Assembly: GCA_024685175.1 (NCBI GenBank)
Contig: JAIKWD010000012.1
Span: 62,001 to 126,000 of the forward strand
Origin: Bacteroidales bacterium
GTDB taxonomy: Bacteria > Bacteroidota > Bacteroidia > Bacteroidales > WCHB1-69
Length of the DNA: 64,000 nt
Reading direction: 5' to 3'
Every line of letters begins with the position of its first letter. Position 1 is the first letter of the stretch. The notes below the pieces were generated by a model, which was not told the DNA's origin, ran no database searches, and was given only the letters and a program-made list of their open reading frames with translations. The position numbers and the translations under genes are program-made. Shown here piece after piece: positions 1-64,000 of the stretch.

Positions 1-258
1 GGGAAAATAGCCTCTACGGGCCATTACGCTGTACAAAACAGGCGTAATATGGCCATTGGAGAGGAAAAACATGTCTTCGCCGTTGCCTCCACGGGTAAAA
101 TGTGCTGGATCGATATCCATGACTTCAAAAAAGAGGGCCGTCAAGAAATCAGCGCATCCCAACGAGCCGCCCGGGTGACCGGATTTAGCTCCATGCACCA
201 TTCTGATGATATCACGGCGTACTTGAGCCGCAACGTTTTGCAATGATTGTGTATCCAT
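1..258 (-). CDS. Transketolase, N-terminal part (truncated by window edge)
   Basis: Reverse complement from ATG at 258 reads MDTQSLQNVAAQVRRDIIRMVHGAKSGHPGGSLGCADFLTALFFEVMDIDP..., with the transketolase KSGHPGGSLG motif; open to the window edge; absent from the ORF track. Confidence 0.9.
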   Translation of the reverse strand, partial: MDTQSLQNVAAQVRRDIIRMVHGAKSGHPGGSLGCADFLTALFFEVMDIDPAHFTRGGNGEDMFFLSNGHITPVLYSVMARRGYFP

Positions 259-280
259 AATATTGTGTTTTTTGTCGATG

Positions 281-682
281 TTATAAAACCACCTCGGAAG
301 AAATCCTGCGGGCGATGTCTTGGAATTGTTCAGGGGTGAGTTGAACGCGTTCTTTCTTGAAGTCAAGGTCACCCACACCATTGATGGGTACAAGGTGAAT
401 GTGATTGTGTGGCACGTCAATACCGATAACGGCCACGCCCACGCGATTGCACGGGAAAGCCTTCTTGATGCCGACAGCCACCTTCTTGGCAAATACCATC
501 ATCTCGCCGAGCATATCGTCCGGCAAATCAAAAATATAGTCATTCTGCAATTTGGTGATAACCAATGTGTGACCTTCGGCTATCGGAGAGATATCTAGAA
601 AGGCAAAGAATTTATCGTTCTCGGCAATTTTATAACAAGGAATCTCTCCTTTAACAATTTTTGTAAAAATAGTATCCTCCAT
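281..682 (-). CDS. HIT family protein
   Basis: 133 aa, HNHIHLVP histidine triad; FTKIVKGEIPCYKIAE N-terminus. Confidence 0.93.
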   Translation of the reverse strand: MEDTIFTKIVKGEIPCYKIAENDKFFAFLDISPIAEGHTLVITKLQNDYIFDLPDDMLGEMMVFAKKVAVGIKKAFPCNRVGVAVIGIDVPHNHIHLVPINGVGDLDFKKERVQLTPEQFQDIARRISSEVVL

Positions 683-696
683 AATGTTGATTTTTT

Positions 697-1170
697 TTAA
701 CGTGCTACTTCCAAAATTTCAAAATCCATAGTTCCAGCGGGGGCTTGCATGGTGACCACATCGCCTTTGGAATTGCCGATAAGCGACTTGGCGAGAGGAC
801 TGGTGACGGAAATCTTACCAGCCTTAAAGTCGGATTCCGATTCTGGCACTATTGTATAAGTCATTACGGCACCCGTTTTCACATTTTTTACTGTAACGAT
901 AGAATAGATAAGAACTTTAGAGACATCTATCTTAGACTCGTCGAGGACGCGGGCCTTGGAGATGAGGTTGCGCAGATTGGCAATCTTAAGTTCCAAGAGA
1001 CCCTGAGCATCCTTAGCGGCATCGTACTCGGCATTTTCGGACAAATCGCCCTTATCACGCGCCTCCGCAATGGCTTGTGAAATCTTAGGTCTCTCCACTG
1101 ACTCCAATTCGTTCAGCTCTTTCTTCAGGGCATCGAGACCTTCCTGAGTGTAGTATTTTACATCTTCCAT
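697..1170 (-). CDS. greA: Transcription elongation factor GreA
   Basis: 157 aa, YYTQEGLDALKKELNELE...ARDKGDLSENAEYDAAKDAQ. Confidence 0.95.
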   Translation of the reverse strand: MEDVKYYTQEGLDALKKELNELESVERPKISQAIAEARDKGDLSENAEYDAAKDAQGLLELKIANLRNLISKARVLDESKIDVSKVLIYSIVTVKNVKTGAVMTYTIVPESESDFKAGKISVTSPLAKSLIGNSKGDVVTMQAPAGTMDFEILEVAR

Positions 1171-1192
1171 ATTCGTTGATTTTTATTACACA

Positions 1193-1224
1193 AATAGAAG
1201 AGGCTTTTGCAAGCCTCTTCTATT
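1193..1224 (-). terminator. Intrinsic terminator after the PorV-like gene
   Basis: Perfect 14-bp stem AATAGAAGAGGCTT / AAGCCTCTTCTATT with TTGC loop. Confidence 0.8.
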
Positions 1225-1249
1225 ATATTTAAAAAAGGGTTATACGATT

Positions 1250-2443
1250 TTACAATGTGAACTTGAGACCGATGTAGTGGCAACCCTTCCATTGATGGGT
1301 GAAGCGGTAGGCGTAGTCGATGTAGATACGGCTGCCGGTATTGCCTTTCTTCAACGGTATCACGCAGGTTGCACCCACGGAAGGACCAGTGAAGAAGGAA
1401 TCGCTGTTCATCATGATAGTAGACAACACTTGAGCTTGAGCGTTCTCACCATATTCAGTACGCTGTTTCTTGGATAAGTTCTCCAAGGAATAACCGGCGC
1501 GAATCATGAAATAGTTCATGAAGCCGTATTCCAAACCGATGGCGAACACATCGCGGCTGTAAGAGTTAGCGGTGAATGATCCAGCAATAGTGATTCTGTG
1601 TTGAGCCTCATCACGAGTCAAGCCTTCAGCCTCAAGATCTTCTTTGGACATGGATTTGTATTCGCCGCCGAAGACCAAGAAGTCGTAGGATACGCCGATA
1701 GACAACAAAGCGGGCATTTCACTTTCAGCGGAACGAATTGCAACGGTTTGTTCAGTTGTCGTACCATTGATGACACCCAAGAATGACATACCGTCACCCT
1801 TATAGCTCATAGGAAGACCGATGTTCTTCAAGGTCACACCGATTTTAAAGTTTTCAAACTTACCTGCGGTATACTGAACACCTGCATCCAAGGCAAAGCC
1901 AGTGGCGTGCAAGTCTGCAATACTTTCATTGATAACCTTAATGGAAACACCACCCTTGATGAAGTTGTTGAAAGACTTGGCATAGTGTAAGCCAATGTAC
2001 ATCAAGTTAGGGCTGAAAGTACCAAGGCCGCCTTCGGGCTGAGCCACCGTGGTAATGTCAATAGCGCCAAAACCCATTGAGTAGAAAGAAAGGCCTAAAA
2101 CACCAAAGTCCTTACCCTTACGTCCAAGATGTTGGGCGAAAGCGAGGGAGTTGATATTTACACCAGCCTTGGATCCTACCAAGTATTGGGCACGGTTGAA
2201 ACAGAATTCTGTTTTCTTGACATAAGTCAAGCCAGCTACGTTAGAGTAAACAGACTCAAGGCCACGGATCTCGGCAACACCTGCATTGGCCATGCCATTG
2301 GAACGGGCCCACGGGTCTATAAGCAAATGGGATGCACCAGCCTGACCGGAACGGTCTCTGTTACCTGCCCACACATTGGATGTGGGGACAGATAATAGAG
2401 CAATTACTGTGCAAATTATTAATGATTTAAATATATTTTTCAT
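1250..2443 (-). CDS. PorV/PorQ-like outer-membrane protein (T9SS-associated family)
   Basis: Signal peptide, DPWARSNGMANAGVAEIRGLESVYSNVAGL, beta-barrel-like, ends ...GLKFTL. Confidence 0.75.
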   Translation of the reverse strand: MKNIFKSLIICTVIALLSVPTSNVWAGNRDRSGQAGASHLLIDPWARSNGMANAGVAEIRGLESVYSNVAGLTYVKKTEFCFNRAQYLVGSKAGVNINSLAFAQHLGRKGKDFGVLGLSFYSMGFGAIDITTVAQPEGGLGTFSPNLMYIGLHYAKSFNNFIKGGVSIKVINESIADLHATGFALDAGVQYTAGKFENFKIGVTLKNIGLPMSYKGDGMSFLGVINGTTTEQTVAIRSAESEMPALLSIGVSYDFLVFGGEYKSMSKEDLEAEGLTRDEAQHRITIAGSFTANSYSRDVFAIGLEYGFMNYFMIRAGYSLENLSKKQRTEYGENAQAQVLSTIMMNSDSFFTGPSVGATCVIPLKKGNTGSRIYIDYAYRFTHQWKGCHYIGLKFTL

Positions 2444-2473
2444 AACTTCTCTGTTTTTACGTAATTGTTAATT

Positions 2474-5400
2474 TTAGAAACCATTCAAGTCGGTAGGACG
2501 CATAGCACAGAAGAATTTGAGGGTACGCTCGCCAATGCCAGGAGCTTTCACATGGATAATGTAAACGCCACCTGCAATAGGAATGTTAGCGTGGTTCTTC
2601 AAATCCCACTCCACATAGGAGGAAGCATCACCCTTCGTAAGGGTTCTGATCAGGGTACCGTTGACGGTGTAGATAGAAATCGTACAATTAGTAGGTAAGT
2701 TCACGATGCGGACATAATTCTGCAAAGCAGTGTGTTCGTATTGTGAGAATCCATAGTAAGGATTAGGTACGATATTGATTTCGTCCAACAGAGTTTGAAC
2801 CGTCTCTTCAGACTTGGCAACTTCTGTGGGGATCAAGTTTCTCGTAGTGAATTCATACATAGGATATCCGCTGTTCTCAGAAGCGTTAGGCGACTGTGAA
2901 GGATCATCATACCAACGGGAGGAGTATCTCATGTACGGACGAGTGACACGTAACTTGATGGTGGCATCGCTTGACAACCAGTTGTTTTCTTGTAAGGCAG
3001 CAGGCATCGGGATGCTGGTCCACATTACGTTGTTGAAGAGTTGTTGCTTCAACATGTTTCTACGACCATTAGCAGGAGTGGTAATGCTTTCGACGGTACT
3101 GAACTTGGCTTTCAACCAAGCACCTTCATCGTAAGGACCACACTCGTAGAACGGATATTGTTGACCGTTGTAGTTAATATAACCACCATGGTTCAAGTTG
3201 ACACCCGTCATCTTATCGCTATCATTGTAGTTTCTCTTCTTGTTGGCGTCAACCCAGTAGTTACTACAGGTATTGCCAGAACTGCCAACGATGTATACAT
3301 AGTGACGACCGCCATTGAGAGGCTCACCATATTCAATTCCATAGGAGTCACGGAGAGTATTGAATGTGGTTACTGACAATGCGTATGGTTGACCATCATC
3401 ATCAAGTTGAAGTTCGCCTGTTCTTGGATCTTTTGCATATGCATAAACACTTGTCGGATTGAAGATCATGTCGTTACCATTGTTCATAGTATCGAGAGAG
3501 TTTTCAGCGAACATAATGTTCAATCTTTCACCAGTCTCAACATTGATAGCATAACCAGGGAACCAACCCATACCTGTTGTACCGCTGCCATCGGGGTTAC
3601 CCTCTTTGTCAACAGAAGGACAATGTTTGGGTTCGTGACGGTAGTTCATATAAGTTTGGCCTCCGAATTCTTGAGGAACCTTATAATCGGTACGGGAAGA
3701 GGATCCAGCCTCAAGCACAACGCAACGGGTCCATTTGCTCTTATCCGGGGTAAGTACGATATCCACGGAATAAAGATTGGTCATGGTTTGGCTGTAACCT
3801 GGGTGCAAAGAACCGGTTGTCATCTTGGCAAACTCGAAACCAGGGTTAGCAGGACCATCTTTCGAGGTGATATTTTTATCATCAGCCTGCATATACTTGG
3901 CTTGCGGGCCACCATCATAAGGTGAAGAGAGGACGTAAGGAGCCCAAGTGCCACCTATGAGATCTTCAAATTGCTGTTGAGGATCCTTGAAAGCACGAGT
4001 ATAGTCGATATCCGGCTGACCTTGGTCATCCAAACCTTTGAAGAACTCATAGATACAAATCATATCCTCGGTACGCCACATCATGTAGTTGCCACTAGCA
4101 CCTGTCTGTTGTTCGCCCCAATCTTCCCACTTACCAGAAGCTTGTTGACCAGAGTGAATCCAGTTGGATGGATAGTCACCTTCATCGTCAACCACGCCAG
4201 ACAACCACGGTATGCCACCATCATAGGTGATTTCAGAACCGATATAGTCTACTTGACCATACTTCGACAGATTCGCATAGGTTAAACCACCTAAACGCAT
4301 GTTGACTTGTTCAATGATTTCATCTTGGTGAATATTGAAATTAGCATTCTTCACGGAAACGGAGAAACCGAGATCCAGGAAGAGTTCCTCATTCGTAACA
4401 CTGATGGGCTTAGCGGTGTTGAACACACGATCCAATCCCATTTCAGCCAACTCATCATCAGAGATTTCATCGGAGATGATCAATTGCCATTCGGTGCTAT
4501 CGTTCACATCCTCACTTACAGAGTTCGGGAGGAATTTAATAGAGTAGTCGCAAGGTTTCACTTGCAACGGGTCGATGACCTTGACGCTCAACGGACCGTA
4601 GTTGTTCTTGTATTGTACATTATTATATGTATTATTGGCAAGAATAAGGTCGCGAGACTCGTCTGTCATATCCAAGAAATAACCACCGTTACCTTGACCC
4701 TCAATACGGGTGATCATAGGTTGATCACCATAAGAACAATTGACGAGGTTCTCAACATTCTTGTGGGGAACACCGGTATAAACCTTGATGTTACGACGAC
4801 CAGCCAGATAAGGCGTCTTTTGACCATCCAAATGATCGGCATCCAAGGTGAATTTCTTATACTCATTGTAACCATAAGCAATCACCATGAAATAGTATTC
4901 CTTGTGGTTAACCAAAGCCTTATTGGAACCGCTGGCGAATTTATCTTCGGTTACTCTCAAAGAGTGGAAAATACCCTTGTTGGCACCATCCACCATTTCA
5001 GTAGCTACAGATGCGCCAACAGCGTCGTTGTAGATCCAGTTGACCAATTGGCCGGCTTCGTTTTCAATGTCACATTGGGCGATAAGGACAGCCTTGCTGA
5101 GGTCACCGATATCGGTGGCGCTGACAGAAGCGTTAGCCAATTGATAAATCTGATAACCTTCAAACTTATATTGACGATCATGTGTGCTCAAAGTATCGTG
5201 AAGAACGACGGGCACTTCTTTTCTGACCACAAAGGTATCAGGCTCGCCGGCAGCATTGTACGCGAAAACCGTATCGTACACGGTTACAAACTCCGTTCTT
5301 TCCAACGTATGCGTGATTTGAGGATCAAGTTCATGATAGGTTTCGTGATAGTTGTTACTGTTTCTATCTTCGTTGGAGAGATAGATGACGAGTTCATTTT

Positions 5401-7207
5401 CAAGTTCGCGGATAGTCAAATCCGGAGCATCAGGACCATCAAGGGTCTTGAAACAGTTCTCGAAAAGTGATTGGCACTTATCATCGGCAATCTTCAACAA
5501 GTCAACAGAAGCGAGAGCACCACCTTGAGAAGCACGTGCCCAAGGAATACCAACAGTAATATAGTTGACAGAACCTGGTTTCAAGGTGAAAGGACCAGCG
5601 GATTGCATGAAACGACGGTCATAGGGAGCGTTGTTTTCATTAGCTTCCGTCCAGCCACCATCTTTGCCGTATTGTGGGTCAATACCTTGAGTACCCCAAT
5701 TACAAATATCGGAGGTACCAGGGAACATGAAGTCGCAATAGGGACCACTGGTGTTATAGGCATCGCCACCGAATTTCATCTTGACGTTGTCTCTCCAAAT
5801 ACCCTTCAACATGTTATAATACTGATAAGCTTCGCGAGGGTCACCGATAGGAGTATCGTCATTGTTGTGGAAGACGAATCTTCTCATACCGAAACGTTCG
5901 TTATCAATAATGCTATCACCAAAGTTAACACCGTTGATAGCCATTTGGTCGAGTTCGTATTGGCCAGAGAGGAATCTATCGCAATATCCGACAACCGTTC
6001 TAGCACTATCAGCATAGAATTTTGGGTTATCTCTGTTATCGGCATCCATGTAAGGTCCTTGGAAGAAGTCGACACCTACCGCAGGGGGTTGGTCGCCATA
6101 AGCCCAGGTTTGACCTGAACCATCCACGTTGGTACCATTGTAGCAGTAACCCAAACCACGACCCACATCGCAACCTACGTAGTCATCATGAGAATATCCC
6201 AAATCAGGGTCAACCCATTGAGAGAAGTAAGTTTCTCTCAAGGAATAGGTGGAACGGTTGATAATCTCATAGGAGTAGAACGTCATGTTGTTCAGTTCGT
6301 CGTTTGTGGAGAAACCGAAACACTGTCCACGGATTTCCAAGCCGATCTGTTGACCGTTGGATTCGGAGTGTTTGCCACCCTTATCGTTGAAAATCCAGAA
6401 CAGGGTAGCATCGCCTTTCAGCACGTGGTCGGCATAGATCATACCATTGGAACGTCTCCAATCATATTCAAAGTCCGTCGTGGTAGATCCACCATAGTTA
6501 TTGCGCTCTGTCCACAAGTCTTCGGGAGTACGAGGCAATTGGTGAGCCGCGGCGAGGGCGATATTGTCTTCCGTCCAAGGACAGAGGTCGTTGTTAATGT
6601 CATAGTAAGGATAGTCACCATTTTCAGGATCATACACCTCGTTGTTATTGACATCTTTGAAAGGAGCCAAATAGTAGGAATAGCCTTCATCGCCATGGGC
6701 AGGCCAGTTGGCAATGGAGGAAGGCATCACATAACCAGAAGTGTTGTAACCGGTAATGTGTTGGTCAACTTCAGCTCTGGTAATCTTGAAGTGCTTATCA
6801 AATTTGATACATTCCGACTGTGTTGTTGTTGCACCGGTGATCTTCAGAGGGCCGGTCCAATAGTCGTCACCCACTTGTCTGAAACGCACGGCGGCGAGTT
6901 TCAACTGGTCGTTCTCATCATAACCACCGATCCAAAGAGCGGCACAGAACATGGAGGTCTTACCAGATCCGATAGGTACCTCATATTCAGCCAATTCCTT
7001 GAACCACATCGTACCACCAGTCTCGATATAGGCACGCACGTTGTTCACCGTAAGCTCGTTGGAGCTACTTGCGGGCAGACAGGTTGCAGATTCTGCCTTG
7101 GGTGAGGAAGATCTACGTTCTCCTTTAAGTCTCTCGGCATGCAGCGCGGGTAGCATCATGCACACCATCAGGAGCGTTAAGCAGAAAATTTTACTAATAT
7201 TTTTCAT
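2474..7207 (-). CDS. Large secreted/surface protein with T9SS type A-like sorting tail
   Basis: 1577 aa; signal peptide; C-terminus IVPNPYYGFS...VRIVNLPTNCTISIYTVNGTLIRTL...WDLKNHANIPIAGGVYIIHV resembles the type A CTD. Confidence 0.8.
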   Translation of the reverse strand: MKNISKIFCLTLLMVCMMLPALHAERLKGERRSSSPKAESATCLPASSSNELTVNNVRAYIETGGTMWFKELAEYEVPIGSGKTSMFCAALWIGGYDENDQLKLAAVRFRQVGDDYWTGPLKITGATTTQSECIKFDKHFKITRAEVDQHITGYNTSGYVMPSSIANWPAHGDEGYSYYLAPFKDVNNNEVYDPENGDYPYYDINNDLCPWTEDNIALAAAHQLPRTPEDLWTERNNYGGSTTTDFEYDWRRSNGMIYADHVLKGDATLFWIFNDKGGKHSESNGQQIGLEIRGQCFGFSTNDELNNMTFYSYEIINRSTYSLRETYFSQWVDPDLGYSHDDYVGCDVGRGLGYCYNGTNVDGSGQTWAYGDQPPAVGVDFFQGPYMDADNRDNPKFYADSARTVVGYCDRFLSGQYELDQMAINGVNFGDSIIDNERFGMRRFVFHNNDDTPIGDPREAYQYYNMLKGIWRDNVKMKFGGDAYNTSGPYCDFMFPGTSDICNWGTQGIDPQYGKDGGWTEANENNAPYDRRFMQSAGPFTLKPGSVNYITVGIPWARASQGGALASVDLLKIADDKCQSLFENCFKTLDGPDAPDLTIRELENELVIYLSNEDRNSNNYHETYHELDPQITHTLERTEFVTVYDTVFAYNAAGEPDTFVVRKEVPVVLHDTLSTHDRQYKFEGYQIYQLANASVSATDIGDLSKAVLIAQCDIENEAGQLVNWIYNDAVGASVATEMVDGANKGIFHSLRVTEDKFASGSNKALVNHKEYYFMVIAYGYNEYKKFTLDADHLDGQKTPYLAGRRNIKVYTGVPHKNVENLVNCSYGDQPMITRIEGQGNGGYFLDMTDESRDLILANNTYNNVQYKNNYGPLSVKVIDPLQVKPCDYSIKFLPNSVSEDVNDSTEWQLIISDEISDDELAEMGLDRVFNTAKPISVTNEELFLDLGFSVSVKNANFNIHQDEIIEQVNMRLGGLTYANLSKYGQVDYIGSEITYDGGIPWLSGVVDDEGDYPSNWIHSGQQASGKWEDWGEQQTGASGNYMMWRTEDMICIYEFFKGLDDQGQPDIDYTRAFKDPQQQFEDLIGGTWAPYVLSSPYDGGPQAKYMQADDKNITSKDGPANPGFEFAKMTTGSLHPGYSQTMTNLYSVDIVLTPDKSKWTRCVVLEAGSSSRTDYKVPQEFGGQTYMNYRHEPKHCPSVDKEGNPDGSGTTGMGWFPGYAINVETGERLNIMFAENSLDTMNNGNDMIFNPTSVYAYAKDPRTGELQLDDDGQPYALSVTTFNTLRDSYGIEYGEPLNGGRHYVYIVGSSGNTCSNYWVDANKKRNYNDSDKMTGVNLNHGGYINYNGQQYPFYECGPYDEGAWLKAKFSTVESITTPANGRRNMLKQQLFNNVMWTSIPMPAALQENNWLSSDATIKLRVTRPYMRYSSRWYDDPSQSPNASENSGYPMYEFTTRNLIPTEVAKSEETVQTLLDEINIVPNPYYGFSQYEHTALQNYVRIVNLPTNCTISIYTVNGTLIRTLTKGDASSYVEWDLKNHANIPIAGGVYIIHVKAPGIGERTLKFFCAMRPTDLNGF

Positions 7208-7232
7208 ATATTCTATATTTTATTTCTAACTG

Positions 7233-10200
7233 TTAAAAACCGAATTGAATACCCAAGCTGGCGCGAATCGGACGGCTGTAGTTGTACGGATTCTGAACTC
7301 TCATCTGATAATAGTTGATGAAAGAAGGCACGTAGATTTGAGCATTGATAGAACGCTGGTATTCAGCTGCGGAAAGGTAACCATCATCATCCGGGTTTCC
7401 AGTGTAGTCATATACTGAAATCACGTTCTTGAAGTTGAAGAGGTTTTGGATATCAACATAAATGGTAAGGTAACCAGGCTTTGCGGATTTAGCATTACCG
7501 TCTTTATCCTTAGCATTCTTATTCAAGTTGAAGATGAAAGTCTTGTCAAGACGCAAGTCGCATTGGAATTGCCACGGCATGTTAGAGCCGTAGAGAGAAC
7601 CAGAGATGGTAGAAGTGGTACCAGCCACGATGGTAGAGTTAGGTGTACTGGAACGGGTGTACGGTGTACCTGAAGCAGCAGAGAGCAAGAGGGAAATGCC
7701 AGTGTTGGCGAGCCATTGAATGGTCTTCGTGGTCGGCTTTCCATCCACCATGATCGTTTTTTCAGAAGTAGGACCATCATAGTCCACACCATTTTCATAA
7801 CGATAGTCGAGGTTAACACCGATTCTGTGTCTTTGGTCGAATGACAAATTGGTCAGGGTTCTCAAGTTCGGTTGGTTAGCGGCCAAGATGGACAACTGTG
7901 ACGTAGCGCTGGAACCAGTACCTTTAGCATATTGCAAAGTGTAGTTGGCAGACAGGGTCAAGTTGTGCGTTCTGTTCATTCTGTAGGAGAAGGTGAAACC
8001 TTGAACCGTACCGAAGTCAATGTTTTGATAAGAATAATAGGTGTTGGGATATGCACCAGAGAAACGGTAGGCTTGGATTTGATTACGTTTCTCAGAATAG
8101 TATGCACTGATACTGATGGAAGACTTGTTGCCAATCTTCTGACGGAAACCGATTTCATAGTCAATACTCTGTTGCGGTTTCATGTTGGGGTTGCTGATAA
8201 TGCTACCGGCGCCGTTACGTTGAGAGATGAACAAGTAATCCACAGGAGAAATTTGCAAGTTGGTAGGACGAGAAGTGATAATGTTGTAGTGAGCGTAGAA
8301 CAAAGAGTTGTCGGAGACAGGGAATGAGAAGGAGATACGAGGCATGACAGACCATTGTGCCTTGTAATCCGTGAAAGCGCTTGATTCAACCTTCGTAATA
8401 CCGCTGATGAGGTTGTTGTTTTCATCGTAAAGCGGGTTTTTCAATATAGGACCATTCACGTTCAAGGAAAGGGCTGTTTCAGGGTTGATAACCTCTTGAC
8501 CATTGGCGTTGTACCAAGTGTCGCCACTACGATAACCAACGATGGAACCCGTGCTGAACTCGCTACCTGCGATGTCAGCTTCGCTCAAATAAGTGTCATT
8601 GCCTTGATAGTAAACAACCCAATCGCCTTGAGCATTGCTAGCGTTTGTGAAGACGTCAGCAATAGTAGCATTGGCGTAAGCAGGATTTTTTCTCAAGATT
8701 TCCATGATGTTATCAACCGTATAGGCCTCACGCAACAAATACGGGTCTTTCAACACTTCCTGGTTGGCGTCGAAACGGTCAACACGAATACCGACGTTGA
8801 ACAACAAGGAGTTGATGGAGAATTTGTCTTGCAAATAGAAGGCCATATAGATAGGTTCGTAAGCACCAATGGAATAGGTACGTTTGCCATTGTATCCGAT
8901 ATTGTTGAAGAAGTCGGAAATAGTCGTTTTGTGCTTGTTGATTTTTCCAGTATAGTCATAGCCATAATAGCTTACCATCGGTGAAACACCGGAAGAAGTA
9001 CCCAACAACAGTTCCTCAGCATCAAACATGTCTACGCTGAAGGTGCTGGGGTCGAGGTTGTCTATATCAATCCAGTCGCTACCATTAGGATCAAGACCCA
9101 ATTTCTTACGAAGATTTCTATCGAATGTGGTCTGGCTTTCCAACTGGACCAAACGATCGTAGTCGACATAAACATATTCATCATCATTGGTGATGATTGG
9201 GTTTTCCATATCCAACTCCATAATGTGGCTGTTGGTCTCGTTTCTCATAAGGGTCCACAAAGTGACAGGTCCAATACCATATCCGCGATAAGTCAGTTTC
9301 TCAAAGTCGAAACCAAACTTGATTTCGTGGTTTTGGATGTTCATGGAGATACTAGCCTTGGCACCGATTTGTTCGGTTTGGCCTTTGCTGTAGCCGTTGG
9401 AAACTGTACCCGGAGAATAATACATGGAGTAAATCAAGCTAGGAGACTCGCCGTTAAGCAGAGCACCGAACTGTTGGTACAGGTTAAGGTCGATAGGGAA
9501 TCCATCATAGGTTAAGTTATAGATATCTTGATCAGTATATTGGTCTCTGAAGTTCAAGGCATATTGCGACAGAATGGGGTTCACATCGAAGTTAGGATTA
9601 ACTTGGAACGTTACCACAGAGTCATACCATCCTTGGAACAAATATCCGGGGCTACCGATATGGTGGATAGTACTATCATTGATTACAATGTCCGTCTCTT
9701 GGAAGTATTGGTAGCTCTTTACCTTGTTGGTCGTAAATTTGCCCACATAACCATATTCAAACAATCTGTCTTTATGTCTGGCAGCGTATGAGAAGGAGTT
9801 GAAACGGGTGTAGTTGACGTTCAAGTCATACATCACGTTCTTGAGAACTCCCGTACCCGTGGTGTCGGTGAAGACACGGTGATTGAGTCGGGCGTTCAAA
9901 CGCAGGGTGGCATTTGTGGAGATGGGGTTGTTGTCGCCGTTCATCAGGGCGAAAGTGCTGCTCCAAGACTTACCGGTCAAGTATTCATAAGATCCACCGA
10001 GGGAAAGTCTCATGTTGTTCTTCTTACCGAGGGTGAAGTCTAACTTCAATTGTCCGAGGTAATCCCAGTTGGCAGCATTCTTTCTTACGCGCTCTTTGTG
10101 GAAAGCATCGCTAGTCAAATAGCAAGCTTCTTGATACCAAGTACCGAAAGCTTCGTTGGTATAACGCAACGGGTTGGCGATGATAGCGTCGCGGGTTTCG

Positions 10201-11081
10201 TCATTAGCCACCCAAACACCACCACGGGCAGGAGCGGCATCGTGATCGTAGGAGACCTCACCACTGAACATGAAACCGACACGAGTAGGATCACTCTTCT
10301 TCTTGCCCTTTACCAGCGGACCGGAAATAGATACAGCGCCCAGGAAGTTGTTGTAACCATCGATGGAACCTCTCAACTCAACAGAGCCGTGGAAGTCCTT
10401 CGGGGCGGATTTTGTCGTGATGACGGTGAAGGAAGTACCATCACCATATTCAGCAGGAATACCACCTTGGATCAACTGAGCTTCTTCAATGGACTGCATG
10501 GAGATACCGCCATTACCACGGACACGCACACCATCGATGATGGTCTGCTGACCGTCGGAACGGTTACCACGCACAGAGTTCATGGCACCGTCCACACTCT
10601 GGACGCCTTCCAAGTTGGCCAATGCACTCGTTACGGAACGACCCGGTGTCGTACGCACGTTGTCACCGCTGATACGACTCGTTGAACTCGTGTTATCCGG
10701 ATCGAACACAGGCGGTTCGTACTTGATCACGACCTCTTCCAAGTCACTGGAACAGTCAATCGCAAAGTCAATGAAGAGCACCTGGCTGGTACCCACTTTG
10801 ATATCGGTCTTTTTCAGGGATTTCTTACATGTCATCTGGGCATCTGCCTCAAGATCGTAAGTTCCCAACTCAACACCGAACATCGAGTACTCACCCTTGT
10901 CGTCAGCCATTGCCATGTTCACAACCTTGTCGTCAATCTTCAGGAAAACCTTCGTGAACTGCAACGGCTCACCCGTCTGGTCCACAACCTTTCCCTTGAT
11001 GGTACTGGTCTGTGAAAATGCTACGCTTGTGAAAAGGATGATCACTCCTAGAACTGAGAGTAATTTTTTAATCATAGCCAT
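7233..11081 (-). CDS. TonB-dependent receptor with N-terminal carboxypeptidase-regulatory-like domain
   Basis: 1282 aa; signal peptide, STIKGKVVDQTGEPLQFTKVFL domain, plug-like RSVTSALANLEGVQS...VRGNRSDGQQTIIDGVRVRG, barrel ending ...GIQFGF. Confidence 0.88.
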   Translation of the reverse strand: MAMIKKLLSVLGVIILFTSVAFSQTSTIKGKVVDQTGEPLQFTKVFLKIDDKVVNMAMADDKGEYSMFGVELGTYDLEADAQMTCKKSLKKTDIKVGTSQVLFIDFAIDCSSDLEEVVIKYEPPVFDPDNTSSTSRISGDNVRTTPGRSVTSALANLEGVQSVDGAMNSVRGNRSDGQQTIIDGVRVRGNGGISMQSIEEAQLIQGGIPAEYGDGTSFTVITTKSAPKDFHGSVELRGSIDGYNNFLGAVSISGPLVKGKKKSDPTRVGFMFSGEVSYDHDAAPARGGVWVANDETRDAIIANPLRYTNEAFGTWYQEACYLTSDAFHKERVRKNAANWDYLGQLKLDFTLGKKNNMRLSLGGSYEYLTGKSWSSTFALMNGDNNPISTNATLRLNARLNHRVFTDTTGTGVLKNVMYDLNVNYTRFNSFSYAARHKDRLFEYGYVGKFTTNKVKSYQYFQETDIVINDSTIHHIGSPGYLFQGWYDSVVTFQVNPNFDVNPILSQYALNFRDQYTDQDIYNLTYDGFPIDLNLYQQFGALLNGESPSLIYSMYYSPGTVSNGYSKGQTEQIGAKASISMNIQNHEIKFGFDFEKLTYRGYGIGPVTLWTLMRNETNSHIMELDMENPIITNDDEYVYVDYDRLVQLESQTTFDRNLRKKLGLDPNGSDWIDIDNLDPSTFSVDMFDAEELLLGTSSGVSPMVSYYGYDYTGKINKHKTTISDFFNNIGYNGKRTYSIGAYEPIYMAFYLQDKFSINSLLFNVGIRVDRFDANQEVLKDPYLLREAYTVDNIMEILRKNPAYANATIADVFTNASNAQGDWVVYYQGNDTYLSEADIAGSEFSTGSIVGYRSGDTWYNANGQEVINPETALSLNVNGPILKNPLYDENNNLISGITKVESSAFTDYKAQWSVMPRISFSFPVSDNSLFYAHYNIITSRPTNLQISPVDYLFISQRNGAGSIISNPNMKPQQSIDYEIGFRQKIGNKSSISISAYYSEKRNQIQAYRFSGAYPNTYYSYQNIDFGTVQGFTFSYRMNRTHNLTLSANYTLQYAKGTGSSATSQLSILAANQPNLRTLTNLSFDQRHRIGVNLDYRYENGVDYDGPTSEKTIMVDGKPTTKTIQWLANTGISLLLSAASGTPYTRSSTPNSTIVAGTTSTISGSLYGSNMPWQFQCDLRLDKTFIFNLNKNAKDKDGNAKSAKPGYLTIYVDIQNLFNFKNVISVYDYTGNPDDDGYLSAAEYQRSINAQIYVPSFINYYQMRVQNPYNYSRPIRASLGIQFGF

Positions 11082-11201
11082 TAATTTATATTAAACTTAA
11101 AATTTTTTATCCATTATAATTGGGGCGGTAAAACTACAAAAATTTTCGCTTTATTCCTTTTATTTTTTTTAATAAATTTCAAACTATTTTAAATCAATTA
11201 T

Positions 11202-11576
11202 TTAGAACTTCCTTTTCAGAATTTCCGAATATATTACGCCCTTATAGATCTCATCGGCATCCAATTTTAGCGGACCTTTTTCTTCTATTTCATTTTCAAT
11301 GACTTGAGAGCTATTAGAAAATTCTATTTTTTGCCGCTGACCATTTTTTTCCAAATTATTGTCAATGGTTTCATACGTGAAATACTCCTCTTGTTTTGGA
11401 ACTTTCACATCACTTTCTTGCAAAAAATCATCCGTTCCAACATATTCATCAATATCTTCTTCCGGAACAGGCTGGGGCTGTGGAATCAGCTTCTTCTTGC
11501 GCGCAAGTATGGACGGGACAAGTGTGAAAAGGACCATCAACCCGATGGTTATTAGAATGTCAATGAAACTTTCCAT
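11202..11576 (-). CDS. Hypothetical protein with one N-terminal TM helix
   Basis: 124 aa ORF, hydrophobic N-terminus then acidic tail, consistent spacing with neighbours. Confidence 0.55.
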   Translation of the reverse strand: MESFIDILITIGLMVLFTLVPSILARKKKLIPQPQPVPEEDIDEYVGTDDFLQESDVKVPKQEEYFTYETIDNNLEKNGQRQKIEFSNSSQVIENEIEEKGPLKLDADEIYKGVIYSEILKRKF

Positions 11577-11589
11577 TTATTTTATTGTT

Positions 11590-12570
11590 TTAAATATTAT
11601 TATTGTTATCTTCATTTTTTATAGACTTTGCCTTGGCAATGCTGACATTCAGGTCATAACCTATAATCAACACTACTGAGCTCCAGTTTATCCACAACAA
11701 AACGGCAAACAAGGCCCCCAAAGAGCCGTAAATCACGTTATAATTGCTAAAATTGGAAAAATACATGTTCAAGATCCACAACAAAAGCACCAACAAAACG
11801 GTACAGGTAATGGAGCCGGGCGAGAAGAATTGATAGTTCTTCTTGTCAACTGGGGCTATGTAGTAGGTAAAACTGACCAAAAAGTACAAAGCAGCATAAA
11901 TCAAGATCCACTTGACTGCGTGGATGACAAAAAAGTATCCACGGCCCGAACTATCGCCGAGCAGCTGCTGGTGCACCTGCTTGATCAAGACGGAAGACAG
12001 AATGAAGAGCATAGCGACAACGAGAATGGCCAAGAAAAAAACGAACATCAGCAGCACGCTGAAGCCTATCTGCTTTATGAAGTTGCGGTTGTGGTCATCG
12101 AAGTAGGCGGTATTCAGCGCTACGAGCACACCGTTCATACAGATTATGGAGAAGTAGACGCCGAAGAAAAGCATCAACAATGAGAGTGTCCCGTGATGGC
12201 CGGTCACCACATCCATAACCACATCGGACACGGCTCCCCACGCATATTGGGGCACAATCGACTGCACAAAGTCCAGTACCACCTGCTGGATCTCGTTCCC
12301 CAAAAATGAAATGGCGGAGAACAAGGATATTATCATAGGCACCAAAGCGATGAACACCCTGTAGGTGAGAGCTGCCGCGCGTTGGAAGATGATGCCTTTG
12401 CCCAACGACTCAATGTAAAAACGCATAGCATCGTAGAGGGGCACTTGCTGGAACCCCGGCAAGGTGATTCGCCTGGACTTCTGGACGACCTTACCGATAA
12501 CCGGCGCGTGGTCCAAGTCGTTATGCGCATCGCGCAATCGCTCTTTTATATGCTCGACGTTCCATTTCAT
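11590..12570 (-). CDS. YihY/BrkB family inner-membrane protein
   Basis: Multi-TM; RAAALTYRVFIALVPMIISLFS and GSLGALFAVLLWINWSSVVLIIGYDLN. Confidence 0.9.
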   Translation of the reverse strand: MKWNVEHIKERLRDAHNDLDHAPVIGKVVQKSRRITLPGFQQVPLYDAMRFYIESLGKGIIFQRAAALTYRVFIALVPMIISLFSAISFLGNEIQQVVLDFVQSIVPQYAWGAVSDVVMDVVTGHHGTLSLLMLFFGVYFSIICMNGVLVALNTAYFDDHNRNFIKQIGFSVLLMFVFFLAILVVAMLFILSSVLIKQVHQQLLGDSSGRGYFFVIHAVKWILIYAALYFLVSFTYYIAPVDKKNYQFFSPGSITCTVLLVLLLWILNMYFSNFSNYNVIYGSLGALFAVLLWINWSSVVLIIGYDLNVSIAKAKSIKNEDNNNNI

Positions 12571-14594
12571 TCCTCTTCAAATTTCAAGTTGAAGTCAACT
12601 TTGATCTTGTCTTTCGACGGTTTGCCCTTGCTCTCGGTCGACCGAACAATCCTGCCGACAGGCACTCCTTTTTTCACCAAGTGCTGCTGCACCAACTCGT
12701 AACATTGGTCGGCTTTGCCCTTGGATTCGGTGGTCATCATTACCTCTAAATCCATTTCGGGCTTTTCTTTCAAATATTCGGCAATCGCATTGAGTTGGTG
12801 CGTCTGCTCTATGTTCAGTTCTTTCTGTCCAGATGGGTCGAAGGCCATCGTCTTGAACGTCTCGTCACCGGCCATCGCCTTGGCGATGAAATCGACGGGA
12901 GAAGCTGCTATCTTGACCACCAGATTCAAGAAAGTCTTCCAAATCACCTTTCCGAACGAGAACTCGGGAGAGGAGATGTCGCCTTGGACGGGCAGGTCCA
13001 TCTTGGCGTGGCCCTTGCGGTCTGTAATAACATAAACGGCGGCCTTCATCGGTATCTTGGCGGCCGCGGGCGTTATGCTTTTGTCCTTCTTGCCAAACGC
13101 CGGCTTGTAAAGGTCAAGTTCGTTCCGACTGTCCAGCATATTGTTCACAATGTCGATATTGCTTTCGAAATTGAAAAGTCCATCCTCCACGGGATAAGCA
13201 AGATAATGCAGGGAATATGGCGTGAACTCCTTGATTTCAAGATTCTTGATGGAAATCTTGGCCTTGGCGTTGGCCAAATTCAGAGGATCGAGTTTCGCAT
13301 TGCAGGCCAGTTCGCCCGAGTTGCCCAACTTGGCACTCAACGTCACGGGGAACTGCTTGCCGTTGGAGAGTTGGTCGGCTTTCATATTCAGGGCGCTGAC
13401 CTCGAACTTCTGCTCCTGTGGAGACACCGAGTGGTCAGCATACATCAGTCTGCCATTGCTCACGACCAAGTTCTTGACGATGTATTGAATCGGGATGGAG
13501 ACACCTGTCTTGCGCACGGCAGCGGTGTCCTTCTGTGCCTCTTTCTTCTTCTTCGCTGCCTTTCTGGCTTCTTTCTTCGACACGGCCGTCGTATCCATCT
13601 TGGCTTCAACACCTTTCAACCTACTTAACGTGTTGCCGTTTTCGTAAACGTCGAAATATATCACGGGATCGGCTAGCTCCAACTTGTTGACTTTGAACTC
13701 CTTCTTGCCTAAATCACCCTTCTCCAAATCCACGTTCAAAGCTTTGAACGCCAACAATGGCTCCTTGTCTGATTGCACCGCACTGAAATTCTTAAGCCCC
13801 AAATTTCCAGCAAATTGCAGATCCTTGATGTGTTTGACACAACCCTTCACGGAGGCATCGCCTTCCAAAAGTCCCTTGAGTTGGCCCACCTTGATCAATT
13901 CCTTCAGATAGGGCCATCCCATCGCCAGGGAGAGTTGTTTCATCTTCACATTGGCATCGAAATCGCCTTTCTCGATGTTATAGTTTCCCTTCAAGGCGAA
14001 ACTGCCGCCTTGGCGGAAGTCGGTCGTCATATTGACGTGCATAGGTTTCCCCTTCAAATAAAGGCGCGGAACCTTGATGTCCACATTTTTGGTGTCGAAT
14101 GTACTGCCCACGCGCACATCCTTGTAGAGCACCGCGGCATTCTTGACGTGAATGTGCCGGATGTCCACTTTCCATTTGGACGGACCTTTTTGGGGCTTGT
14201 GTTTTCTGTCCTTGGTGTAGAAATCAATGATATCGCTGAAGTTGAAGCGAATACCATCTTGGATCACCTTTCCCTCCAAGTTGTTGAGCTGAATCTTGTT
14301 GATGCGGACGGTCTTGCCGAGCAGTCGGGGCAGGGACACGCGCACCTTGAGTTTGTCGAAATGGATGAACCGGTCCTTGCCATTCTCTTCCTTGGCGTCA
14401 AGACCGATAAGGGCTACCTTGCCTGTTAAGACGTTGATGCGAACGTGCTTCACGTGTGCCTGGCGATGGCAGAGTTCCACGCTGTGCTTGTTGACATAGT
14501 TCTTGACGATAGGTCCTGCCAAAATACCAACTAGCAAGAGGATGGCGACAAGTATGCCAACAACCCACAAGGCAATTTTCAGTCCTTTTTTCAT
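12567..14594 (-). CDS. AsmA/DUF748-like protein
   Basis: 675 aa, N-terminal TM, AsmA-like repeats, OmpA-like C-terminal stretch; ATGA overlap with the YihY-like gene. Confidence 0.75.
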   Translation of the reverse strand: MKKGLKIALWVVGILVAILLLVGILAGPIVKNYVNKHSVELCHRQAHVKHVRINVLTGKVALIGLDAKEENGKDRFIHFDKLKVRVSLPRLLGKTVRINKIQLNNLEGKVIQDGIRFNFSDIIDFYTKDRKHKPQKGPSKWKVDIRHIHVKNAAVLYKDVRVGSTFDTKNVDIKVPRLYLKGKPMHVNMTTDFRQGGSFALKGNYNIEKGDFDANVKMKQLSLAMGWPYLKELIKVGQLKGLLEGDASVKGCVKHIKDLQFAGNLGLKNFSAVQSDKEPLLAFKALNVDLEKGDLGKKEFKVNKLELADPVIYFDVYENGNTLSRLKGVEAKMDTTAVSKKEARKAAKKKKEAQKDTAAVRKTGVSIPIQYIVKNLVVSNGRLMYADHSVSPQEQKFEVSALNMKADQLSNGKQFPVTLSAKLGNSGELACNAKLDPLNLANAKAKISIKNLEIKEFTPYSLHYLAYPVEDGLFNFESNIDIVNNMLDSRNELDLYKPAFGKKDKSITPAAAKIPMKAAVYVITDRKGHAKMDLPVQGDISSPEFSFGKVIWKTFLNLVVKIAASPVDFIAKAMAGDETFKTMAFDPSGQKELNIEQTHQLNAIAEYLKEKPEMDLEVMMTTESKGKADQCYELVQQHLVKKGVPVGRIVRSTESKGKPSKDKIKVDFNLKFEEE

Positions 14595-14597
14595 AGT

Positions 14598-15449
14598 CTA
14601 GAAAATAACGGTTTTCAGACTCAGGTCGAGACTGGCGATATGGTGTGTGAAGGCGCCCACGGAGATGAAATCCACGCCGGTGGCCGCATAATCGTGCAAT
14701 GTCTCTTTCACGATGCCGCCGGAGGCCTCGGTCTCGTAGCGGTGGTCGACCATCCGCACGCCCTCGCGCACCTGGTCGGGGGTGAAGTTATCGAACATGA
14801 TGCGATGCACGCCACCGTGCTCGAGCACACGGCGCACGTCGTCGAGACTGCGGGTCTCAATCTCGATATTTAGATGCAACCCCTTGTCCTTCTGGTAGTT
14901 GTTGGCTGCATCTATGGCCTTCTCGATACCGCCCGCAAAGTCGATGTGATTGTCCTTGAGCATCATCATATCGAAGAGGCCGAAGCGATGGTTTCGGGCA
15001 CCTCCGACCGCAACCGCATACTTCTCGAACACTCGGTTGTTGGGAGTGGTCTTGCGGGTGTCAAGCAGCGTCACCGTAGTATCCTTTACCATTTCCACAT
15101 ATTCGTGGGTGGTGGTGGCGATGCCGCTCATCCGTTGCATATAGTTGAGCACGGTACGTTCGGCCGTGAGCATCTTCTGAGCGGAGCCGTTGAGTTTGAA
15201 AACGATGTCACCCTTGTGGATGATGTCTCCATCGTGCATAAACTGCTCCATCCGGATGGTGTCGTCCACCTGCCGAAGCACCTCGCGGGCCACGTCCACA
15301 CCGCAAAGCACGCCGTCTTCTTTAACCAAGAGTTTCATCTCGCCTTGGGCCTTGGGATCAATGCACGACAAGGAAGAGTGGTCGCCATCGCCGATGTCTT
15401 CGGCCAGGCTCAACCGGATCAATTGCTGGATTTGTTCGGTTATTTTCAT
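14598..15449 (-). CDS. nadC: Nicotinate-nucleotide pyrophosphorylase
   Basis: LLDTRKTTPNNRVFEKYAVAVGGARNHRFGLFDMMMLKDNH. Confidence 0.95.
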   Translation of the reverse strand: MKITEQIQQLIRLSLAEDIGDGDHSSLSCIDPKAQGEMKLLVKEDGVLCGVDVAREVLRQVDDTIRMEQFMHDGDIIHKGDIVFKLNGSAQKMLTAERTVLNYMQRMSGIATTTHEYVEMVKDTTVTLLDTRKTTPNNRVFEKYAVAVGGARNHRFGLFDMMMLKDNHIDFAGGIEKAIDAANNYQKDKGLHLNIEIETRSLDDVRRVLEHGGVHRIMFDNFTPDQVREGVRMVDHRYETEASGGIVKETLHDYAATGVDFISVGAFTHHIASLDLSLKTVIF

Positions 15450-15937
15450 TTCTTTACCAAAATTTCAGGGGTCTCTATGACATTACTCTCATGCAAAGCG
15501 CGATCCACAAGACGGCATTGCAACTTAATGGTATCATAGGGAGAAAAGATGTTGTTAATATATGTTAAAATAGAGATTTCACCCTCTATTGATTCTGGCA
15601 GATTGTCACTAAGACGTGGAATGCGAGCGTGCAGAGGCATAGGCAAATCAACCAACACCCAATTGCCGTTTTGCTTTTCGTAGAAATCGATGAAGAAGTT
15701 GTAGTAATAGGCTGAGTCCGGGGCAAAAACGCCTACGGTATCCTCTTCGTCCAAACCAACATCCCCGTCACCATCCTGAAAATGAACCACCAAGTTGGCT
15801 TGGTTGTCCACATTTGTGCCATTATCTACTTTTTCCAGACGAACAAATTCGATGGCCGGTTCATCGGGAAATCTTTCCCGATGACCACAACTGCAAAAAA
15901 CAGCTGCGCAAAAACAGAATAACAGCCATCGTTTCAT
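15446..15937 (-). CDS. Putative lipoprotein
   Basis: 163 aa; MKRWLLFCFCAAVFCSCGHRE lipobox; VHFQDGDGDVGLDEED acidic motif; 4-nt overlap with nadC. Confidence 0.7.
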   Translation of the reverse strand: MKRWLLFCFCAAVFCSCGHRERFPDEPAIEFVRLEKVDNGTNVDNQANLVVHFQDGDGDVGLDEEDTVGVFAPDSAYYYNFFIDFYEKQNGNWVLVDLPMPLHARIPRLSDNLPESIEGEISILTYINNIFSPYDTIKLQCRLVDRALHESNVIETPEILVKK

Positions 15938-15972
15938 TCTAGTATCTCCGGATCGGATATTGCAAAAAAGTG

Positions 15973-17469
15973 TTAATTCATCAGGATATGCACACCGTTG
16001 ACGAAGTCGATGGATTTTTGGATCAACTCATGCATATAGGTGTCGTTCTCCACGAAAGGCACAAACTCGCGGTAGGCGGCTACAAAGTCCTCCAAGAACT
16101 CTGAGCTCTTGAGCGGACGTCTGAACTCGAGCGCCTGGGCGGCGTTGAAGAGCTCGATGCCGAGGATCTTCTCCACATTGTTGACCACGAGGTAGCACTT
16201 GGTGGCGGCGTTGGCGCCCATACTCACGTGGTCTTCCTGACCTTGCGACGACTCGATGGAGTCGGTAGAGCAAGGCATCGTGAAGGCCTTGTTCTGGTTG
16301 ACGATGGAAGCTGCGGCATATTGCGGAATCATAAAGCCGGAGTTGAGGCCTGGGTTCTTGACCAAGAAAGAGGGCAACTCGCGCTTGCCGGAGATCAATT
16401 GATAGATACGGCGCTCGGAGATGTTGCCCAATTCGGCCATCGCTATGGAGAGGAAGTCGAGCACCAAGGCCAAAGGCTGGCCGTGGAAGTTGCCCGCGCT
16501 GACCACGATATCCTCGTCGGGGAACACCGTCGGATTGTCGGTGACGGAGTTGATTTCGGTCTCCACCACATTCTGCACGTGTTGGATGGAGTCCTTGGTA
16601 GCCCCGTGCACCTGCGGGATGCAGCGGAACGAATAGGGATCCTGCACGTGCTCCTTGTGACGCTTGATGAGTTCGGAACCATCGAGCAGTTGGAGCATGT
16701 GGGAGGCCGTGATGATCTGACCTGCGTGCGGACGCACCATGTGGACGTTCAAGTTGAAGGGCTCGATACGACCGTCGAAGGCATCCAACGAAATGGCGGC
16801 GATGATGTCAGCCATCCAAGAGAGTTTTCTGGCCTTGATAAGCAACCAGACAGCATAGGAACTCATAAACTGCGTACCATTGAGGAGGGCCAGACCTTCT
16901 TTGGACTGCAGGGTGATGGGCTTCCAACCGAATTTCTCATTGATGACGGAAGCCGCGTATTTCTTGCCTCTGTAATAGACTTCGCCCATGCCGATGAGCG
17001 GCAGACTAAGATGGGCCAACGGGGCCAAGTCGCCAGAAGCGCCCAGCGAACCTTGCTGATACACAACGGGATATACACCCTTGTTGTAAAAATCGACCAA
17101 CCGTTGGATGGTGGCCAACTGCACGCCGGAATGACCATACGACAAAGATTGGATTTTCATCAACAACATCAGTTGCACAATCTCTTGGGGCACCTCATTG
17201 CCCACGCCACAAGCGTGCGAGATAACGAGGTTGCGTTGCAAGGTGGAGAGGTCTTTCTTGGAGATGCTCTTGTTGCAAAGCGAACCGAAACCAGTAGTCA
17301 CACCATAAATGGGTTCCTTTTCCTTGTCGGTTTTCTTGTCCAGATATGCACGGCATTTCTGCACAGCGTCTATGGCCTCTTGGGACAACTCAATCTTTTG
17401 TTTGCGTTCGATGATCTTCTCGACTTTGTCGATACTTAAGAATTTGGTAGAAATCTTGTGTCTTGTCAT
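15973..17469 (-). CDS. hutH: Histidine ammonia-lyase
   Basis: 498 aa; GSLGASGDLAPLAHLSLPLIG (MIO Ala-Ser-Gly active site). Confidence 0.93.
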   Translation of the reverse strand: MTRHKISTKFLSIDKVEKIIERKQKIELSQEAIDAVQKCRAYLDKKTDKEKEPIYGVTTGFGSLCNKSISKKDLSTLQRNLVISHACGVGNEVPQEIVQLMLLMKIQSLSYGHSGVQLATIQRLVDFYNKGVYPVVYQQGSLGASGDLAPLAHLSLPLIGMGEVYYRGKKYAASVINEKFGWKPITLQSKEGLALLNGTQFMSSYAVWLLIKARKLSWMADIIAAISLDAFDGRIEPFNLNVHMVRPHAGQIITASHMLQLLDGSELIKRHKEHVQDPYSFRCIPQVHGATKDSIQHVQNVVETEINSVTDNPTVFPDEDIVVSAGNFHGQPLALVLDFLSIAMAELGNISERRIYQLISGKRELPSFLVKNPGLNSGFMIPQYAAASIVNQNKAFTMPCSTDSIESSQGQEDHVSMGANAATKCYLVVNNVEKILGIELFNAAQALEFRRPLKSSEFLEDFVAAYREFVPFVENDTYMHELIQKSIDFVNGVHILMN

Positions 17470-17512
17470 GATATGTTATTTTTAATTATTTACTAATATC
17501 CCATATTAAAGT

Positions 17513-17522
17513 GCAAAGATAC
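17513..17522 (-). promoter_or_regulatory. Bacteroidota-type -7 element for hutH
   Basis: GTATCTTTGC on minus strand; matches TAnnTTTG. Confidence 0.6.
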
Positions 17523-17541
17523 AAAAAGATTTGAGACATTA

Positions 17542-17572
17542 GCCGTCTACTAACTGCTAACGGCTAACGGCT
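17542..17572. repeat. 7-nt-phased degenerate repeat array (GCTAACG type)
   Basis: GCCGTCT ACTAACT GCTAACG GCTAACG GCT, exact 7-nt period. Confidence 0.7.
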
Positions 17573-17578
17573 TTTTTT

Positions 17579-17588
17579 GTATTTTTGC
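17579..17588 (+). promoter_or_regulatory. -7 element for nadD
   Basis: GTATTTTTGC directly after a T-tract. Confidence 0.6.
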
Positions 17589-17595
17589 GTTTTAT

Positions 17596-18192
17596 TTGAA
17601 AAATCATCTCTTTATGAGAAAGACAGGGCTTTATTTTGGTTCGTTCAACCCCATTCACATCGGCCATCTCATCATTGCGGAGTATATGTTGGAGCATTCC
17701 GACCTGCAAGAGATATGGTTCGTAGTGTCACCGCGCAATCCGTTGAAGCAGAAAAGTTCGCTACTGGACGATCGCCAGCGACTGCACATGGTCAACTTGG
17801 CGGTGGAGGACGACGACCGGTTCAAGGCCTCCGACATCGAGTTCTCGTTGACGCAGCCTTCATACACCTGCCACACTCTCGCCCATCTCGCGGAGAAATA
17901 TCCGCAACGCGAATTCTGTTTGTTGATGGGGGAAGACAATCTGGCTACGTTCGAGAAATGGCTGAACTACGAATGGATTTTGGACAACTACCACCTCTAT
18001 GTGTATCCCCGACCAGGCTACGACGCGGGGGAGCGCAAGAACCATCCGCACGTCACGTTCGTGGACGCCCCGCAAATGCAACTCTCCTCCACCCTCATCC
18101 GCAAGAGCATCCAAGAGGGCAAAGGCGTACGGTATATGCTGCCCAAAAAGGTCTATCAATATATTGAAGAGATGCATTTTTACGAAAAATAA
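17596..18192 (+). CDS. nadD: Nicotinate-nucleotide adenylyltransferase
   Basis: TGLYFGSFNPIHIGHLIIAEYM and SSTLIRKSIQEGK. Confidence 0.93.
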   Translation: MKNHLFMRKTGLYFGSFNPIHIGHLIIAEYMLEHSDLQEIWFVVSPRNPLKQKSSLLDDRQRLHMVNLAVEDDDRFKASDIEFSLTQPSYTCHTLAHLAEKYPQREFCLLMGEDNLATFEKWLNYEWILDNYHLYVYPRPGYDAGERKNHPHVTFVDAPQMQLSSTLIRKSIQEGKGVRYMLPKKVYQYIEEMHFYEK

Positions 18193-18212
18193 ACTCACCA
18201 AAGAAGAAGACA

Positions 18213-19616
18213 ATGGCATTCAAAAGATATAACATTGAAAATCTGGAGATCATATCCGCCGGCGCGGAAGGTAAGGCCGTGGCCAAACAAGACGGCCTGA
18301 CCATTTTCGTACCTTACGCCGTGCCTGGCGATTTCGTAGACGTGGAGATCTACAAGCGCAAGCACGGCTATGCCGAAGCCAACCTGCTGGCCATCCGCTC
18401 GCCGTCACTCGACCGCGTGGTACCCCCGTGTGGCCACTTCGGCGTGTGCGGCGGCTGCAAATGGCAAATGCTATCCTACGACAAACAATTGGCATTCAAG
18501 CAGAAACAGGTGGAAGACAACTTCAAGCATCTCGGCAAGTTCGAGTTCCCCGAACTGAAACCCATTATCGGCTCCGAGAAACAATACTACTACCGCAACA
18601 AGTTGGAATACACTTTCTCCACGATGAAATGGCTCTCTTACGAAGACCTGAGGCGATACGAAGACGGCGAGTTTTACGAGCAGCGTTGTCTGGGTTTCCA
18701 CGTGCCGGGGATGTTCGACAAGGTGCTGGACATCGAGCACTGCTGGCTGCAGGCCGCCCCGAGCAACGACATCCGCCTCTTCTGCCGTGAATACGCAATG
18801 GACCACGACCTGGCCTTCTACAACCCGCGCGAGCAGACGGGCTTGCTCCGCAACATCATCATCCGCTCCGCCTCCACGGGCGACCTTATGCTCGTGGTCG
18901 TCATCACCGACTTCAACAGCGAAGTTGAGGCAATGCTGACCGCCATCGGCGAGCGTTTCCCCGAAATCACCTCGCTGGTCTACGTGGTCAACACCAAGAT
19001 GAACGACGCCATCTTCGACTTGCCGTTCCACCTTTTCAAGGGTCAGGACTACATAATGGAAGAGATGGAAGGGTTGAAATTCAAGGTAGGACCCAAGTCT
19101 TTCTACCAGACCAACAGCGAGCAGGCGTACAACTTGTACAAGGTGGTGCGCGACTTCGCGGCCATCCAGCCCGACGAGGTGGTCTACGACCTCTTCACGG
19201 GCACGGGCACCATTGCTAACTTCGTGGCGCACCAAGCCAAGCGTGTGGTGGGCATCGAGTACGTGGACGCAGCTGTGGCCGACGCCAAGATCAACTCGGC
19301 ACAGAACAATATCAACAACACGGAATTTCTAGTGGGTGATATGGCCAAGATCTTCACCGACAGCTTCATCAAGAAGCACGGCAAGCCGGACGTCATCATC
19401 TCCGACCCGCCGCGTGCTGGCATGCACCCTAACGTCATCGATCAACTCCTGAAACTGGAGGTGCCGCGCATCGTCTATGTCAGTTGCAACCCCGCCACGC
19501 AGGCGCGAGACCTCACCCTGCTCAACGAGAAATACCGCGTCACGGCCGTGCAACCCGTCGATATGTTCCCCCACACCCAACACGTGGAGAATGTGGTGCG
19601 CTTGGATTTAAGATAA
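18213..19616 (+). CDS. rlmD: 23S rRNA (uracil-5-)-methyltransferase RlmD/RumA family
   Basis: CGHFGVCGGCKWQ Fe-S motif; DLFTGTGTIANFVA; SDPPRAGMHP; VYVSCNPATQARDL. Confidence 0.9.
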   Translation: MAFKRYNIENLEIISAGAEGKAVAKQDGLTIFVPYAVPGDFVDVEIYKRKHGYAEANLLAIRSPSLDRVVPPCGHFGVCGGCKWQMLSYDKQLAFKQKQVEDNFKHLGKFEFPELKPIIGSEKQYYYRNKLEYTFSTMKWLSYEDLRRYEDGEFYEQRCLGFHVPGMFDKVLDIEHCWLQAAPSNDIRLFCREYAMDHDLAFYNPREQTGLLRNIIIRSASTGDLMLVVVITDFNSEVEAMLTAIGERFPEITSLVYVVNTKMNDAIFDLPFHLFKGQDYIMEEMEGLKFKVGPKSFYQTNSEQAYNLYKVVRDFAAIQPDEVVYDLFTGTGTIANFVAHQAKRVVGIEYVDAAVADAKINSAQNNINNTEFLVGDMAKIFTDSFIKKHGKPDVIISDPPRAGMHPNVIDQLLKLEVPRIVYVSCNPATQARDLTLLNEKYRVTAVQPVDMFPHTQHVENVVRLDLR

Positions 19617-19648
19617 TCTCATACATTTTTCATAACTAACATCACTCT

Positions 19649-20506
19649 ATGACAAACAAAGGAATAGCATTGGTAACCGGCGCCGACGGAGGAATGGGAA
19701 CTATTCACACCCGTACCTTGGCCAAAGCCGGCTATGAAGTAATCATGGCCTGTTACGATACGGACATAGCTCGCCCGACCTACGAAGCCATTCAAAAGGA
19801 GACGGGGGCCACTTTACATTTAATGCAAGTGGATCTTGCTAATTTGCAAGATGTTATCCGTTTTGCAAACGAAGTCAAACAACGTTTTTCAACGTTGAAT
19901 ATTTTATTGAACAATGCGGGTGTGCTAAGTCTTCGAGCCAAGAACAGCGTTAATGGTGTGGAATATACCGCTGCGGTCAACTATCTCGGCCACTATACAC
20001 TCACGAATGCATTGTTACCTATCATGGGCCAAGGCACCCGCATCGTCAGCATGATTTCCATCGCCTATATTCTTGGTACCATCCGTGAGGATTTCTTGTC
20101 CGAGACCAACGATAAAAAGTTCAACCGATTCACCACCTACGGCAACTCCAAACGTGCCCTTTACTATTTCATGCTTGACGTGGCTGAAGAGTGGAAGAAA
20201 CGGGGCATTTGCATCAATGTGGCCGACCCTGACATTGTGAGCACTGGACTTATCCGCCAAGGCAATATTGTGGTGGACAAGTTGTGCGACTGGATCTTCC
20301 GACCGCTTATCAACACGCCGGAGCAAGGGGCTGCCACCATGTTGGCAGCGGCACTGAATCCTGAATTCGAGGGTGTTACGAGCAGCTATTTCAAGAAACA
20401 GAAAGTCAAGCCTCATAAAAAACGTTTTTATAACAACGTGAAGGAGCGAGAGTTGCTTCGCAAAATCACACAAGAGGCATTGTCACGAAATGGTATAGTA
20501 CTATGA
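19649..20506 (+). CDS. Short-chain dehydrogenase/reductase family protein
   Basis: ALVTGADGGMG, LLNNAGVL, YGNSK catalytic motif. Confidence 0.88.
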   Translation: MTNKGIALVTGADGGMGTIHTRTLAKAGYEVIMACYDTDIARPTYEAIQKETGATLHLMQVDLANLQDVIRFANEVKQRFSTLNILLNNAGVLSLRAKNSVNGVEYTAAVNYLGHYTLTNALLPIMGQGTRIVSMISIAYILGTIREDFLSETNDKKFNRFTTYGNSKRALYYFMLDVAEEWKKRGICINVADPDIVSTGLIRQGNIVVDKLCDWIFRPLINTPEQGAATMLAAALNPEFEGVTSSYFKKQKVKPHKKRFYNNVKERELLRKITQEALSRNGIVL

Positions 20507-21405
20507 TAATACCACCCTATCTGAAGCGTGGCGACACGGTGGCCATTGCAGCTCCGGCGCGCAAGATCTCCCTTGAGGAGATCCGCCCCGCCGTGCATAT
20601 GCTGCAAGAGGCCAGTTTTAACGTTTATTATGACGACCGCCTTTTTGCCCAACAAAACCAGTTTGCCGGCGATGAACAAACGAGAGCAGGCTATATCCAA
20701 GAATTGCTCGACAGTCCTGCTGTCAATGCCATCTGGTTCGCTCGCGGAGGCTATGGTTCCGCCCGCATCATTGACCTACTCGACTTCTCCGCTTTCAAAC
20801 AGCACCCCAAATGGTTGGTGGGCTATAGCGACATCACTGTCTTTCACGCTCATATTAACAAAAATTATGATATTGCCACCTTACACGCCACCATGCCCAT
20901 CAACGTGCACGAAGGGGAGCGCGAGATTGCCGCTAACCAATCGCTATTGGCGGCACTTACCGGCCAACCTCTTCATTATAAGCTGTACACCCACCCTCTC
21001 AACAAGCCCGGCTATTTTGAAGCTCCCATAATTGGCGGTAACCTATCGGTACTGTATTCTCTCATGGGATCCCCTTCGGATATCGACACCGATGGCAAGA
21101 TACTCTTCATAGAAGACCTCGACGAGTATCTCTACCACATCGACCGCATGATGACCAATCTGGAGCGTAGCGGCAAACTCGACCACCTTGCCGGCCTTAT
21201 CGTCGGCCACATGAGCGACATGCATGACAACACCATCCCCTATGGCAAAACGGCCGAAGAGATTGTCGCGGAGCATTGCGCCCGTCATGACTTTCCCGTC
21301 ATCTTCAACTTTCCCGCCGGCCACGAAGCTGATAACCGTGCCATTCGACTGGGATGCCCATTACGTGGTTTTCTGGAAAACAACTATATTTGCATCGATA
21401 ATTAA
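20503..21405 (+). CDS. LD-carboxypeptidase (S66 family)
   Basis: WFARGGYGSARIIDLLDF, LVGYSDITVFHAHI; ATGA overlap with upstream SDR gene. Confidence 0.92.
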   Translation: MIIPPYLKRGDTVAIAAPARKISLEEIRPAVHMLQEASFNVYYDDRLFAQQNQFAGDEQTRAGYIQELLDSPAVNAIWFARGGYGSARIIDLLDFSAFKQHPKWLVGYSDITVFHAHINKNYDIATLHATMPINVHEGEREIAANQSLLAALTGQPLHYKLYTHPLNKPGYFEAPIIGGNLSVLYSLMGSPSDIDTDGKILFIEDLDEYLYHIDRMMTNLERSGKLDHLAGLIVGHMSDMHDNTIPYGKTAEEIVAEHCARHDFPVIFNFPAGHEADNRAIRLGCPLRGFLENNYICIDN

Positions 21406-21417
21406 TATTCCTCCAAC

Positions 21418-21993
21418 ATGTCAGCCAGTTCCTTTTTCCTCAGATTATTCGGTTTCAAGACCATCGGTTTCACCCCGGAAGAGTTCCATGCCAACCCCGA
21501 ACTCAAAAAGTGCGTTATTGTGATGGCTCCACACACATCTTATGTAGATTTTCTGCTAGGGCGTCTCTGTATCAAGCATTTGCGCCTTAAGATGGCCATG
21601 GCGATGAAAAAGGAATTCTTTGTGTTTCCGCTCAAAGGCTTTTTGGAAAAAATCGGCTGCGTTCCTGTGGACCGCCAGCATGCCATCCACTTCGCAGACT
21701 TTGCCGTACAGCTGATCAATAGCCGTGAGGAGGTCGCCTTCATCATTTGTCCTGAAGGCACGCGGGAATTGGTAAAACGCTGGAAACGAGGCTTCTATCA
21801 AATAGCCGAAAATGCAGGCGTACCCATCTGTTTGAGCCACATCGACTTCAAGAGTCGCACGATTGGTGTCGGACAAATTTTCCATCCGTCGGGCGATTTC
21901 GACAAAGACATGGAGAAAATTGCAAAATACTATGCGGGTATGCGTGGATTCCGCAAAGGAAAGTTCAATTATGAGAACTTAAAGGTGGAATAA
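21418..21993 (+). CDS. 1-acyl-sn-glycerol-3-phosphate acyltransferase family protein
   Basis: APHTSYVDFLLG (HxxxxD-like), FIICPEGTRE. Confidence 0.85.
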   Translation: MSASSFFLRLFGFKTIGFTPEEFHANPELKKCVIVMAPHTSYVDFLLGRLCIKHLRLKMAMAMKKEFFVFPLKGFLEKIGCVPVDRQHAIHFADFAVQLINSREEVAFIICPEGTRELVKRWKRGFYQIAENAGVPICLSHIDFKSRTIGVGQIFHPSGDFDKDMEKIAKYYAGMRGFRKGKFNYENLKVE

Positions 21994-23100
21994 TCACAAA
22001 TAAATCTTTTCTAAGACCTTTTCTTCATTCTCCCAAGTAAGCTCTTGGGCTGCTCGTTTGCAATTTTCCTTACACTGCGCATAAAGGACAGGATCATCCT
22101 GCAACTTCTTGATTTCAGCCGCAATAGCAGCAGGTGTCAAATCTTCTGCCACTAGTCCCACGCCATATTCGCGAACAATAGCGGCACGTTCTTTCAGGTT
22201 GGAGACCACTTGCGGCGTACCCGCTTTGATATATTCGAATATTTTGTTGGGCAAGCTAAACCTGGCATTATCACTTACGGCACGGTCTACAGATATACCC
22301 ACATCAGCCAAAGAGGTGTAATTGAACAGCATCGCCTGGGTCTGGCGTGGCACAAAAGTAACACGGTCGTTGAGTTTCAGCTCTTGGGTCAGTCGCTTGA
22401 TTTCTTGAAGACGAGTGCCGCCTCCGACGATGAACAAGTGTGCGGATTGTAAGAACTTCATAGCTTGGACGGTCTCTTCGCCTCCACGACCTTCGTTGAT
22501 GCCACTGCCTTGCAAGATGATATTGAAATCATCGTCGGACATGCCCAACGAAGCCTTTGTTTGCGTAATCTTTGGGGTGTGCGCCGGAGGAATATTTCTC
22601 ACCAGATAGGGACGTATTCCATACTCTTTTTCATACTGGTCCACAATAGACTGGCTGACGGTAATAACTGTTTTCAATTTGGGGAAACAATGTCTCTCTA
22701 TGCGAGTCCAAACCCAACGGGAACATGGGTTTTGAACCACGGAGATCTCTCCGCAGAAATACTCGTGACTATCGTATACCAGACGTTTGCGACGGATACG
22801 GCTCACGAGGGTGTTCGGCCAAAGAGTGTCAAGATCATTCGCAATAAGCACATCGCATTTTTTGAAGAGGAGATACATCAACAGGCGAATGTTGTATTCG
22901 GCATAGAAGAGCGGTCCCCTGCGGAACAAAAGACGCATCCTGTGAGTATGATAAGGCCGAGGTTCTAATTTTGGGGAGTCGCCATAACAACGACCCACGA
23001 GGGTTACCTCGTAACCGTTACGAATAAGGAAACGCGCAACTTTGTCCACACGAGAGTCGGTGAACAAATCGTTGGTGACCGATAAGATGGCCTTCCTCAT
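21994..23100 (-). CDS. Family 4-like glycosyltransferase
   Basis: Likely start MRKAILSVTNDLF at 23100; track start at 23190 would overlap secA; YDSHEYF, GRGGEETVQAMKFL, SLPNKIFEYIKAGTP. Confidence 0.85.
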   Translation of the reverse strand: MRKAILSVTNDLFTDSRVDKVARFLIRNGYEVTLVGRCYGDSPKLEPRPYHTHRMRLLFRRGPLFYAEYNIRLLMYLLFKKCDVLIANDLDTLWPNTLVSRIRRKRLVYDSHEYFCGEISVVQNPCSRWVWTRIERHCFPKLKTVITVSQSIVDQYEKEYGIRPYLVRNIPPAHTPKITQTKASLGMSDDDFNIILQGSGINEGRGGEETVQAMKFLQSAHLFIVGGGTRLQEIKRLTQELKLNDRVTFVPRQTQAMLFNYTSLADVGISVDRAVSDNARFSLPNKIFEYIKAGTPQVVSNLKERAAIVREYGVGLVAEDLTPAAIAAEIKKLQDDPVLYAQCKENCKRAAQELTWENEEKVLEKIYL

Positions 23101-23101
23101 G

Positions 23102-26100
23102 TTATGCTTCAATACGGCCGTGGCAGTTCTTGTACTTCTTGCCGCTACCGCAAGGGCAAGGATCGTTGCGACCCACTTTTTTCTCCACACGGATGGGTTG
23201 GCTGCCCTTGCCGCCAGGGGCCACCTGACGACCTCCGCCAGCCACTTCTTCGCGGCCCGTCGTTAGTTTCTTGGCTTCTGATTGCGGAAGTTCAGCCTCA
23301 CGAACCTGTTGTTGTGACTCTTCTAATGATGGAATGCGACCCTTGTTCAAATAACTCACGATCTCTTGGCTGATTCTTACCAGCAACTGGTCAAAAAGGT
23401 TGAAAGATTCCAATTTGTATATCAACAACGGGTCTTTCTGCTCGTATGAAGCGTTCTGAACACTTTCTTTCAAGTCATCCATGGCACGGAGGTGCTCTTT
23501 CCATGCGTTGTCAATAACGGCAAGCGTGATTCCCTTCTCAAAAGACAAGCCCACTTCGCGGCCCTTGGTCTCATAGCACTTTTTCAGAGGGGCAACGATA
23601 CTGATGTTCTTGATGCCATCGGTAAACGGAATGGCGATATTCTGGAAGCGGTCGCCATGCTCAAGGTAGACACGCTCCATCACCGGATAGGCCTGATCGC
23701 TAATCTGTTGCAGTTTGTTCTTGTAATGTTCGTACACAACAGGATATAGTTTCTCGACTAACTTGTTCGGGCGCTCCTGCAGGAAGTATTGCTCTTCGAA
23801 AGGAGACTCGCAACCGAAGGTCTTGATCATATCCATACTAAAGCCCTGGAAGTCCTTGGCTTCCCAGTTTTCGGTCACGACACTTTCGCATACGTCTTCG
23901 AACATTTGGGCAATATCAATTGCGAGACGATCGCCAAACAAGGCGTTACGACGCTTGCGATAGATGGTGGAACGTTGTTTATTCATCACATCGTCGTATT
24001 CGAGCAAACGCTTACGAATACCGAAGTTGTTCTCTTCCACCTTCTTTTGTGCCCGTTCAATGGACTTGGAGATCATACTGTGTTGGATGACGTCGCCGTC
24101 TTGATGGCCGAGTTGGTCCATCACCTTGGCGATACGGTCAGAGCCGAAGAGTCGCATCAGGTCGTCTTCGAGGGAGACGAAGAACTGGGAGCTACCCGGG
24201 TCGCCCTGACGACCGGAACGACCACGCAACTGGCGGTCGACACGTCGGGAATCGTGGCGTTCCGTGCCGATAATGGCCAGACCGCCCTTCTCGCGCACCA
24301 CTGGGGTAAGCTTGATATCGGTACCACGACCAGCCATGTTGGTGGCGATGGTCACCGTGCCCTCGCGACCGGCTTCGGCCACGATGTCGGCCTCTTTCTT
24401 GTGCAACTTGGCGTTCAAGACATTGTGCTGGATGCGACGGCTGGTCAAAATACGCGACAGCAACTCGGATGTCTCCACGGAGGTGGTACCCACCAATACC
24501 GGTCTGCCTTCCTCGTGCAAACGGATAATCTCGTTCACTACGGCGGCATATTTCTCACGCTTGGTCTTGTACACCAAGTCGTCGGCATCGTAACGGATGA
24601 CTGGCTTGTTGGTAGGAATGACGACCACATCGAGTTTGTAGATGTTCCAAAACTCGCCTGCTTCCGTCTCGGCGGTACCAGTCATACCAGCCAATTTCTT
24701 ATACATACGGAAGTAGTTCTGCAAGGTAATCGTTGCATAGGTCTGGGTAGCGGCCTCCACCTTGACGTTTTCCTTGGCTTCGATAGCCTGGTGCAAGCCG
24801 TCGGAATAACGTCTGCCCTCCATAATACGACCTGTCTGTTCGTCCACAATCTTCACCTTGTTGTCGATGATGACGTATTCCACGTCCTTAGCGAACATCG
24901 TGTAGGCCTTCAACAATTGGTGGATGGTGTGGATGCGGTCGGAAGCAGCGGCAAAGTTGTTGTATATCTCATCCTTACGCACCGTCTTTTCTTGCGGAGT
25001 GAGGTTCTCTTTCTCCAACTCGGCAATCTCGGCTCCCACATCAGGCATAATGAACATCTTGGCTTCCTCGGCATCGCGGCTGATAAGATCGATACCTTTG
25101 TCCATAATGTCCACCGTGTTGAGTTTCTCTTCGATGACAAAATAGAGTTCGTCATCGATGAAATGCATATTGCGGTTTTGGTCTTGCATAAAGAAAGACT
25201 CAGTTCGCTGGAGCACCTGTTTCATGCCCGGTTCGCTGAGGAATTTGATAAGAGCATTGTTCTTGGGCAAACCTCTATGGGCACGCAGGAGGAGCATAGC
25301 GCTTTCATCCTGGGGCTTGGGATCAGGATTCTCCGCCAACATCTTCTTGGCTCGAGTCAAAATCTCGGACACATAGACACGCTGGGCTTCATACAGCTTT
25401 TGCACAATTGGTTTGTAGCGGTCGAACTCCTGTTGGTCGCCTTTGGGCGTAGGACCGGAAATGATCAACGGGGTACGGGCGTCATCGATGAGCACGGAGT
25501 CGACCTCATCGACGATGGCGTAGTTGTGCGGACGTTGTACAAGCTCCCCAGTATTGCGGGCCATATTGTCACGAAGGTAGTCAAAGCCGAACTCGTTGTT
25601 CGTACCATAAGTGATGTCGGCGTTGTAGGCGCGGCGACGCTCGTCGGAATTGGGCTCGTGCTTGTCAATGCAGTCGACGGTCAGGCCGAGGAACTCGTAG
25701 AGACGACCCATCCACTCGGAGTCACGCTTGGCCAGATAGTCGTTGACGGTAACCACGTGGACGCCCTTGCCCGGCAGTGCGTTGAGGTAGACGGGCAACG
25801 TAGCCACGAGGGTCTTGCCTTCACCCGTAGCCATCTCGGCGATTTTGCCTTCGTGCAAAACGATACCACCTATCAACTGCACATCGTAGTGGCACATGTC
25901 CCAGGTGATCATATTGCCGCCGGCGGACCATGAATTGCGATATATGGCCTTGTCGCCGACAATCTCAATGCCATCGTGTGTGGCAGCCAGATCCCGGTCA
26001 AGGTCAGTGGCGGTAACCTCCAACTCTTCGTTATCCTTGAAACGACGAGCGGCTTCTTTCATGACGGAAAATGCTTCGGGAAGAATCTCGTCCAAGACAT

Positions 26101-26404
26101 CTTGAGTAGTCTTATAAACCTTGTCCTCCAATTTCTCCACTTCCTTATAGAGGTCTTGTTTCTCTTCAATTGGAAGGTCATAGTTGTTATCCAGATAATC
26201 TTGGATTTCTTTGAGACGATCCTCCTCTGTAGCTGTAGCTTCACGAATTTTTTCACGGAACTCTACCGTCTTGTGACGAAGATCATCCGTGGAAAGATTC
26301 TTGATGGTTTCGTAAGCCTCTAATGCTTTATTGAGCTTAGGTTTAAGCTCTTTCATATCGCGATCGGCTTTTGTGCCGAACAATTTAGTCAAGAAATTTG
26401 CCAT
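23102..26404 (-). CDS. secA: Protein translocase subunit SecA
   Basis: [10 protein letters not shown]... start at 26404; [23 protein letters not shown]-terminal SEC-C zinc motif [17 protein letters not shown]. Confidence 0.96.
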
Positions 26405-26428
26405 AAAAAAAATGTGTTTTAAAAACTT

Positions 26429-26438
26429 GCAAAAATAC
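26429..26438 (-). promoter_or_regulatory. -7 element for secA
   Basis: GTATTTTTGC on minus strand. Confidence 0.6.
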
Positions 26439-26514
26439 AAAAATTGTGCCAATGAATGAGAGCTGTCAGTTTTCATGACACTGTTTTTTGACTTGACAAA
26501 CAACAATTTTTATT

Positions 26515-26524
26515 GTATCTTTGC
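26515..26524 (+). promoter_or_regulatory. -7 element for queA
   Basis: GTATCTTTGC 19 nt before the ATG at 26543. Confidence 0.6.
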
Positions 26525-26542
26525 ACGCCCAAAAATATCATA

Positions 26543-27616
26543 ATGAAATTATCAGAATTTAAGTATTACCTGCCTCAGGATTTGATTGCTCTCTACCCTT
26601 CTGAAGAGCGCGACGAGGCCAGAATGATGGTTTTGGACCGTAAGGCTAAGACCATTGAGCACAAATTATTCAAGGATGTCATCAACTATTTTGACGAAGG
26701 TGACCTGTTTGTCATGAACAACACCAAGGTCTTTCCTGCTCTTCTGTATGGTGAAAAAGAGCAAACCCGCGCCAAGATCAGGGTGTTCCTGCTTCGCGAG
26801 TTGGACGAGGAGAGTCGCCTTTGGGACGTACTGGTCGACCCTGCCCGCAAGATTCGCATTGGCAACAAGCTCTGTTTCTGCGAAGACGACAGCTTGGTGG
26901 CTGAAGTGATTGACAACACTACCTCTCGTGGCCGTACGCTTCGTTTCCTTTTCGACGGTGACCATGACGCTTTCAAGAAAAAGTTGATGGAGCTGGGCAC
27001 CACCCCTCTGCCCGAAGACATCCAGCGTCTCCGCGAAATCGTACCCGAAGATGAAAATTACTATCAAACCATATACGCTTCAGAAGAGGGCGCTGTCGTC
27101 GCTCCGGCAGCAGGTTTCCACTTTAGCAGAGAACTGCTTAAACGTATGGAGTTGAAAGGCATTGAACGTACATACATCACGCTTCACGCCGGTCTTAGCA
27201 ACTTTAACGACATCGAAGTGGAAGACCTCTCCAAACATAAACCCGACTCCGAACGCATGATCATCCGCGCGGATGTGGCTGACACCATCAACAAAGCCAA
27301 GGACGAAGGTCACAAGATTGTCATGGTCGGCACCACCACTACCAAAGCCCTTGAATCGTCCGTCTACGCAAACGGTCATGTAAAGACGACTCAAATGAAC
27401 GGCAAAGAGGACACTTGGACCAACAAATTCATCTATCCTCCCTACAACTTCATGGTAGGTGATGCTATGATCACCAACTTCCATGCTTCCCAAAGCTCCA
27501 TGCTGATGATGGTGGCCGCTTTTGGCGGTTACGATTTGGTGATGCGTGCATACAAGGAAGCCGTGGCCGAGAAGTACAGATTCCTCACATACGGGGATGC
27601 AATGCTGATAATCTAA
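26543..27616 (+). CDS. queA: S-adenosylmethionine:tRNA ribosyltransferase-isomerase
   Basis: [64 protein letters not shown]. Confidence 0.95.
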
Positions 27617-27646
27617 AATCCAAAGATCAAAAATCAAAATTCAAAG
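27611..27646. repeat. 7-nt-phased degenerate repeat array (ATCAAAA type)
   Basis: ATCTAAA ATCCAAAG ATCAAAA ATCAAAA TTCAAAG; first unit contains the queA stop codon. Confidence 0.6.
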
Positions 27647-27664
27647 TTTTAACCGACATATACT

Positions 27665-28696
27665 ATGGCAAAGTCTTATGAAGCAGCTGGCGTGCGACTG
27701 GAAGCCGGATATGAGTCCGTGCGCCTGATCAAGAAACACATATCCCGCACTAACCGTCCCGGCATGATGGGCAACATCGGCAGCTTCGGAGGCATGTTCG
27801 ACCTGGCGTCCCTCAACTACAAGGAGCCAGTGCTTGTAAGCGGCACTGACGGCGTGGGCACAAAGCTCAAGATCGCCTTCATGATGGACAAACATGACAC
27901 CATCGGACAGGATGCGGTGGCCATGTGCGTAAACGATGTGTTAGCTCAAGGCGCAGCCCCGCTATTCTTTCTCGATTACATTGCCGTAGGCAAAAACGAA
28001 CCCGCCAAGATCGAACAGATCGTCAAGGGTGTCGCAGACGGCTGCGTGCTGTCCAACTGCGCACTCATCGGCGGCGAAACCGCTGAAATGCCTGACATGT
28101 ACGATGAAGACGAATACGATATCGCCGGCTTCACCGTAGGCGCCGTGGAAAAGTCCAAACTCATCGACGGCAGCCAAGTCAAAGTAGGCGATCTGCTCAT
28201 CGGCCTCGCCTCCTCCGGCGTACACTCCAACGGTTTCTCCCTCGTTCGTAAGATCGTCTTCAAAGACAACCAACTTGACCTCAACAAGCAATACGAAGGC
28301 CTGCCCGACACCCTCGGCAATGTGCTGCTTACTCCCACCCGCATCTATGTCAAACCTGTTTTGCAAGTGTTGGAGAAAGTCAACATCCACGCCATCTGCC
28401 ACATCACGGGCGGCGGCTTCGACGAGAACATCCCTCGCGTCTTGCAAGAAGGCCAAGGTATCTACGTGGAAGAAGGTACCTGGAATATGCCCGCCATCTT
28501 CCCGTTCCTCGAAAAATATGGTAAAGTGGAACACCGCGAAATGTTCAATATCTTCAACATGGGCATAGGTATGGTGCTCGTAGTTGACCCGAACGATCAA
28601 AAACAGGTTGTCGACATGTTTGAGGACCTCGGTGAAAAGGCTTATGTCATCGGCAAAGTCACTGACAAAGAGGGCGTCGACATCAAATTAGCATAA
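27665..28696 (+). CDS. purM: Phosphoribosylformylglycinamidine cyclo-ligase
   Basis: [30 protein letters not shown]. Confidence 0.93.
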
Positions 28697-28698
28697 AC

Positions 28699-29493
28699 AT
28701 GAAAAAAATCCTCTTTCTGTCACTCTGCCTGTTGTGCAGCTTTTGGGGTCTCGCTCAAAGCAACACCAACAACGAGGCGGCCAAAGTAACTGTTGGCATC
28801 CGTATCGGTGGCACAGGCTCTATGTTCATTGTACCCAAAGGACAAAACATCAGTCTCAATCACCCCATGTCCACTTCTAATCGTACCATGAAAATCGGCA
28901 TGACCGCCGGCATTGCCGTTGACATTCCTCTCAACGACCATATCAGCCTGCAAACGGGTCTTTATTACTCTTTGCAAAGAGCGGGCGTATCGGCGGTGAC
29001 CGCCATTGCTCAAAACGACACGGACTATTCCATCGCCTCTGAGATCAAATTCAAAACCCATCATGCCAAGTTACCGCTGATGGTCATGTACCATTCTAAT
29101 CGAAGTTCCAACCACTTCGTCGCCGGGGCTGGTTTGTTCGTCGATTTAGGCATGGGGGGACGAGTCATTTATTCCTCATCGGCCGTTCTTCATCCCGGGA
29201 ACAGCTATCTTGTCAACACCGATTTCAACCCCTATGACAAGGGAAACAAATATTTTTACTATCATGAAACGCAAGACGACCACACCGACAAGTACTTTTA
29301 CGGGAAAGGTCCCCTGTTCAAGCGTTTTGATGCTGGTGTTTCCGCCGAATTGGGCTACCAATTCTCCAGTTTTTACTTGGGTGCTCATTTAGACTTCGGC
29401 GTGCTGAATACGGCTCATCCTGCCTTATGCAAGGACAATTATTTGCAACGGAACCTCAATATCCAAGTGTTGTTGGGCTATAATTTCAATTAA
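28699..29493 (+). CDS. Outer-membrane beta-barrel (PorT-like) protein
   Basis: Signal peptide, alternating beta pattern, C-terminal [11 protein letters not shown]. Confidence 0.7.
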
Positions 29494-29494
29494 G

Positions 29495-30337
29495 ATGAAG
29501 CACATCGGACCACATGTAAGTGCCACGGGCGGCGTGGAGAATGCTCCTTTGAACGCAGCCGCAGTAGGCGCATCGGCATTTGCTCTGTTCACCAAAAATC
29601 AACGTCAATGGGTTTCGGCGCCACTCACTGAAAAGTCCATTGAAGCTTTCAAGGCAAACTGTGAGAAGGTGGGGATTACCACCGACTATATTTTGCCCCA
29701 CGACAGTTATCTCATCAACTTGGGACAACCCAACGATGAGTTGATCGGCAAATCGCGCAGCGCCTTCTTGGACGAGATGAAACGTTGCGAGCAACTCGGT
29801 CTCAAGATGTTGAATTTCCACCCTGGCAGCCATCTCAACCAGATCTCGTTAGACGAGTGCTTGCATCGCATTGCCGAGAGCATCAACATCGCCCTTGACC
29901 AAACCCATGGCGTAACCGCCGTAATAGAGAATACCGCCGGACAAGGCTCCAATGTGGGATTCAGCTTCCAGCATATCGCCCATATCATTGACTTGGTGGA
30001 AGACAAGGACCGGGTGGGCGTTTGCATTGATACTTGCCACACGTACTCTGCCGGCTACGACTTGAAGACCGACGAGGGCTACGCGCAGACTTTCCGCGAA
30101 TTTGACGAGACCATTGGCGCCCATTATCTTCGTGCCGTACACCTCAACGACACCAAGAAAGCCTTCGCCTCTCGCGTGGATCGTCACGACAGCATCGGCA
30201 ATGGCCTGCTCGGCATGGAATTCTTCACTCGTTTCATGAAGGACCCGCGCTTCGACGATATGCCCCTCATCCTCGAGACCCCCGACGAAACACGGTGGGC
30301 GGAAGAAATTGTAATGCTTATGGAATTGAGCCGTTAA
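29495..30337 (+). CDS. nfo: Endonuclease IV
   Basis: [71 protein letters not shown]. Confidence 0.95.
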
Positions 30338-30410
30338 TCAATTAGATTTAAGACATGGAACGGCTTTGAGAAAAAATCACTGCTGCAAACTGGAGCATAT
30401 CAAAAAAAAT

Positions 30411-30420
30411 GTATTTTTGC
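30411..30420 (+). promoter_or_regulatory. -7 element for tRNA-Glu
   Basis: GTATTTTTGC 20 nt before the tRNA. Confidence 0.55.
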
Positions 30421-30439
30421 ACCGCAAAAAACACCTAAT

Positions 30440-30511
30440 GCTGCGTTCTTCTAACGGTTAGGAATCAAGATTCTCAATCTTGCAATATGAGTTCGATTCT
30501 CATACGCAGTA
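30440..30511 (+). tRNA. tRNA-Glu (anticodon CTC)
   Basis: Manual cloverleaf: acceptor GCTGCGT/ACGCAGT, anticodon stem CAAGA/TCTTG with loop TTCTCAA, T-arm ATGAG TTCGATT CTCAT; D-arm layout as in tRNA-Glu; no encoded CCA. Confidence 0.88.
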
Positions 30512-30520
30512 CACACACCA

Positions 30521-30549
30521 AACGCCTTTCAAAAGAAGGCGTTTTTTTT
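30521..30549 (+). terminator. Intrinsic terminator of tRNA-Glu
   Basis: AACGCCTT tcaaaag AAGGCGTT followed by T-tract. Confidence 0.8.
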
Positions 30550-30550
30550 A

Positions 30551-30559
30551 TATTTTTGC
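30551..30559 (+). promoter_or_regulatory. -7 element for the aldolase gene, joined to the terminator T-tract
   Basis: TATTTTTGC 18 nt before ATG 30577. Confidence 0.55.
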
Positions 30560-30576
30560 ACAAAAATATTCAAGTT

Positions 30577-31596
30577 ATGAAAAGTTTTGGCAGCGACAAC
30601 CATTCCGGGGTATGCCCTGAAATCCTAAAATCCATTGAAGAGGCTAATGCAGCCCACCAATTGTCTTACGGTGATGATGAATATACAACACGTGCAAAAG
30701 AGGTCCTGAAACGAGAATTCGGGTCTGCCGCCGAGCCTTTTTTTGTATTCAACGGCACGGGGGCCAACGTGGTATCGTTACGCGCCTGTGTGCAGTCGTT
30801 CAATTCCATCATTTGCGCCAAGACCGCTCACATCGCCGTGGACGAATGTGGTGCGCCGGAGTTCATGACGGGTGCTGCCCTGAGAGAAGTTGACACCCCT
30901 GACGGCAAGCTGACACCAGAACTGCTCGCTCCCCGCCTCATCAACTGGGGTTTCGAACACCACTCCCAACCCAAAGCGGTGTACATCTCCCAATGCACCG
31001 AGTTGGGCACGGTCTATACCTGTGAAGAAATCAAGGCCCTCGCCGACTACGTGCATCAATTTGGCATGTATCTGCACCTTGACGGCGCCCGTCTTGCCAA
31101 CGCTGCCATCACGTTAGGCAAGACATTCAAAGAGATGACCGTAGACTGCGGAGTGGACATTATGAGCTTCGGCGGCACAAAAAACGGCTTGCTGATGTGC
31201 GAGGCGGTCATCGCCTTCCGTCCCGAACTGGCCGAAAATCTCAAATACCTCCGCAAACAATGCGCCCAACTATACTCCAAGATGCGGTATGTAAGCTGTC
31301 AATGCATCCCTTATCTCGAACAGGGTCTCTGGCATCGTAATGCCGAAAACGCCAATCACATGGCATCCATGCTACGCTCTCGCATTGAAGCACTTGGAAT
31401 CGATAGTTTCACCCAAAAGACAGAAGCAAATATTTTGTTGCTCAGACTGCCCAAAGATATTACGGAAAAGTTGTTGAAGGACTATTTCTTCTACATCTGG
31501 GACGAGATGAACGGTGAAATCAGGCTGGTCACCTCGTGGGATACCACAAAAAAAGACGTGGACAGTTTTGTCAACGCCCTAGCTTCGCTCATTTAA
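30577..31596 (+). CDS. Low-specificity threonine aldolase / beta-eliminating lyase family
   Basis: MKSFGSDNHSGVCPEIL; LHLDGARLANA; DIMSFGGTKNG (PLP lysine). Confidence 0.9.
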   Translation: MKSFGSDNHSGVCPEILKSIEEANAAHQLSYGDDEYTTRAKEVLKREFGSAAEPFFVFNGTGANVVSLRACVQSFNSIICAKTAHIAVDECGAPEFMTGAALREVDTPDGKLTPELLAPRLINWGFEHHSQPKAVYISQCTELGTVYTCEEIKALADYVHQFGMYLHLDGARLANAAITLGKTFKEMTVDCGVDIMSFGGTKNGLLMCEAVIAFRPELAENLKYLRKQCAQLYSKMRYVSCQCIPYLEQGLWHRNAENANHMASMLRSRIEALGIDSFTQKTEANILLLRLPKDITEKLLKDYFFYIWDEMNGEIRLVTSWDTTKKDVDSFVNALASLI

Positions 31597-31608
31597 AGAA
31601 GGAATCAC

Positions 31609-32481
31609 TTATTTCTTAATGGCCACCAAGACCATTGCGCCGAGGATGAGCACTATGCCCGACAACAGGTTAGTGGTAAAGGGCTCACCGAAAACCAATA
31701 CGCCAATCATCACGGCCGTGAGTGGTTCCAGTGCACCGAGAATCGCAGTAGCCGTAGATCCCACATATTTAGCGGCATACACCATCAACACCAGAGCAAG
31801 GATTGCGGGCACTATGGCCAACCAACTCACATAGAACCAGCTGGTGGCCGTCTGCGGCAACGTCAGCGGCGACGAGGTCAACAAAGAATAAACCAGCATA
31901 CCCAAAGTGCAGTATATCAAGACATAGAAATTGATTTTGAAAGAGGACATCTGCAGATTGCTACGATCCACCAAGATAATGTACAAGGCATACGACAAGG
32001 CCGAAGCCAGCACAAGGATAACGCCCACGATTGGAAGCTTGCCGGAGTCACCGCTCCAATACAACAACACCACGCCTGCCGCGGACAAAATCAAAGCCAA
32101 GATAGTCGCCCAATGTACTTTTTCGTGGAAAAAGACAAACATGATGACGGCTGTCATGACCGGATAGGTGAACAAGATCGTGGAAGCCACGCCTGCCGCC
32201 ATATAGTGGAAGCTGGTATATAAGGTAAGAGAGGAAATTATGAAAAGCAGCCCTAAGCCTGTAAGCGCACGAAACTCTTGACGCGTCACCTTCAACGATT
32301 CCTTCTTAAATAGCATGACTATAGCAATTATGATCCAGGCCAATCCAAAGCGGTAGAAGAGCACACTATTGGTCTGCATGCCTTCCGCATAGAGCTTTAG
32401 AGCACCCAAAGGATTGGTGCCATAACAGACTGCGGCAGCAATACCAGCAAAAATACCAATGTGTTTACGGTTCAGCGTCAT
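31609..32481 (-). CDS. EamA/DMT superfamily transporter
   Basis: Ten-TM-like, duplicated EamA pattern; AILGALEPLTAVMIGVLVFGE. Confidence 0.9.
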   Translation of the reverse strand: MTLNRKHIGIFAGIAAAVCYGTNPLGALKLYAEGMQTNSVLFYRFGLAWIIIAIVMLFKKESLKVTRQEFRALTGLGLLFIISSLTLYTSFHYMAAGVASTILFTYPVMTAVIMFVFFHEKVHWATILALILSAAGVVLLYWSGDSGKLPIVGVILVLASALSYALYIILVDRSNLQMSSFKINFYVLIYCTLGMLVYSLLTSSPLTLPQTATSWFYVSWLAIVPAILALVLMVYAAKYVGSTATAILGALEPLTAVMIGVLVFGEPFTTNLLSGIVLILGAMVLVAIKK

Positions 32482-33972
32482 TTATTCCTTCAAAGCATCT
32501 TTTTCACACCATTCTTCCCCGAATCTCATACGGATATTGGCAAGCATGATGACAGCAAAAGCACCCCAGAAAGGCAACGAAAGCTTGTCAGTGTCAAGGA
32601 AATTGTTGAGAAAACCATGGACAAAGTATGTAATGAGACCTAAAGTCATCCCAAGGACCAGCAAGCGGTCGTATTTGTTTTTAGTATGGTTGTAGGTACG
32701 AATGCCTATCAGCAAGCTGACAAAAGCAAGTGTCAAGACGGTCAACAGACCCGGCACACCTGTCTCGGCGCAAGGACCAATATATTCACTATGGGCATTG
32801 CCGCCATCACCAAAGTCAGTAGTAATAATTGTCTTAAACTGACTTTTCTGGAAAGGAGCATACTCAAACTGATACGTTCCAGGCCCCCATCCCATCAACG
32901 GACGTTCCTTGATCATGCCAAAGGCGGCATTCCATCGGTTCAGACGTTCCACATTGGAGGCATCGGTGCTGATGTTGGTGATGGATTGCAACTGCTCAGT
33001 CAAGTCTCCCGATGCATCTTGGCTATTTCGGCTCATTCGATACAAAATCTCATCCGCCGAAAAATAAAAGACGGTACCTATAATGGCTATTCCTGTCACC
33101 AACCACGAAAGCTTGATTCGAAGTTTCAACACTATCAAAACACCTATGGCGATAACCAAGCTGATCCAAGCAGCCCGACTATAGGAAAGATAAAATCCCA
33201 TAATCAAGATTCCTGTGATAATGGCATAAAACACTTTCATCCCCTTACTGTTTTCAGGCAAAAAGAAGAAAGAAGCGGTGATGGGCAAGAAAAACGCCAA
33301 CGCCGCACCGTATGCCGTATGGTCGTTGTAAAACGGACTCATAGCCCAGTGGGCCACATCAGAATCAAATCCGGTCAGTGCATGCTTGTATGTGGTGATG
33401 AGCACCACCACCGCCAAGCTGAAGGCATAACAGTTGAAATAACGTACCGCAAACTTCATGTCATCCTTCACAAACTGGATGAACATCCAATAACAAGCGG
33501 TAGTAAACCAAATCTTGGAAAGCCAGAACTTAATGGAGACAACCGGCAGTTCGCTGGTTATACACGTGATCAACATCCAGCCCAAGTATATAAAAATGGC
33601 AATGGAGATAGGATGCTTGACCAATTTAGGTTCCACTCGCAAGTCGTAGATAATGCGGGCAAGAAACAACAAGGTAAGGGAAATCATAATGACCTCGGAA
33701 GGGAGTGACAACCCTAAATTGACATTCTTGACAGTCAAGATGACAGAAAACGGCGTGCTCAACGCCATCAAGTACATGGCCAAGTCGACTCGAAAGATCA
33801 AGAAATAGGCCAAAATAACGCCAGCCGTCAACAAAGGCACCAAAGGCAATTCTTTAGCGACGGCGACGGCATTGAATAGGAGGATCAGCAAGCAGATGCC
33901 CAAGAGCACCCATTGCTTGCGTGACAACTTATTCAGCAGATCCTGTATCTTTTTGGAAAGATCTGTCTTCAA
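32482..33972 (-). CDS. O-antigen ligase family (Wzy_C-like) membrane protein
   Basis: Multi-TM, RWNAAFGMIKERPLMGWGPGTYQFEY, DGGNAHSEYIGPCAETG. Confidence 0.88.
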   Translation of the reverse strand: MKTDLSKKIQDLLNKLSRKQWVLLGICLLILLFNAVAVAKELPLVPLLTAGVILAYFLIFRVDLAMYLMALSTPFSVILTVKNVNLGLSLPSEVIMISLTLLFLARIIYDLRVEPKLVKHPISIAIFIYLGWMLITCITSELPVVSIKFWLSKIWFTTACYWMFIQFVKDDMKFAVRYFNCYAFSLAVVVLITTYKHALTGFDSDVAHWAMSPFYNDHTAYGAALAFFLPITASFFFLPENSKGMKVFYAIITGILIMGFYLSYSRAAWISLVIAIGVLIVLKLRIKLSWLVTGIAIIGTVFYFSADEILYRMSRNSQDASGDLTEQLQSITNISTDASNVERLNRWNAAFGMIKERPLMGWGPGTYQFEYAPFQKSQFKTIITTDFGDGGNAHSEYIGPCAETGVPGLLTVLTLAFVSLLIGIRTYNHTKNKYDRLLVLGMTLGLITYFVHGFLNNFLDTDKLSLPFWGAFAVIMLANIRMRFGEEWCEKDALKE

Positions 33973-34957
33973 TTTTGTCGATCATTAAAAGGACAAAGAC
34001 CGAAAGGATAAGTACCGACAATGTTGATACTATAACGATGAGCGAACGTTTGGGATAAAACTTCTTGTCAGCCACTATGGGGCGTTCCACCACAAACTTA
34101 ACAGGCATAGAGCCCTCCATGTCGAGACGCGCATCCAAAAGCTTTTGTTTACAAAGGGATTGGTACTTGAGGAAGTCTTTCTGCATGTTTTGGAGAGCAT
34201 CGAGACGCGGACCCCAAACAGCCAATTTTTCTTGTTCTTTAGCCAAGCGACTAACGGCAGCAGCATTGCCTTGGGACACAGCTATAGCATATTGTTGCAT
34301 CACTCTCTCCGACTGGACCTCCAAGTTGAATACACCATTTTGCATGCAGATCTTAATGGAGTCATCCACCCTAGCCACTTCTTTATCTATGGAATCCAGT
34401 TGTTGGCATAAGGCGACATAAGCGGCCTTGGCACGAGCATGCTCCGTACGATTCTTGATGGTATCGACCAATTTGAGGATCTCTTCTGTCATCTGACAAG
34501 CCATCTTCGGGTCTGTATCCTTAACGGTAATTGAAATAGCACCATAATTGGTTCGCTTGATTTCAATGGCGTTATTCAAGTTCTTCATGATCTTGGTACG
34601 CCAACCGCGCAAATTGGTGTCAATATCCAAATGTTTCGTCAAGTTAAACTTCTGGATAAGGGAATCCTTGATTTCACGGGCTTCAAGCAGCTGCATCATC
34701 TGCTCCGTTTCCTCTTCTGAGGCATAGGCTTTGATGTCAAGACGCTCGTTATAATTCTCCTCATTGAGTAAAATCTTGGCAAAAGAATTGGTTCGCGGGG
34801 CATAGATTACAGCCGTAGACTTGTATTTGGATTTGATGAGGAGTGAACACACAAGGGAAACCACCATCGCGGCGATGCATATAATAAGCAACACCTTGCG
34901 CTTCTTCCAAATGAAGCTCATCAAGCTAAAAGAATTGTATTTATCATTATTTTCCAT
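33929..34957 (-). CDS. Chain-length determinant (Wzz-like) protein
   Basis: Two terminal TM segments flanking a coiled coil; [15 protein letters not shown]-terminal [16 protein letters not shown]; overlaps aspS stop and the ligase start. Confidence 0.8.
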
Positions 34958-36707
34958 GAATGGGGGCTTTAAGGTCTATGTTCAGTTCGTCCAACTGGGC
35001 TTGCTCAATAGGTGTAGGAGCGGGCAACATGGTATCGCGACCGGCATTGTTCTTGGGGAATGCAATAAAGTCACGAATACTGTCGCAGTCAGACAATACG
35101 GCACAGAAGCGATCGAATCCGAAGGCGATGCCACCATGAGGCGGAGCACCATACTTGAAGGCATCAATCAAGAATCCAAATTGGCTCTGGGCTTTCTCTT
35201 CCGTGAAATTCAAAGCTTTGAACATGCGCTTTTGCAGTTCAGGATTATGGATACGGATGGAGCCACCTCCGATTTCTGAACCATTGATAACCAAATCGTA
35301 AGCATTGGCATTAACAGCGCCGGGATTGCTTTCTAACATGCTTTCGTGCTCGGGTTTTGGCGCGGTGAAAGGATGATGCATCGCATAATAGCGTTGGGTC
35401 TCTTCATCCCACTCCAACAACGGGAAATCGACCACCCACAGAACCTTGTACTCACCAGCCTTGCGCAATCCAAGACGATTACCCATTTCAAGACGAAGAG
35501 AAGAGAGCTGTGTACGCGTTTTCATAGCTTTGCCCGACATAATGAGGATAAGATCGCCTGGCTTTGCTTCACAACGCTCCGCCACTGCCTTCAAATCGTC
35601 CTGACTATAGAATTTGTCAACGGATGACTTGAATGAGCCGTCTTGATTGCAAAGGATATAGACCAAACCACCAGCGCCGACCTGCGGACTCTTTACAAAC
35701 TCAACCAGACCGTCAAGCTGTTTGCGGGAATAATTGCCACAACCGTCAACTTTGATACCCACCACGAGTTCGGCTTCGTTGAACACCTTGAATTCTCGGG
35801 TCTGTAACAGGTCATTGAGCTCTACAAAACGCATGCCGAAACGAGCATCCGGCTTGTCAGAGCCATAATATTTCATGGCATCAGCCCATGTCATACGTTC
35901 AATAGGACCAATCTCCATGTTCTTGAAGGTCTTGAAAATATGTTGGACCAATCCTTCGAAAAGATTGAGAATATCTTCTTGTTCGATGAAGGACATCTCG
36001 CAGTCTATCTGAGTGAATTCAGGCTGACGGTCGGCGCGAAGGTCTTCATCCCTGAAACAACGTACGATCTGGAAGTAGCGGTCCATGCCAGCAATCATCA
36101 GCAACTGCTTGAGTGTTTGTGGAGATTGCGGAAGGGCGTAGAACTCGCCTGGATTCATACGGGATGGCACAAGGAAGTCGCGAGCACCTTCAGGAGTGCT
36201 ATTGACAAGGAATGGGGTTTCAATCTCAAGGAATCCATGCTCGCTCAGATACTTGCGTATTTCCAGTCCTAGACGATGACGGAAAATAAGATTTTGCTTT
36301 ACCGGATTACGGCGGATGTCAAGATAACGATACTTCATTCTAAGCTCGTCGCCACCATCAGATTCATCCTCAATGGTAAAAGGAGGCACGGCTGATTCAT
36401 TGAGAACCTCAATGTGTTCAACATCAATCTCTATGTCGCCAGTAGGGATATTCTTGTTCTTGCTATATCTTTCTATCACAGTGCCAGTAACCCGTATTAC
36501 CCATTCGCGGCCCATTTTCTCTACTTGTTCGCAGAGTTCGGGGCGTTGTTCGTGGTTGAAGGCCAACTGCGTGATGCCGTAACGGTCACGTAAATCAATA
36601 AAAATCATACCGCCCAGATGGCGTATTTTTTGAATCCACCCACTCAGGGTGACTTTTTGTGAGACATTGGCGATGGTCAACTCGCCGCAAGTATGTGTTC
36701 TTAACAT
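34947..36707 (-). CDS. aspS: Aspartyl-tRNA synthetase
   Basis: [11 protein letters not shown]...[47 protein letters not shown]. Confidence 0.96.
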
Positions 36708-36732
36708 TTTTTTGGGGTGTTTTATAGAGGCG

Positions 36733-36742
36733 GCAAAGATAC
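36733..36742 (-). promoter_or_regulatory. -7 element for aspS
   Basis: GTATCTTTGC on minus strand. Confidence 0.6.
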
Positions 36743-36764
36743 GAAAAAATACAATCTATTTTTT

Positions 36765-36774
36765 GTATCTTTGC
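36765..36774 (+). promoter_or_regulatory. -7 element for the C69 peptidase gene
   Basis: GTATCTTTGC, perfect inverted copy of the aspS element 22 nt away. Confidence 0.6.
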
Positions 36775-36818
36775 GCTTCGTTATTCTGCAAAACAATCAT
36801 TTAACATAAAGAATCATT

Positions 36819-38561
36819 ATGAAAAAGACACTTCTTCTCACGTTGCTTGTTGGATTGTTTTCCATCGGCACGACTATGGCGTGTACCAACTACATCGTCA
36901 CCAAGGGGGCCAGCAAGGATGGCTCCTGTTTCCTGACTTATGCCGCCGACTCGCACCAGTTGTACGGCGAACTTTACTATCGTCCGGCCAAAGACTATCC
37001 CGCCGGCACGATGATGGATGTCATCGAGTGGGACACCGGCAAACTGCTCGGACAAATCCCGCAAGTGGCCCATACCTACTCCGTGGTCGGCAATATGAAC
37101 GAATGGCAATTGGCCATTGGCGAGACCACCTACGGGGGAATCGAGGAATTGGAACAGGGACAAGGTATGATTGACTACGGTTCCTTGATATATATTGCCT
37201 TGCAACGTGCCAAGAACGCCCGCGAGGCCATCAAGGTCATCGCCGAGTTGATGGACGCCTACGGCTACGCCTCCGAAGGCGAGTCCTTCTCCATCGTTGA
37301 CCCCAACGAGGCCTGGATTATGGAACTCATCGGCAAGGGAGAGAAGATGCTCGACGCTAAGGGCCGTGTGGTCAAGGGCTGGAGCAACGGCGCCGTATGG
37401 GTGGCCCGCCGCATCCCCGACGGATACGTGAGCGGACACGCCAACCAGTCGCGTATCACCACCTTCCCGCTGCGCGACGGCAAGACCTCCATCACGAGCA
37501 AGGAACTCGACAAGATCTTCCTCCCCTCCGTGGAGACTGTCTACTCCTACGATGTCATCTCCTTCGCCAAGTTGAAAGGTCTCTATCCGAAGGACGCCCC
37601 TGACGCCCAGTTCAGCTTCTGCGACGCCTACAACCCCATCAACTTCGGTGCCGCCCGTGGCTGCGAGGCCCGCGTGTGGGCTTTCTTCAACCGCTGCAAC
37701 CACGGCGAGATGGCCCAATACGAAGACTACGCCCGCGGCGATAATCTCTCCCACCGTTTCCCGCTCTGGATCAAGCCGGACAACAAAAACAAGATCGACG
37801 CCCGCTTTATGATGGACGCTATGCGCGACCACTACGAGGGCACCTCTATGGATATGACCAAGGATCTCGGCGCAGGCCCTTACAAATGCCCCTACCGCTG
37901 GCGTCCGATGAACTGGACCTACAATGGCAAGGAATACCTCCACGAGCGCGCCACGGCCACCCAACAGACCGGTTTCTCCTTCGTGGCCCAGTGCCGCAAC
38001 TGGCTGCCCAACATCATTGGTGGCGTGTTCTGGTTCAGCGTCGACGATGCCGGAAGTACCTGCTACGTGCCGATGTATTGCGGTATGACCCAAATCCCGC
38101 ACGAGTACGCCCAAGGCAACGGCTCAATGGTAGAATACTCCTCCACCTCCGCCTTCTGGACCTTCACCAAGGTCAGCAACTTCGTCTATTCCCGTTACTG
38201 CGATATGATCAAGCATGTGAGGGAGAAACAAGACCTCTACGAGCTTCGTTTCATCAAGGATGTGGACCAAATGGCAGAAAGTCTGGCCGACACCTACAAG
38301 AGCGACCCCAAGGCGGCTCGTCAGAAAATCAACGACTACTCCAACAAGGCCGCCAAGGAGGTGTGCCAAACCTGGAACGACCTCTTCTACTATCTCCTCG
38401 TGAAATATAACGACGGCAACGTCAAGAAGGAGGAGAACGGTAAGTTCAAGGTCTCCGACACCCGAATTCCGCAGTGCGCCTTCCCCGACCAACCCGAGTA
38501 CCCGCAATACTGGTACAAGATGATTGTCGATGACTGCGGTTCCAATATTAAAGCAAAGTAA
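36819..38561 (+). CDS. C69 family dipeptidase (Ntn-hydrolase fold)
   Basis: Signal peptide followed by CTNYIVTKGASKDGSCFLTYAADSHQLYGEL. Confidence 0.9.
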   Translation: MKKTLLLTLLVGLFSIGTTMACTNYIVTKGASKDGSCFLTYAADSHQLYGELYYRPAKDYPAGTMMDVIEWDTGKLLGQIPQVAHTYSVVGNMNEWQLAIGETTYGGIEELEQGQGMIDYGSLIYIALQRAKNAREAIKVIAELMDAYGYASEGESFSIVDPNEAWIMELIGKGEKMLDAKGRVVKGWSNGAVWVARRIPDGYVSGHANQSRITTFPLRDGKTSITSKELDKIFLPSVETVYSYDVISFAKLKGLYPKDAPDAQFSFCDAYNPINFGAARGCEARVWAFFNRCNHGEMAQYEDYARGDNLSHRFPLWIKPDNKNKIDARFMMDAMRDHYEGTSMDMTKDLGAGPYKCPYRWRPMNWTYNGKEYLHERATATQQTGFSFVAQCRNWLPNIIGGVFWFSVDDAGSTCYVPMYCGMTQIPHEYAQGNGSMVEYSSTSAFWTFTKVSNFVYSRYCDMIKHVREKQDLYELRFIKDVDQMAESLADTYKSDPKAARQKINDYSNKAAKEVCQTWNDLFYYLLVKYNDGNVKKEENGKFKVSDTRIPQCAFPDQPEYPQYWYKMIVDDCGSNIKAK

Positions 38562-38589
38562 GGGGTAGGATTTAGGGGATAGAATATAG
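38559..38589. repeat. 7-nt-phased TAG array beginning at the stop codon
   Basis: TAAGGGG TAGGATT TAGGGGA TAGAATA TAG, TAA/TAG at 38559, 38566, 38573, 38580, 38587. Confidence 0.6.
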
Positions 38590-38599
38590 TTCTCCTAGG

Positions 38600-38644
38600 A
38601 CAAACAAAAAAAGCAGCCCTTAACGAGCTGCTTTTTTTGTTTGT
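38600..38644. terminator. Bidirectional terminator between convergent genes
   Basis: Perfect 18-bp inverted repeat ACAAACAAAAAAAGCAGC / GCTGCTTTTTTTGTTTGT. Confidence 0.85.
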
Positions 38645-38658
38645 TGTCCAAGTAGGGA

Positions 38659-39036
38659 CTATCCAAGCATAGCGATGTATGCGGCGGCGTCCATCAGTTC
38701 GCTCACCTGAGCGGGGTCGGTCATCTTGATCTTGACAATCCAGCCTTCGCCGTAGGGGTCGCTGTTGACCAATGCGGGGTTGCCTTCGAGGGCCTCGTTG
38801 AACTCGATGACTTCGCCACCCACGGGCAGCATCAGGTCGGCCACGGTCTTCACGGCCTCGATGGAACCGAAAACTTCATCCTTGTCGAGGGTCTCGCCCA
38901 CGGAAGGGATATCAAGGAAAACGATGTCGCCCAACTCGTTGGCAGCGTGAGCGGTAATGCCGACGAAAGCTTCTTCGCCGTCTACTTTCAACCATTCGTG
39001 GTCTGCGGAATACTTCAGATTCTCAGGAATATTCAT
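38659..39036 (-). CDS. gcvH: Glycine cleavage system H protein
   Basis: [44 protein letters not shown]...[12 protein letters not shown]. Confidence 0.95.
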
Positions 39037-39078
39037 AACTCTAAATTTTTGTTGATTTATAAAAAATGATTGTTTCTA

Positions 39079-39636
39079 TTAAACGGTCATAATCTCTTTC
39101 TCCTTGGCGTCCATCATCTTGTCCACCTTGGCGATGGCCTCGTCGGTGGCCTTTTGGATGTCAGCCTCGAGTTTCTTGATTTCGTCCTCCGGTGCACCGC
39201 CGTCCTTGAGTTTCTTGGCCTCGTCGTTGGCGTTGCGGCGGATGTTGCGGATGGAGACCTTGGTCTGTTCAGCCTCTTGCTTGGCCTTCTTCACCAGCTC
39301 CTTGCGGCGCTCCTCGGTCGGGGTGGGCACCACGAGACGGATGAACTCGCCGTTGTTTTGCGGGGTGAGTCCAATGTTGGCGGCCAGGATGGCCTTCTCG
39401 ATGACGGGCAACATGTTGCGTTCCCACGGTTGGATGACAATCTGGTGAGCGTCCGGCGTGTTGATGTTGGCCACTTGGTCAACCGGCGTAGGATTGCCGT
39501 AATAGTCGACCTTGAGACCCTCCAACATTTGCGGGGAGGCCTTGCCGGCGCGGATTTTCTGCAGGTCTTTGTCAAAGAAGGCGACCGTGGAGTTCATACT
39601 TTCCTTAGCGTTCTTGAGACAGGTTTGTGTATCCAT
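39079..39636 (-). CDS. frr: Ribosome recycling factor
   Basis: KIRAGKASPQMLEGLKVDYYGNPTPVDQVANI; IGLTPQNNGEFIRLVVPTPTEERRKEL. Confidence 0.96.
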   Translation of the reverse strand: MDTQTCLKNAKESMNSTVAFFDKDLQKIRAGKASPQMLEGLKVDYYGNPTPVDQVANINTPDAHQIVIQPWERNMLPVIEKAILAANIGLTPQNNGEFIRLVVPTPTEERRKELVKKAKQEAEQTKVSIRNIRRNANDEAKKLKDGGAPEDEIKKLEADIQKATDEAIAKVDKMMDAKEKEIMTV

Positions 39637-39663
39637 TTTAGTGAATTTTCGTGTTAAAAATGA

Positions 39664-40071
39664 TTATTCTTGGGGTTGATCAGGATTCTTGGCCCTAGCT
39701 TGGTCCATCTTGACCTTGATTTTCTCTATTTCCTGAAGTTGTTTCTCGCGCTGTTTCTTCAATTTTGCCAATTCCTTCTCCACAAACGTCTTGTTCCATT
39801 TGTAGGCGATGAAATAATGGAGCAACACGACCAACAACCATACGAGAGTGATGCAAATGAAAGCCTTCTTAATGGCCATGTTGATGTATGCATCCGTGAC
39901 GATGGTGTCGAACAGGGTAAACCACAAGGCCCAGATAATGAGGTTGATGACCAGGAAAATAGTCAAATGAACCTTGAAATGAACGCGTCGTTTGGAGACG
40001 TTCTGCATCTTGGCTTCTTCTTCCACAGGGAGATCAGAAGTGACAACGGATTTATTTTCAGTTTCTTCCAT
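39664..40071 (-). CDS. 2TM domain-containing protein
   Basis: 135 aa, two TM helices, RVHFKVHLTIFLVINLIIWALW. Confidence 0.75.
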   Translation of the reverse strand: MEETENKSVVTSDLPVEEEAKMQNVSKRRVHFKVHLTIFLVINLIIWALWFTLFDTIVTDAYINMAIKKAFICITLVWLLVVLLHYFIAYKWNKTFVEKELAKLKKQREKQLQEIEKIKVKMDQARAKNPDQPQE

Positions 40072-40077
40072 ATTGTT

Positions 40078-40782
40078 TTATTGTAAAAGTGTTCCTATCG
40101 TTTCGCCGTTGAGCACCTTGAGCAGGTTGCCGGATACATTGGCGTCGTAGACGTAGATGGGCATATGGTTTTCCTTGCAGAGGGTGAAGGCGGTCATATC
40201 CATAATCTTGAGGTTCTTTTCGTAGGCCTCGTCAAACGTGAGGTTTGTGTATTTGGTGGCAGTAGGATCTTTTTCGGGGTCGGCGGTATAGACGCCATCG
40301 ACGCGAGTGCCCTTGAGCAGGAGGTCGGCCTTGATTTCGACGGCGCGGAGGGCGGCACCTGAGTCGGTGGTGAAGAAAGGGTTGCCTGTGCCGCCGCCGA
40401 AGATGACAACATGCCCGCTCTCGAGTTCTTGCACGGCCTTGCGCCAGGAGGTCTTCTCGCCCACGCTCTCAATGGTGAAGGCGGTGAGCACCTTGGCCTT
40501 GACGTCCATCTCTTCGAGAGTCGCCTGCAACGCCATCGCGTTGATGACGGTGGCCAACATACCCATCTGGTCGCCTTGCCGACGGTCGAAGCCCTTGGAG
40601 GCGCCCTGCACACCGCGGAAGATGTTGCCGCCACCGATGACGACACCCACCTGCACGCCGGCAACCGTCGCAGAACGGATTTCGGACGCGAAGTGATGCA
40701 CGTTGGCATAATTGATGCCGTAATTATCATCGCCCATCAAGGACTCGCCACTAAGCTTTAACAATATACGGTTATACTTCAT
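40078..40782 (-). CDS. pyrH: UMP kinase
   Basis: YNRILLKLSGESLMGD; GGGTGNPFFTTDSGAALRAVEI. Confidence 0.96.
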   Translation of the reverse strand: MKYNRILLKLSGESLMGDDNYGINYANVHHFASEIRSATVAGVQVGVVIGGGNIFRGVQGASKGFDRRQGDQMGMLATVINAMALQATLEEMDVKAKVLTAFTIESVGEKTSWRKAVQELESGHVVIFGGGTGNPFFTTDSGAALRAVEIKADLLLKGTRVDGVYTADPEKDPTATKYTNLTFDEAYEKNLKIMDMTAFTLCKENHMPIYVYDANVSGNLLKVLNGETIGTLLQ

Positions 40783-40798
40783 AACTTTTAAATTGAGC

Positions 40799-40808
40799 GC
40801 AAAAATAC
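40799..40808 (-). promoter_or_regulatory. -7 element for pyrH
   Basis: GTATTTTTGC on minus strand abutting the rplI terminator. Confidence 0.55.
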
Positions 40809-40810
40809 AA

Positions 40811-40840
40811 AAAAAAGCCCTCCAATAGGAAGGCTTTTAA
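40811..40840 (-). terminator. Terminator of the rpsF-rpsR-rplI operon
   Basis: AAAAGCCnTCC aata GGAnGGCTTTT with T-tract on minus strand. Confidence 0.75.
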
Positions 40841-40864
40841 CAATTATGAAAAAAATAATACTAA

Positions 40865-41323
40865 CTACTCTTCTTCGGCCACCACGTTGAGATTGAGCGT
40901 TACTTTGTTGAAGTCCTTGTGCAAGTTCACGATGGCCTTGTATTTGCCAAGTTCCTTGATATGGTCTTCTTGCATAACGATCTTACGGCGGTCGATGTCG
41001 ATGTCGTGTTGCTCTTTGAGGGCGTTAGCCACTGCAATAGCGGTAACAGAACCGAAGATAGTGCCCTTTTCGGAAGCCTTGGTGGGAATGGTTACCTCAA
41101 GACCTTCAATCTTACCGGCGAGAAATTCAGCTTCTTTTCTGATCTTTTCAGCCTTGAAAGCACGTTGTTTTTGTGTTTCAGCGAGCATTTTCTTCTTGGC
41201 GGGGGTTGCAAGCTCTGCCAAACCCTGCGGAATGAGATAATTGCGAGCGTAACCGTCCTTAACCTTTACGAGGTCATCGGCATAGCCCAAATTGTTAACG
41301 TCTTGTTTTAATATAATTTCCAT
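40865..41323 (-). CDS. rplI: 50S ribosomal protein L9
   Basis: MEIILKQDVNNLGYADDLVKVKDGYARNYLIPQGLA. Confidence 0.97.
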   Translation of the reverse strand: MEIILKQDVNNLGYADDLVKVKDGYARNYLIPQGLAELATPAKKKMLAETQKQRAFKAEKIRKEAEFLAGKIEGLEVTIPTKASEKGTIFGSVTAIAVANALKEQHDIDIDRRKIVMQEDHIKELGKYKAIVNLHKDFNKVTLNLNVVAEEE

Positions 41324-41337
41324 GTCAATTCCTCCTA

Positions 41338-41610
41338 TTAGTTAGATTTTAAATTATCGGTTACGAACGGAAGAAGGGCCAAATGACGAGCTCTCTTAAC
41401 AGCCTGGGCCACCTTCTTTTGATACTTCAGGGAAGTTCCGGTGAGACGACGAGGCAGAATCTTGCCCTGCTCGTTCACGAATTTCTTGAGGAACTCGCCA
41501 TCTTTGTAATCGATGTATTTGATGCCGCTCTTCTTGAAACGACAATACTTTTTCTTCTTGATGTCAACTGCCACAGGGGCAATGTATTTGATGTCTGATT
41601 GTTGTGCCAT
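41338..41610 (-). CDS. rpsR: 30S ribosomal protein S18
   Basis: [16 protein letters not shown]...[34 protein letters not shown]. Confidence 0.97.
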
Positions 41611-41612
41611 AA

Positions 41613-42059
41613 CTATTCTGCTTGTTCTGTTTGATTAGACTCGTTATTAACTTCCTGGGGTTGTTCGGCGACGGGAGCCTCTTCCACCTTCACCTCTTCC
41701 TTCACTTCGGGTTGGGCGTTGGCTTTGCTCTTGAGGTTGTTGCGTCTCTTCTCGGCGTAAGCGATGGCGTATTTGTCCATACTCACAGTGAGGAAGCGCA
41801 TAATGCGCTCGTCACGACGGTATTGGAGTTCCAATGCCTCGACGACAGAACCTTCTGCCTTGAATTCAAATAAATGATAGAAGCCGGATGACTTCTTTTG
41901 GATGGGGTATTCCAACTTGCGGAGGCCCCAGTTTTCTTGATGAACGATCTCAGCGCCTTTGTCGGTGAGAATCTTCTCAAATTTCTGTACCGTTTCCTTC
42001 ATCTGATCTTCAGACAAAACGGGCGTCATAATGAAAACGGTTTCGTACTGATTTGCCAT
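41613..42059 (-). CDS. rpsF: 30S ribosomal protein S6
   Basis: [20 protein letters not shown]...[19 protein letters not shown]. Confidence 0.96.
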
Positions 42060-42177
42060 AATTTTTTAATTGTTTGTTTGTTAAGTGTGTTTTTTAAAAT
42101 GGGCGGCAAAAGTACACTTTTTTTCTTTTACTCAACTTTTTAGAGAAAAGTTTTTTTAGCGATATGAATTCTGAATT

Positions 42178-43407
42178 TTATTCAAACCGGACCGCGTTCA
42201 CCGGCGTGATCTTCCTGCTCACCACCCAGGCGGGCAGCACCAACACCAACATACAAACCGCAAACACACCAACGTTGAGGAGCAGCACCGACAGCCAGTC
42301 GAACTGGATGGGCACGAAATCAACATAATAGGTATCGGGGTTGAGTTTGAGCAAATGGAATTTTTGTTGCAATGCACCGAATATCAGCGCAATGACATCG
42401 CCAACCAACATTCCCTTGAGCAGAATGTCGGCGGCCACGAGCATAAAAGTGCCCGTCACCTGCTTGGTCTTCATCCCCAAAGTCTTCATAATACCGATGG
42501 TGGGCGTCTGCTCCAACACCACTATGAAGAAAATGGACATCATCGTGACGATGCAGACACAAATGGTGATGATGAGCAACACGGCTACGTTGGTGTCGAA
42601 AAGGGCAATCCACTCAAAGATTTCGGGATAGATTTGCTTGACGGTTTCCGCTTTGAGGGTGTAATCGATACGATGGTGGATTTGGTCGCCCATTCGGTCA
42701 ATGTCGTCGTAATCGCGGATCAGAACTTCCACCCCGCTGACCAAACTATCGTTCCAGTCGTTGAGTTTTTGCACGTGACGCAGGTCGACAAGGGCGTACA
42801 TATTGTCGTATTCAGGCAGGCCGGTTTCGTAGATGCCTGCCACGGTGAAACTGCGTTGGCGCGGCGGGTCTTGCACAAAATACGTGTGCACCTTGTCGCC
42901 CACCTTGAGTTGTAACTTGTTCGACATCCGCTTGGAGATGACGATATGGTTGTCGGGTACGGTGTCCGCAAGGCCAAACGTGTCGCCTTCAACCAGACAG
43001 GGCTGGAAGAAGTCCCACGAGAAAGTCTCGTCCACGCCCTTGAGCACCACCCCTTCCACCTGATCGGCGGTTTTGACGATACCCACCTTGGTGGCGAAGT
43101 TCTGTAGCACAGCCACTTGCGGGTCGTTTTGCAGACTCAGGATGCTGGCGTTTCGTTTGTTGATGGGCACCTGCTCAAAAGAGTAGTTTTGGTCGAAGTT
43201 CGTGATGCGGATGTGCGATCCCATCGCGATGACCTTATCGCGGATCTCTTGTTTGTAGCCGTGGGTGATGCCAATGGCTATCATCATAATGATCAAGCCG
43301 AGCGACACGCCAGCCACCGACAGGTACACGATGGGGCGCGCCAACCTATCCCCTTTATCCTTAAGGATGCGGCGGGCCAACAGAAAATTCAGGGAGAAAC
43401 GCGACAT
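42178..43407 (-). CDS. FtsX-like ABC transporter permease (LolC/LolE type)
   Basis: 409 aa, four TM, GIMKTLGMKTKQVTGTFMLVAADILLKGMLVGD. Confidence 0.88.
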   Translation of the reverse strand: MSRFSLNFLLARRILKDKGDRLARPIVYLSVAGVSLGLIIMMIAIGITHGYKQEIRDKVIAMGSHIRITNFDQNYSFEQVPINKRNASILSLQNDPQVAVLQNFATKVGIVKTADQVEGVVLKGVDETFSWDFFQPCLVEGDTFGLADTVPDNHIVISKRMSNKLQLKVGDKVHTYFVQDPPRQRSFTVAGIYETGLPEYDNMYALVDLRHVQKLNDWNDSLVSGVEVLIRDYDDIDRMGDQIHHRIDYTLKAETVKQIYPEIFEWIALFDTNVAVLLIITICVCIVTMMSIFFIVVLEQTPTIGIMKTLGMKTKQVTGTFMLVAADILLKGMLVGDVIALIFGALQQKFHLLKLNPDTYYVDFVPIQFDWLSVLLLNVGVFAVCMLVLVLPAWVVSRKITPVNAVRFE

Positions 43408-43419
43408 AGTCCCTTCGTT

Positions 43420-44007
43420 TTACAAGTCCACAGTGACGCCGAGACGGGCGAACATAGGCAGGAACTTGTTATAGTAGTCGTTTTTGGACTGCACAGGGTA
43501 GATGACATACTGTGCGTACAAGCCAACGATTTCGGTCAAACGGGTTTGGAAACCGATGCCAAGGGCGAGCGCGTGGATGTTGCGACGAATCGGGGTCGAG
43601 TAGTCGTAAAATCCGTTTGCGTCTTGCGCGAAGGTGGGATAATTGAGAAACTCGTAACCCACATGGCCTATGAGATAGTTAGCGATAATGGCTTCGGCGA
43701 AGGCGGTGGCTCCCGCAGAGTGCAACACCTTGTCGTTGCCATAGTCGTATGTCATCTCGTAGCGTGGACCCACGCCGAAACGGAGCCAGCGCGTAGCATA
43801 CGCACCTCCTTCGAGACCAAGGGCGAACTTGGAGCCGAAGTTGGAGTTGATGTTGCCACCCAAAAAGAACTTGACGTTTCGCTCTGTCTGCTGAGCATTG
43901 TTGGCGTTGCGTGCTCCGGTGCGTAAGGTTCTGGGTACTTGCGTGTTTTGTGCACCGACGGCACCCACAAGCAACAAAACAAACAGGATGGTGATTATTT
44001 TTTTCAT
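43420..44007 (-). CDS. Outer-membrane beta-barrel protein
   Basis: 195 aa, signal peptide, FFLGGNINSNFGSKFALGLEGGAYATRWLRFGVGPRYE. Confidence 0.7.
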   Translation of the reverse strand: MKKIITILFVLLLVGAVGAQNTQVPRTLRTGARNANNAQQTERNVKFFLGGNINSNFGSKFALGLEGGAYATRWLRFGVGPRYEMTYDYGNDKVLHSAGATAFAEAIIANYLIGHVGYEFLNYPTFAQDANGFYDYSTPIRRNIHALALGIGFQTRLTEIVGLYAQYVIYPVQSKNDYYNKFLPMFARLGVTVDL

Positions 44008-44031
44008 TGTTGTATATTTTGGCTAGAAAAA

Positions 44032-44090
44032 GGTGCCTTCGACAAGCTCAGACACAGACTGGACCGGTGTTTGAGCTTGTCGAGACCACC
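44032..44090. repeat. Inverted repeat with CTCGACAAGCTCA-type arms
   Basis: GGTGCCTTCGACAAGCTCAGACAC / GTGTTTGAGCTTGTCGAGACCACC, 24-nt arms with 4 mismatches, 11-nt loop. Confidence 0.8.
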
Positions 44091-44095
44091 CATTG

Positions 44096-45103
44096 CTAGA
44101 ACTTGTTGCCAGCGGCTTGGCAAGCGGTGATGGCCACAAGACTGACGATGTCTTCCACGGAGCAACCGCGAGACAGGTCGTTGATAGGCGCTGCCATACC
44201 CTGCATGACGGGTCCGATGGCGTCTGCGCCAGCCATACGCTGCACTAACTTGTAAGCGATGTTGCCGACTTCAAGAGAGGGAAACACCAGCACATTGGCC
44301 TTGCCGGCGACCGGGCTGCCCGGAGCCTTCTTGGCGGCCACTTCGGGAATGATGGCGGCATCGGCTTGCAAGTCGCCGTCAATCACCAAGTTCGGATCCA
44401 TCTCCTTGGCGATGCGGGTCGCATTGACCACCTTGTCCACGAGTTCGTGCTTGGCAGAACCCTTGGTAGAGAAACTCAGCATAGCCACTCTCGGCTCAAT
44501 GCCGGCAATGGTGCGGGCGGTCTGGGCGGTAACCACAGCGATCTGGGCCAGCTTATTCTCGTCCGTGTTGGGATCGGCAGCACAGTCTGCAAACACCATA
44601 ATACCGTCGTCACCCCATTTCTTGTCAGGGAAGCACATAATGAATGCGCCGGACACAACAGAGATGCCAGGGAGGGTCTTCACAATCTGGAAGGCGGGAC
44701 GAAGCACGTCGCCCGTGGCATGTTGCGCACCGGTGACTTCACCATCGGCATCGCCGTTCTTGATCAACAAAGTGCCCAAATACAAGGGATCTTCCACCAA
44801 CTTGCGGGCTTCCTCAATAGTCATACCCTTCTTCTTGCGGATCTCGCAGAGCATTTCAGCATAGTATTCTTTCTTGGGGTTGTCCATCGGGTCGATAACC
44901 TCGGCCTTGCCGATGTTCTTCAAACCCCATTCTGCGGCTTGGGCCTCGATCTTGGCCTTGTTACCCAACAGGATGATACCGGCATATCCTTTATCCAAGA
45001 TGATGTCAGCAGCTTTCATTGTTCTTTCTTCTTCGCCTTCAGCCAAGACAATACGCTTTTTGGCTTCGATGGCATTTGCTTTGATTTTGTCAATTAAATT
45101 CAT
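44096..45103 (-). CDS. pta: Phosphate acetyltransferase
   Basis: 335 aa; RIVLAEGEEERTMKAADIILDKGYAGIILLGNK; NVLVFPSLEVGNIAYKLVQRMAGADAIGPVMQGMAAPINDLSRGC. Confidence 0.94.
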   Translation of the reverse strand: MNLIDKIKANAIEAKKRIVLAEGEEERTMKAADIILDKGYAGIILLGNKAKIEAQAAEWGLKNIGKAEVIDPMDNPKKEYYAEMLCEIRKKKGMTIEEARKLVEDPLYLGTLLIKNGDADGEVTGAQHATGDVLRPAFQIVKTLPGISVVSGAFIMCFPDKKWGDDGIMVFADCAADPNTDENKLAQIAVVTAQTARTIAGIEPRVAMLSFSTKGSAKHELVDKVVNATRIAKEMDPNLVIDGDLQADAAIIPEVAAKKAPGSPVAGKANVLVFPSLEVGNIAYKLVQRMAGADAIGPVMQGMAAPINDLSRGCSVEDIVSLVAITACQAAGNKF

Positions 45104-45153
45104 ACAATTATGTTTTTTTAATTAATGTCTGTTTCAATGTGTTTTGTTTGGCA

Positions 45154-45175
45154 TTGAGACGCTATACACAGCGTC
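45154..45175. repeat. Perfect hairpin GAGACGCT-ATACAC-AGCGTCTC
   Basis: 8-bp perfect arms, 6-nt loop, intergenic between tdk and pta. Confidence 0.65.
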
Positions 45176-45263
45176 TCTGGCCTATCCACCAACACGATCG
45201 CTTCTCAATATTGTTTATGCATATTGGACTCTACTCCTTTAATATATCCCTACTACCCAGCAA

Positions 45264-45291
45264 ATCACCAATTCCTCATTCCTCATTCCCC
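45264..45291. repeat. 7-nt-phased degenerate array (ATTCCTC type) overlapping the tdk 3' end
   Basis: ATCACCA ATTCCTC ATTCCTC ATTCCCC. Confidence 0.6.
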
Positions 45292-45866
45292 TTCGCGGCC
45301 TCGAAACAATGTCTGCACAACGGCTCATACGCATCCTTTTCACCCAACAACACCTGATCTTTTGATGCGACAATACGATGGGAATAGTTCGCCAGGTCGC
45401 CGCAATGGGTACAGATAGCGTGCTGCTTGCTCACATATTCGGCCACGGCCATCAGTTTGGGCATCGGGCCAAAGGGATTACCCAGATAGTCCATATCCAA
45501 CCCGCTGACAATCACACGGATACCCGCGTTGGCCAAGGTATTGCACACATCCACGACACCATCGTCAAAAAACTGCACCTCATCGATGGCCACCACTTCT
45601 ACGGACTCCATATTCACATAGAGCAGAATTTCCGAAGAGTTGTGTACGGGGGTGGAGACGCGGGAGTTCTCATTGTGGGAAACCACATCCACATCGTCGT
45701 AACGCACGTCTATAGCCGGTTTGAAGAGCTCTATCTGCTGGTGCGCAAATTCGGCCCGGCGGATGCGGCGCAACAGTTCTTCGGTCTTACCAGAAAACAT
45801 CGAGCCACAGATCACTTCGATCCATCCTTTCTTACTGCTTCTATTTGCTTTATTTTCTAAAAACAT
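45276..45866 (-). CDS. tdk: Thymidine kinase
   Basis: GWIEVICGSMFSGKTEELLRRIRRAEFA; VVAIDEVQFFD; CTHC/CRHC zinc ligands. Confidence 0.95.
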   Translation of the reverse strand: MFLENKANRSSKKGWIEVICGSMFSGKTEELLRRIRRAEFAHQQIELFKPAIDVRYDDVDVVSHNENSRVSTPVHNSSEILLYVNMESVEVVAIDEVQFFDDGVVDVCNTLANAGIRVIVSGLDMDYLGNPFGPMPKLMAVAEYVSKQHAICTHCGDLANYSHRIVASKDQVLLGEKDAYEPLCRHCFEAAKGNEE

Positions 45867-45964
45867 CTGTCAAGCCGATTAAAGAATTTTGTATTTTTGG
45901 CCGATTTTTTGAGCCGCAAAATTAACAATATTTGCGCACCTTTTCACCATTAACCCTCAATAAA

Positions 45965-46867
45965 ATGCAAAATTCTTTCAAACAAATTGATGAATTAATT
46001 GATAATCTTCTGGTTATCAGCAAAGAGAACGTTCAACTGCCCAAGATAGAGAAAGATATCTTGATGGAGAAACTTCGTATGCTGTATGTGCAATTACAGG
46101 CCGCCGAAGAGGTTGAGCCCGTAGTGGTAGAAGAAGAAAAAAAGGAATATGAAGTGCAAAAGGGAATCGAAGACGATGTAGATTTGTTCTTTGATACCGA
46201 CCACGAGAGTTATGGTGCACCGTTAACGCCCGAAGCGCTGAGAATTGCTGTCGAGGTTGAATCCGACCCCGAATTGCCCTTGGATGAGCCCAAAGCGTCC
46301 GAGCCCGAGCGCGTACCCGAAGCCAAAGCCACCCGCGAAGCGAGCAAGCCTGACAAGCTGATAGAACCGGAGCCTATCCAACAAGATGACGAAGACGACC
46401 TTCTTCAATTCATCCCGAAACCGGAACCCAAACCTCAGCCAAAGCCGGAGTCGAAGGTTGAACCTAAACTAACTCCCCAACCGGAGCCGAAGCCGGAGAC
46501 TCCCAAGGCGACGCCTTCCGTGGCCGCCCAACAAAAGCCGCAAGTTGCCCAAACGGGTTCGCTTCGTTCGCTCAACGACCTGTTCAACAAACAACAAGAA
46601 GACCGTTCCCTAGGCACACAGTTCCAACACGCCAAGGTGGGCGATTTGACGAAGGCCATTTCCATCAACGACAAGTTCACCTACATCAAAGAGTTGTTCA
46701 ACAACAAGGGCGAAGAGTTCAGCGCCGCCATCCAACAACTGAATCAGTGCGCCAATATGGATCAGGCGTTCGATTGCCTGGAAGGTCTGAAAAAGAAATA
46801 CTATTGGGATTCCACGGCTACCGCATATCTTTCTTTGTGTGATTTGCTTCGCAGAAAATATTTGTAA
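45965..46867 (+). CDS. Hypothetical protein: coiled N-terminus, PK/PE-rich linker, conserved-looking helical C-terminus
   Basis: Start MQNSFKQIDELIDNL; PKPEPKPQPKPESKVEPKL linker; C-terminal ISINDKFTYIKELFNNKGEEFSAAIQQL. Confidence 0.75.
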   Translation: MQNSFKQIDELIDNLLVISKENVQLPKIEKDILMEKLRMLYVQLQAAEEVEPVVVEEEKKEYEVQKGIEDDVDLFFDTDHESYGAPLTPEALRIAVEVESDPELPLDEPKASEPERVPEAKATREASKPDKLIEPEPIQQDDEDDLLQFIPKPEPKPQPKPESKVEPKLTPQPEPKPETPKATPSVAAQQKPQVAQTGSLRSLNDLFNKQQEDRSLGTQFQHAKVGDLTKAISINDKFTYIKELFNNKGEEFSAAIQQLNQCANMDQAFDCLEGLKKKYYWDSTATAYLSLCDLLRRKYL

Positions 46868-46869
46868 TA

Positions 46870-47361
46870 ATGAGTAGAGGTTTTGTCAAGGAAGGCGATC
46901 AGGAAGAGACGCCGATGGTGCCCCCACGCGCATTCCTGCCCGCTGGCGTGGTCAACTATGTGACCCCGACAGGGATGGAACTGCTGATGCAGGAGCGTCA
47001 GGACCTTCTCGATGAACGCGACGCCATCGCCACTGGCGGACAAGAGTCCGATGCCCGCGTGCAACGCAACTTCATCAATGCCAAACTGGAATTGTTGGAG
47101 AACCGCATCAAGATTGCCAAAGTGATGCAACCAACAGGCAAAAAGGACGAGATCGCCTTTGGCTCCATCGTCTCCATCCGGATGAACGGCGAGGAGATGA
47201 CTTTGCAGATCACCGGCGTGGATGAAGCTAACGCCGCCAAGGGCAAAATCCCATTTACCTCCCCGATGGCCAAAGGTCTGTTCGGCCATCATATAGGCGA
47301 CATCTTCGATATCAAGATTCCCACCGGACTGAAAACCATCAAGGTTTTGGACATCAAGTGA
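46870..47361 (+). CDS. GreA/GreB-family elongation factor (second gre paralog)
   Basis: 163 aa; VTPTGMELLMQERQDLLDERDAI; FGSIVSIRMNGEEMTLQITGVDEAN...SPMAKGLFGHHIGDIFDI. Confidence 0.85.
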   Translation: MSRGFVKEGDQEETPMVPPRAFLPAGVVNYVTPTGMELLMQERQDLLDERDAIATGGQESDARVQRNFINAKLELLENRIKIAKVMQPTGKKDEIAFGSIVSIRMNGEEMTLQITGVDEANAAKGKIPFTSPMAKGLFGHHIGDIFDIKIPTGLKTIKVLDIK

Positions 47362-47369
47362 CACAAAAA

Positions 47370-47396
47370 AAAAGGCGACCCAAATGGTCGCCTTTT
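47370..47396. terminator. Bidirectional terminator between convergent genes
   Basis: AAAAGGCGACC CAAAT GGTCGCCTTTT. Confidence 0.85.
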
Positions 47397-47414
47397 CTAT
47401 AACTTGCATTAGGA

Positions 47415-48515
47415 CTATGCCTCTTGATCTTGGCTGTGCACCAACTTGTCGTCAATGAAGATACGACCGCAGGCTTCGCAGACGATGATCTTCTTGTGCA
47501 GGGCGATGTCCAATTGGCGTTGAGGCGGAATCTTGCTGAAGCAACCACCACAGGCGTCACGCTCAATCTTCACGATGGCCAAACCATTATGGGCGCTTTT
47601 GCGGATACGCTCGAAAGCGGTGAGGAGACGTTGATCAACTTTAGCCTTCAACACATCGGCTTGTTGCAGCAATTCTTCCTCTTCCTTCTCGGTATCGGCC
47701 ACGATGACTTCCAATTCCGATTTCTTTTGGTTCAGCACCTCTTCCAACTCTTCGAGTTTCACCTTGGTTTCTTCGATTTGGGCCTCTTTTTCTACAATCT
47801 CAGCCTCATATTTTACTTTATGCTTGTCAGAAACCTGAATCTCAAGATTCTGATATTCGATTTCCTTGCTCAAAGACTCGTACTCGCGATTGTTTCGCAC
47901 ATTGTTCTGCTGCTCTTCATATTTCTTGATGGCAGCAAAAGCCTCTTCTTTCTTGGTGTTTTCAGAAGCGATCTTCGTCTTAAGGTTTTCTATTTCATCT
48001 TGGAACTTCGCAATACGGGTGCGCTTACCTTCACATTCGTCTTCATTGTCACGAATTTCTTCTGGAAGCTCACCACGAATCATGCGAATATCATCAATCT
48101 TAGTGCAAATTTGTTGCAAGTTGTACAAGGAAAGCAACTTTTGTTCAATGGAAAGTTCCTCGGCAGTGCCCTGTGTGTCTTCGTGTTTCTTCACTTCCAC
48201 TACACCGTCGGAGGTCTTTTCTACCGTAACATCATCATTCAAGACGGTAGGGGTTTCAACTTCAACTACCTTTATCTTGGCCGGAGCTTTTTTGGTAGCA
48301 GGCTTCTTCTCTGCAGTCTTCGGTTCAGCCGCTTTCTTTTCTGCGGTCTTTGCAGACGCCTTCTTGGCCGGAGCCTTCTTGGCAACGGTCTCTTTCTTTT
48401 CCGTCTCTTTCTTGGTTTCTTTCTTTACGGCGGCCTTTTTGGCAGTGGTTTTCTTGGTTTTAGGTTCTTCTACCTTCTCGGCAGCTTTTTTTTCTGTAGC
48501 TTTCTTTGTAGCCAT
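47415..48515 (-). CDS. C4 zinc-ribbon / coiled-coil (CT398-like) protein with Lys/Ala-rich N-terminal extension
   Basis: N-terminal KKATEKKAAEK...KKAPAKKASAK; C-terminal CGGCFSKIPPQRQLDIALHKKIIVCEACGRIF. Confidence 0.88.
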   Translation of the reverse strand: MATKKATEKKAAEKVEEPKTKKTTAKKAAVKKETKKETEKKETVAKKAPAKKASAKTAEKKAAEPKTAEKKPATKKAPAKIKVVEVETPTVLNDDVTVEKTSDGVVEVKKHEDTQGTAEELSIEQKLLSLYNLQQICTKIDDIRMIRGELPEEIRDNEDECEGKRTRIAKFQDEIENLKTKIASENTKKEEAFAAIKKYEEQQNNVRNNREYESLSKEIEYQNLEIQVSDKHKVKYEAEIVEKEAQIEETKVKLEELEEVLNQKKSELEVIVADTEKEEEELLQQADVLKAKVDQRLLTAFERIRKSAHNGLAIVKIERDACGGCFSKIPPQRQLDIALHKKIIVCEACGRIFIDDKLVHSQDQEA

Positions 48516-48546
48516 ATTATCTCTTAATTATTTGATTATCAGATAT

Positions 48547-49341
48547 CTATAAATACAAAACCTCTAAAATATCCATTTTAGAAATAGAGGCGGCAAAAGT
48601 AGTAAATTTTTCTTTTAATGCCTTATAAATAATTTCTTTAATAAAAAACTCTCCTTCATAGTGACCAATATCGGCAATGAGCATACGATTTTCGGCCTTA
48701 AAGAAGTCGTGGTACTTTATATCCCCGGACACATAGGCATCGGCTCCAGCGTATAATGCCGTTTCAATAAAGGAAGCTCCACCTCCGCCGCACACAGCCA
48801 CTTTCACAATCTTTTTCTCCATATCGCCCCGATATCTCAACGTCTTCAAGCCCATTTTCTCCTTGACGTAATGCAAGAAATCAAGGGTTGGCATCGGCTC
48901 CGGCAAGCAACCAATCCTACCCAACCCGTTGTGTTCCGCCAGTTCATCGAGCGTTGTGGGCACGAGCACTTGCACATTTTGCAAGCCCAACTTCTCGGCA
49001 AAGACATCGTTGCCTCCGCCTTGCGCGCTGTCGATATTGGTGTGCATGGAGTAAAGTACCATATTGTGTCCCAGCGCCTTACAAATGACAGCCCCCACGC
49101 GATTGGTGGGCTCTATCTTGCAAATACCCCGGCGCAGCATTAACGGATGATGTGACACCACCAAATTGGCATTCATGGCCAACGCTTCGTCAATGACCTT
49201 TTCGGACATCTCGAAACAAACCAACACACCCGTAATTTCTTGTTCCACGTCGCCGCATTGCACTCCGCAGTTGTCAAAGTCTTCTTGCAAACACAGTGGA
49301 AATTTTTCTTCCAAATAAGAGGTTACTTCTTTTATTTTCAT
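48547..49341 (-). CDS. Nif3-like dinuclear metal centre protein
   Basis: Start MKIKEVTSYLEEKFPL at 49341; VVSHHPLML; SMHTNIDSAQGGGND; CGGGGASFIE; DIGHYEGE. Confidence 0.92.
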   Translation of the reverse strand: MKIKEVTSYLEEKFPLCLQEDFDNCGVQCGDVEQEITGVLVCFEMSEKVIDEALAMNANLVVSHHPLMLRRGICKIEPTNRVGAVICKALGHNMVLYSMHTNIDSAQGGGNDVFAEKLGLQNVQVLVPTTLDELAEHNGLGRIGCLPEPMPTLDFLHYVKEKMGLKTLRYRGDMEKKIVKVAVCGGGGASFIETALYAGADAYVSGDIKYHDFFKAENRMLIADIGHYEGEFFIKEIIYKALKEKFTTFAASISKMDILEVLYL

Positions 49342-49359
49342 TTCTGTATTGTTTGAGTC

Positions 49360-49369
49360 GCAAAGATAC
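49360..49369 (-). promoter_or_regulatory. -7 element for the Nif3-like gene
   Basis: GTATCTTTGC on minus strand. Confidence 0.55.
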
Positions 49370-49381
49370 AATTTTATATAA

Positions 49382-49416
49382 AAAGGCGGGGCCTTCCTAT
49401 GGAAAGTCCCGCCTTT
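49382..49416 (-). terminator. Terminator of the POT transporter gene
   Basis: 16-position stem AAAGGCGGGGCCTTCC / GGAAAGTCCCGCCTTT with one mismatch and one G-T pair. Confidence 0.8.
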
Positions 49417-49426
49417 ATTAATAATA

Positions 49427-49447
49427 GTTATCTGCTAACGGCTATTA
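49427..49447. repeat. 7-nt-phased array (GCTAACG type) at the POT gene stop codon
   Basis: GTTATCT GCTAACG GCTATTA; on the minus strand TAA stop then TAG, TAG, TAA at 7-nt spacing. Confidence 0.6.
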
Positions 49448-51124
49448 TTGTGTGACGCGCTCGAGCCACTTCACCATACCGAGCATTACGCCCATGGAGA
49501 TGAGGCAGACGACGGCAAACACCAGCCAGCAATATTTGATGGGCCAAGCGTTGTACATCACGGGGCCGATCCAGAGGAAAATATTGCCCACTGCTGTGGC
49601 ACCAAGCCAGAGGCCCTGACACAAACCGACCATGTGGCGCGGGGCGACCTTGGAGACGAAGGACAATCCCAGCGGGGAGATAAACAACTCAGCTACAGTC
49701 AGGAAGAAATAGGTAACCAACAGCACCCACCAACCTGACTTGGCCAAACCTGCAGCGCCCATAGCCGCCTGATCCATACCTCTGAAAGTCTCGGCGGAAG
49801 GATAATTGCACACAGCTGACAGTGCCATCAGGAAGAGGTAAGCGCAGGCCGCGATACCCATACCGATGGCAATCTTACGAGGCGTTGAGATCTCCTTGCC
49901 TTTTTTCACCAACGAAGCGAAAATAATCATCACGATAGGAGTCAGGATAATGACGAAGAAGGGGTTCAGCGACTGCCAAATCTCAGGTGCAACGGCATCG
50001 GAGTTGACGAAGTCGCGGGCAAAGAAGGAGAGAGACTGTCCGTTCTGATGGAACGAGAACCAGAAGAAAACAGCGATGCCAAGCACTGCGAAGAGAGCAG
50101 CCATACGCTGTTTGATTTCCTTTGCCATGGCGTGTTTTTCTTCGACGGTATATTCAACGACGGTAGCTTTTTTCTCTTTCTTGAGCGGTTGCGGGAATTT
50201 CTTCTTGGTGGACAAGAAGATGGTCAAAGAGACGGCCATAGCAATCACGGAAGCGATGAAGGAGAAGTGGATACCGGAATTGAACACATCGATATAGTTG
50301 GAGGCGAAAGTGAAATTATCCACGAACTGATAACCGGGAAGCATCACTTTGTCGAGGGTCTCGGTGAACTTGGTGCCGCCATCGCCACCTTGTAGAATCT
50401 GATGGCAAAGGGCGGGCATGTCGGCGTTATAGACCAAGTGATGGACTTTAAGCCACCATTCGCGCAGCAAAGGAGCCACAAACGGGGCGATGACGCCGCC
50501 TATGTTGATAAACACGTAGAAAATCTGGAAACCAGAGTCGCGCTTTTCACGGGCTTCTTTCAAGGCTTCGGGGCCTTTCTTTGCAGCCTCTGCCTCAAAC
50601 TCGTCATACATCTTACCCACAATCGCCTGAAGGTTGCCCTTGAAGAGGCCGTTACCAAAGGCTATGCAGAAGAGGGCGACACAAGTGAAAATAAGGATGG
50701 CCCACCATCCGGCGCCAGCGTCCACGATGAAACCACCTTGCTTGCTGAAAAGCGGAATGGCCAAGGCCACATAGCCCAAGGCCATAGTGATGAGTCCAGC
50801 CTGGATGGTCTTGTTATAGTTCTGCGTACGGTCGGCAATGATACCACCCACCAAACTCAACACATAGATACCACAATAGAAAACAGAATAAATGGCTCCT
50901 GCATGAGCATCGGACAAACCGAATTTGGAGACGAGGAAGAGAGCTAGCACTGCATTCATGATGTAGTACCCGAAACGCTCTCCCATATTGCTTAATGCAG
51001 CGGCAATCAACCCCTTGGGATGATTTCGCATGGCTTCGCGTACATAATAAACCAAGAAAGGTATGATGACAATCAAAATACCAATCAAAAAGGTCACGGT
51101 ACGATGTTCTTGAAAAAATGACAT
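49445..51124 (-). CDS. POT/PTR2 family peptide MFS transporter
   Basis: NHPKGLIAAALSNMGERFGYYIMNAVLALFL; FYVFINIGGVIAPFVAPLLRE. Confidence 0.93.
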   Translation of the reverse strand: MSFFQEHRTVTFLIGILIVIIPFLVYYVREAMRNHPKGLIAAALSNMGERFGYYIMNAVLALFLVSKFGLSDAHAGAIYSVFYCGIYVLSLVGGIIADRTQNYNKTIQAGLITMALGYVALAIPLFSKQGGFIVDAGAGWWAILIFTCVALFCIAFGNGLFKGNLQAIVGKMYDEFEAEAAKKGPEALKEAREKRDSGFQIFYVFINIGGVIAPFVAPLLREWWLKVHHLVYNADMPALCHQILQGGDGGTKFTETLDKVMLPGYQFVDNFTFASNYIDVFNSGIHFSFIASVIAMAVSLTIFLSTKKKFPQPLKKEKKATVVEYTVEEKHAMAKEIKQRMAALFAVLGIAVFFWFSFHQNGQSLSFFARDFVNSDAVAPEIWQSLNPFFVIILTPIVMIIFASLVKKGKEISTPRKIAIGMGIAACAYLFLMALSAVCNYPSAETFRGMDQAAMGAAGLAKSGWWVLLVTYFFLTVAELFISPLGLSFVSKVAPRHMVGLCQGLWLGATAVGNIFLWIGPVMYNAWPIKYCWLVFAVVCLISMGVMLGMVKWLERVTQ

Positions 51125-51164
51125 AGTTGTATTATTTAATTAGTAAAAGATTAATTTTTCAGGA

Positions 51165-51479
51165 TTATAAGTATTTATTCACCTTCTCTACCAAGTCCTC
51201 CTTGCTGATGATGCCTACGTGGGTGTCCACCACCTCCTTGTTCTTGACGAAGACCAGCATAGGGATATTCATCACGCCGAACTGGATAGCCAGTTCATTG
51301 TTTTCGTCAGTGTCGCACTTGCCGATGACGGCCTTGCCCTCAAATTCGGCGGCTACTTCTTCGACGATAGGTCCAATATGACGACAAGGACCACACCACG
51401 GTGCCCAGAAGTCAATAACAACCAGCTTGTCACCATTGACAAGGGTCTCAAAATTAGAAGAGTCAATTGCTAATGCCAT
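51165..51479 (-). CDS. Thioredoxin
   Basis: MALAIDSSNFETLV...VIDFWAPWCGPCRHIGPIVEEVA; start corrected from the 531-aa track ORF. Confidence 0.94.
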   Translation of the reverse strand: MALAIDSSNFETLVNGDKLVVIDFWAPWCGPCRHIGPIVEEVAAEFEGKAVIGKCDTDENNELAIQFGVMNIPMLVFVKNKEVVDTHVGIISKEDLVEKVNKYL

Positions 51480-51518
51480 AATTACAATATTTTTAGGGTT
51501 ACGAATAATTTCAAAGTT

Positions 51519-51528
51519 GCAAAAATAC
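51519..51528 (-). promoter_or_regulatory. -7 element for thioredoxin
   Basis: GTATTTTTGC on minus strand. Confidence 0.6.
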
Positions 51529-51563
51529 AAAAAAATGAATATGTGAAGAGCAGTAAAAAAAGT

Positions 51564-51573
51564 GTATTTTTGC
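51564..51573 (+). promoter_or_regulatory. -7 element for purA
   Basis: GTATTTTTGC, inverted copy of the thioredoxin element. Confidence 0.6.
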
Positions 51574-51608
51574 AGCATTATCAAAACCGCTAAACTTTCT
51601 ATTATCTG

Positions 51609-52886
51609 ATGGAACACAAGAAAATAGACATTGTGCTTGGATTGCAATGGGGCGATGAAGGCAAAGGCAAGATCGTAGATGCCGTAACCCCGAATTATGA
51701 TGTGGTAGCCCGATTTCAGGGCGGCCCCAACGCAGGACACTCGTTGGAGTTCAACGGCATTCGCCATGTGCTGCATATCATTCCCTCCGGCATTTTCCAC
51801 AAGGAGAAAATCAACGTTATCGGCAATGGTGTCGTCATAGATCCTATAACCTTCAAGGAGGAGATCGACGCTTTGGAGGCCATGGGTCTTACCCCCACCG
51901 CCAATCTGTTCATCTCCAAGAAGGCGCACCTCATCCTGCCCACCCATAAGTTGCTCGACGCCGCTTACGAGTCCCGCAAGGGTGACCAAAAGATCGGCTC
52001 CACGCTCAAAGGCATCGGTCCGACCTATACGGACAAGACCGCCCGCACTGGCCTGCGCGTTTGCGACCTGCTGTCCGATACCTTCAACGACAAATACCAA
52101 AAGGCCAAGGCCCAACATATAGAACTGCTCGACCAATTGCACTTCGACCACAGCACGATGTTGCCCGACCTTGACCAGAAATGGTTGGCATCGCTTGCCA
52201 CTTTGCGCAAGTTCACCTTCATCGACAGCGAATACGAGCTGTACGACTACATCCAAGGGGGCAAGTCCGTGTTGGCCGAGGGCGCGCAGGGCACAATGCT
52301 CGACCTTGAGTTCGGCGCCTATCCTTTCGTGACCTCTTCGAACACCATCGCCGCCGGCGCCTTCACAGGCCTCGGCCTCGACCCGCACTTCGCCGGCAAG
52401 GTCCTCGGCATCGTCAAGGGCTATTGCACCCGCGTGGGCAGCGGTCCGTTCCCCACTGAACTGTTCGATGCCACCGGCGAACAACTCCGCAAGCAAGGCA
52501 ATGAGTACGGTGCCACCACCGGCCGTCCGCGCCGTTGTGGCTGGCTCGACCTCGTGGCCCTCAAGTATGCCCTTATGATCAACGGCGTCACCGATATCGC
52601 CCTCACCAAGGCCGACGTGATGTCCAATTTCGAGACTATCCAAATTTGTACGGCCTACAAGGTCAACGGAGAACTCACCACCAAGATGCCCACCGCCTCC
52701 GACGTTGACATCGAACCGGTCTACACCCCGCTCAAAGGCTGGATGCAAGACGTGAGCCAATGCAAGACCTACGAAGAACTGCCCCAGGCCTTCAAGGACT
52801 ATATCCAGTTCATCGAGCAGGAGACCCGCACCAAGATCTCCATCGTCTCCTTAGGTCCAGACCGCGACGCCACCATCTTCAGATAA
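51609..52886 (+). CDS. purA: Adenylosuccinate synthetase
   Basis: DIVLGLQWGDEGKGKIVDAVTPNYDVVARFQGGPNAGHSLEF. Confidence 0.97.
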   Translation: MEHKKIDIVLGLQWGDEGKGKIVDAVTPNYDVVARFQGGPNAGHSLEFNGIRHVLHIIPSGIFHKEKINVIGNGVVIDPITFKEEIDALEAMGLTPTANLFISKKAHLILPTHKLLDAAYESRKGDQKIGSTLKGIGPTYTDKTARTGLRVCDLLSDTFNDKYQKAKAQHIELLDQLHFDHSTMLPDLDQKWLASLATLRKFTFIDSEYELYDYIQGGKSVLAEGAQGTMLDLEFGAYPFVTSSNTIAAGAFTGLGLDPHFAGKVLGIVKGYCTRVGSGPFPTELFDATGEQLRKQGNEYGATTGRPRRCGWLDLVALKYALMINGVTDIALTKADVMSNFETIQICTAYKVNGELTTKMPTASDVDIEPVYTPLKGWMQDVSQCKTYEELPQAFKDYIQFIEQETRTKISIVSLGPDRDATIFR

Positions 52887-52891
52887 AACCT

Positions 52892-55876
52892 ATGCGCAGA
52901 CATATCCTTCTCATCCTGTTGATGTGGTGTCCCTTATTTGTCACCATAGGCACGGCCCAGACAGCCGACGAAGAGAAGGCATTTGTTTCCGCCTTGTCCG
53001 ATTTCATCCAACAACAACACCAGTCATACCGCTACAACCAAGTACCTGTCTGTTCCCTCGCCCTGCAGATTCAATATGTGGACGATTATTTGTTGGAATC
53101 TCATCTTGGCAGCCTGACGGCCAACCGCCATCAGACCTATAAGACGATGAAAGTATATATGATTGTTGGAAATCCTCAAGCTGGACGATACATTGAGAGC
53201 ACCACTAATCAGGATATCTACATCCCTCTTGACTTTAACTCGTTGGTTGCCAAACAAATTCTCAAGGACGAGATTCATCGACTATATACTGAAGCCGAGC
53301 AGGAATACAGACTTTGCCAAGCTCGAGCGAAAGTTGGCACGCCCTGGCCTTCAAATCCTACTTTTTCACCCCTGTCCACACCTTCTTTTGTAAACCATAT
53401 TTATAGTCTCAATAGTCCTTACACTTGGGAGTCATTGGAGGATTATTTTTCTCCCGAGACCAAACCCGAGCATTGGGGCAAAACACTGAACGAGTACACC
53501 CAGCTTTGGAACACCCTTGAGAACATCCATGAAGGAAAAGCCGTTTTACATAATGCCTGTTTACGTATTTATAAACTCGATCAAGAAGGAGCAGTAATTG
53601 CTTCAAATTACGACAACGCCATACTAACTATTTCTGCCACAGCATTGGATTCCGAGCATCGGCCTTTAACCTTTGAAAAACAGTACATGCTAGCGGATCG
53701 CAACGACTTACCACGAGTTTCCACCATTCACCAGGACATGATGACCATGAACGAGAATCTGCTCAAGATGGTGGAGTCGGCGCAAGCCGAAAACATCCAT
53801 TGTCCCGTTCTATTTGCTTCCCCTGCTGCCGCTCAAGTGCTTTATCACGCTTATCTTTCTCAAAATCGCACGCTGGATCAAAATGCTTTCCTAACATATA
53901 AAGAGCCCCAATTCTTTTTCGAATTAACTGCGACCACGCCACTAACTGAAAAAGAGCTCATCCAAAAGCTGAAACAACAAATCAGAATGCAGGGCGACGC
54001 GTATGGATACTATGTGAAGAGTATCCGTTACGATGAAAAGCTGGGATTTATCGCGCAAGAAGCATACCGCGTATATGGTGATGATAAAAGCAACGAGCCT
54101 GTACATGGATTCGCTTTTGCCGACGCTTCATCTCTTTGGTCACAAGTTATAGCTTGTGGCAACGAACGTGAGCAAGGAGATCTCTATGTTCCTGCCTTTG
54201 AACTTGGAGCTCCGGTTGTATGTTTGGCCCCCTCCGTTCTTTGCGCCAAGGCAAAGACGTATGCCCTAAACACAACCATCCCTCTTTCATTATTGAGTCC
54301 TGCACCCGAAACCAAAGAGGTTAACTCCCCATTCTCCGAATTTGTTTTTCAAGCCATGCAAGAAGAGTTCAACAATTTCATGGAGGACACTTTATTGCAA
54401 ACCACCCCTAAACCATACAATGTTGAATATCTCATAACCGACGCCAAGACATTCACGCTAAAGAGCATTTTGGGCAGTACCGTCACTTCTACCGAAGAAC
54501 CTGTACGTTCGGTTACTGCACGTGTACTTGTAGGAGATGACCAGATTAATAACACTCCCTTTTCCGAAAAGCCCGTCTCCAAACATTACAATCTTCCTCT
54601 AGACATTCATTATAACAACACACTCCACACTTTGCACCAAGCCACAGAAGATGCCTACAGACAGGCTTTGGTGGATTATGCTTTAAAGCAAGATCAATTA
54701 GAGAAAATGTACGCCACGCAGAACACCATACTAGATGATCGCTCTAAAGCTCGCACAAAGTCCTTTTTTATCAGCCAACCTGATGAACCCGTGAATATGT
54801 CCCATATCCAGGACCTTGCCAATAATATCTCCGCTTTTTTTCCGCAGGATTCCTTAATACATTCCAGCGTTGAATTTACTATATATCAAGGAATGACGTA
54901 TTGCCTCTCGACTCCTAACGTGCAATACTCACAGCTTTTCAACCTCATCGCTTTGGACTTGCGTGCTGAGACCTCAACCGATAATGGAGAACTATTGCAA
55001 GACCACACACGTGGGTTATACCAAAGTATCTCTGACCTTCCTACCACCGACGAGCTGATCAATCAGGTGAACCTAATGGTGGATCGTCTACGAGAATTCC
55101 GCAGTGCACCCACGATGAACGAGATCTACGATGGTCCGGTGTTGGTTTCTGGAGAGGCAGTGCCCACACTGTTCGTTCGCGCTTTCTTGGATGGGGATCC
55201 TTCTCTTTTGGCCGATCGTACCGCACAAAACTATTGGGAGAATTTCAAAAACAAGTCTGTGGCCTCCAACAATGTTAGCGTCATTGCCAACTATAAGCAA
55301 GACCAGTTTAAACAGACCTCACTATTAGGCCACTATACCGTGGATGCCGAGGGTGTGCCAACACATGAAAAATTCACCCTCATAGACAATGGCTCATTAA
55401 TAGGGCTTATAACCAATCGCATTCCGACTCGCTTCGGCCGATACTCAAATGGACATCAGCGTCTCTACATACGCGACCGCCAATTGACCACAGACGTGGG
55501 CCCCGGCGTGCTCGAAATGACATGTCGCAACATCATGGAGGAAGTGGCGCTCGAAAAAGAACTCCTGAAACAAGCCCGAAGCGCAGGATACAAATATGCA
55601 TACGAAATTGTAAAGACATCGGAAGATGGTTTGCAACCCCTTTTCGTCTATCGTATTAAAGTGTCCAATGGCCAAAAGACACCCGTACGGTTGGTTCGTG
55701 CCGAACCTTTGGATATTAGTTTGTTTTCCTGCGTAAATAATGCATCCAACGACCAAAACGCCACTAACTTGATGTTTGGCGGGCAAGAGACAGACCACTT
55801 CTCGCTCTCGGGTACTCCAATAAGCATCATAGCACCAACACAGTTGCTTTTTGGACATATAAAGTTACAACCATGA
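52892..55876 (+). CDS. Secreted TldD/PmbA-related protein, apparently with a duplicated module
   Basis: Start MRRHILLILLMWCPLFVTIGTAQ (signal peptide); TldD-like C-terminus YTVDAEGVPTHEKFTLIDNGSLIGLITNRIPTRFG. Confidence 0.75.
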   Translation: MRRHILLILLMWCPLFVTIGTAQTADEEKAFVSALSDFIQQQHQSYRYNQVPVCSLALQIQYVDDYLLESHLGSLTANRHQTYKTMKVYMIVGNPQAGRYIESTTNQDIYIPLDFNSLVAKQILKDEIHRLYTEAEQEYRLCQARAKVGTPWPSNPTFSPLSTPSFVNHIYSLNSPYTWESLEDYFSPETKPEHWGKTLNEYTQLWNTLENIHEGKAVLHNACLRIYKLDQEGAVIASNYDNAILTISATALDSEHRPLTFEKQYMLADRNDLPRVSTIHQDMMTMNENLLKMVESAQAENIHCPVLFASPAAAQVLYHAYLSQNRTLDQNAFLTYKEPQFFFELTATTPLTEKELIQKLKQQIRMQGDAYGYYVKSIRYDEKLGFIAQEAYRVYGDDKSNEPVHGFAFADASSLWSQVIACGNEREQGDLYVPAFELGAPVVCLAPSVLCAKAKTYALNTTIPLSLLSPAPETKEVNSPFSEFVFQAMQEEFNNFMEDTLLQTTPKPYNVEYLITDAKTFTLKSILGSTVTSTEEPVRSVTARVLVGDDQINNTPFSEKPVSKHYNLPLDIHYNNTLHTLHQATEDAYRQALVDYALKQDQLEKMYATQNTILDDRSKARTKSFFISQPDEPVNMSHIQDLANNISAFFPQDSLIHSSVEFTIYQGMTYCLSTPNVQYSQLFNLIALDLRAETSTDNGELLQDHTRGLYQSISDLPTTDELINQVNLMVDRLREFRSAPTMNEIYDGPVLVSGEAVPTLFVRAFLDGDPSLLADRTAQNYWENFKNKSVASNNVSVIANYKQDQFKQTSLLGHYTVDAEGVPTHEKFTLIDNGSLIGLITNRIPTRFGRYSNGHQRLYIRDRQLTTDVGPGVLEMTCRNIMEEVALEKELLKQARSAGYKYAYEIVKTSEDGLQPLFVYRIKVSNGQKTPVRLVRAEPLDISLFSCVNNASNDQNATNLMFGGQETDHFSLSGTPISIIAPTQLLFGHIKLQP

Positions 55877-56057
55877 CCCTCCTCTACTAACATCCTACTG
55901 ATCCAATGGATCTTAAGCCTGCCGACCTCTTACGTTAGTTTATGCATATATACCTATATGTCAATGTTTTACATATAACACGTTTTCTGTTGCGCGCATT
56001 GATAAAAATTGTTGAAAAAAAATGAAAGAAATATTCAGCAGAAAAAAACTATTTCTC

Positions 56058-56066
56058 TATTTTTGC
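56058..56066 (+). promoter_or_regulatory. -7 element for pyrBI
   Basis: TATTTTTGC immediately upstream of the short upstream ORF. Confidence 0.55.
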
Positions 56067-56073
56067 AAAGATT

Positions 56074-56121
56074 ATGGATGAGGGGAAAATCACACGTAAT
56101 TTATTATCATTTAAACTATAA
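56074..56121 (+). other. Candidate 15-codon upstream ORF in frame with pyrB
   Basis: ATG...TAA encodes MDEGKITRNLLSFKL; stop overlaps the AAGGAGG motif; exactly 60 nt (20 codons) from pyrB TTG. Confidence 0.4.
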
Positions 56122-56133
56122 GGAGGATTTATT

Positions 56134-57057
56134 TTGTTAAAGAACAGAAGCTTAATAGACCCGGCGGATTTCACACGCGAAGAATTTCGTGAAATCTTTG
56201 ATTTAGCACATCAAATTATTGCCGATCCGGAAAAGTACAGTAAGAGTTGTGAGGGAAAAATCCTGGCAACTCTTTTTTACGAACCGAGCACGCGTACCCG
56301 TTTCAGTTTTGAGGCGGCCATGTTGCGACTTGGAGGCAAGGTGATCGGCTTTTCCGAGCCCAACTCCAGTTCCACGGCCAAGGGCGAAAGCATTGCGGAC
56401 ACATTGCGCACGATTGAGTGCTATGCCGACATTGCTGCCATGCGTCATCCCAAAGAGGGTGCTCCGCGTATGGCCAGCCACTACATCCACATGCCGCTCA
56501 TCAACGCTGGCGACGGTGGCCACCAACACCCCACGCAAACCTTGACCGACATTCTTACCATAGAGCGTTTGCGCGGCAATGTCGAGAACAAGACCTACGG
56601 TTTCTGCGGTGACCTTAAGTTTGGAAGAACCGTGCACTCCCTCGTCAAGTTTTTGAGCAATTACGAAGGTGTCAAGTTCATATTTATCTCCCCCGAAGAG
56701 CTTCGCGTCCCCGAATACATCCGAGAAGAGGTGGTCCGCAAAAAAGGTATCCCCTTCGAAGAGGTCGACCAGATGGAACCCTATATGGGCCAACTCGACT
56801 TCCTGTATATGACTCGTGTCCAACGTGAACGCTTCTTTAACGAGGAAGACTACATCCGCTTGAAAGACCGTTTCATTCTCGATGCCGAGAAGATGACGTA
56901 TGCCCGCCCTGACACATACATCCTGCACCCGCTACCGCGCGTCAATGAGATCAGCACGGAAGTGGACAGCGATCCCCGTGCCCAATACTTCAACCAGGCC
57001 AGAAACGGCATGTACGTCCGCATGGCTCTCATCTGTAAACTTTTAGGAATCTATTAA
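56134..57057 (+). CDS. pyrB: Aspartate carbamoyltransferase catalytic subunit (TTG start)
   Basis: [71 protein letters not shown] 7 nt before TTG. Confidence 0.95.
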
Positions 57058-57068
57058 AATCATCGACC

Positions 57069-57503
57069 ATGTTAGAAATCAATAGTATAGAAAGAGGAAT
57101 CGTCATAGACCATATTAAAGCCGGATACGGCATGACCGTGTTCAACTACCTCCATTTGGACAAGGCCGAGTATAATGTGGCTCTTATCATGAATGCTTTC
57201 AGCCTCAAGATGGGCAAAAAGGACATCATCAAGATCAATGAAGTCATCGATATCAACTACGACTTCTTGGGCCTTGTCGATCCTAACGCCACCGTCAACA
57301 TCATTGAAAACGGCAAAACCGTCAAGAAAGTCAAACTTGAGGTGCCAGAGACGGTGACCAACATCATTCATTGCAAAAATCCTCGTTGCGTTTCATCCGT
57401 GGAACACTACTTCGATCATGTGTTCCATCTCGTGGACAAGAACAAACGTTCCTATCGTTGCGAGTACTGTGATGACATCGTGATTCCCTACCCCAATAAA
57501 TAA
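57069..57503 (+). CDS. pyrI: Aspartate carbamoyltransferase regulatory subunit
   Basis: SIERGIVIDHIKAGYGMTVFNYL; CKNPRCVSSVEHYF...YRCEYCDD zinc ligands. Confidence 0.95.
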   Translation: MLEINSIERGIVIDHIKAGYGMTVFNYLHLDKAEYNVALIMNAFSLKMGKKDIIKINEVIDINYDFLGLVDPNATVNIIENGKTVKKVKLEVPETVTNIIHCKNPRCVSSVEHYFDHVFHLVDKNKRSYRCEYCDDIVIPYPNK

Positions 57504-57527
57504 TGTTTGGAGATTAAAAAAAAAATT

Positions 57528-57537
57528 GTATTTTTGC
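57528..57537 (+). promoter_or_regulatory. -7 element for tRNA-Cys
   Basis: GTATTTTTGC 13 nt before the tRNA. Confidence 0.55.
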
Positions 57538-57549
57538 CGCACTTAACAA

Positions 57550-57620
57550 GGTCTCTTGGCCGAGTGGTTAGGTACCGGTCTGCAAAACCGTTGACTCCAG
57601 TTCGAATCTGGAAGAGACCT
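57550..57620 (+). tRNA. tRNA-Cys (anticodon GCA)
   Basis: Acceptor GGTCTCT/AGAGACC, loop CTGCAAA, T-arm TCCAG TTCGAAT CTGGA; no encoded CCA. Confidence 0.9.
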
Positions 57621-57621
57621 C

Positions 57622-57657
57622 AATAAAAAAAGGATGCTTTCGCATCCTTTTTTTATT
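57622..57657. terminator. Bidirectional terminator after tRNA-Cys, overlapping the opposing CDS stop
   Basis: Perfect 16-bp stem AATAAAAAAAGGATGC / GCATCCTTTTTTTATT, TTTC loop. Confidence 0.85.
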
Positions 57658-58381
57658 CTCCCTTCAATATGTCGGCTATATGTATCACCTTCAACTCCAT
57701 TCCATGGGCAGTGACGTAGGCATCAATTTGATGTAGACACCTGATATCCGTGGAGGTGATGTACTGAGCGCCCATGTTGTAGATCTTACTCACCAACTCG
57801 CCCGTCAAGGCTTCCGATGCCTCCGGATTAACTTTGGGGAATCGCCCATTGGCGCCACAACAACCCTGCAAGCTATCATCTGTGATTAGCTCCAAACCTT
57901 GCGTATTACTTAACAAAGTCACCGGAGCATCATTAGAGGGATAAAAGTTGCGAGCTGCACACGATTTAAAATAGAAGACTTTACTATTAAACGTGTTGTC
58001 TAATTTCTCCACTTGTTTTACATTGACGATGTAATCGCACAATTCCCATACGTTCTGAGTAAACATGGAGAGTTTGGTCGGGGTGTAGGCGTTCTTGAGC
58101 AGCTGCTTGTAATGGGATTTCATATAACCAGCACACGCACAGTCGGGGACAATGAAGGGCAACTTTTCGTCATAGCAATCCAATACATTGATAGCCAAAT
58201 TTTTGGCATATATAACCTCTCCCTCCATATAGAAGCAGCGGCCACAACAGGTTTGCTCTTCAAAATATTGGCAACGGTCGCCAAGACGTTCCAAGACGGT
58301 CATGGCACTCTGCGCCGCGCCGGCCTGGAACATATCCATCTGGCAGGGTATAAATAGATTGACGATTCTATTCTCTGTCAT
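57653..58381 (-). CDS. CCG-domain (Fe-S)-binding oxidoreductase, LutA/GlpC-like
   Basis: IPCQMDMF...QTCCGRCFYMEGE...LQGCCGANGRFP cysteine-rich CCG motifs. Confidence 0.85.
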   Translation of the reverse strand: MTENRIVNLFIPCQMDMFQAGAAQSAMTVLERLGDRCQYFEEQTCCGRCFYMEGEVIYAKNLAINVLDCYDEKLPFIVPDCACAGYMKSHYKQLLKNAYTPTKLSMFTQNVWELCDYIVNVKQVEKLDNTFNSKVFYFKSCAARNFYPSNDAPVTLLSNTQGLELITDDSLQGCCGANGRFPKVNPEASEALTGELVSKIYNMGAQYITSTDIRCLHQIDAYVTAHGMELKVIHIADILKGE

Positions 58382-58405
58382 AACGATACCCCTTCCCGAA
58401 GACCA

Positions 58406-61144
58406 CTAGGAACCGCACTTGGAATAACCGCAATTGGAGCAGACGAGACAACCCTCCTTGAACTCCATCGTGTCGTGCTGATGACAGTTGGGGCATTCGA
58501 CGCCTTTTTGCTTTGTGCCATCTTGGACAAATTTCTTGAGGGCGCGGCAAACACCGTTGCGCCACGAGTTGATGCTCTCCTGACGGAAGTTGAGGCCGGA
58601 GATAATGTTGACCACGTGGTTCACGGGGATTCCGTTGCGCAACAGAGCGGAGGTCATCTTGGCATAGTTCCAGAACTCCTGGTCAAAACAACGGTCAAGG
58701 CCGCGGAGGATCACCTCATAACCGGCTTTGTCCAAATACTTGAAGTCGTATGACTTTGTGCCATCCTCATGTCTGTTCTTGACGATAATGCCGTGTTCCA
58801 CCCATTTGGGCAACAAGAAACTCTCGTCACCGGTCTTGCCCGTGAAGATTTCATACGGATTGCCGTTGTAGATGCCGATGTAGGCTACCCAATCCTCGTT
58901 ATTGTTCTTAAAGTGGATGACGTCGGCCTGTAATTCTTTCGGACGCTTAAAGTTCTTCGGAGTGGGTTTCTCTGCTTTCTTTTCCTCTTTGCTGGTGGTA
59001 ATGAGTACTCCATCGCGGGATCCCTCGCGATAAACGGTCAATCCTTTGCAACCCACTTCCCAAGCTTTTTCATAGAGGCTGGCAACGGTCTGTTCGTCGA
59101 TGTCGTTCGGCAGATTCACCGTCACGGAAATGGAATGATCCACCCACTTTTGAACGGAACCTTGCAATTCCACTTTCTTGATGTAGTCGGTGTCTGCGGC
59201 GGTGGATTTGTAGTAAGGCGACTTTTTCATCAACTCCTGCAACTCCTTGTCACTCATCGTGGCCATCTGCTCGTACGTATACCCTTGGGTGTTGGCCCAG
59301 GTCACGAACTTCTGATGGAACACCGTATACTCCTCAAAGCTGTCGCCCATCGCATCCTTGACGGTATTCTTCTTGATGGACATATCGTTGGGGTTGACTT
59401 TTCTTCTGCGTTTGTAGAACACATTGAAGGCAGGTTCAAGACCGGAGGTCGTCTGGGTGCAGATGCTCACGCTACCTGTAGGAGCGATGGTGAGCAGGGC
59501 TATATTGCGGCGGCCGTAGCGGATCATGTCTTCATAGAGTTTCGGATCGGCCTTTTGGATGCGCTGGATATAGGGATTGTGTCCCTCCTTGATACAACTG
59601 TACACTGGGAATGCGCCACGCTCCTTGGCCATATTGACGGAAGAGCGATAGGCAGCAAGAGCGAGTTGCTTGTGCACCTCGGTAGAGAAGGCGATGCCTT
59701 CGTCGGAGCCGTAACGGATATTCAATGCAGCCAACATATCGCCTTCGGCGGTGATGCCCAAACCGGTACGACGGCCCTTGGTGGATTGCTTGCGAATCTT
59801 AAGCCAAAGTTCACGTTCCACGCGCTTAATGTCATCACTTTCGGGATCGCTGTCGATTTTGGCCAAAATTCTGTCAATCTTCTCCAATTCCAAGTCGATA
59901 AGGTCGTCCATCAACCGCTGAGCGTACTGGACGTGTTCCTTGAAGAGCGGCATATTGAAATAGGCCTTGTCGGTAAACGGGTTCTCCACATAGCTGTAGA
60001 GGTTCATCGCGATAAGACGGCAACTGTCATAGGGACAGAGTGGAATCTCGCCGCAAGGGTTGGTGGAGACAGTCTCAAAGCCCTCGTCCTTATAGCAGTC
60101 AGGCACGGACTCGCGCTGGATGGTGTCCCAGAACAGAATGCCCGGCTCAGCCGACTTCCAGGCATTGTGGATGATCTTCTTCCAAAGTTTGTTGGCATCA
60201 ATATCTTGAGTATATTGAGGATTGGCAGACTTGATGGGATATTGTTGCTTATATGGGGTATTGCTTTGTGCGGCTTTCATGAAATCATCGTCCACTTTTA
60301 CAGAGACATTGGCGCCTGTGACCTTGCCCTGAGTCATCTTGGCGTCGATGAACTTTTCTGCATCTGGATGTTTGATGGAGATGGTAAGCATAAGGGCACC
60401 ACGACGACCATCCTGGGCCACCTCGCGCGTAGAGTTTGAAAAACGTTCCATGAAAGGCACCACACCTGTAGAGCTCAGGGCGCAGTTTTGCACGTGACTG
60501 CCGGTGGGACGGATGTCGGACAGGTCATGGCCAACGCCACCGCGCCGTTTCATCAGTTGCACCTGCTCTTCGTCCATCTTCATGATTCCACCGTAGGAGT
60601 CTGAGTTATCCTCGTTGCCGATAACAAAGCAGTTGGACAACGATACTATCTGATCGTTGTTGCCGATGCCGGCCATTGGACTACCCTGCGGGACCACGTA
60701 TTTAAATTTGTCGAACAAGGAAAAGATAAGATCCTCACTCATAGGATGCACGTATCTTTTCTCAATGCGGGCGAACTCACGGGCCATACGACGGTGCATA
60801 TCCTCCGGGGTTCGCTCCATAATGCTACCGTTTCGGTCTTTGAGCGCATACTTGTCAATCCACACACCAGCGGCAAGCTCATCGCCGCCAAAATACTTCA
60901 CTACATCGGGAAAGATTTCGTCCTTTTGATATATCGAACGCTCTGACTGCGCTTCAGCAGCTGCTACCTCTATCGGGCTCTCTTTCTCTTCTTGCTGATC
61001 ATTCAATTTACGGGTCATCTCGTGCATAACCTGCTCACGAGAATGAACCAAATCACTAGCTACGGCTTGCTCTTGTACGCCGACCGCTACTTCTGCCCTG
61101 CTGGGCTCATCCTCCATTTCGAAAAGAGATAAATCGTTGTTCAT
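58406..61144 (-). CDS. nrdJ: Adenosylcobalamin-dependent (class II) ribonucleoside-diphosphate reductase
   Basis: 912 aa; NDQIVSLSNCFVIGNEDN, MKRRGGVGHDLSDIRPTG, NPCGEIPLCPYDSCRL, C-terminal zinc motif CPNCHQHDTMEF...CSNCGYSKCGS. Confidence 0.93.
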   Translation of the reverse strand: MNNDLSLFEMEDEPSRAEVAVGVQEQAVASDLVHSREQVMHEMTRKLNDQQEEKESPIEVAAAEAQSERSIYQKDEIFPDVVKYFGGDELAAGVWIDKYALKDRNGSIMERTPEDMHRRMAREFARIEKRYVHPMSEDLIFSLFDKFKYVVPQGSPMAGIGNNDQIVSLSNCFVIGNEDNSDSYGGIMKMDEEQVQLMKRRGGVGHDLSDIRPTGSHVQNCALSSTGVVPFMERFSNSTREVAQDGRRGALMLTISIKHPDAEKFIDAKMTQGKVTGANVSVKVDDDFMKAAQSNTPYKQQYPIKSANPQYTQDIDANKLWKKIIHNAWKSAEPGILFWDTIQRESVPDCYKDEGFETVSTNPCGEIPLCPYDSCRLIAMNLYSYVENPFTDKAYFNMPLFKEHVQYAQRLMDDLIDLELEKIDRILAKIDSDPESDDIKRVERELWLKIRKQSTKGRRTGLGITAEGDMLAALNIRYGSDEGIAFSTEVHKQLALAAYRSSVNMAKERGAFPVYSCIKEGHNPYIQRIQKADPKLYEDMIRYGRRNIALLTIAPTGSVSICTQTTSGLEPAFNVFYKRRRKVNPNDMSIKKNTVKDAMGDSFEEYTVFHQKFVTWANTQGYTYEQMATMSDKELQELMKKSPYYKSTAADTDYIKKVELQGSVQKWVDHSISVTVNLPNDIDEQTVASLYEKAWEVGCKGLTVYREGSRDGVLITTSKEEKKAEKPTPKNFKRPKELQADVIHFKNNNEDWVAYIGIYNGNPYEIFTGKTGDESFLLPKWVEHGIIVKNRHEDGTKSYDFKYLDKAGYEVILRGLDRCFDQEFWNYAKMTSALLRNGIPVNHVVNIISGLNFRQESINSWRNGVCRALKKFVQDGTKQKGVECPNCHQHDTMEFKEGCLVCSNCGYSKCGS

Positions 61145-61196
61145 AGGCTTTTGGTATATTACGTGGTTTATTTATGCAATTTAGACAACAAAACTG

Positions 61197-61362
61197 ACAA
61201 TGGAATACATTGTCGTTTAGTATTTTTGTAAATAGTTATACAACAAGTGGTTATAGCAAAGGAATCGTTCTATTATTTGAGTGCGTAAAAGTAGGAATTG
61301 ACCCTAAATCTATCAACCCTTTACGCATTTTAATATCAACAAAATGACGTTGATATTTTTTT
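61197..61362 (+). ncRNA. Candidate orphan structured RNA with promoter-like dyad and terminator
   Basis: GACAATG-GAATA-CATTGTC dyad, TATTTTTG at 61222-61229, internal stem TGCGTAAA/TTTACGCA, terminator AATATCAAC aaaatgac GTTGATATT plus T7 at 61332-61362; no + strand gene here. Confidence 0.35.
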
Positions 61363-61429
61363 GCTTTGATAATGAATAATTTAAAAGATTTTCAAAGAGA
61401 TTGTCGAAAAAATTTATTTTTTGGCACCT

Positions 61430-62311
61430 CTATTTTCCAAAAATTTCCACACTAGGATCGATGCGGCGAACAAGGCCTTGCAGGGTGCTGCCCGGACCGA
61501 ATTCGAAGAACGAAGTGGCACCGTCGGCTATCATTCTTTGCACCGACTGGGTCCAGCGCACCGGATTGGTCAGTTGGGTAAGAAGGTTTTTTCTTACCAC
61601 GTCTGGGTCGATGGCCGGCATAGCCGTGGCATTTTGGTATATGGGGCAAAATGGCGTGTGGAATTGGCACATGGCGATGGCGCCTGCCAGCTCTTCTTGC
61701 GCGGGCTGCATCAAAGGCGAGTGGAACGCGCCGCCCACATTAAGCATCATCATACGTCTTGCTCCGGCGGCCTGCAACCGCTCCATAGCCAGTTCCAGTC
61801 CCGCCTTGCTGCCCGAGATTACCAACTGTTGGGGACTGTTGTAGTTGGCGGGCACCACCACCTCATCAGTGATGTCAGCGCACACTTGCTCGGTGACGGT
61901 GTCGTCGAACTTGAGCACCACGGCCATACCGGACTCCTGCAACTCGCAGGCCGCCTGCATCGCGCGGGCACGGTGTGACACCAATATCAACGCGTCCTTG
62001 AAGGAAAGACCCTCGTTGACCGCCAATGCCGTGAACTCGCCCAGCGAATGACCCGCCACCATATCGGGCTTGTCCTCCGCCAAACAACGATACGCCATAT
62101 ACGAATGCACGAACACCGCGGGCTGCGTGACCTTCGTCTGCTTCAAATCCTCGTCCGATCCCTCAAACATAACCTCGGACAAGGCAAAGCCCAGCAACCG
62201 ATCCGCCTCCGACATAATGTCCTTGGCGTCGGAGAACTGATCGTACAGATCCTTTCCCATCCCCGGAAACTGGGCTCCCTGACCTGGAAAGACAAATGCT
62301 TTTTTCATCAA
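61430..62311 (-). CDS. fabD: Malonyl-CoA-ACP transacylase
   Basis: AFVFPGQGAQFPGMGKDLYD; VAGHSLGEFTALAV; GGAFHSPLM. Confidence 0.95.
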   Translation of the reverse strand: MMKKAFVFPGQGAQFPGMGKDLYDQFSDAKDIMSEADRLLGFALSEVMFEGSDEDLKQTKVTQPAVFVHSYMAYRCLAEDKPDMVAGHSLGEFTALAVNEGLSFKDALILVSHRARAMQAACELQESGMAVVLKFDDTVTEQVCADITDEVVVPANYNSPQQLVISGSKAGLELAMERLQAAGARRMMMLNVGGAFHSPLMQPAQEELAGAIAMCQFHTPFCPIYQNATAMPAIDPDVVRKNLLTQLTNPVRWTQSVQRMIADGATSFFEFGPGSTLQGLVRRIDPSVEIFGK

Positions 62312-62314
62312 AGA

Positions 62315-63556
62315 TTATTTCAATTTGAATGCTTCCTTGATCTTGTCCACATAGTCCAACTTCTCCCACGGGAAGAAGGTCACCATCTTACCGTTTAATT
62401 TTTTGCGATAGGAGTCGCGACCGAAATGGCCGTACGTGGCGGTGGGTTGGTAGATGGGGCTCTTGAGTTGGAACCGCTTGATGATCTGATATGGCGTCAT
62501 ATCGAAGATTTCGCCAATCTTGACGGCGATTTCGCCGTCACTCATCTTCTTCACCTTGGCAGTGCCGTAGGTGTTGACATAGAGGCCCACGGGCTCGGCC
62601 TTGCCGATGGCGTAGGCCACTTGCACGAGCACCCGGTCGCAAAGGCCCGCAGCCACCATATTCTTGGCAATATGACGAGTGGCGTAAGCGGCGGAACGGT
62701 CCACTTTGGAAGGATCCTTGCCTGAGAAGGCACCACCGCCGTGCGCACCGTGCCCACCATATGTGTCCACGATGATCTTGCGGCCGGTCAAGCCAGTGTC
62801 GCCGTTCGGTCCACCAATGACAAACTTGCCCGTCGGGTTGACCAGGAATTTATTCTCGTAATCGAACTTGTCGAAGAGCCGCTGCACGTCCTTCGGACAA
62901 TTATCAATGACTCTCGGAAGCAAATACTTGCGCAAGTCGCTCTTGATGGACTGCTGCATCGCCTTTTCCTCGTCGAACTCATCGTGCTGCGTGGATATGA
63001 CGATGGTGTCGATATGCTCCGGCTTGCCGTTGTCGGCATACCGCACGGTAACTTGCGACTTGGAGTCGGGACGGAGATACGTCATCACCTTGCCCTCCTT
63101 GCGGATGGCGGCGAGTTCCTGCACCAACATTTGCGCCAACTCGATGGTGAGCGGCATAAAGTTGTCCATCTCGTTGCAGGCATAACCGAACATCATACCC
63201 TGGTCGCCGGCGCCTTGATTCTCTTTCTTGGCACGCTCCACGCCTTGGTTGATGTCCGAGGACTGGTTGTGAATGGTGGAAATGATACCGCACGACTTGG
63301 CGTCGAATTGGTAATCGCTCTTGGTGTAGCCCACCTCCTCGATCACCTTCCTTACCACCTCATCGATGGGAACATACGCCTGCGATTTTACCTCTCCCGC
63401 GCATACTACCAATCCTGTAGTTGTCAATGTTTCGCAAGCCACTTTTGATTCGGGATCCTGAGCCAGGAACGAATCCAACAAAGCGTCTGAAATTTGATCA
63501 CACAGTTTGTCCGGGTGTCCTTCAGATACTGATTCAGATGTGAATAGATAGCTCAT
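62315..63556 (-). CDS. metK: S-adenosylmethionine synthetase
   Basis: [57 protein letters not shown]. Confidence 0.97.
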
Positions 63557-63609
63557 AACTAACTGATTATAAGGTTAAACATAAAACACAGAAAACGGGA
63601 GGAAATGGT

Positions 63610-63659
63610 CTTGTTTTAGCATTTTTTCTTGTGGTTGCAAGCAGTACAAATCTGTCCAC
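63610..63659 (-). promoter_or_regulatory. SAM-II-like riboswitch candidate in the metK 5' leader
   Basis: Minus strand GTGGACAGATTTGTACTGCTTGCAACCACAAGAAAAAATGCTAAAACAAG: GTGG/CCAC P1, GATTT, TTGCAA and GCTAAAA in the SAM-II order and spacing. Confidence 0.7.
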
Positions 63660-63670
63660 GTTTTCAGGCC

Positions 63671-63680
63671 GCAAAGATAC
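63671..63680 (-). promoter_or_regulatory. -7 element for metK
   Basis: GTATCTTTGC on minus strand, just upstream of the riboswitch candidate. Confidence 0.6.
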
Positions 63681-63686
63681 AAAAAA

Positions 63687-63721
63687 TAGCAGATAGCGAT
63701 TAGCTGATAGCGGATAGCAGA
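63687..63721. repeat. Five 7-nt-phased units TAGCNNN
   Basis: TAGCAGA TAGCGAT TAGCTGA TAGCGGA TAGCAGA. Confidence 0.8.
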
Positions 63722-63754
63722 AAAAAATTATTGACTAACTAATAGAAAATTATC

Positions 63755-63786
63755 GCTATATGCTATCTGCTGTCTGCTAACCGCTT
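63755..63786. repeat. Inverted partner array GCTANNN
   Basis: GCTATAT GCTATCT GCTGTCT GCTAACC GCTT, exact 7-nt period. Confidence 0.75.
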
Positions 63787-63792
63787 TTTTTA

Positions 63793-63801
63793 TATCTTTG
63801 C
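63793..63801 (+). promoter_or_regulatory. -7 element for the saccharopine-dehydrogenase-like gene
   Basis: TATCTTTGC 34 nt before ATG 63835. Confidence 0.55.
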
Positions 63802-63834
63802 ACCTCAACTGACAAAAAATTAAATATCAATACT

Positions 63835-64000
63835 ATGGCAAAAGTTCTTATCATCGGTGCAGGCGGCGTGGGTGCCGTCGTAGCACACAAATGCGCTTCC
63901 GTACCGGAAGTCTTCACAGAAATCATGCTCGCCTCCCGCACGAAGGCCAAATGCGACAAGATAGCGGCCGAAATCGGCGGCAACCGCATCCAGACCGCAC
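63835..64000 (+). CDS. Saccharopine dehydrogenase / carboxynorspermidine synthase-like protein (truncated by window edge)
   Basis: MAKVLIIGAGGVGAVVAHKCASVPEVFTEIMLASRTKAKCDKIAAEIGGNRIQTA, Rossmann glycine motif. Confidence 0.85.
   Translation, partial: MAKVLIIGAGGVGAVVAHKCASVPEVFTEIMLASRTKAKCDKIAAEIGGNRIQTA

Follow-up and report, generated by a model that had tools for sequence, protein, structure and literature searches.

Related insertion elements and repeats

The closest described systems include the intervening sequences (IVS) of 23S rRNA genes in Coxiella and Leptospira. These IVS are small and hairpin-ended, contain an S23p (PF05635) ORF in the loop, lie inside the 23S rRNA genes, and are excised by RNase III. 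In the Coxiella 23S IVS, which has been termed selfish, a tandem run of the heptamer GACAGAT immediately precedes the S23p start codon (PMC4990558). The gene-bearing elements described below (cassettes) are likewise small and hairpin-ended, and their loop contains the PF05635 ORF; the Coxiella heptamers beside the S23p ORF fit this picture. However, the cassettes lie between protein genes, and their stem consists of 7-nt arrays, unlike that of the 23S IVS. The copy in the window (the whole 64,000-nucleotide stretch analysed, from a Bacteroidales bacterium) has the inverted stem ends of an IVS, but it does not lie in an rRNA gene and contains no ORF; a PF05635 ORF is found in a cassette of the same genome, C35:122301.

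The window copy also resembles the MITEs, being short, gene-less, inverted-ended, intergenic, and absent in relatives. The genome also contains a candidate for a gene-bearing partner from that repeat family, namely a single PF05635 cassette whose TAGC arrays have the flavour of the genome. The copy differs from MITEs in that its ends are degenerate tandem arrays and not a fixed terminal sequence, and in that it has no known transposase partner; the promoters around it have diverged, so that a target duplication is unreadable at this site.

A third group comprises the cyanobacterial STRR, the GGGANTN and GGGGAYT repeats of Xanthomonas and Nostoc (PMC4692102), and the TAACTGA arrays (PMC4679880), which are intergenic tandem 7-nt units that are partly fixed. 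The window pair shares all of these features. PMC4692102 describes heptamers as over-represented among bacterial repeats and proposes slippage as their source, and inverted pairs are recorded in Xanthomonas; in the portions available, neither report connects these repeats with insertion or with genes for four-helix-bundle proteins. In the open-access literature, nothing was found that links PF05635 to heptamer arrays beyond the Coxiella IVS. Finally, the Avd protein of diversity-generating retroelements belongs to the same fold family as the cassette protein. Unlike in the Avd systems, an unsystematic look beside the cassettes revealed neither a reverse transcriptase nor a template/variable repeat.

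The array pair between the metK and saccharopine-dehydrogenase-like genes

The left neighbour of the array pair is metK (S-adenosylmethionine synthetase; 62315-63556, minus strand), and the right neighbour is a saccharopine-dehydrogenase-like (SDH) gene, which starts on the plus strand (63835-64000) and continues beyond the window (L038:3836-5044). Bacteroidota promoters have the -7 consensus TAnnTTTG. The -7 element of metK is CAAAGATA in plus-strand letters, which is TATCTTTG on the minus strand (63672-63679); that of the SDH gene is TATCTTTG on the plus strand (63793-63800). The metK leader contains a SAM-II riboswitch (RF01726, 56.7 bits, E = 3e-10; 63606-63665, minus strand), which is a neighbour outside the element and begins roughly at the expected metK transcription start.

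Between the two promoters, the sequence reads directly as two phased arrays. The left arm (63687-63721, plus strand) consists of five TAGCNNN units, TAGCAGA, TAGCGAT, TAGCTGA, TAGCGGA, and TAGCAGA; from this reading and the other arrays of the genome, the genome-wide unit is TAGCNGW. An AT-rich spacer of 33 nt (63722-63754, no strand), forming the hairpin loop, contains neither a four-helix-bundle gene nor a remnant of one. The right arm (63755-63785, minus strand) is an inverted array of the same family, with four GCTANNN units (GCTATAT, GCTATCT, GCTGTCT, and GCTAACC) followed by GC. Five phased TAGC units occurred in 0 of 20,000 order-1 shuffles of the window intergenic region, and at least two lag-7 arrays in 3 of 5,000. 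The pair is predicted to form a long hairpin with inverted ends, and its single-strand fold is far more stable than those of shuffles (z = -6.3 for DNA and -7.5 for RNA). The preliminary description had reported paired, inverted, 7-nt-phased arrays that could form a large hairpin; the arrays are exact and non-random, and the folding scores agree with the proposed structure.

Among the same-genus genomes checked for the gene, metK and SDH are divergent in four (G002, G008, G014, and G035). The syntenic metK upstream region was compared, as the preliminary description had proposed, and the array pair is missing in all four: the two promoters stand back to back, and the empty site reads GCAAAGATAC-GCTTTTTT-CTTATATTTGC, with a slightly variable T run. 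In the window genome, about 95 additional bp follow GATAC and precede the T run. They represent a lineage-specific insertion between otherwise intact divergent promoters; with its A6/T7 ends, the segment absent from the four relatives spans 63681-63792 (no strand).

Association of inverted arrays with four-helix-bundle genes

In the genus, 44 of 72 PF05635 genes have arrays on both sides, and 42 of these 44 pairs are inverted and of the same family. In unselected samples, arrays on both sides were found at 40 of 930 genes (Fisher p = 2e-34 versus PF05635). An inverted same-family pair was present at four of these 40 genes, three of which are themselves four-helix-bundle genes; about 927 other genes therefore yielded one. 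Inverted 7-nt pairs of one family are almost a diagnostic mark of PF05635 genes. A Bacteroidota-wide sample gave a weaker signal (arrays on both sides of 7 of 33 PF05635 genes, all inverted). Around PF05635 genes, lag 7 was again the sole period that stood out. The arrays also have a polarity: upstream arrays are G-rich (67:9), and downstream arrays are C-rich (58:4). The gene-less inverted pairs have the same polarity as the gene-bearing cassettes (8:0, with the window pair included), and the window pair shares the cassette layout of inverted same-family 7-nt arrays with the G-rich arm leading.

The best and only strong PF05635 gene of the window genome, C35:122301, lies between TAGCAGA and TCTGCTAACTGCTAT arrays. 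These arrays are inverted and have the unit flavour of that genome; the relatives lack this stretch. In the predicted RNA fold of this cassette (z = -4.1), the ORF is enclosed by a stem that the arrays close, an arrangement shared with rRNA intervening sequences. The cassette protein was assigned to PF05635/TIGR02436 by profile matches. It also matches the Avd model NF033474 (E = 2.5e-5, below the model cut-off), and a relative has a solved structure (2gsc, XCC0516). PF05635/TIGR02436 is the family of the S23p protein of the 23S rRNA IVS and is distantly similar to Avd. Comparison of the window spacer with the interior of the C35:122301 cassette showed no similarity above shuffles, and an internal deletion of that cassette was rejected as the source of the spacer.

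The window feature is probably the gene-less, MITE-like form of an IVS-like hairpin element that is associated with four-helix-bundle genes. The pair fits the gene-less class in its same-family inverted arms, polarity, short spacer, and empty site. Counting against this reading are the unreadable target duplication, the lack of a four-helix-bundle gene or remnant, the spacer that does not match the local cassette, and the weaker signal across Bacteroidota. The complete element would consist of a PF05635/TIGR02436 gene between inverted degenerate 7-nt arrays that pair into a long stem. The hairpin may be copied or mobilised, probably with the aid of the four-helix-bundle protein acting in trans together with a polymerase or recombinase. 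After insertion, the arrays might grow, shrink, and change their unit through local 7/14-nt duplication, so that the units would differ between loci and species; any effect of the window element on metK or SDH expression would be incidental.

Cassettes, hairpins, and empty sites on plasmids

Similar genes were found on cyanobacterial plasmids. Among the first 11 genes, seven have arrays on both sides, six of them inverted; among control genes, one of 80 does. One plasmid site occurs in several states. In Trichormus, it contains a 428-bp cassette flanked on both sides by GTAAT, which probably represents a 5-bp target duplication. The site is empty in N. linckia and Aulosira, with 98% flanking identity. 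In Brasilonema, it holds an 82-bp gene-less hairpin with the GGAGTCA/TGACTCC units of the Trichormus cassette, and in Nostoc C052 a truncated cassette that ends inside the ORF. Another site bears a cassette in N. edaphicum, a gene-less hairpin with the same GGGAACA/TGTTCCC motif in ATCC 53789, and neither of them in C057. These comparisons show that the versions with and without a gene represent states of a single type of element. The filled and empty plasmid pairs also offer clean material for direct mobility tests.

Cassettes were seen in several phyla. A Gemmatirosa plasmid (L379) has a four-helix-bundle gene between inverted 8-nt arrays (GGGCAGGA / TCCTGCCC), so the period need not be 7; a Riemerella cassette has inverted heptamers. 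We tentatively propose, at slightly less than even confidence, that minimal mobile elements of several phyla, composed of a four-helix-bundle gene and 7-nt hairpin arms and having gene-less derivatives mobilised in trans, are the source of many heptamer repeats in Bacteroidota and cyanobacteria, with the rRNA IVS as one branch. Such a relationship would join three loose ends: the common genes annotated as 'four helix bundle protein', the degenerate heptamer repeats of cyanobacteria and Bacteroidota, and the origin of the rRNA IVS.

Four-helix-bundle genes were also seen within CRISPR-Cas operons of Anabaena sp. 90 pANA02 (L367), Pseudanabaena pPg_01 (L370), and a Picosynechococcus plasmid (L374). 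The gene is flanked by cas6 and cas4 in type I-D operons, and by cas10 and a cmr3-family gene in III-B; heptamer arrays are present at two of the three. These genes may be inserted hairpin cassettes and not Cas components.

Degenerate arrays across the genus and their possible local growth

The preliminary description had recommended a pattern scan of the genome and its relatives, and had named a lack of enrichment or of further occurrences as grounds for abandoning the pattern. In the sampled stretches on which the genome-wide counts rest, TAGCN3TAGCN3TAGC gave 53 matches in the window genome versus 10 for the reversed-letter control, and about 28 TAGC arrays remained after inspection; neither ground for abandonment therefore applies. 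Most of these 28 are single and unpaired, which counts against the element reading. The pattern is present in 34 of 40 genus members, and its variable bases have a genome-specific flavour. The control pattern CGATN3CGATN3CGAT is itself common in G035, G032, and G010, where it is probably another array family and therefore a conservative control.

A motif-free analysis gave a similar picture: intergenic 4-mers match themselves at lags 7, 14, and 21, and coding 4-mers do not. In samples of four genomes, 27, 26, 36, and 79 intergenic lag-7 arrays were found, with at most 13 at every other lag, about one in shuffles, and 2-20 in 298-434 kb of coding DNA. Such degenerate arrays pervade the intergenic DNA of this genus. 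Unit families are many, including GAATTTT, ATTCCTC, AGTGATC, and GGTTTAG. One candidate cause, a role as stop-codon arrays (a heptamer stop covers all frames), was rejected: the enrichment was only 1.24-fold and unspecific, since AGC/GGC were more enriched.

The strongest alternative is local growth of a degenerate microsatellite, in which 7-nt-biased slippage acts in free intergenic DNA, the inverted partner arises by fold-back template switching, and the four-helix-bundle protein binds or needs the hairpins. Over all families, the similarity of nearby units exceeds that in shuffled order (z = 3.7 and 4.2 at distances 1 and 2), with local copying of 7- and 14-nt blocks. Where one orthologous promoter was compared, the unit differs from species to species or is missing, and the arrays are unrelated and of 6, 7, or 8 nt; slippage explains this equally well. 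The near absence of arrays from coding DNA and the published heptamer excess with its proposed slippage (PMC4692102) point the same way. However, local growth fails to explain why inverted same-family arrays occur at PF05635 genes but not at other genes, or why cassette, gene-less, and empty states exist at one plasmid site. In the TAGC arrays, moreover, the similarity of adjacent units does not exceed random expectation, and the last base alternates; slippage was therefore rejected as the only cause. The preliminary description had considered the repeat unlike a slippage microsatellite; this holds for the TAGC arrays, which lack local copying, but not across families, where 7/14-nt duplication occurs. 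As a full account of the window pair, local growth is possible but doubtful.

Regulatory and RNA-level alternatives

A regulatory or RNA-level role, taken jointly, appears improbable. The preliminary description had suggested a phased protein-binding array or insulator between the metK and SDH promoters. By hand count, 12 of 28 TAGC arrays start beside an outward-facing -7 element, versus one reversed, and within the unit TAGC is constant and position 5 varies almost freely; the conservation of the core is inflated because the search pattern required TAGC. Four same-genus species keep the same genes and promoter pair without arrays, the unit varies at the orthologous promoter, and dozens of unrelated unit families behave similarly. 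A binding array or insulator is therefore quite unlikely. An RNA-level element, such as the transcript-end structure also suggested there, part of a riboswitch, or a processing hairpin, is least probable of all: the predicted hairpin is very stable and the cassette form is predicted to fold like an IVS, but at this locus both inferred transcripts begin downstream of the pair, which misfits a transcript end, and the SAM-II riboswitch of metK is separate and outside the pair.

An Rfam search of the window pair returned only sub-threshold plant miRNA models, which are generic hairpins. In another species (L084), the SDH-like start is preceded at a distance of about 150 bases by inverted telomere-like GGTTTAG / TAAACCC heptamers; they lie between divergent promoters and have the layout of the window pair with a different unit. 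Three more lag-7 arrays are present in the window, at 17542-17577 (GCTAACG), 27608-27654 (AAAATCC), and 45260-45298 (CCTCATT).
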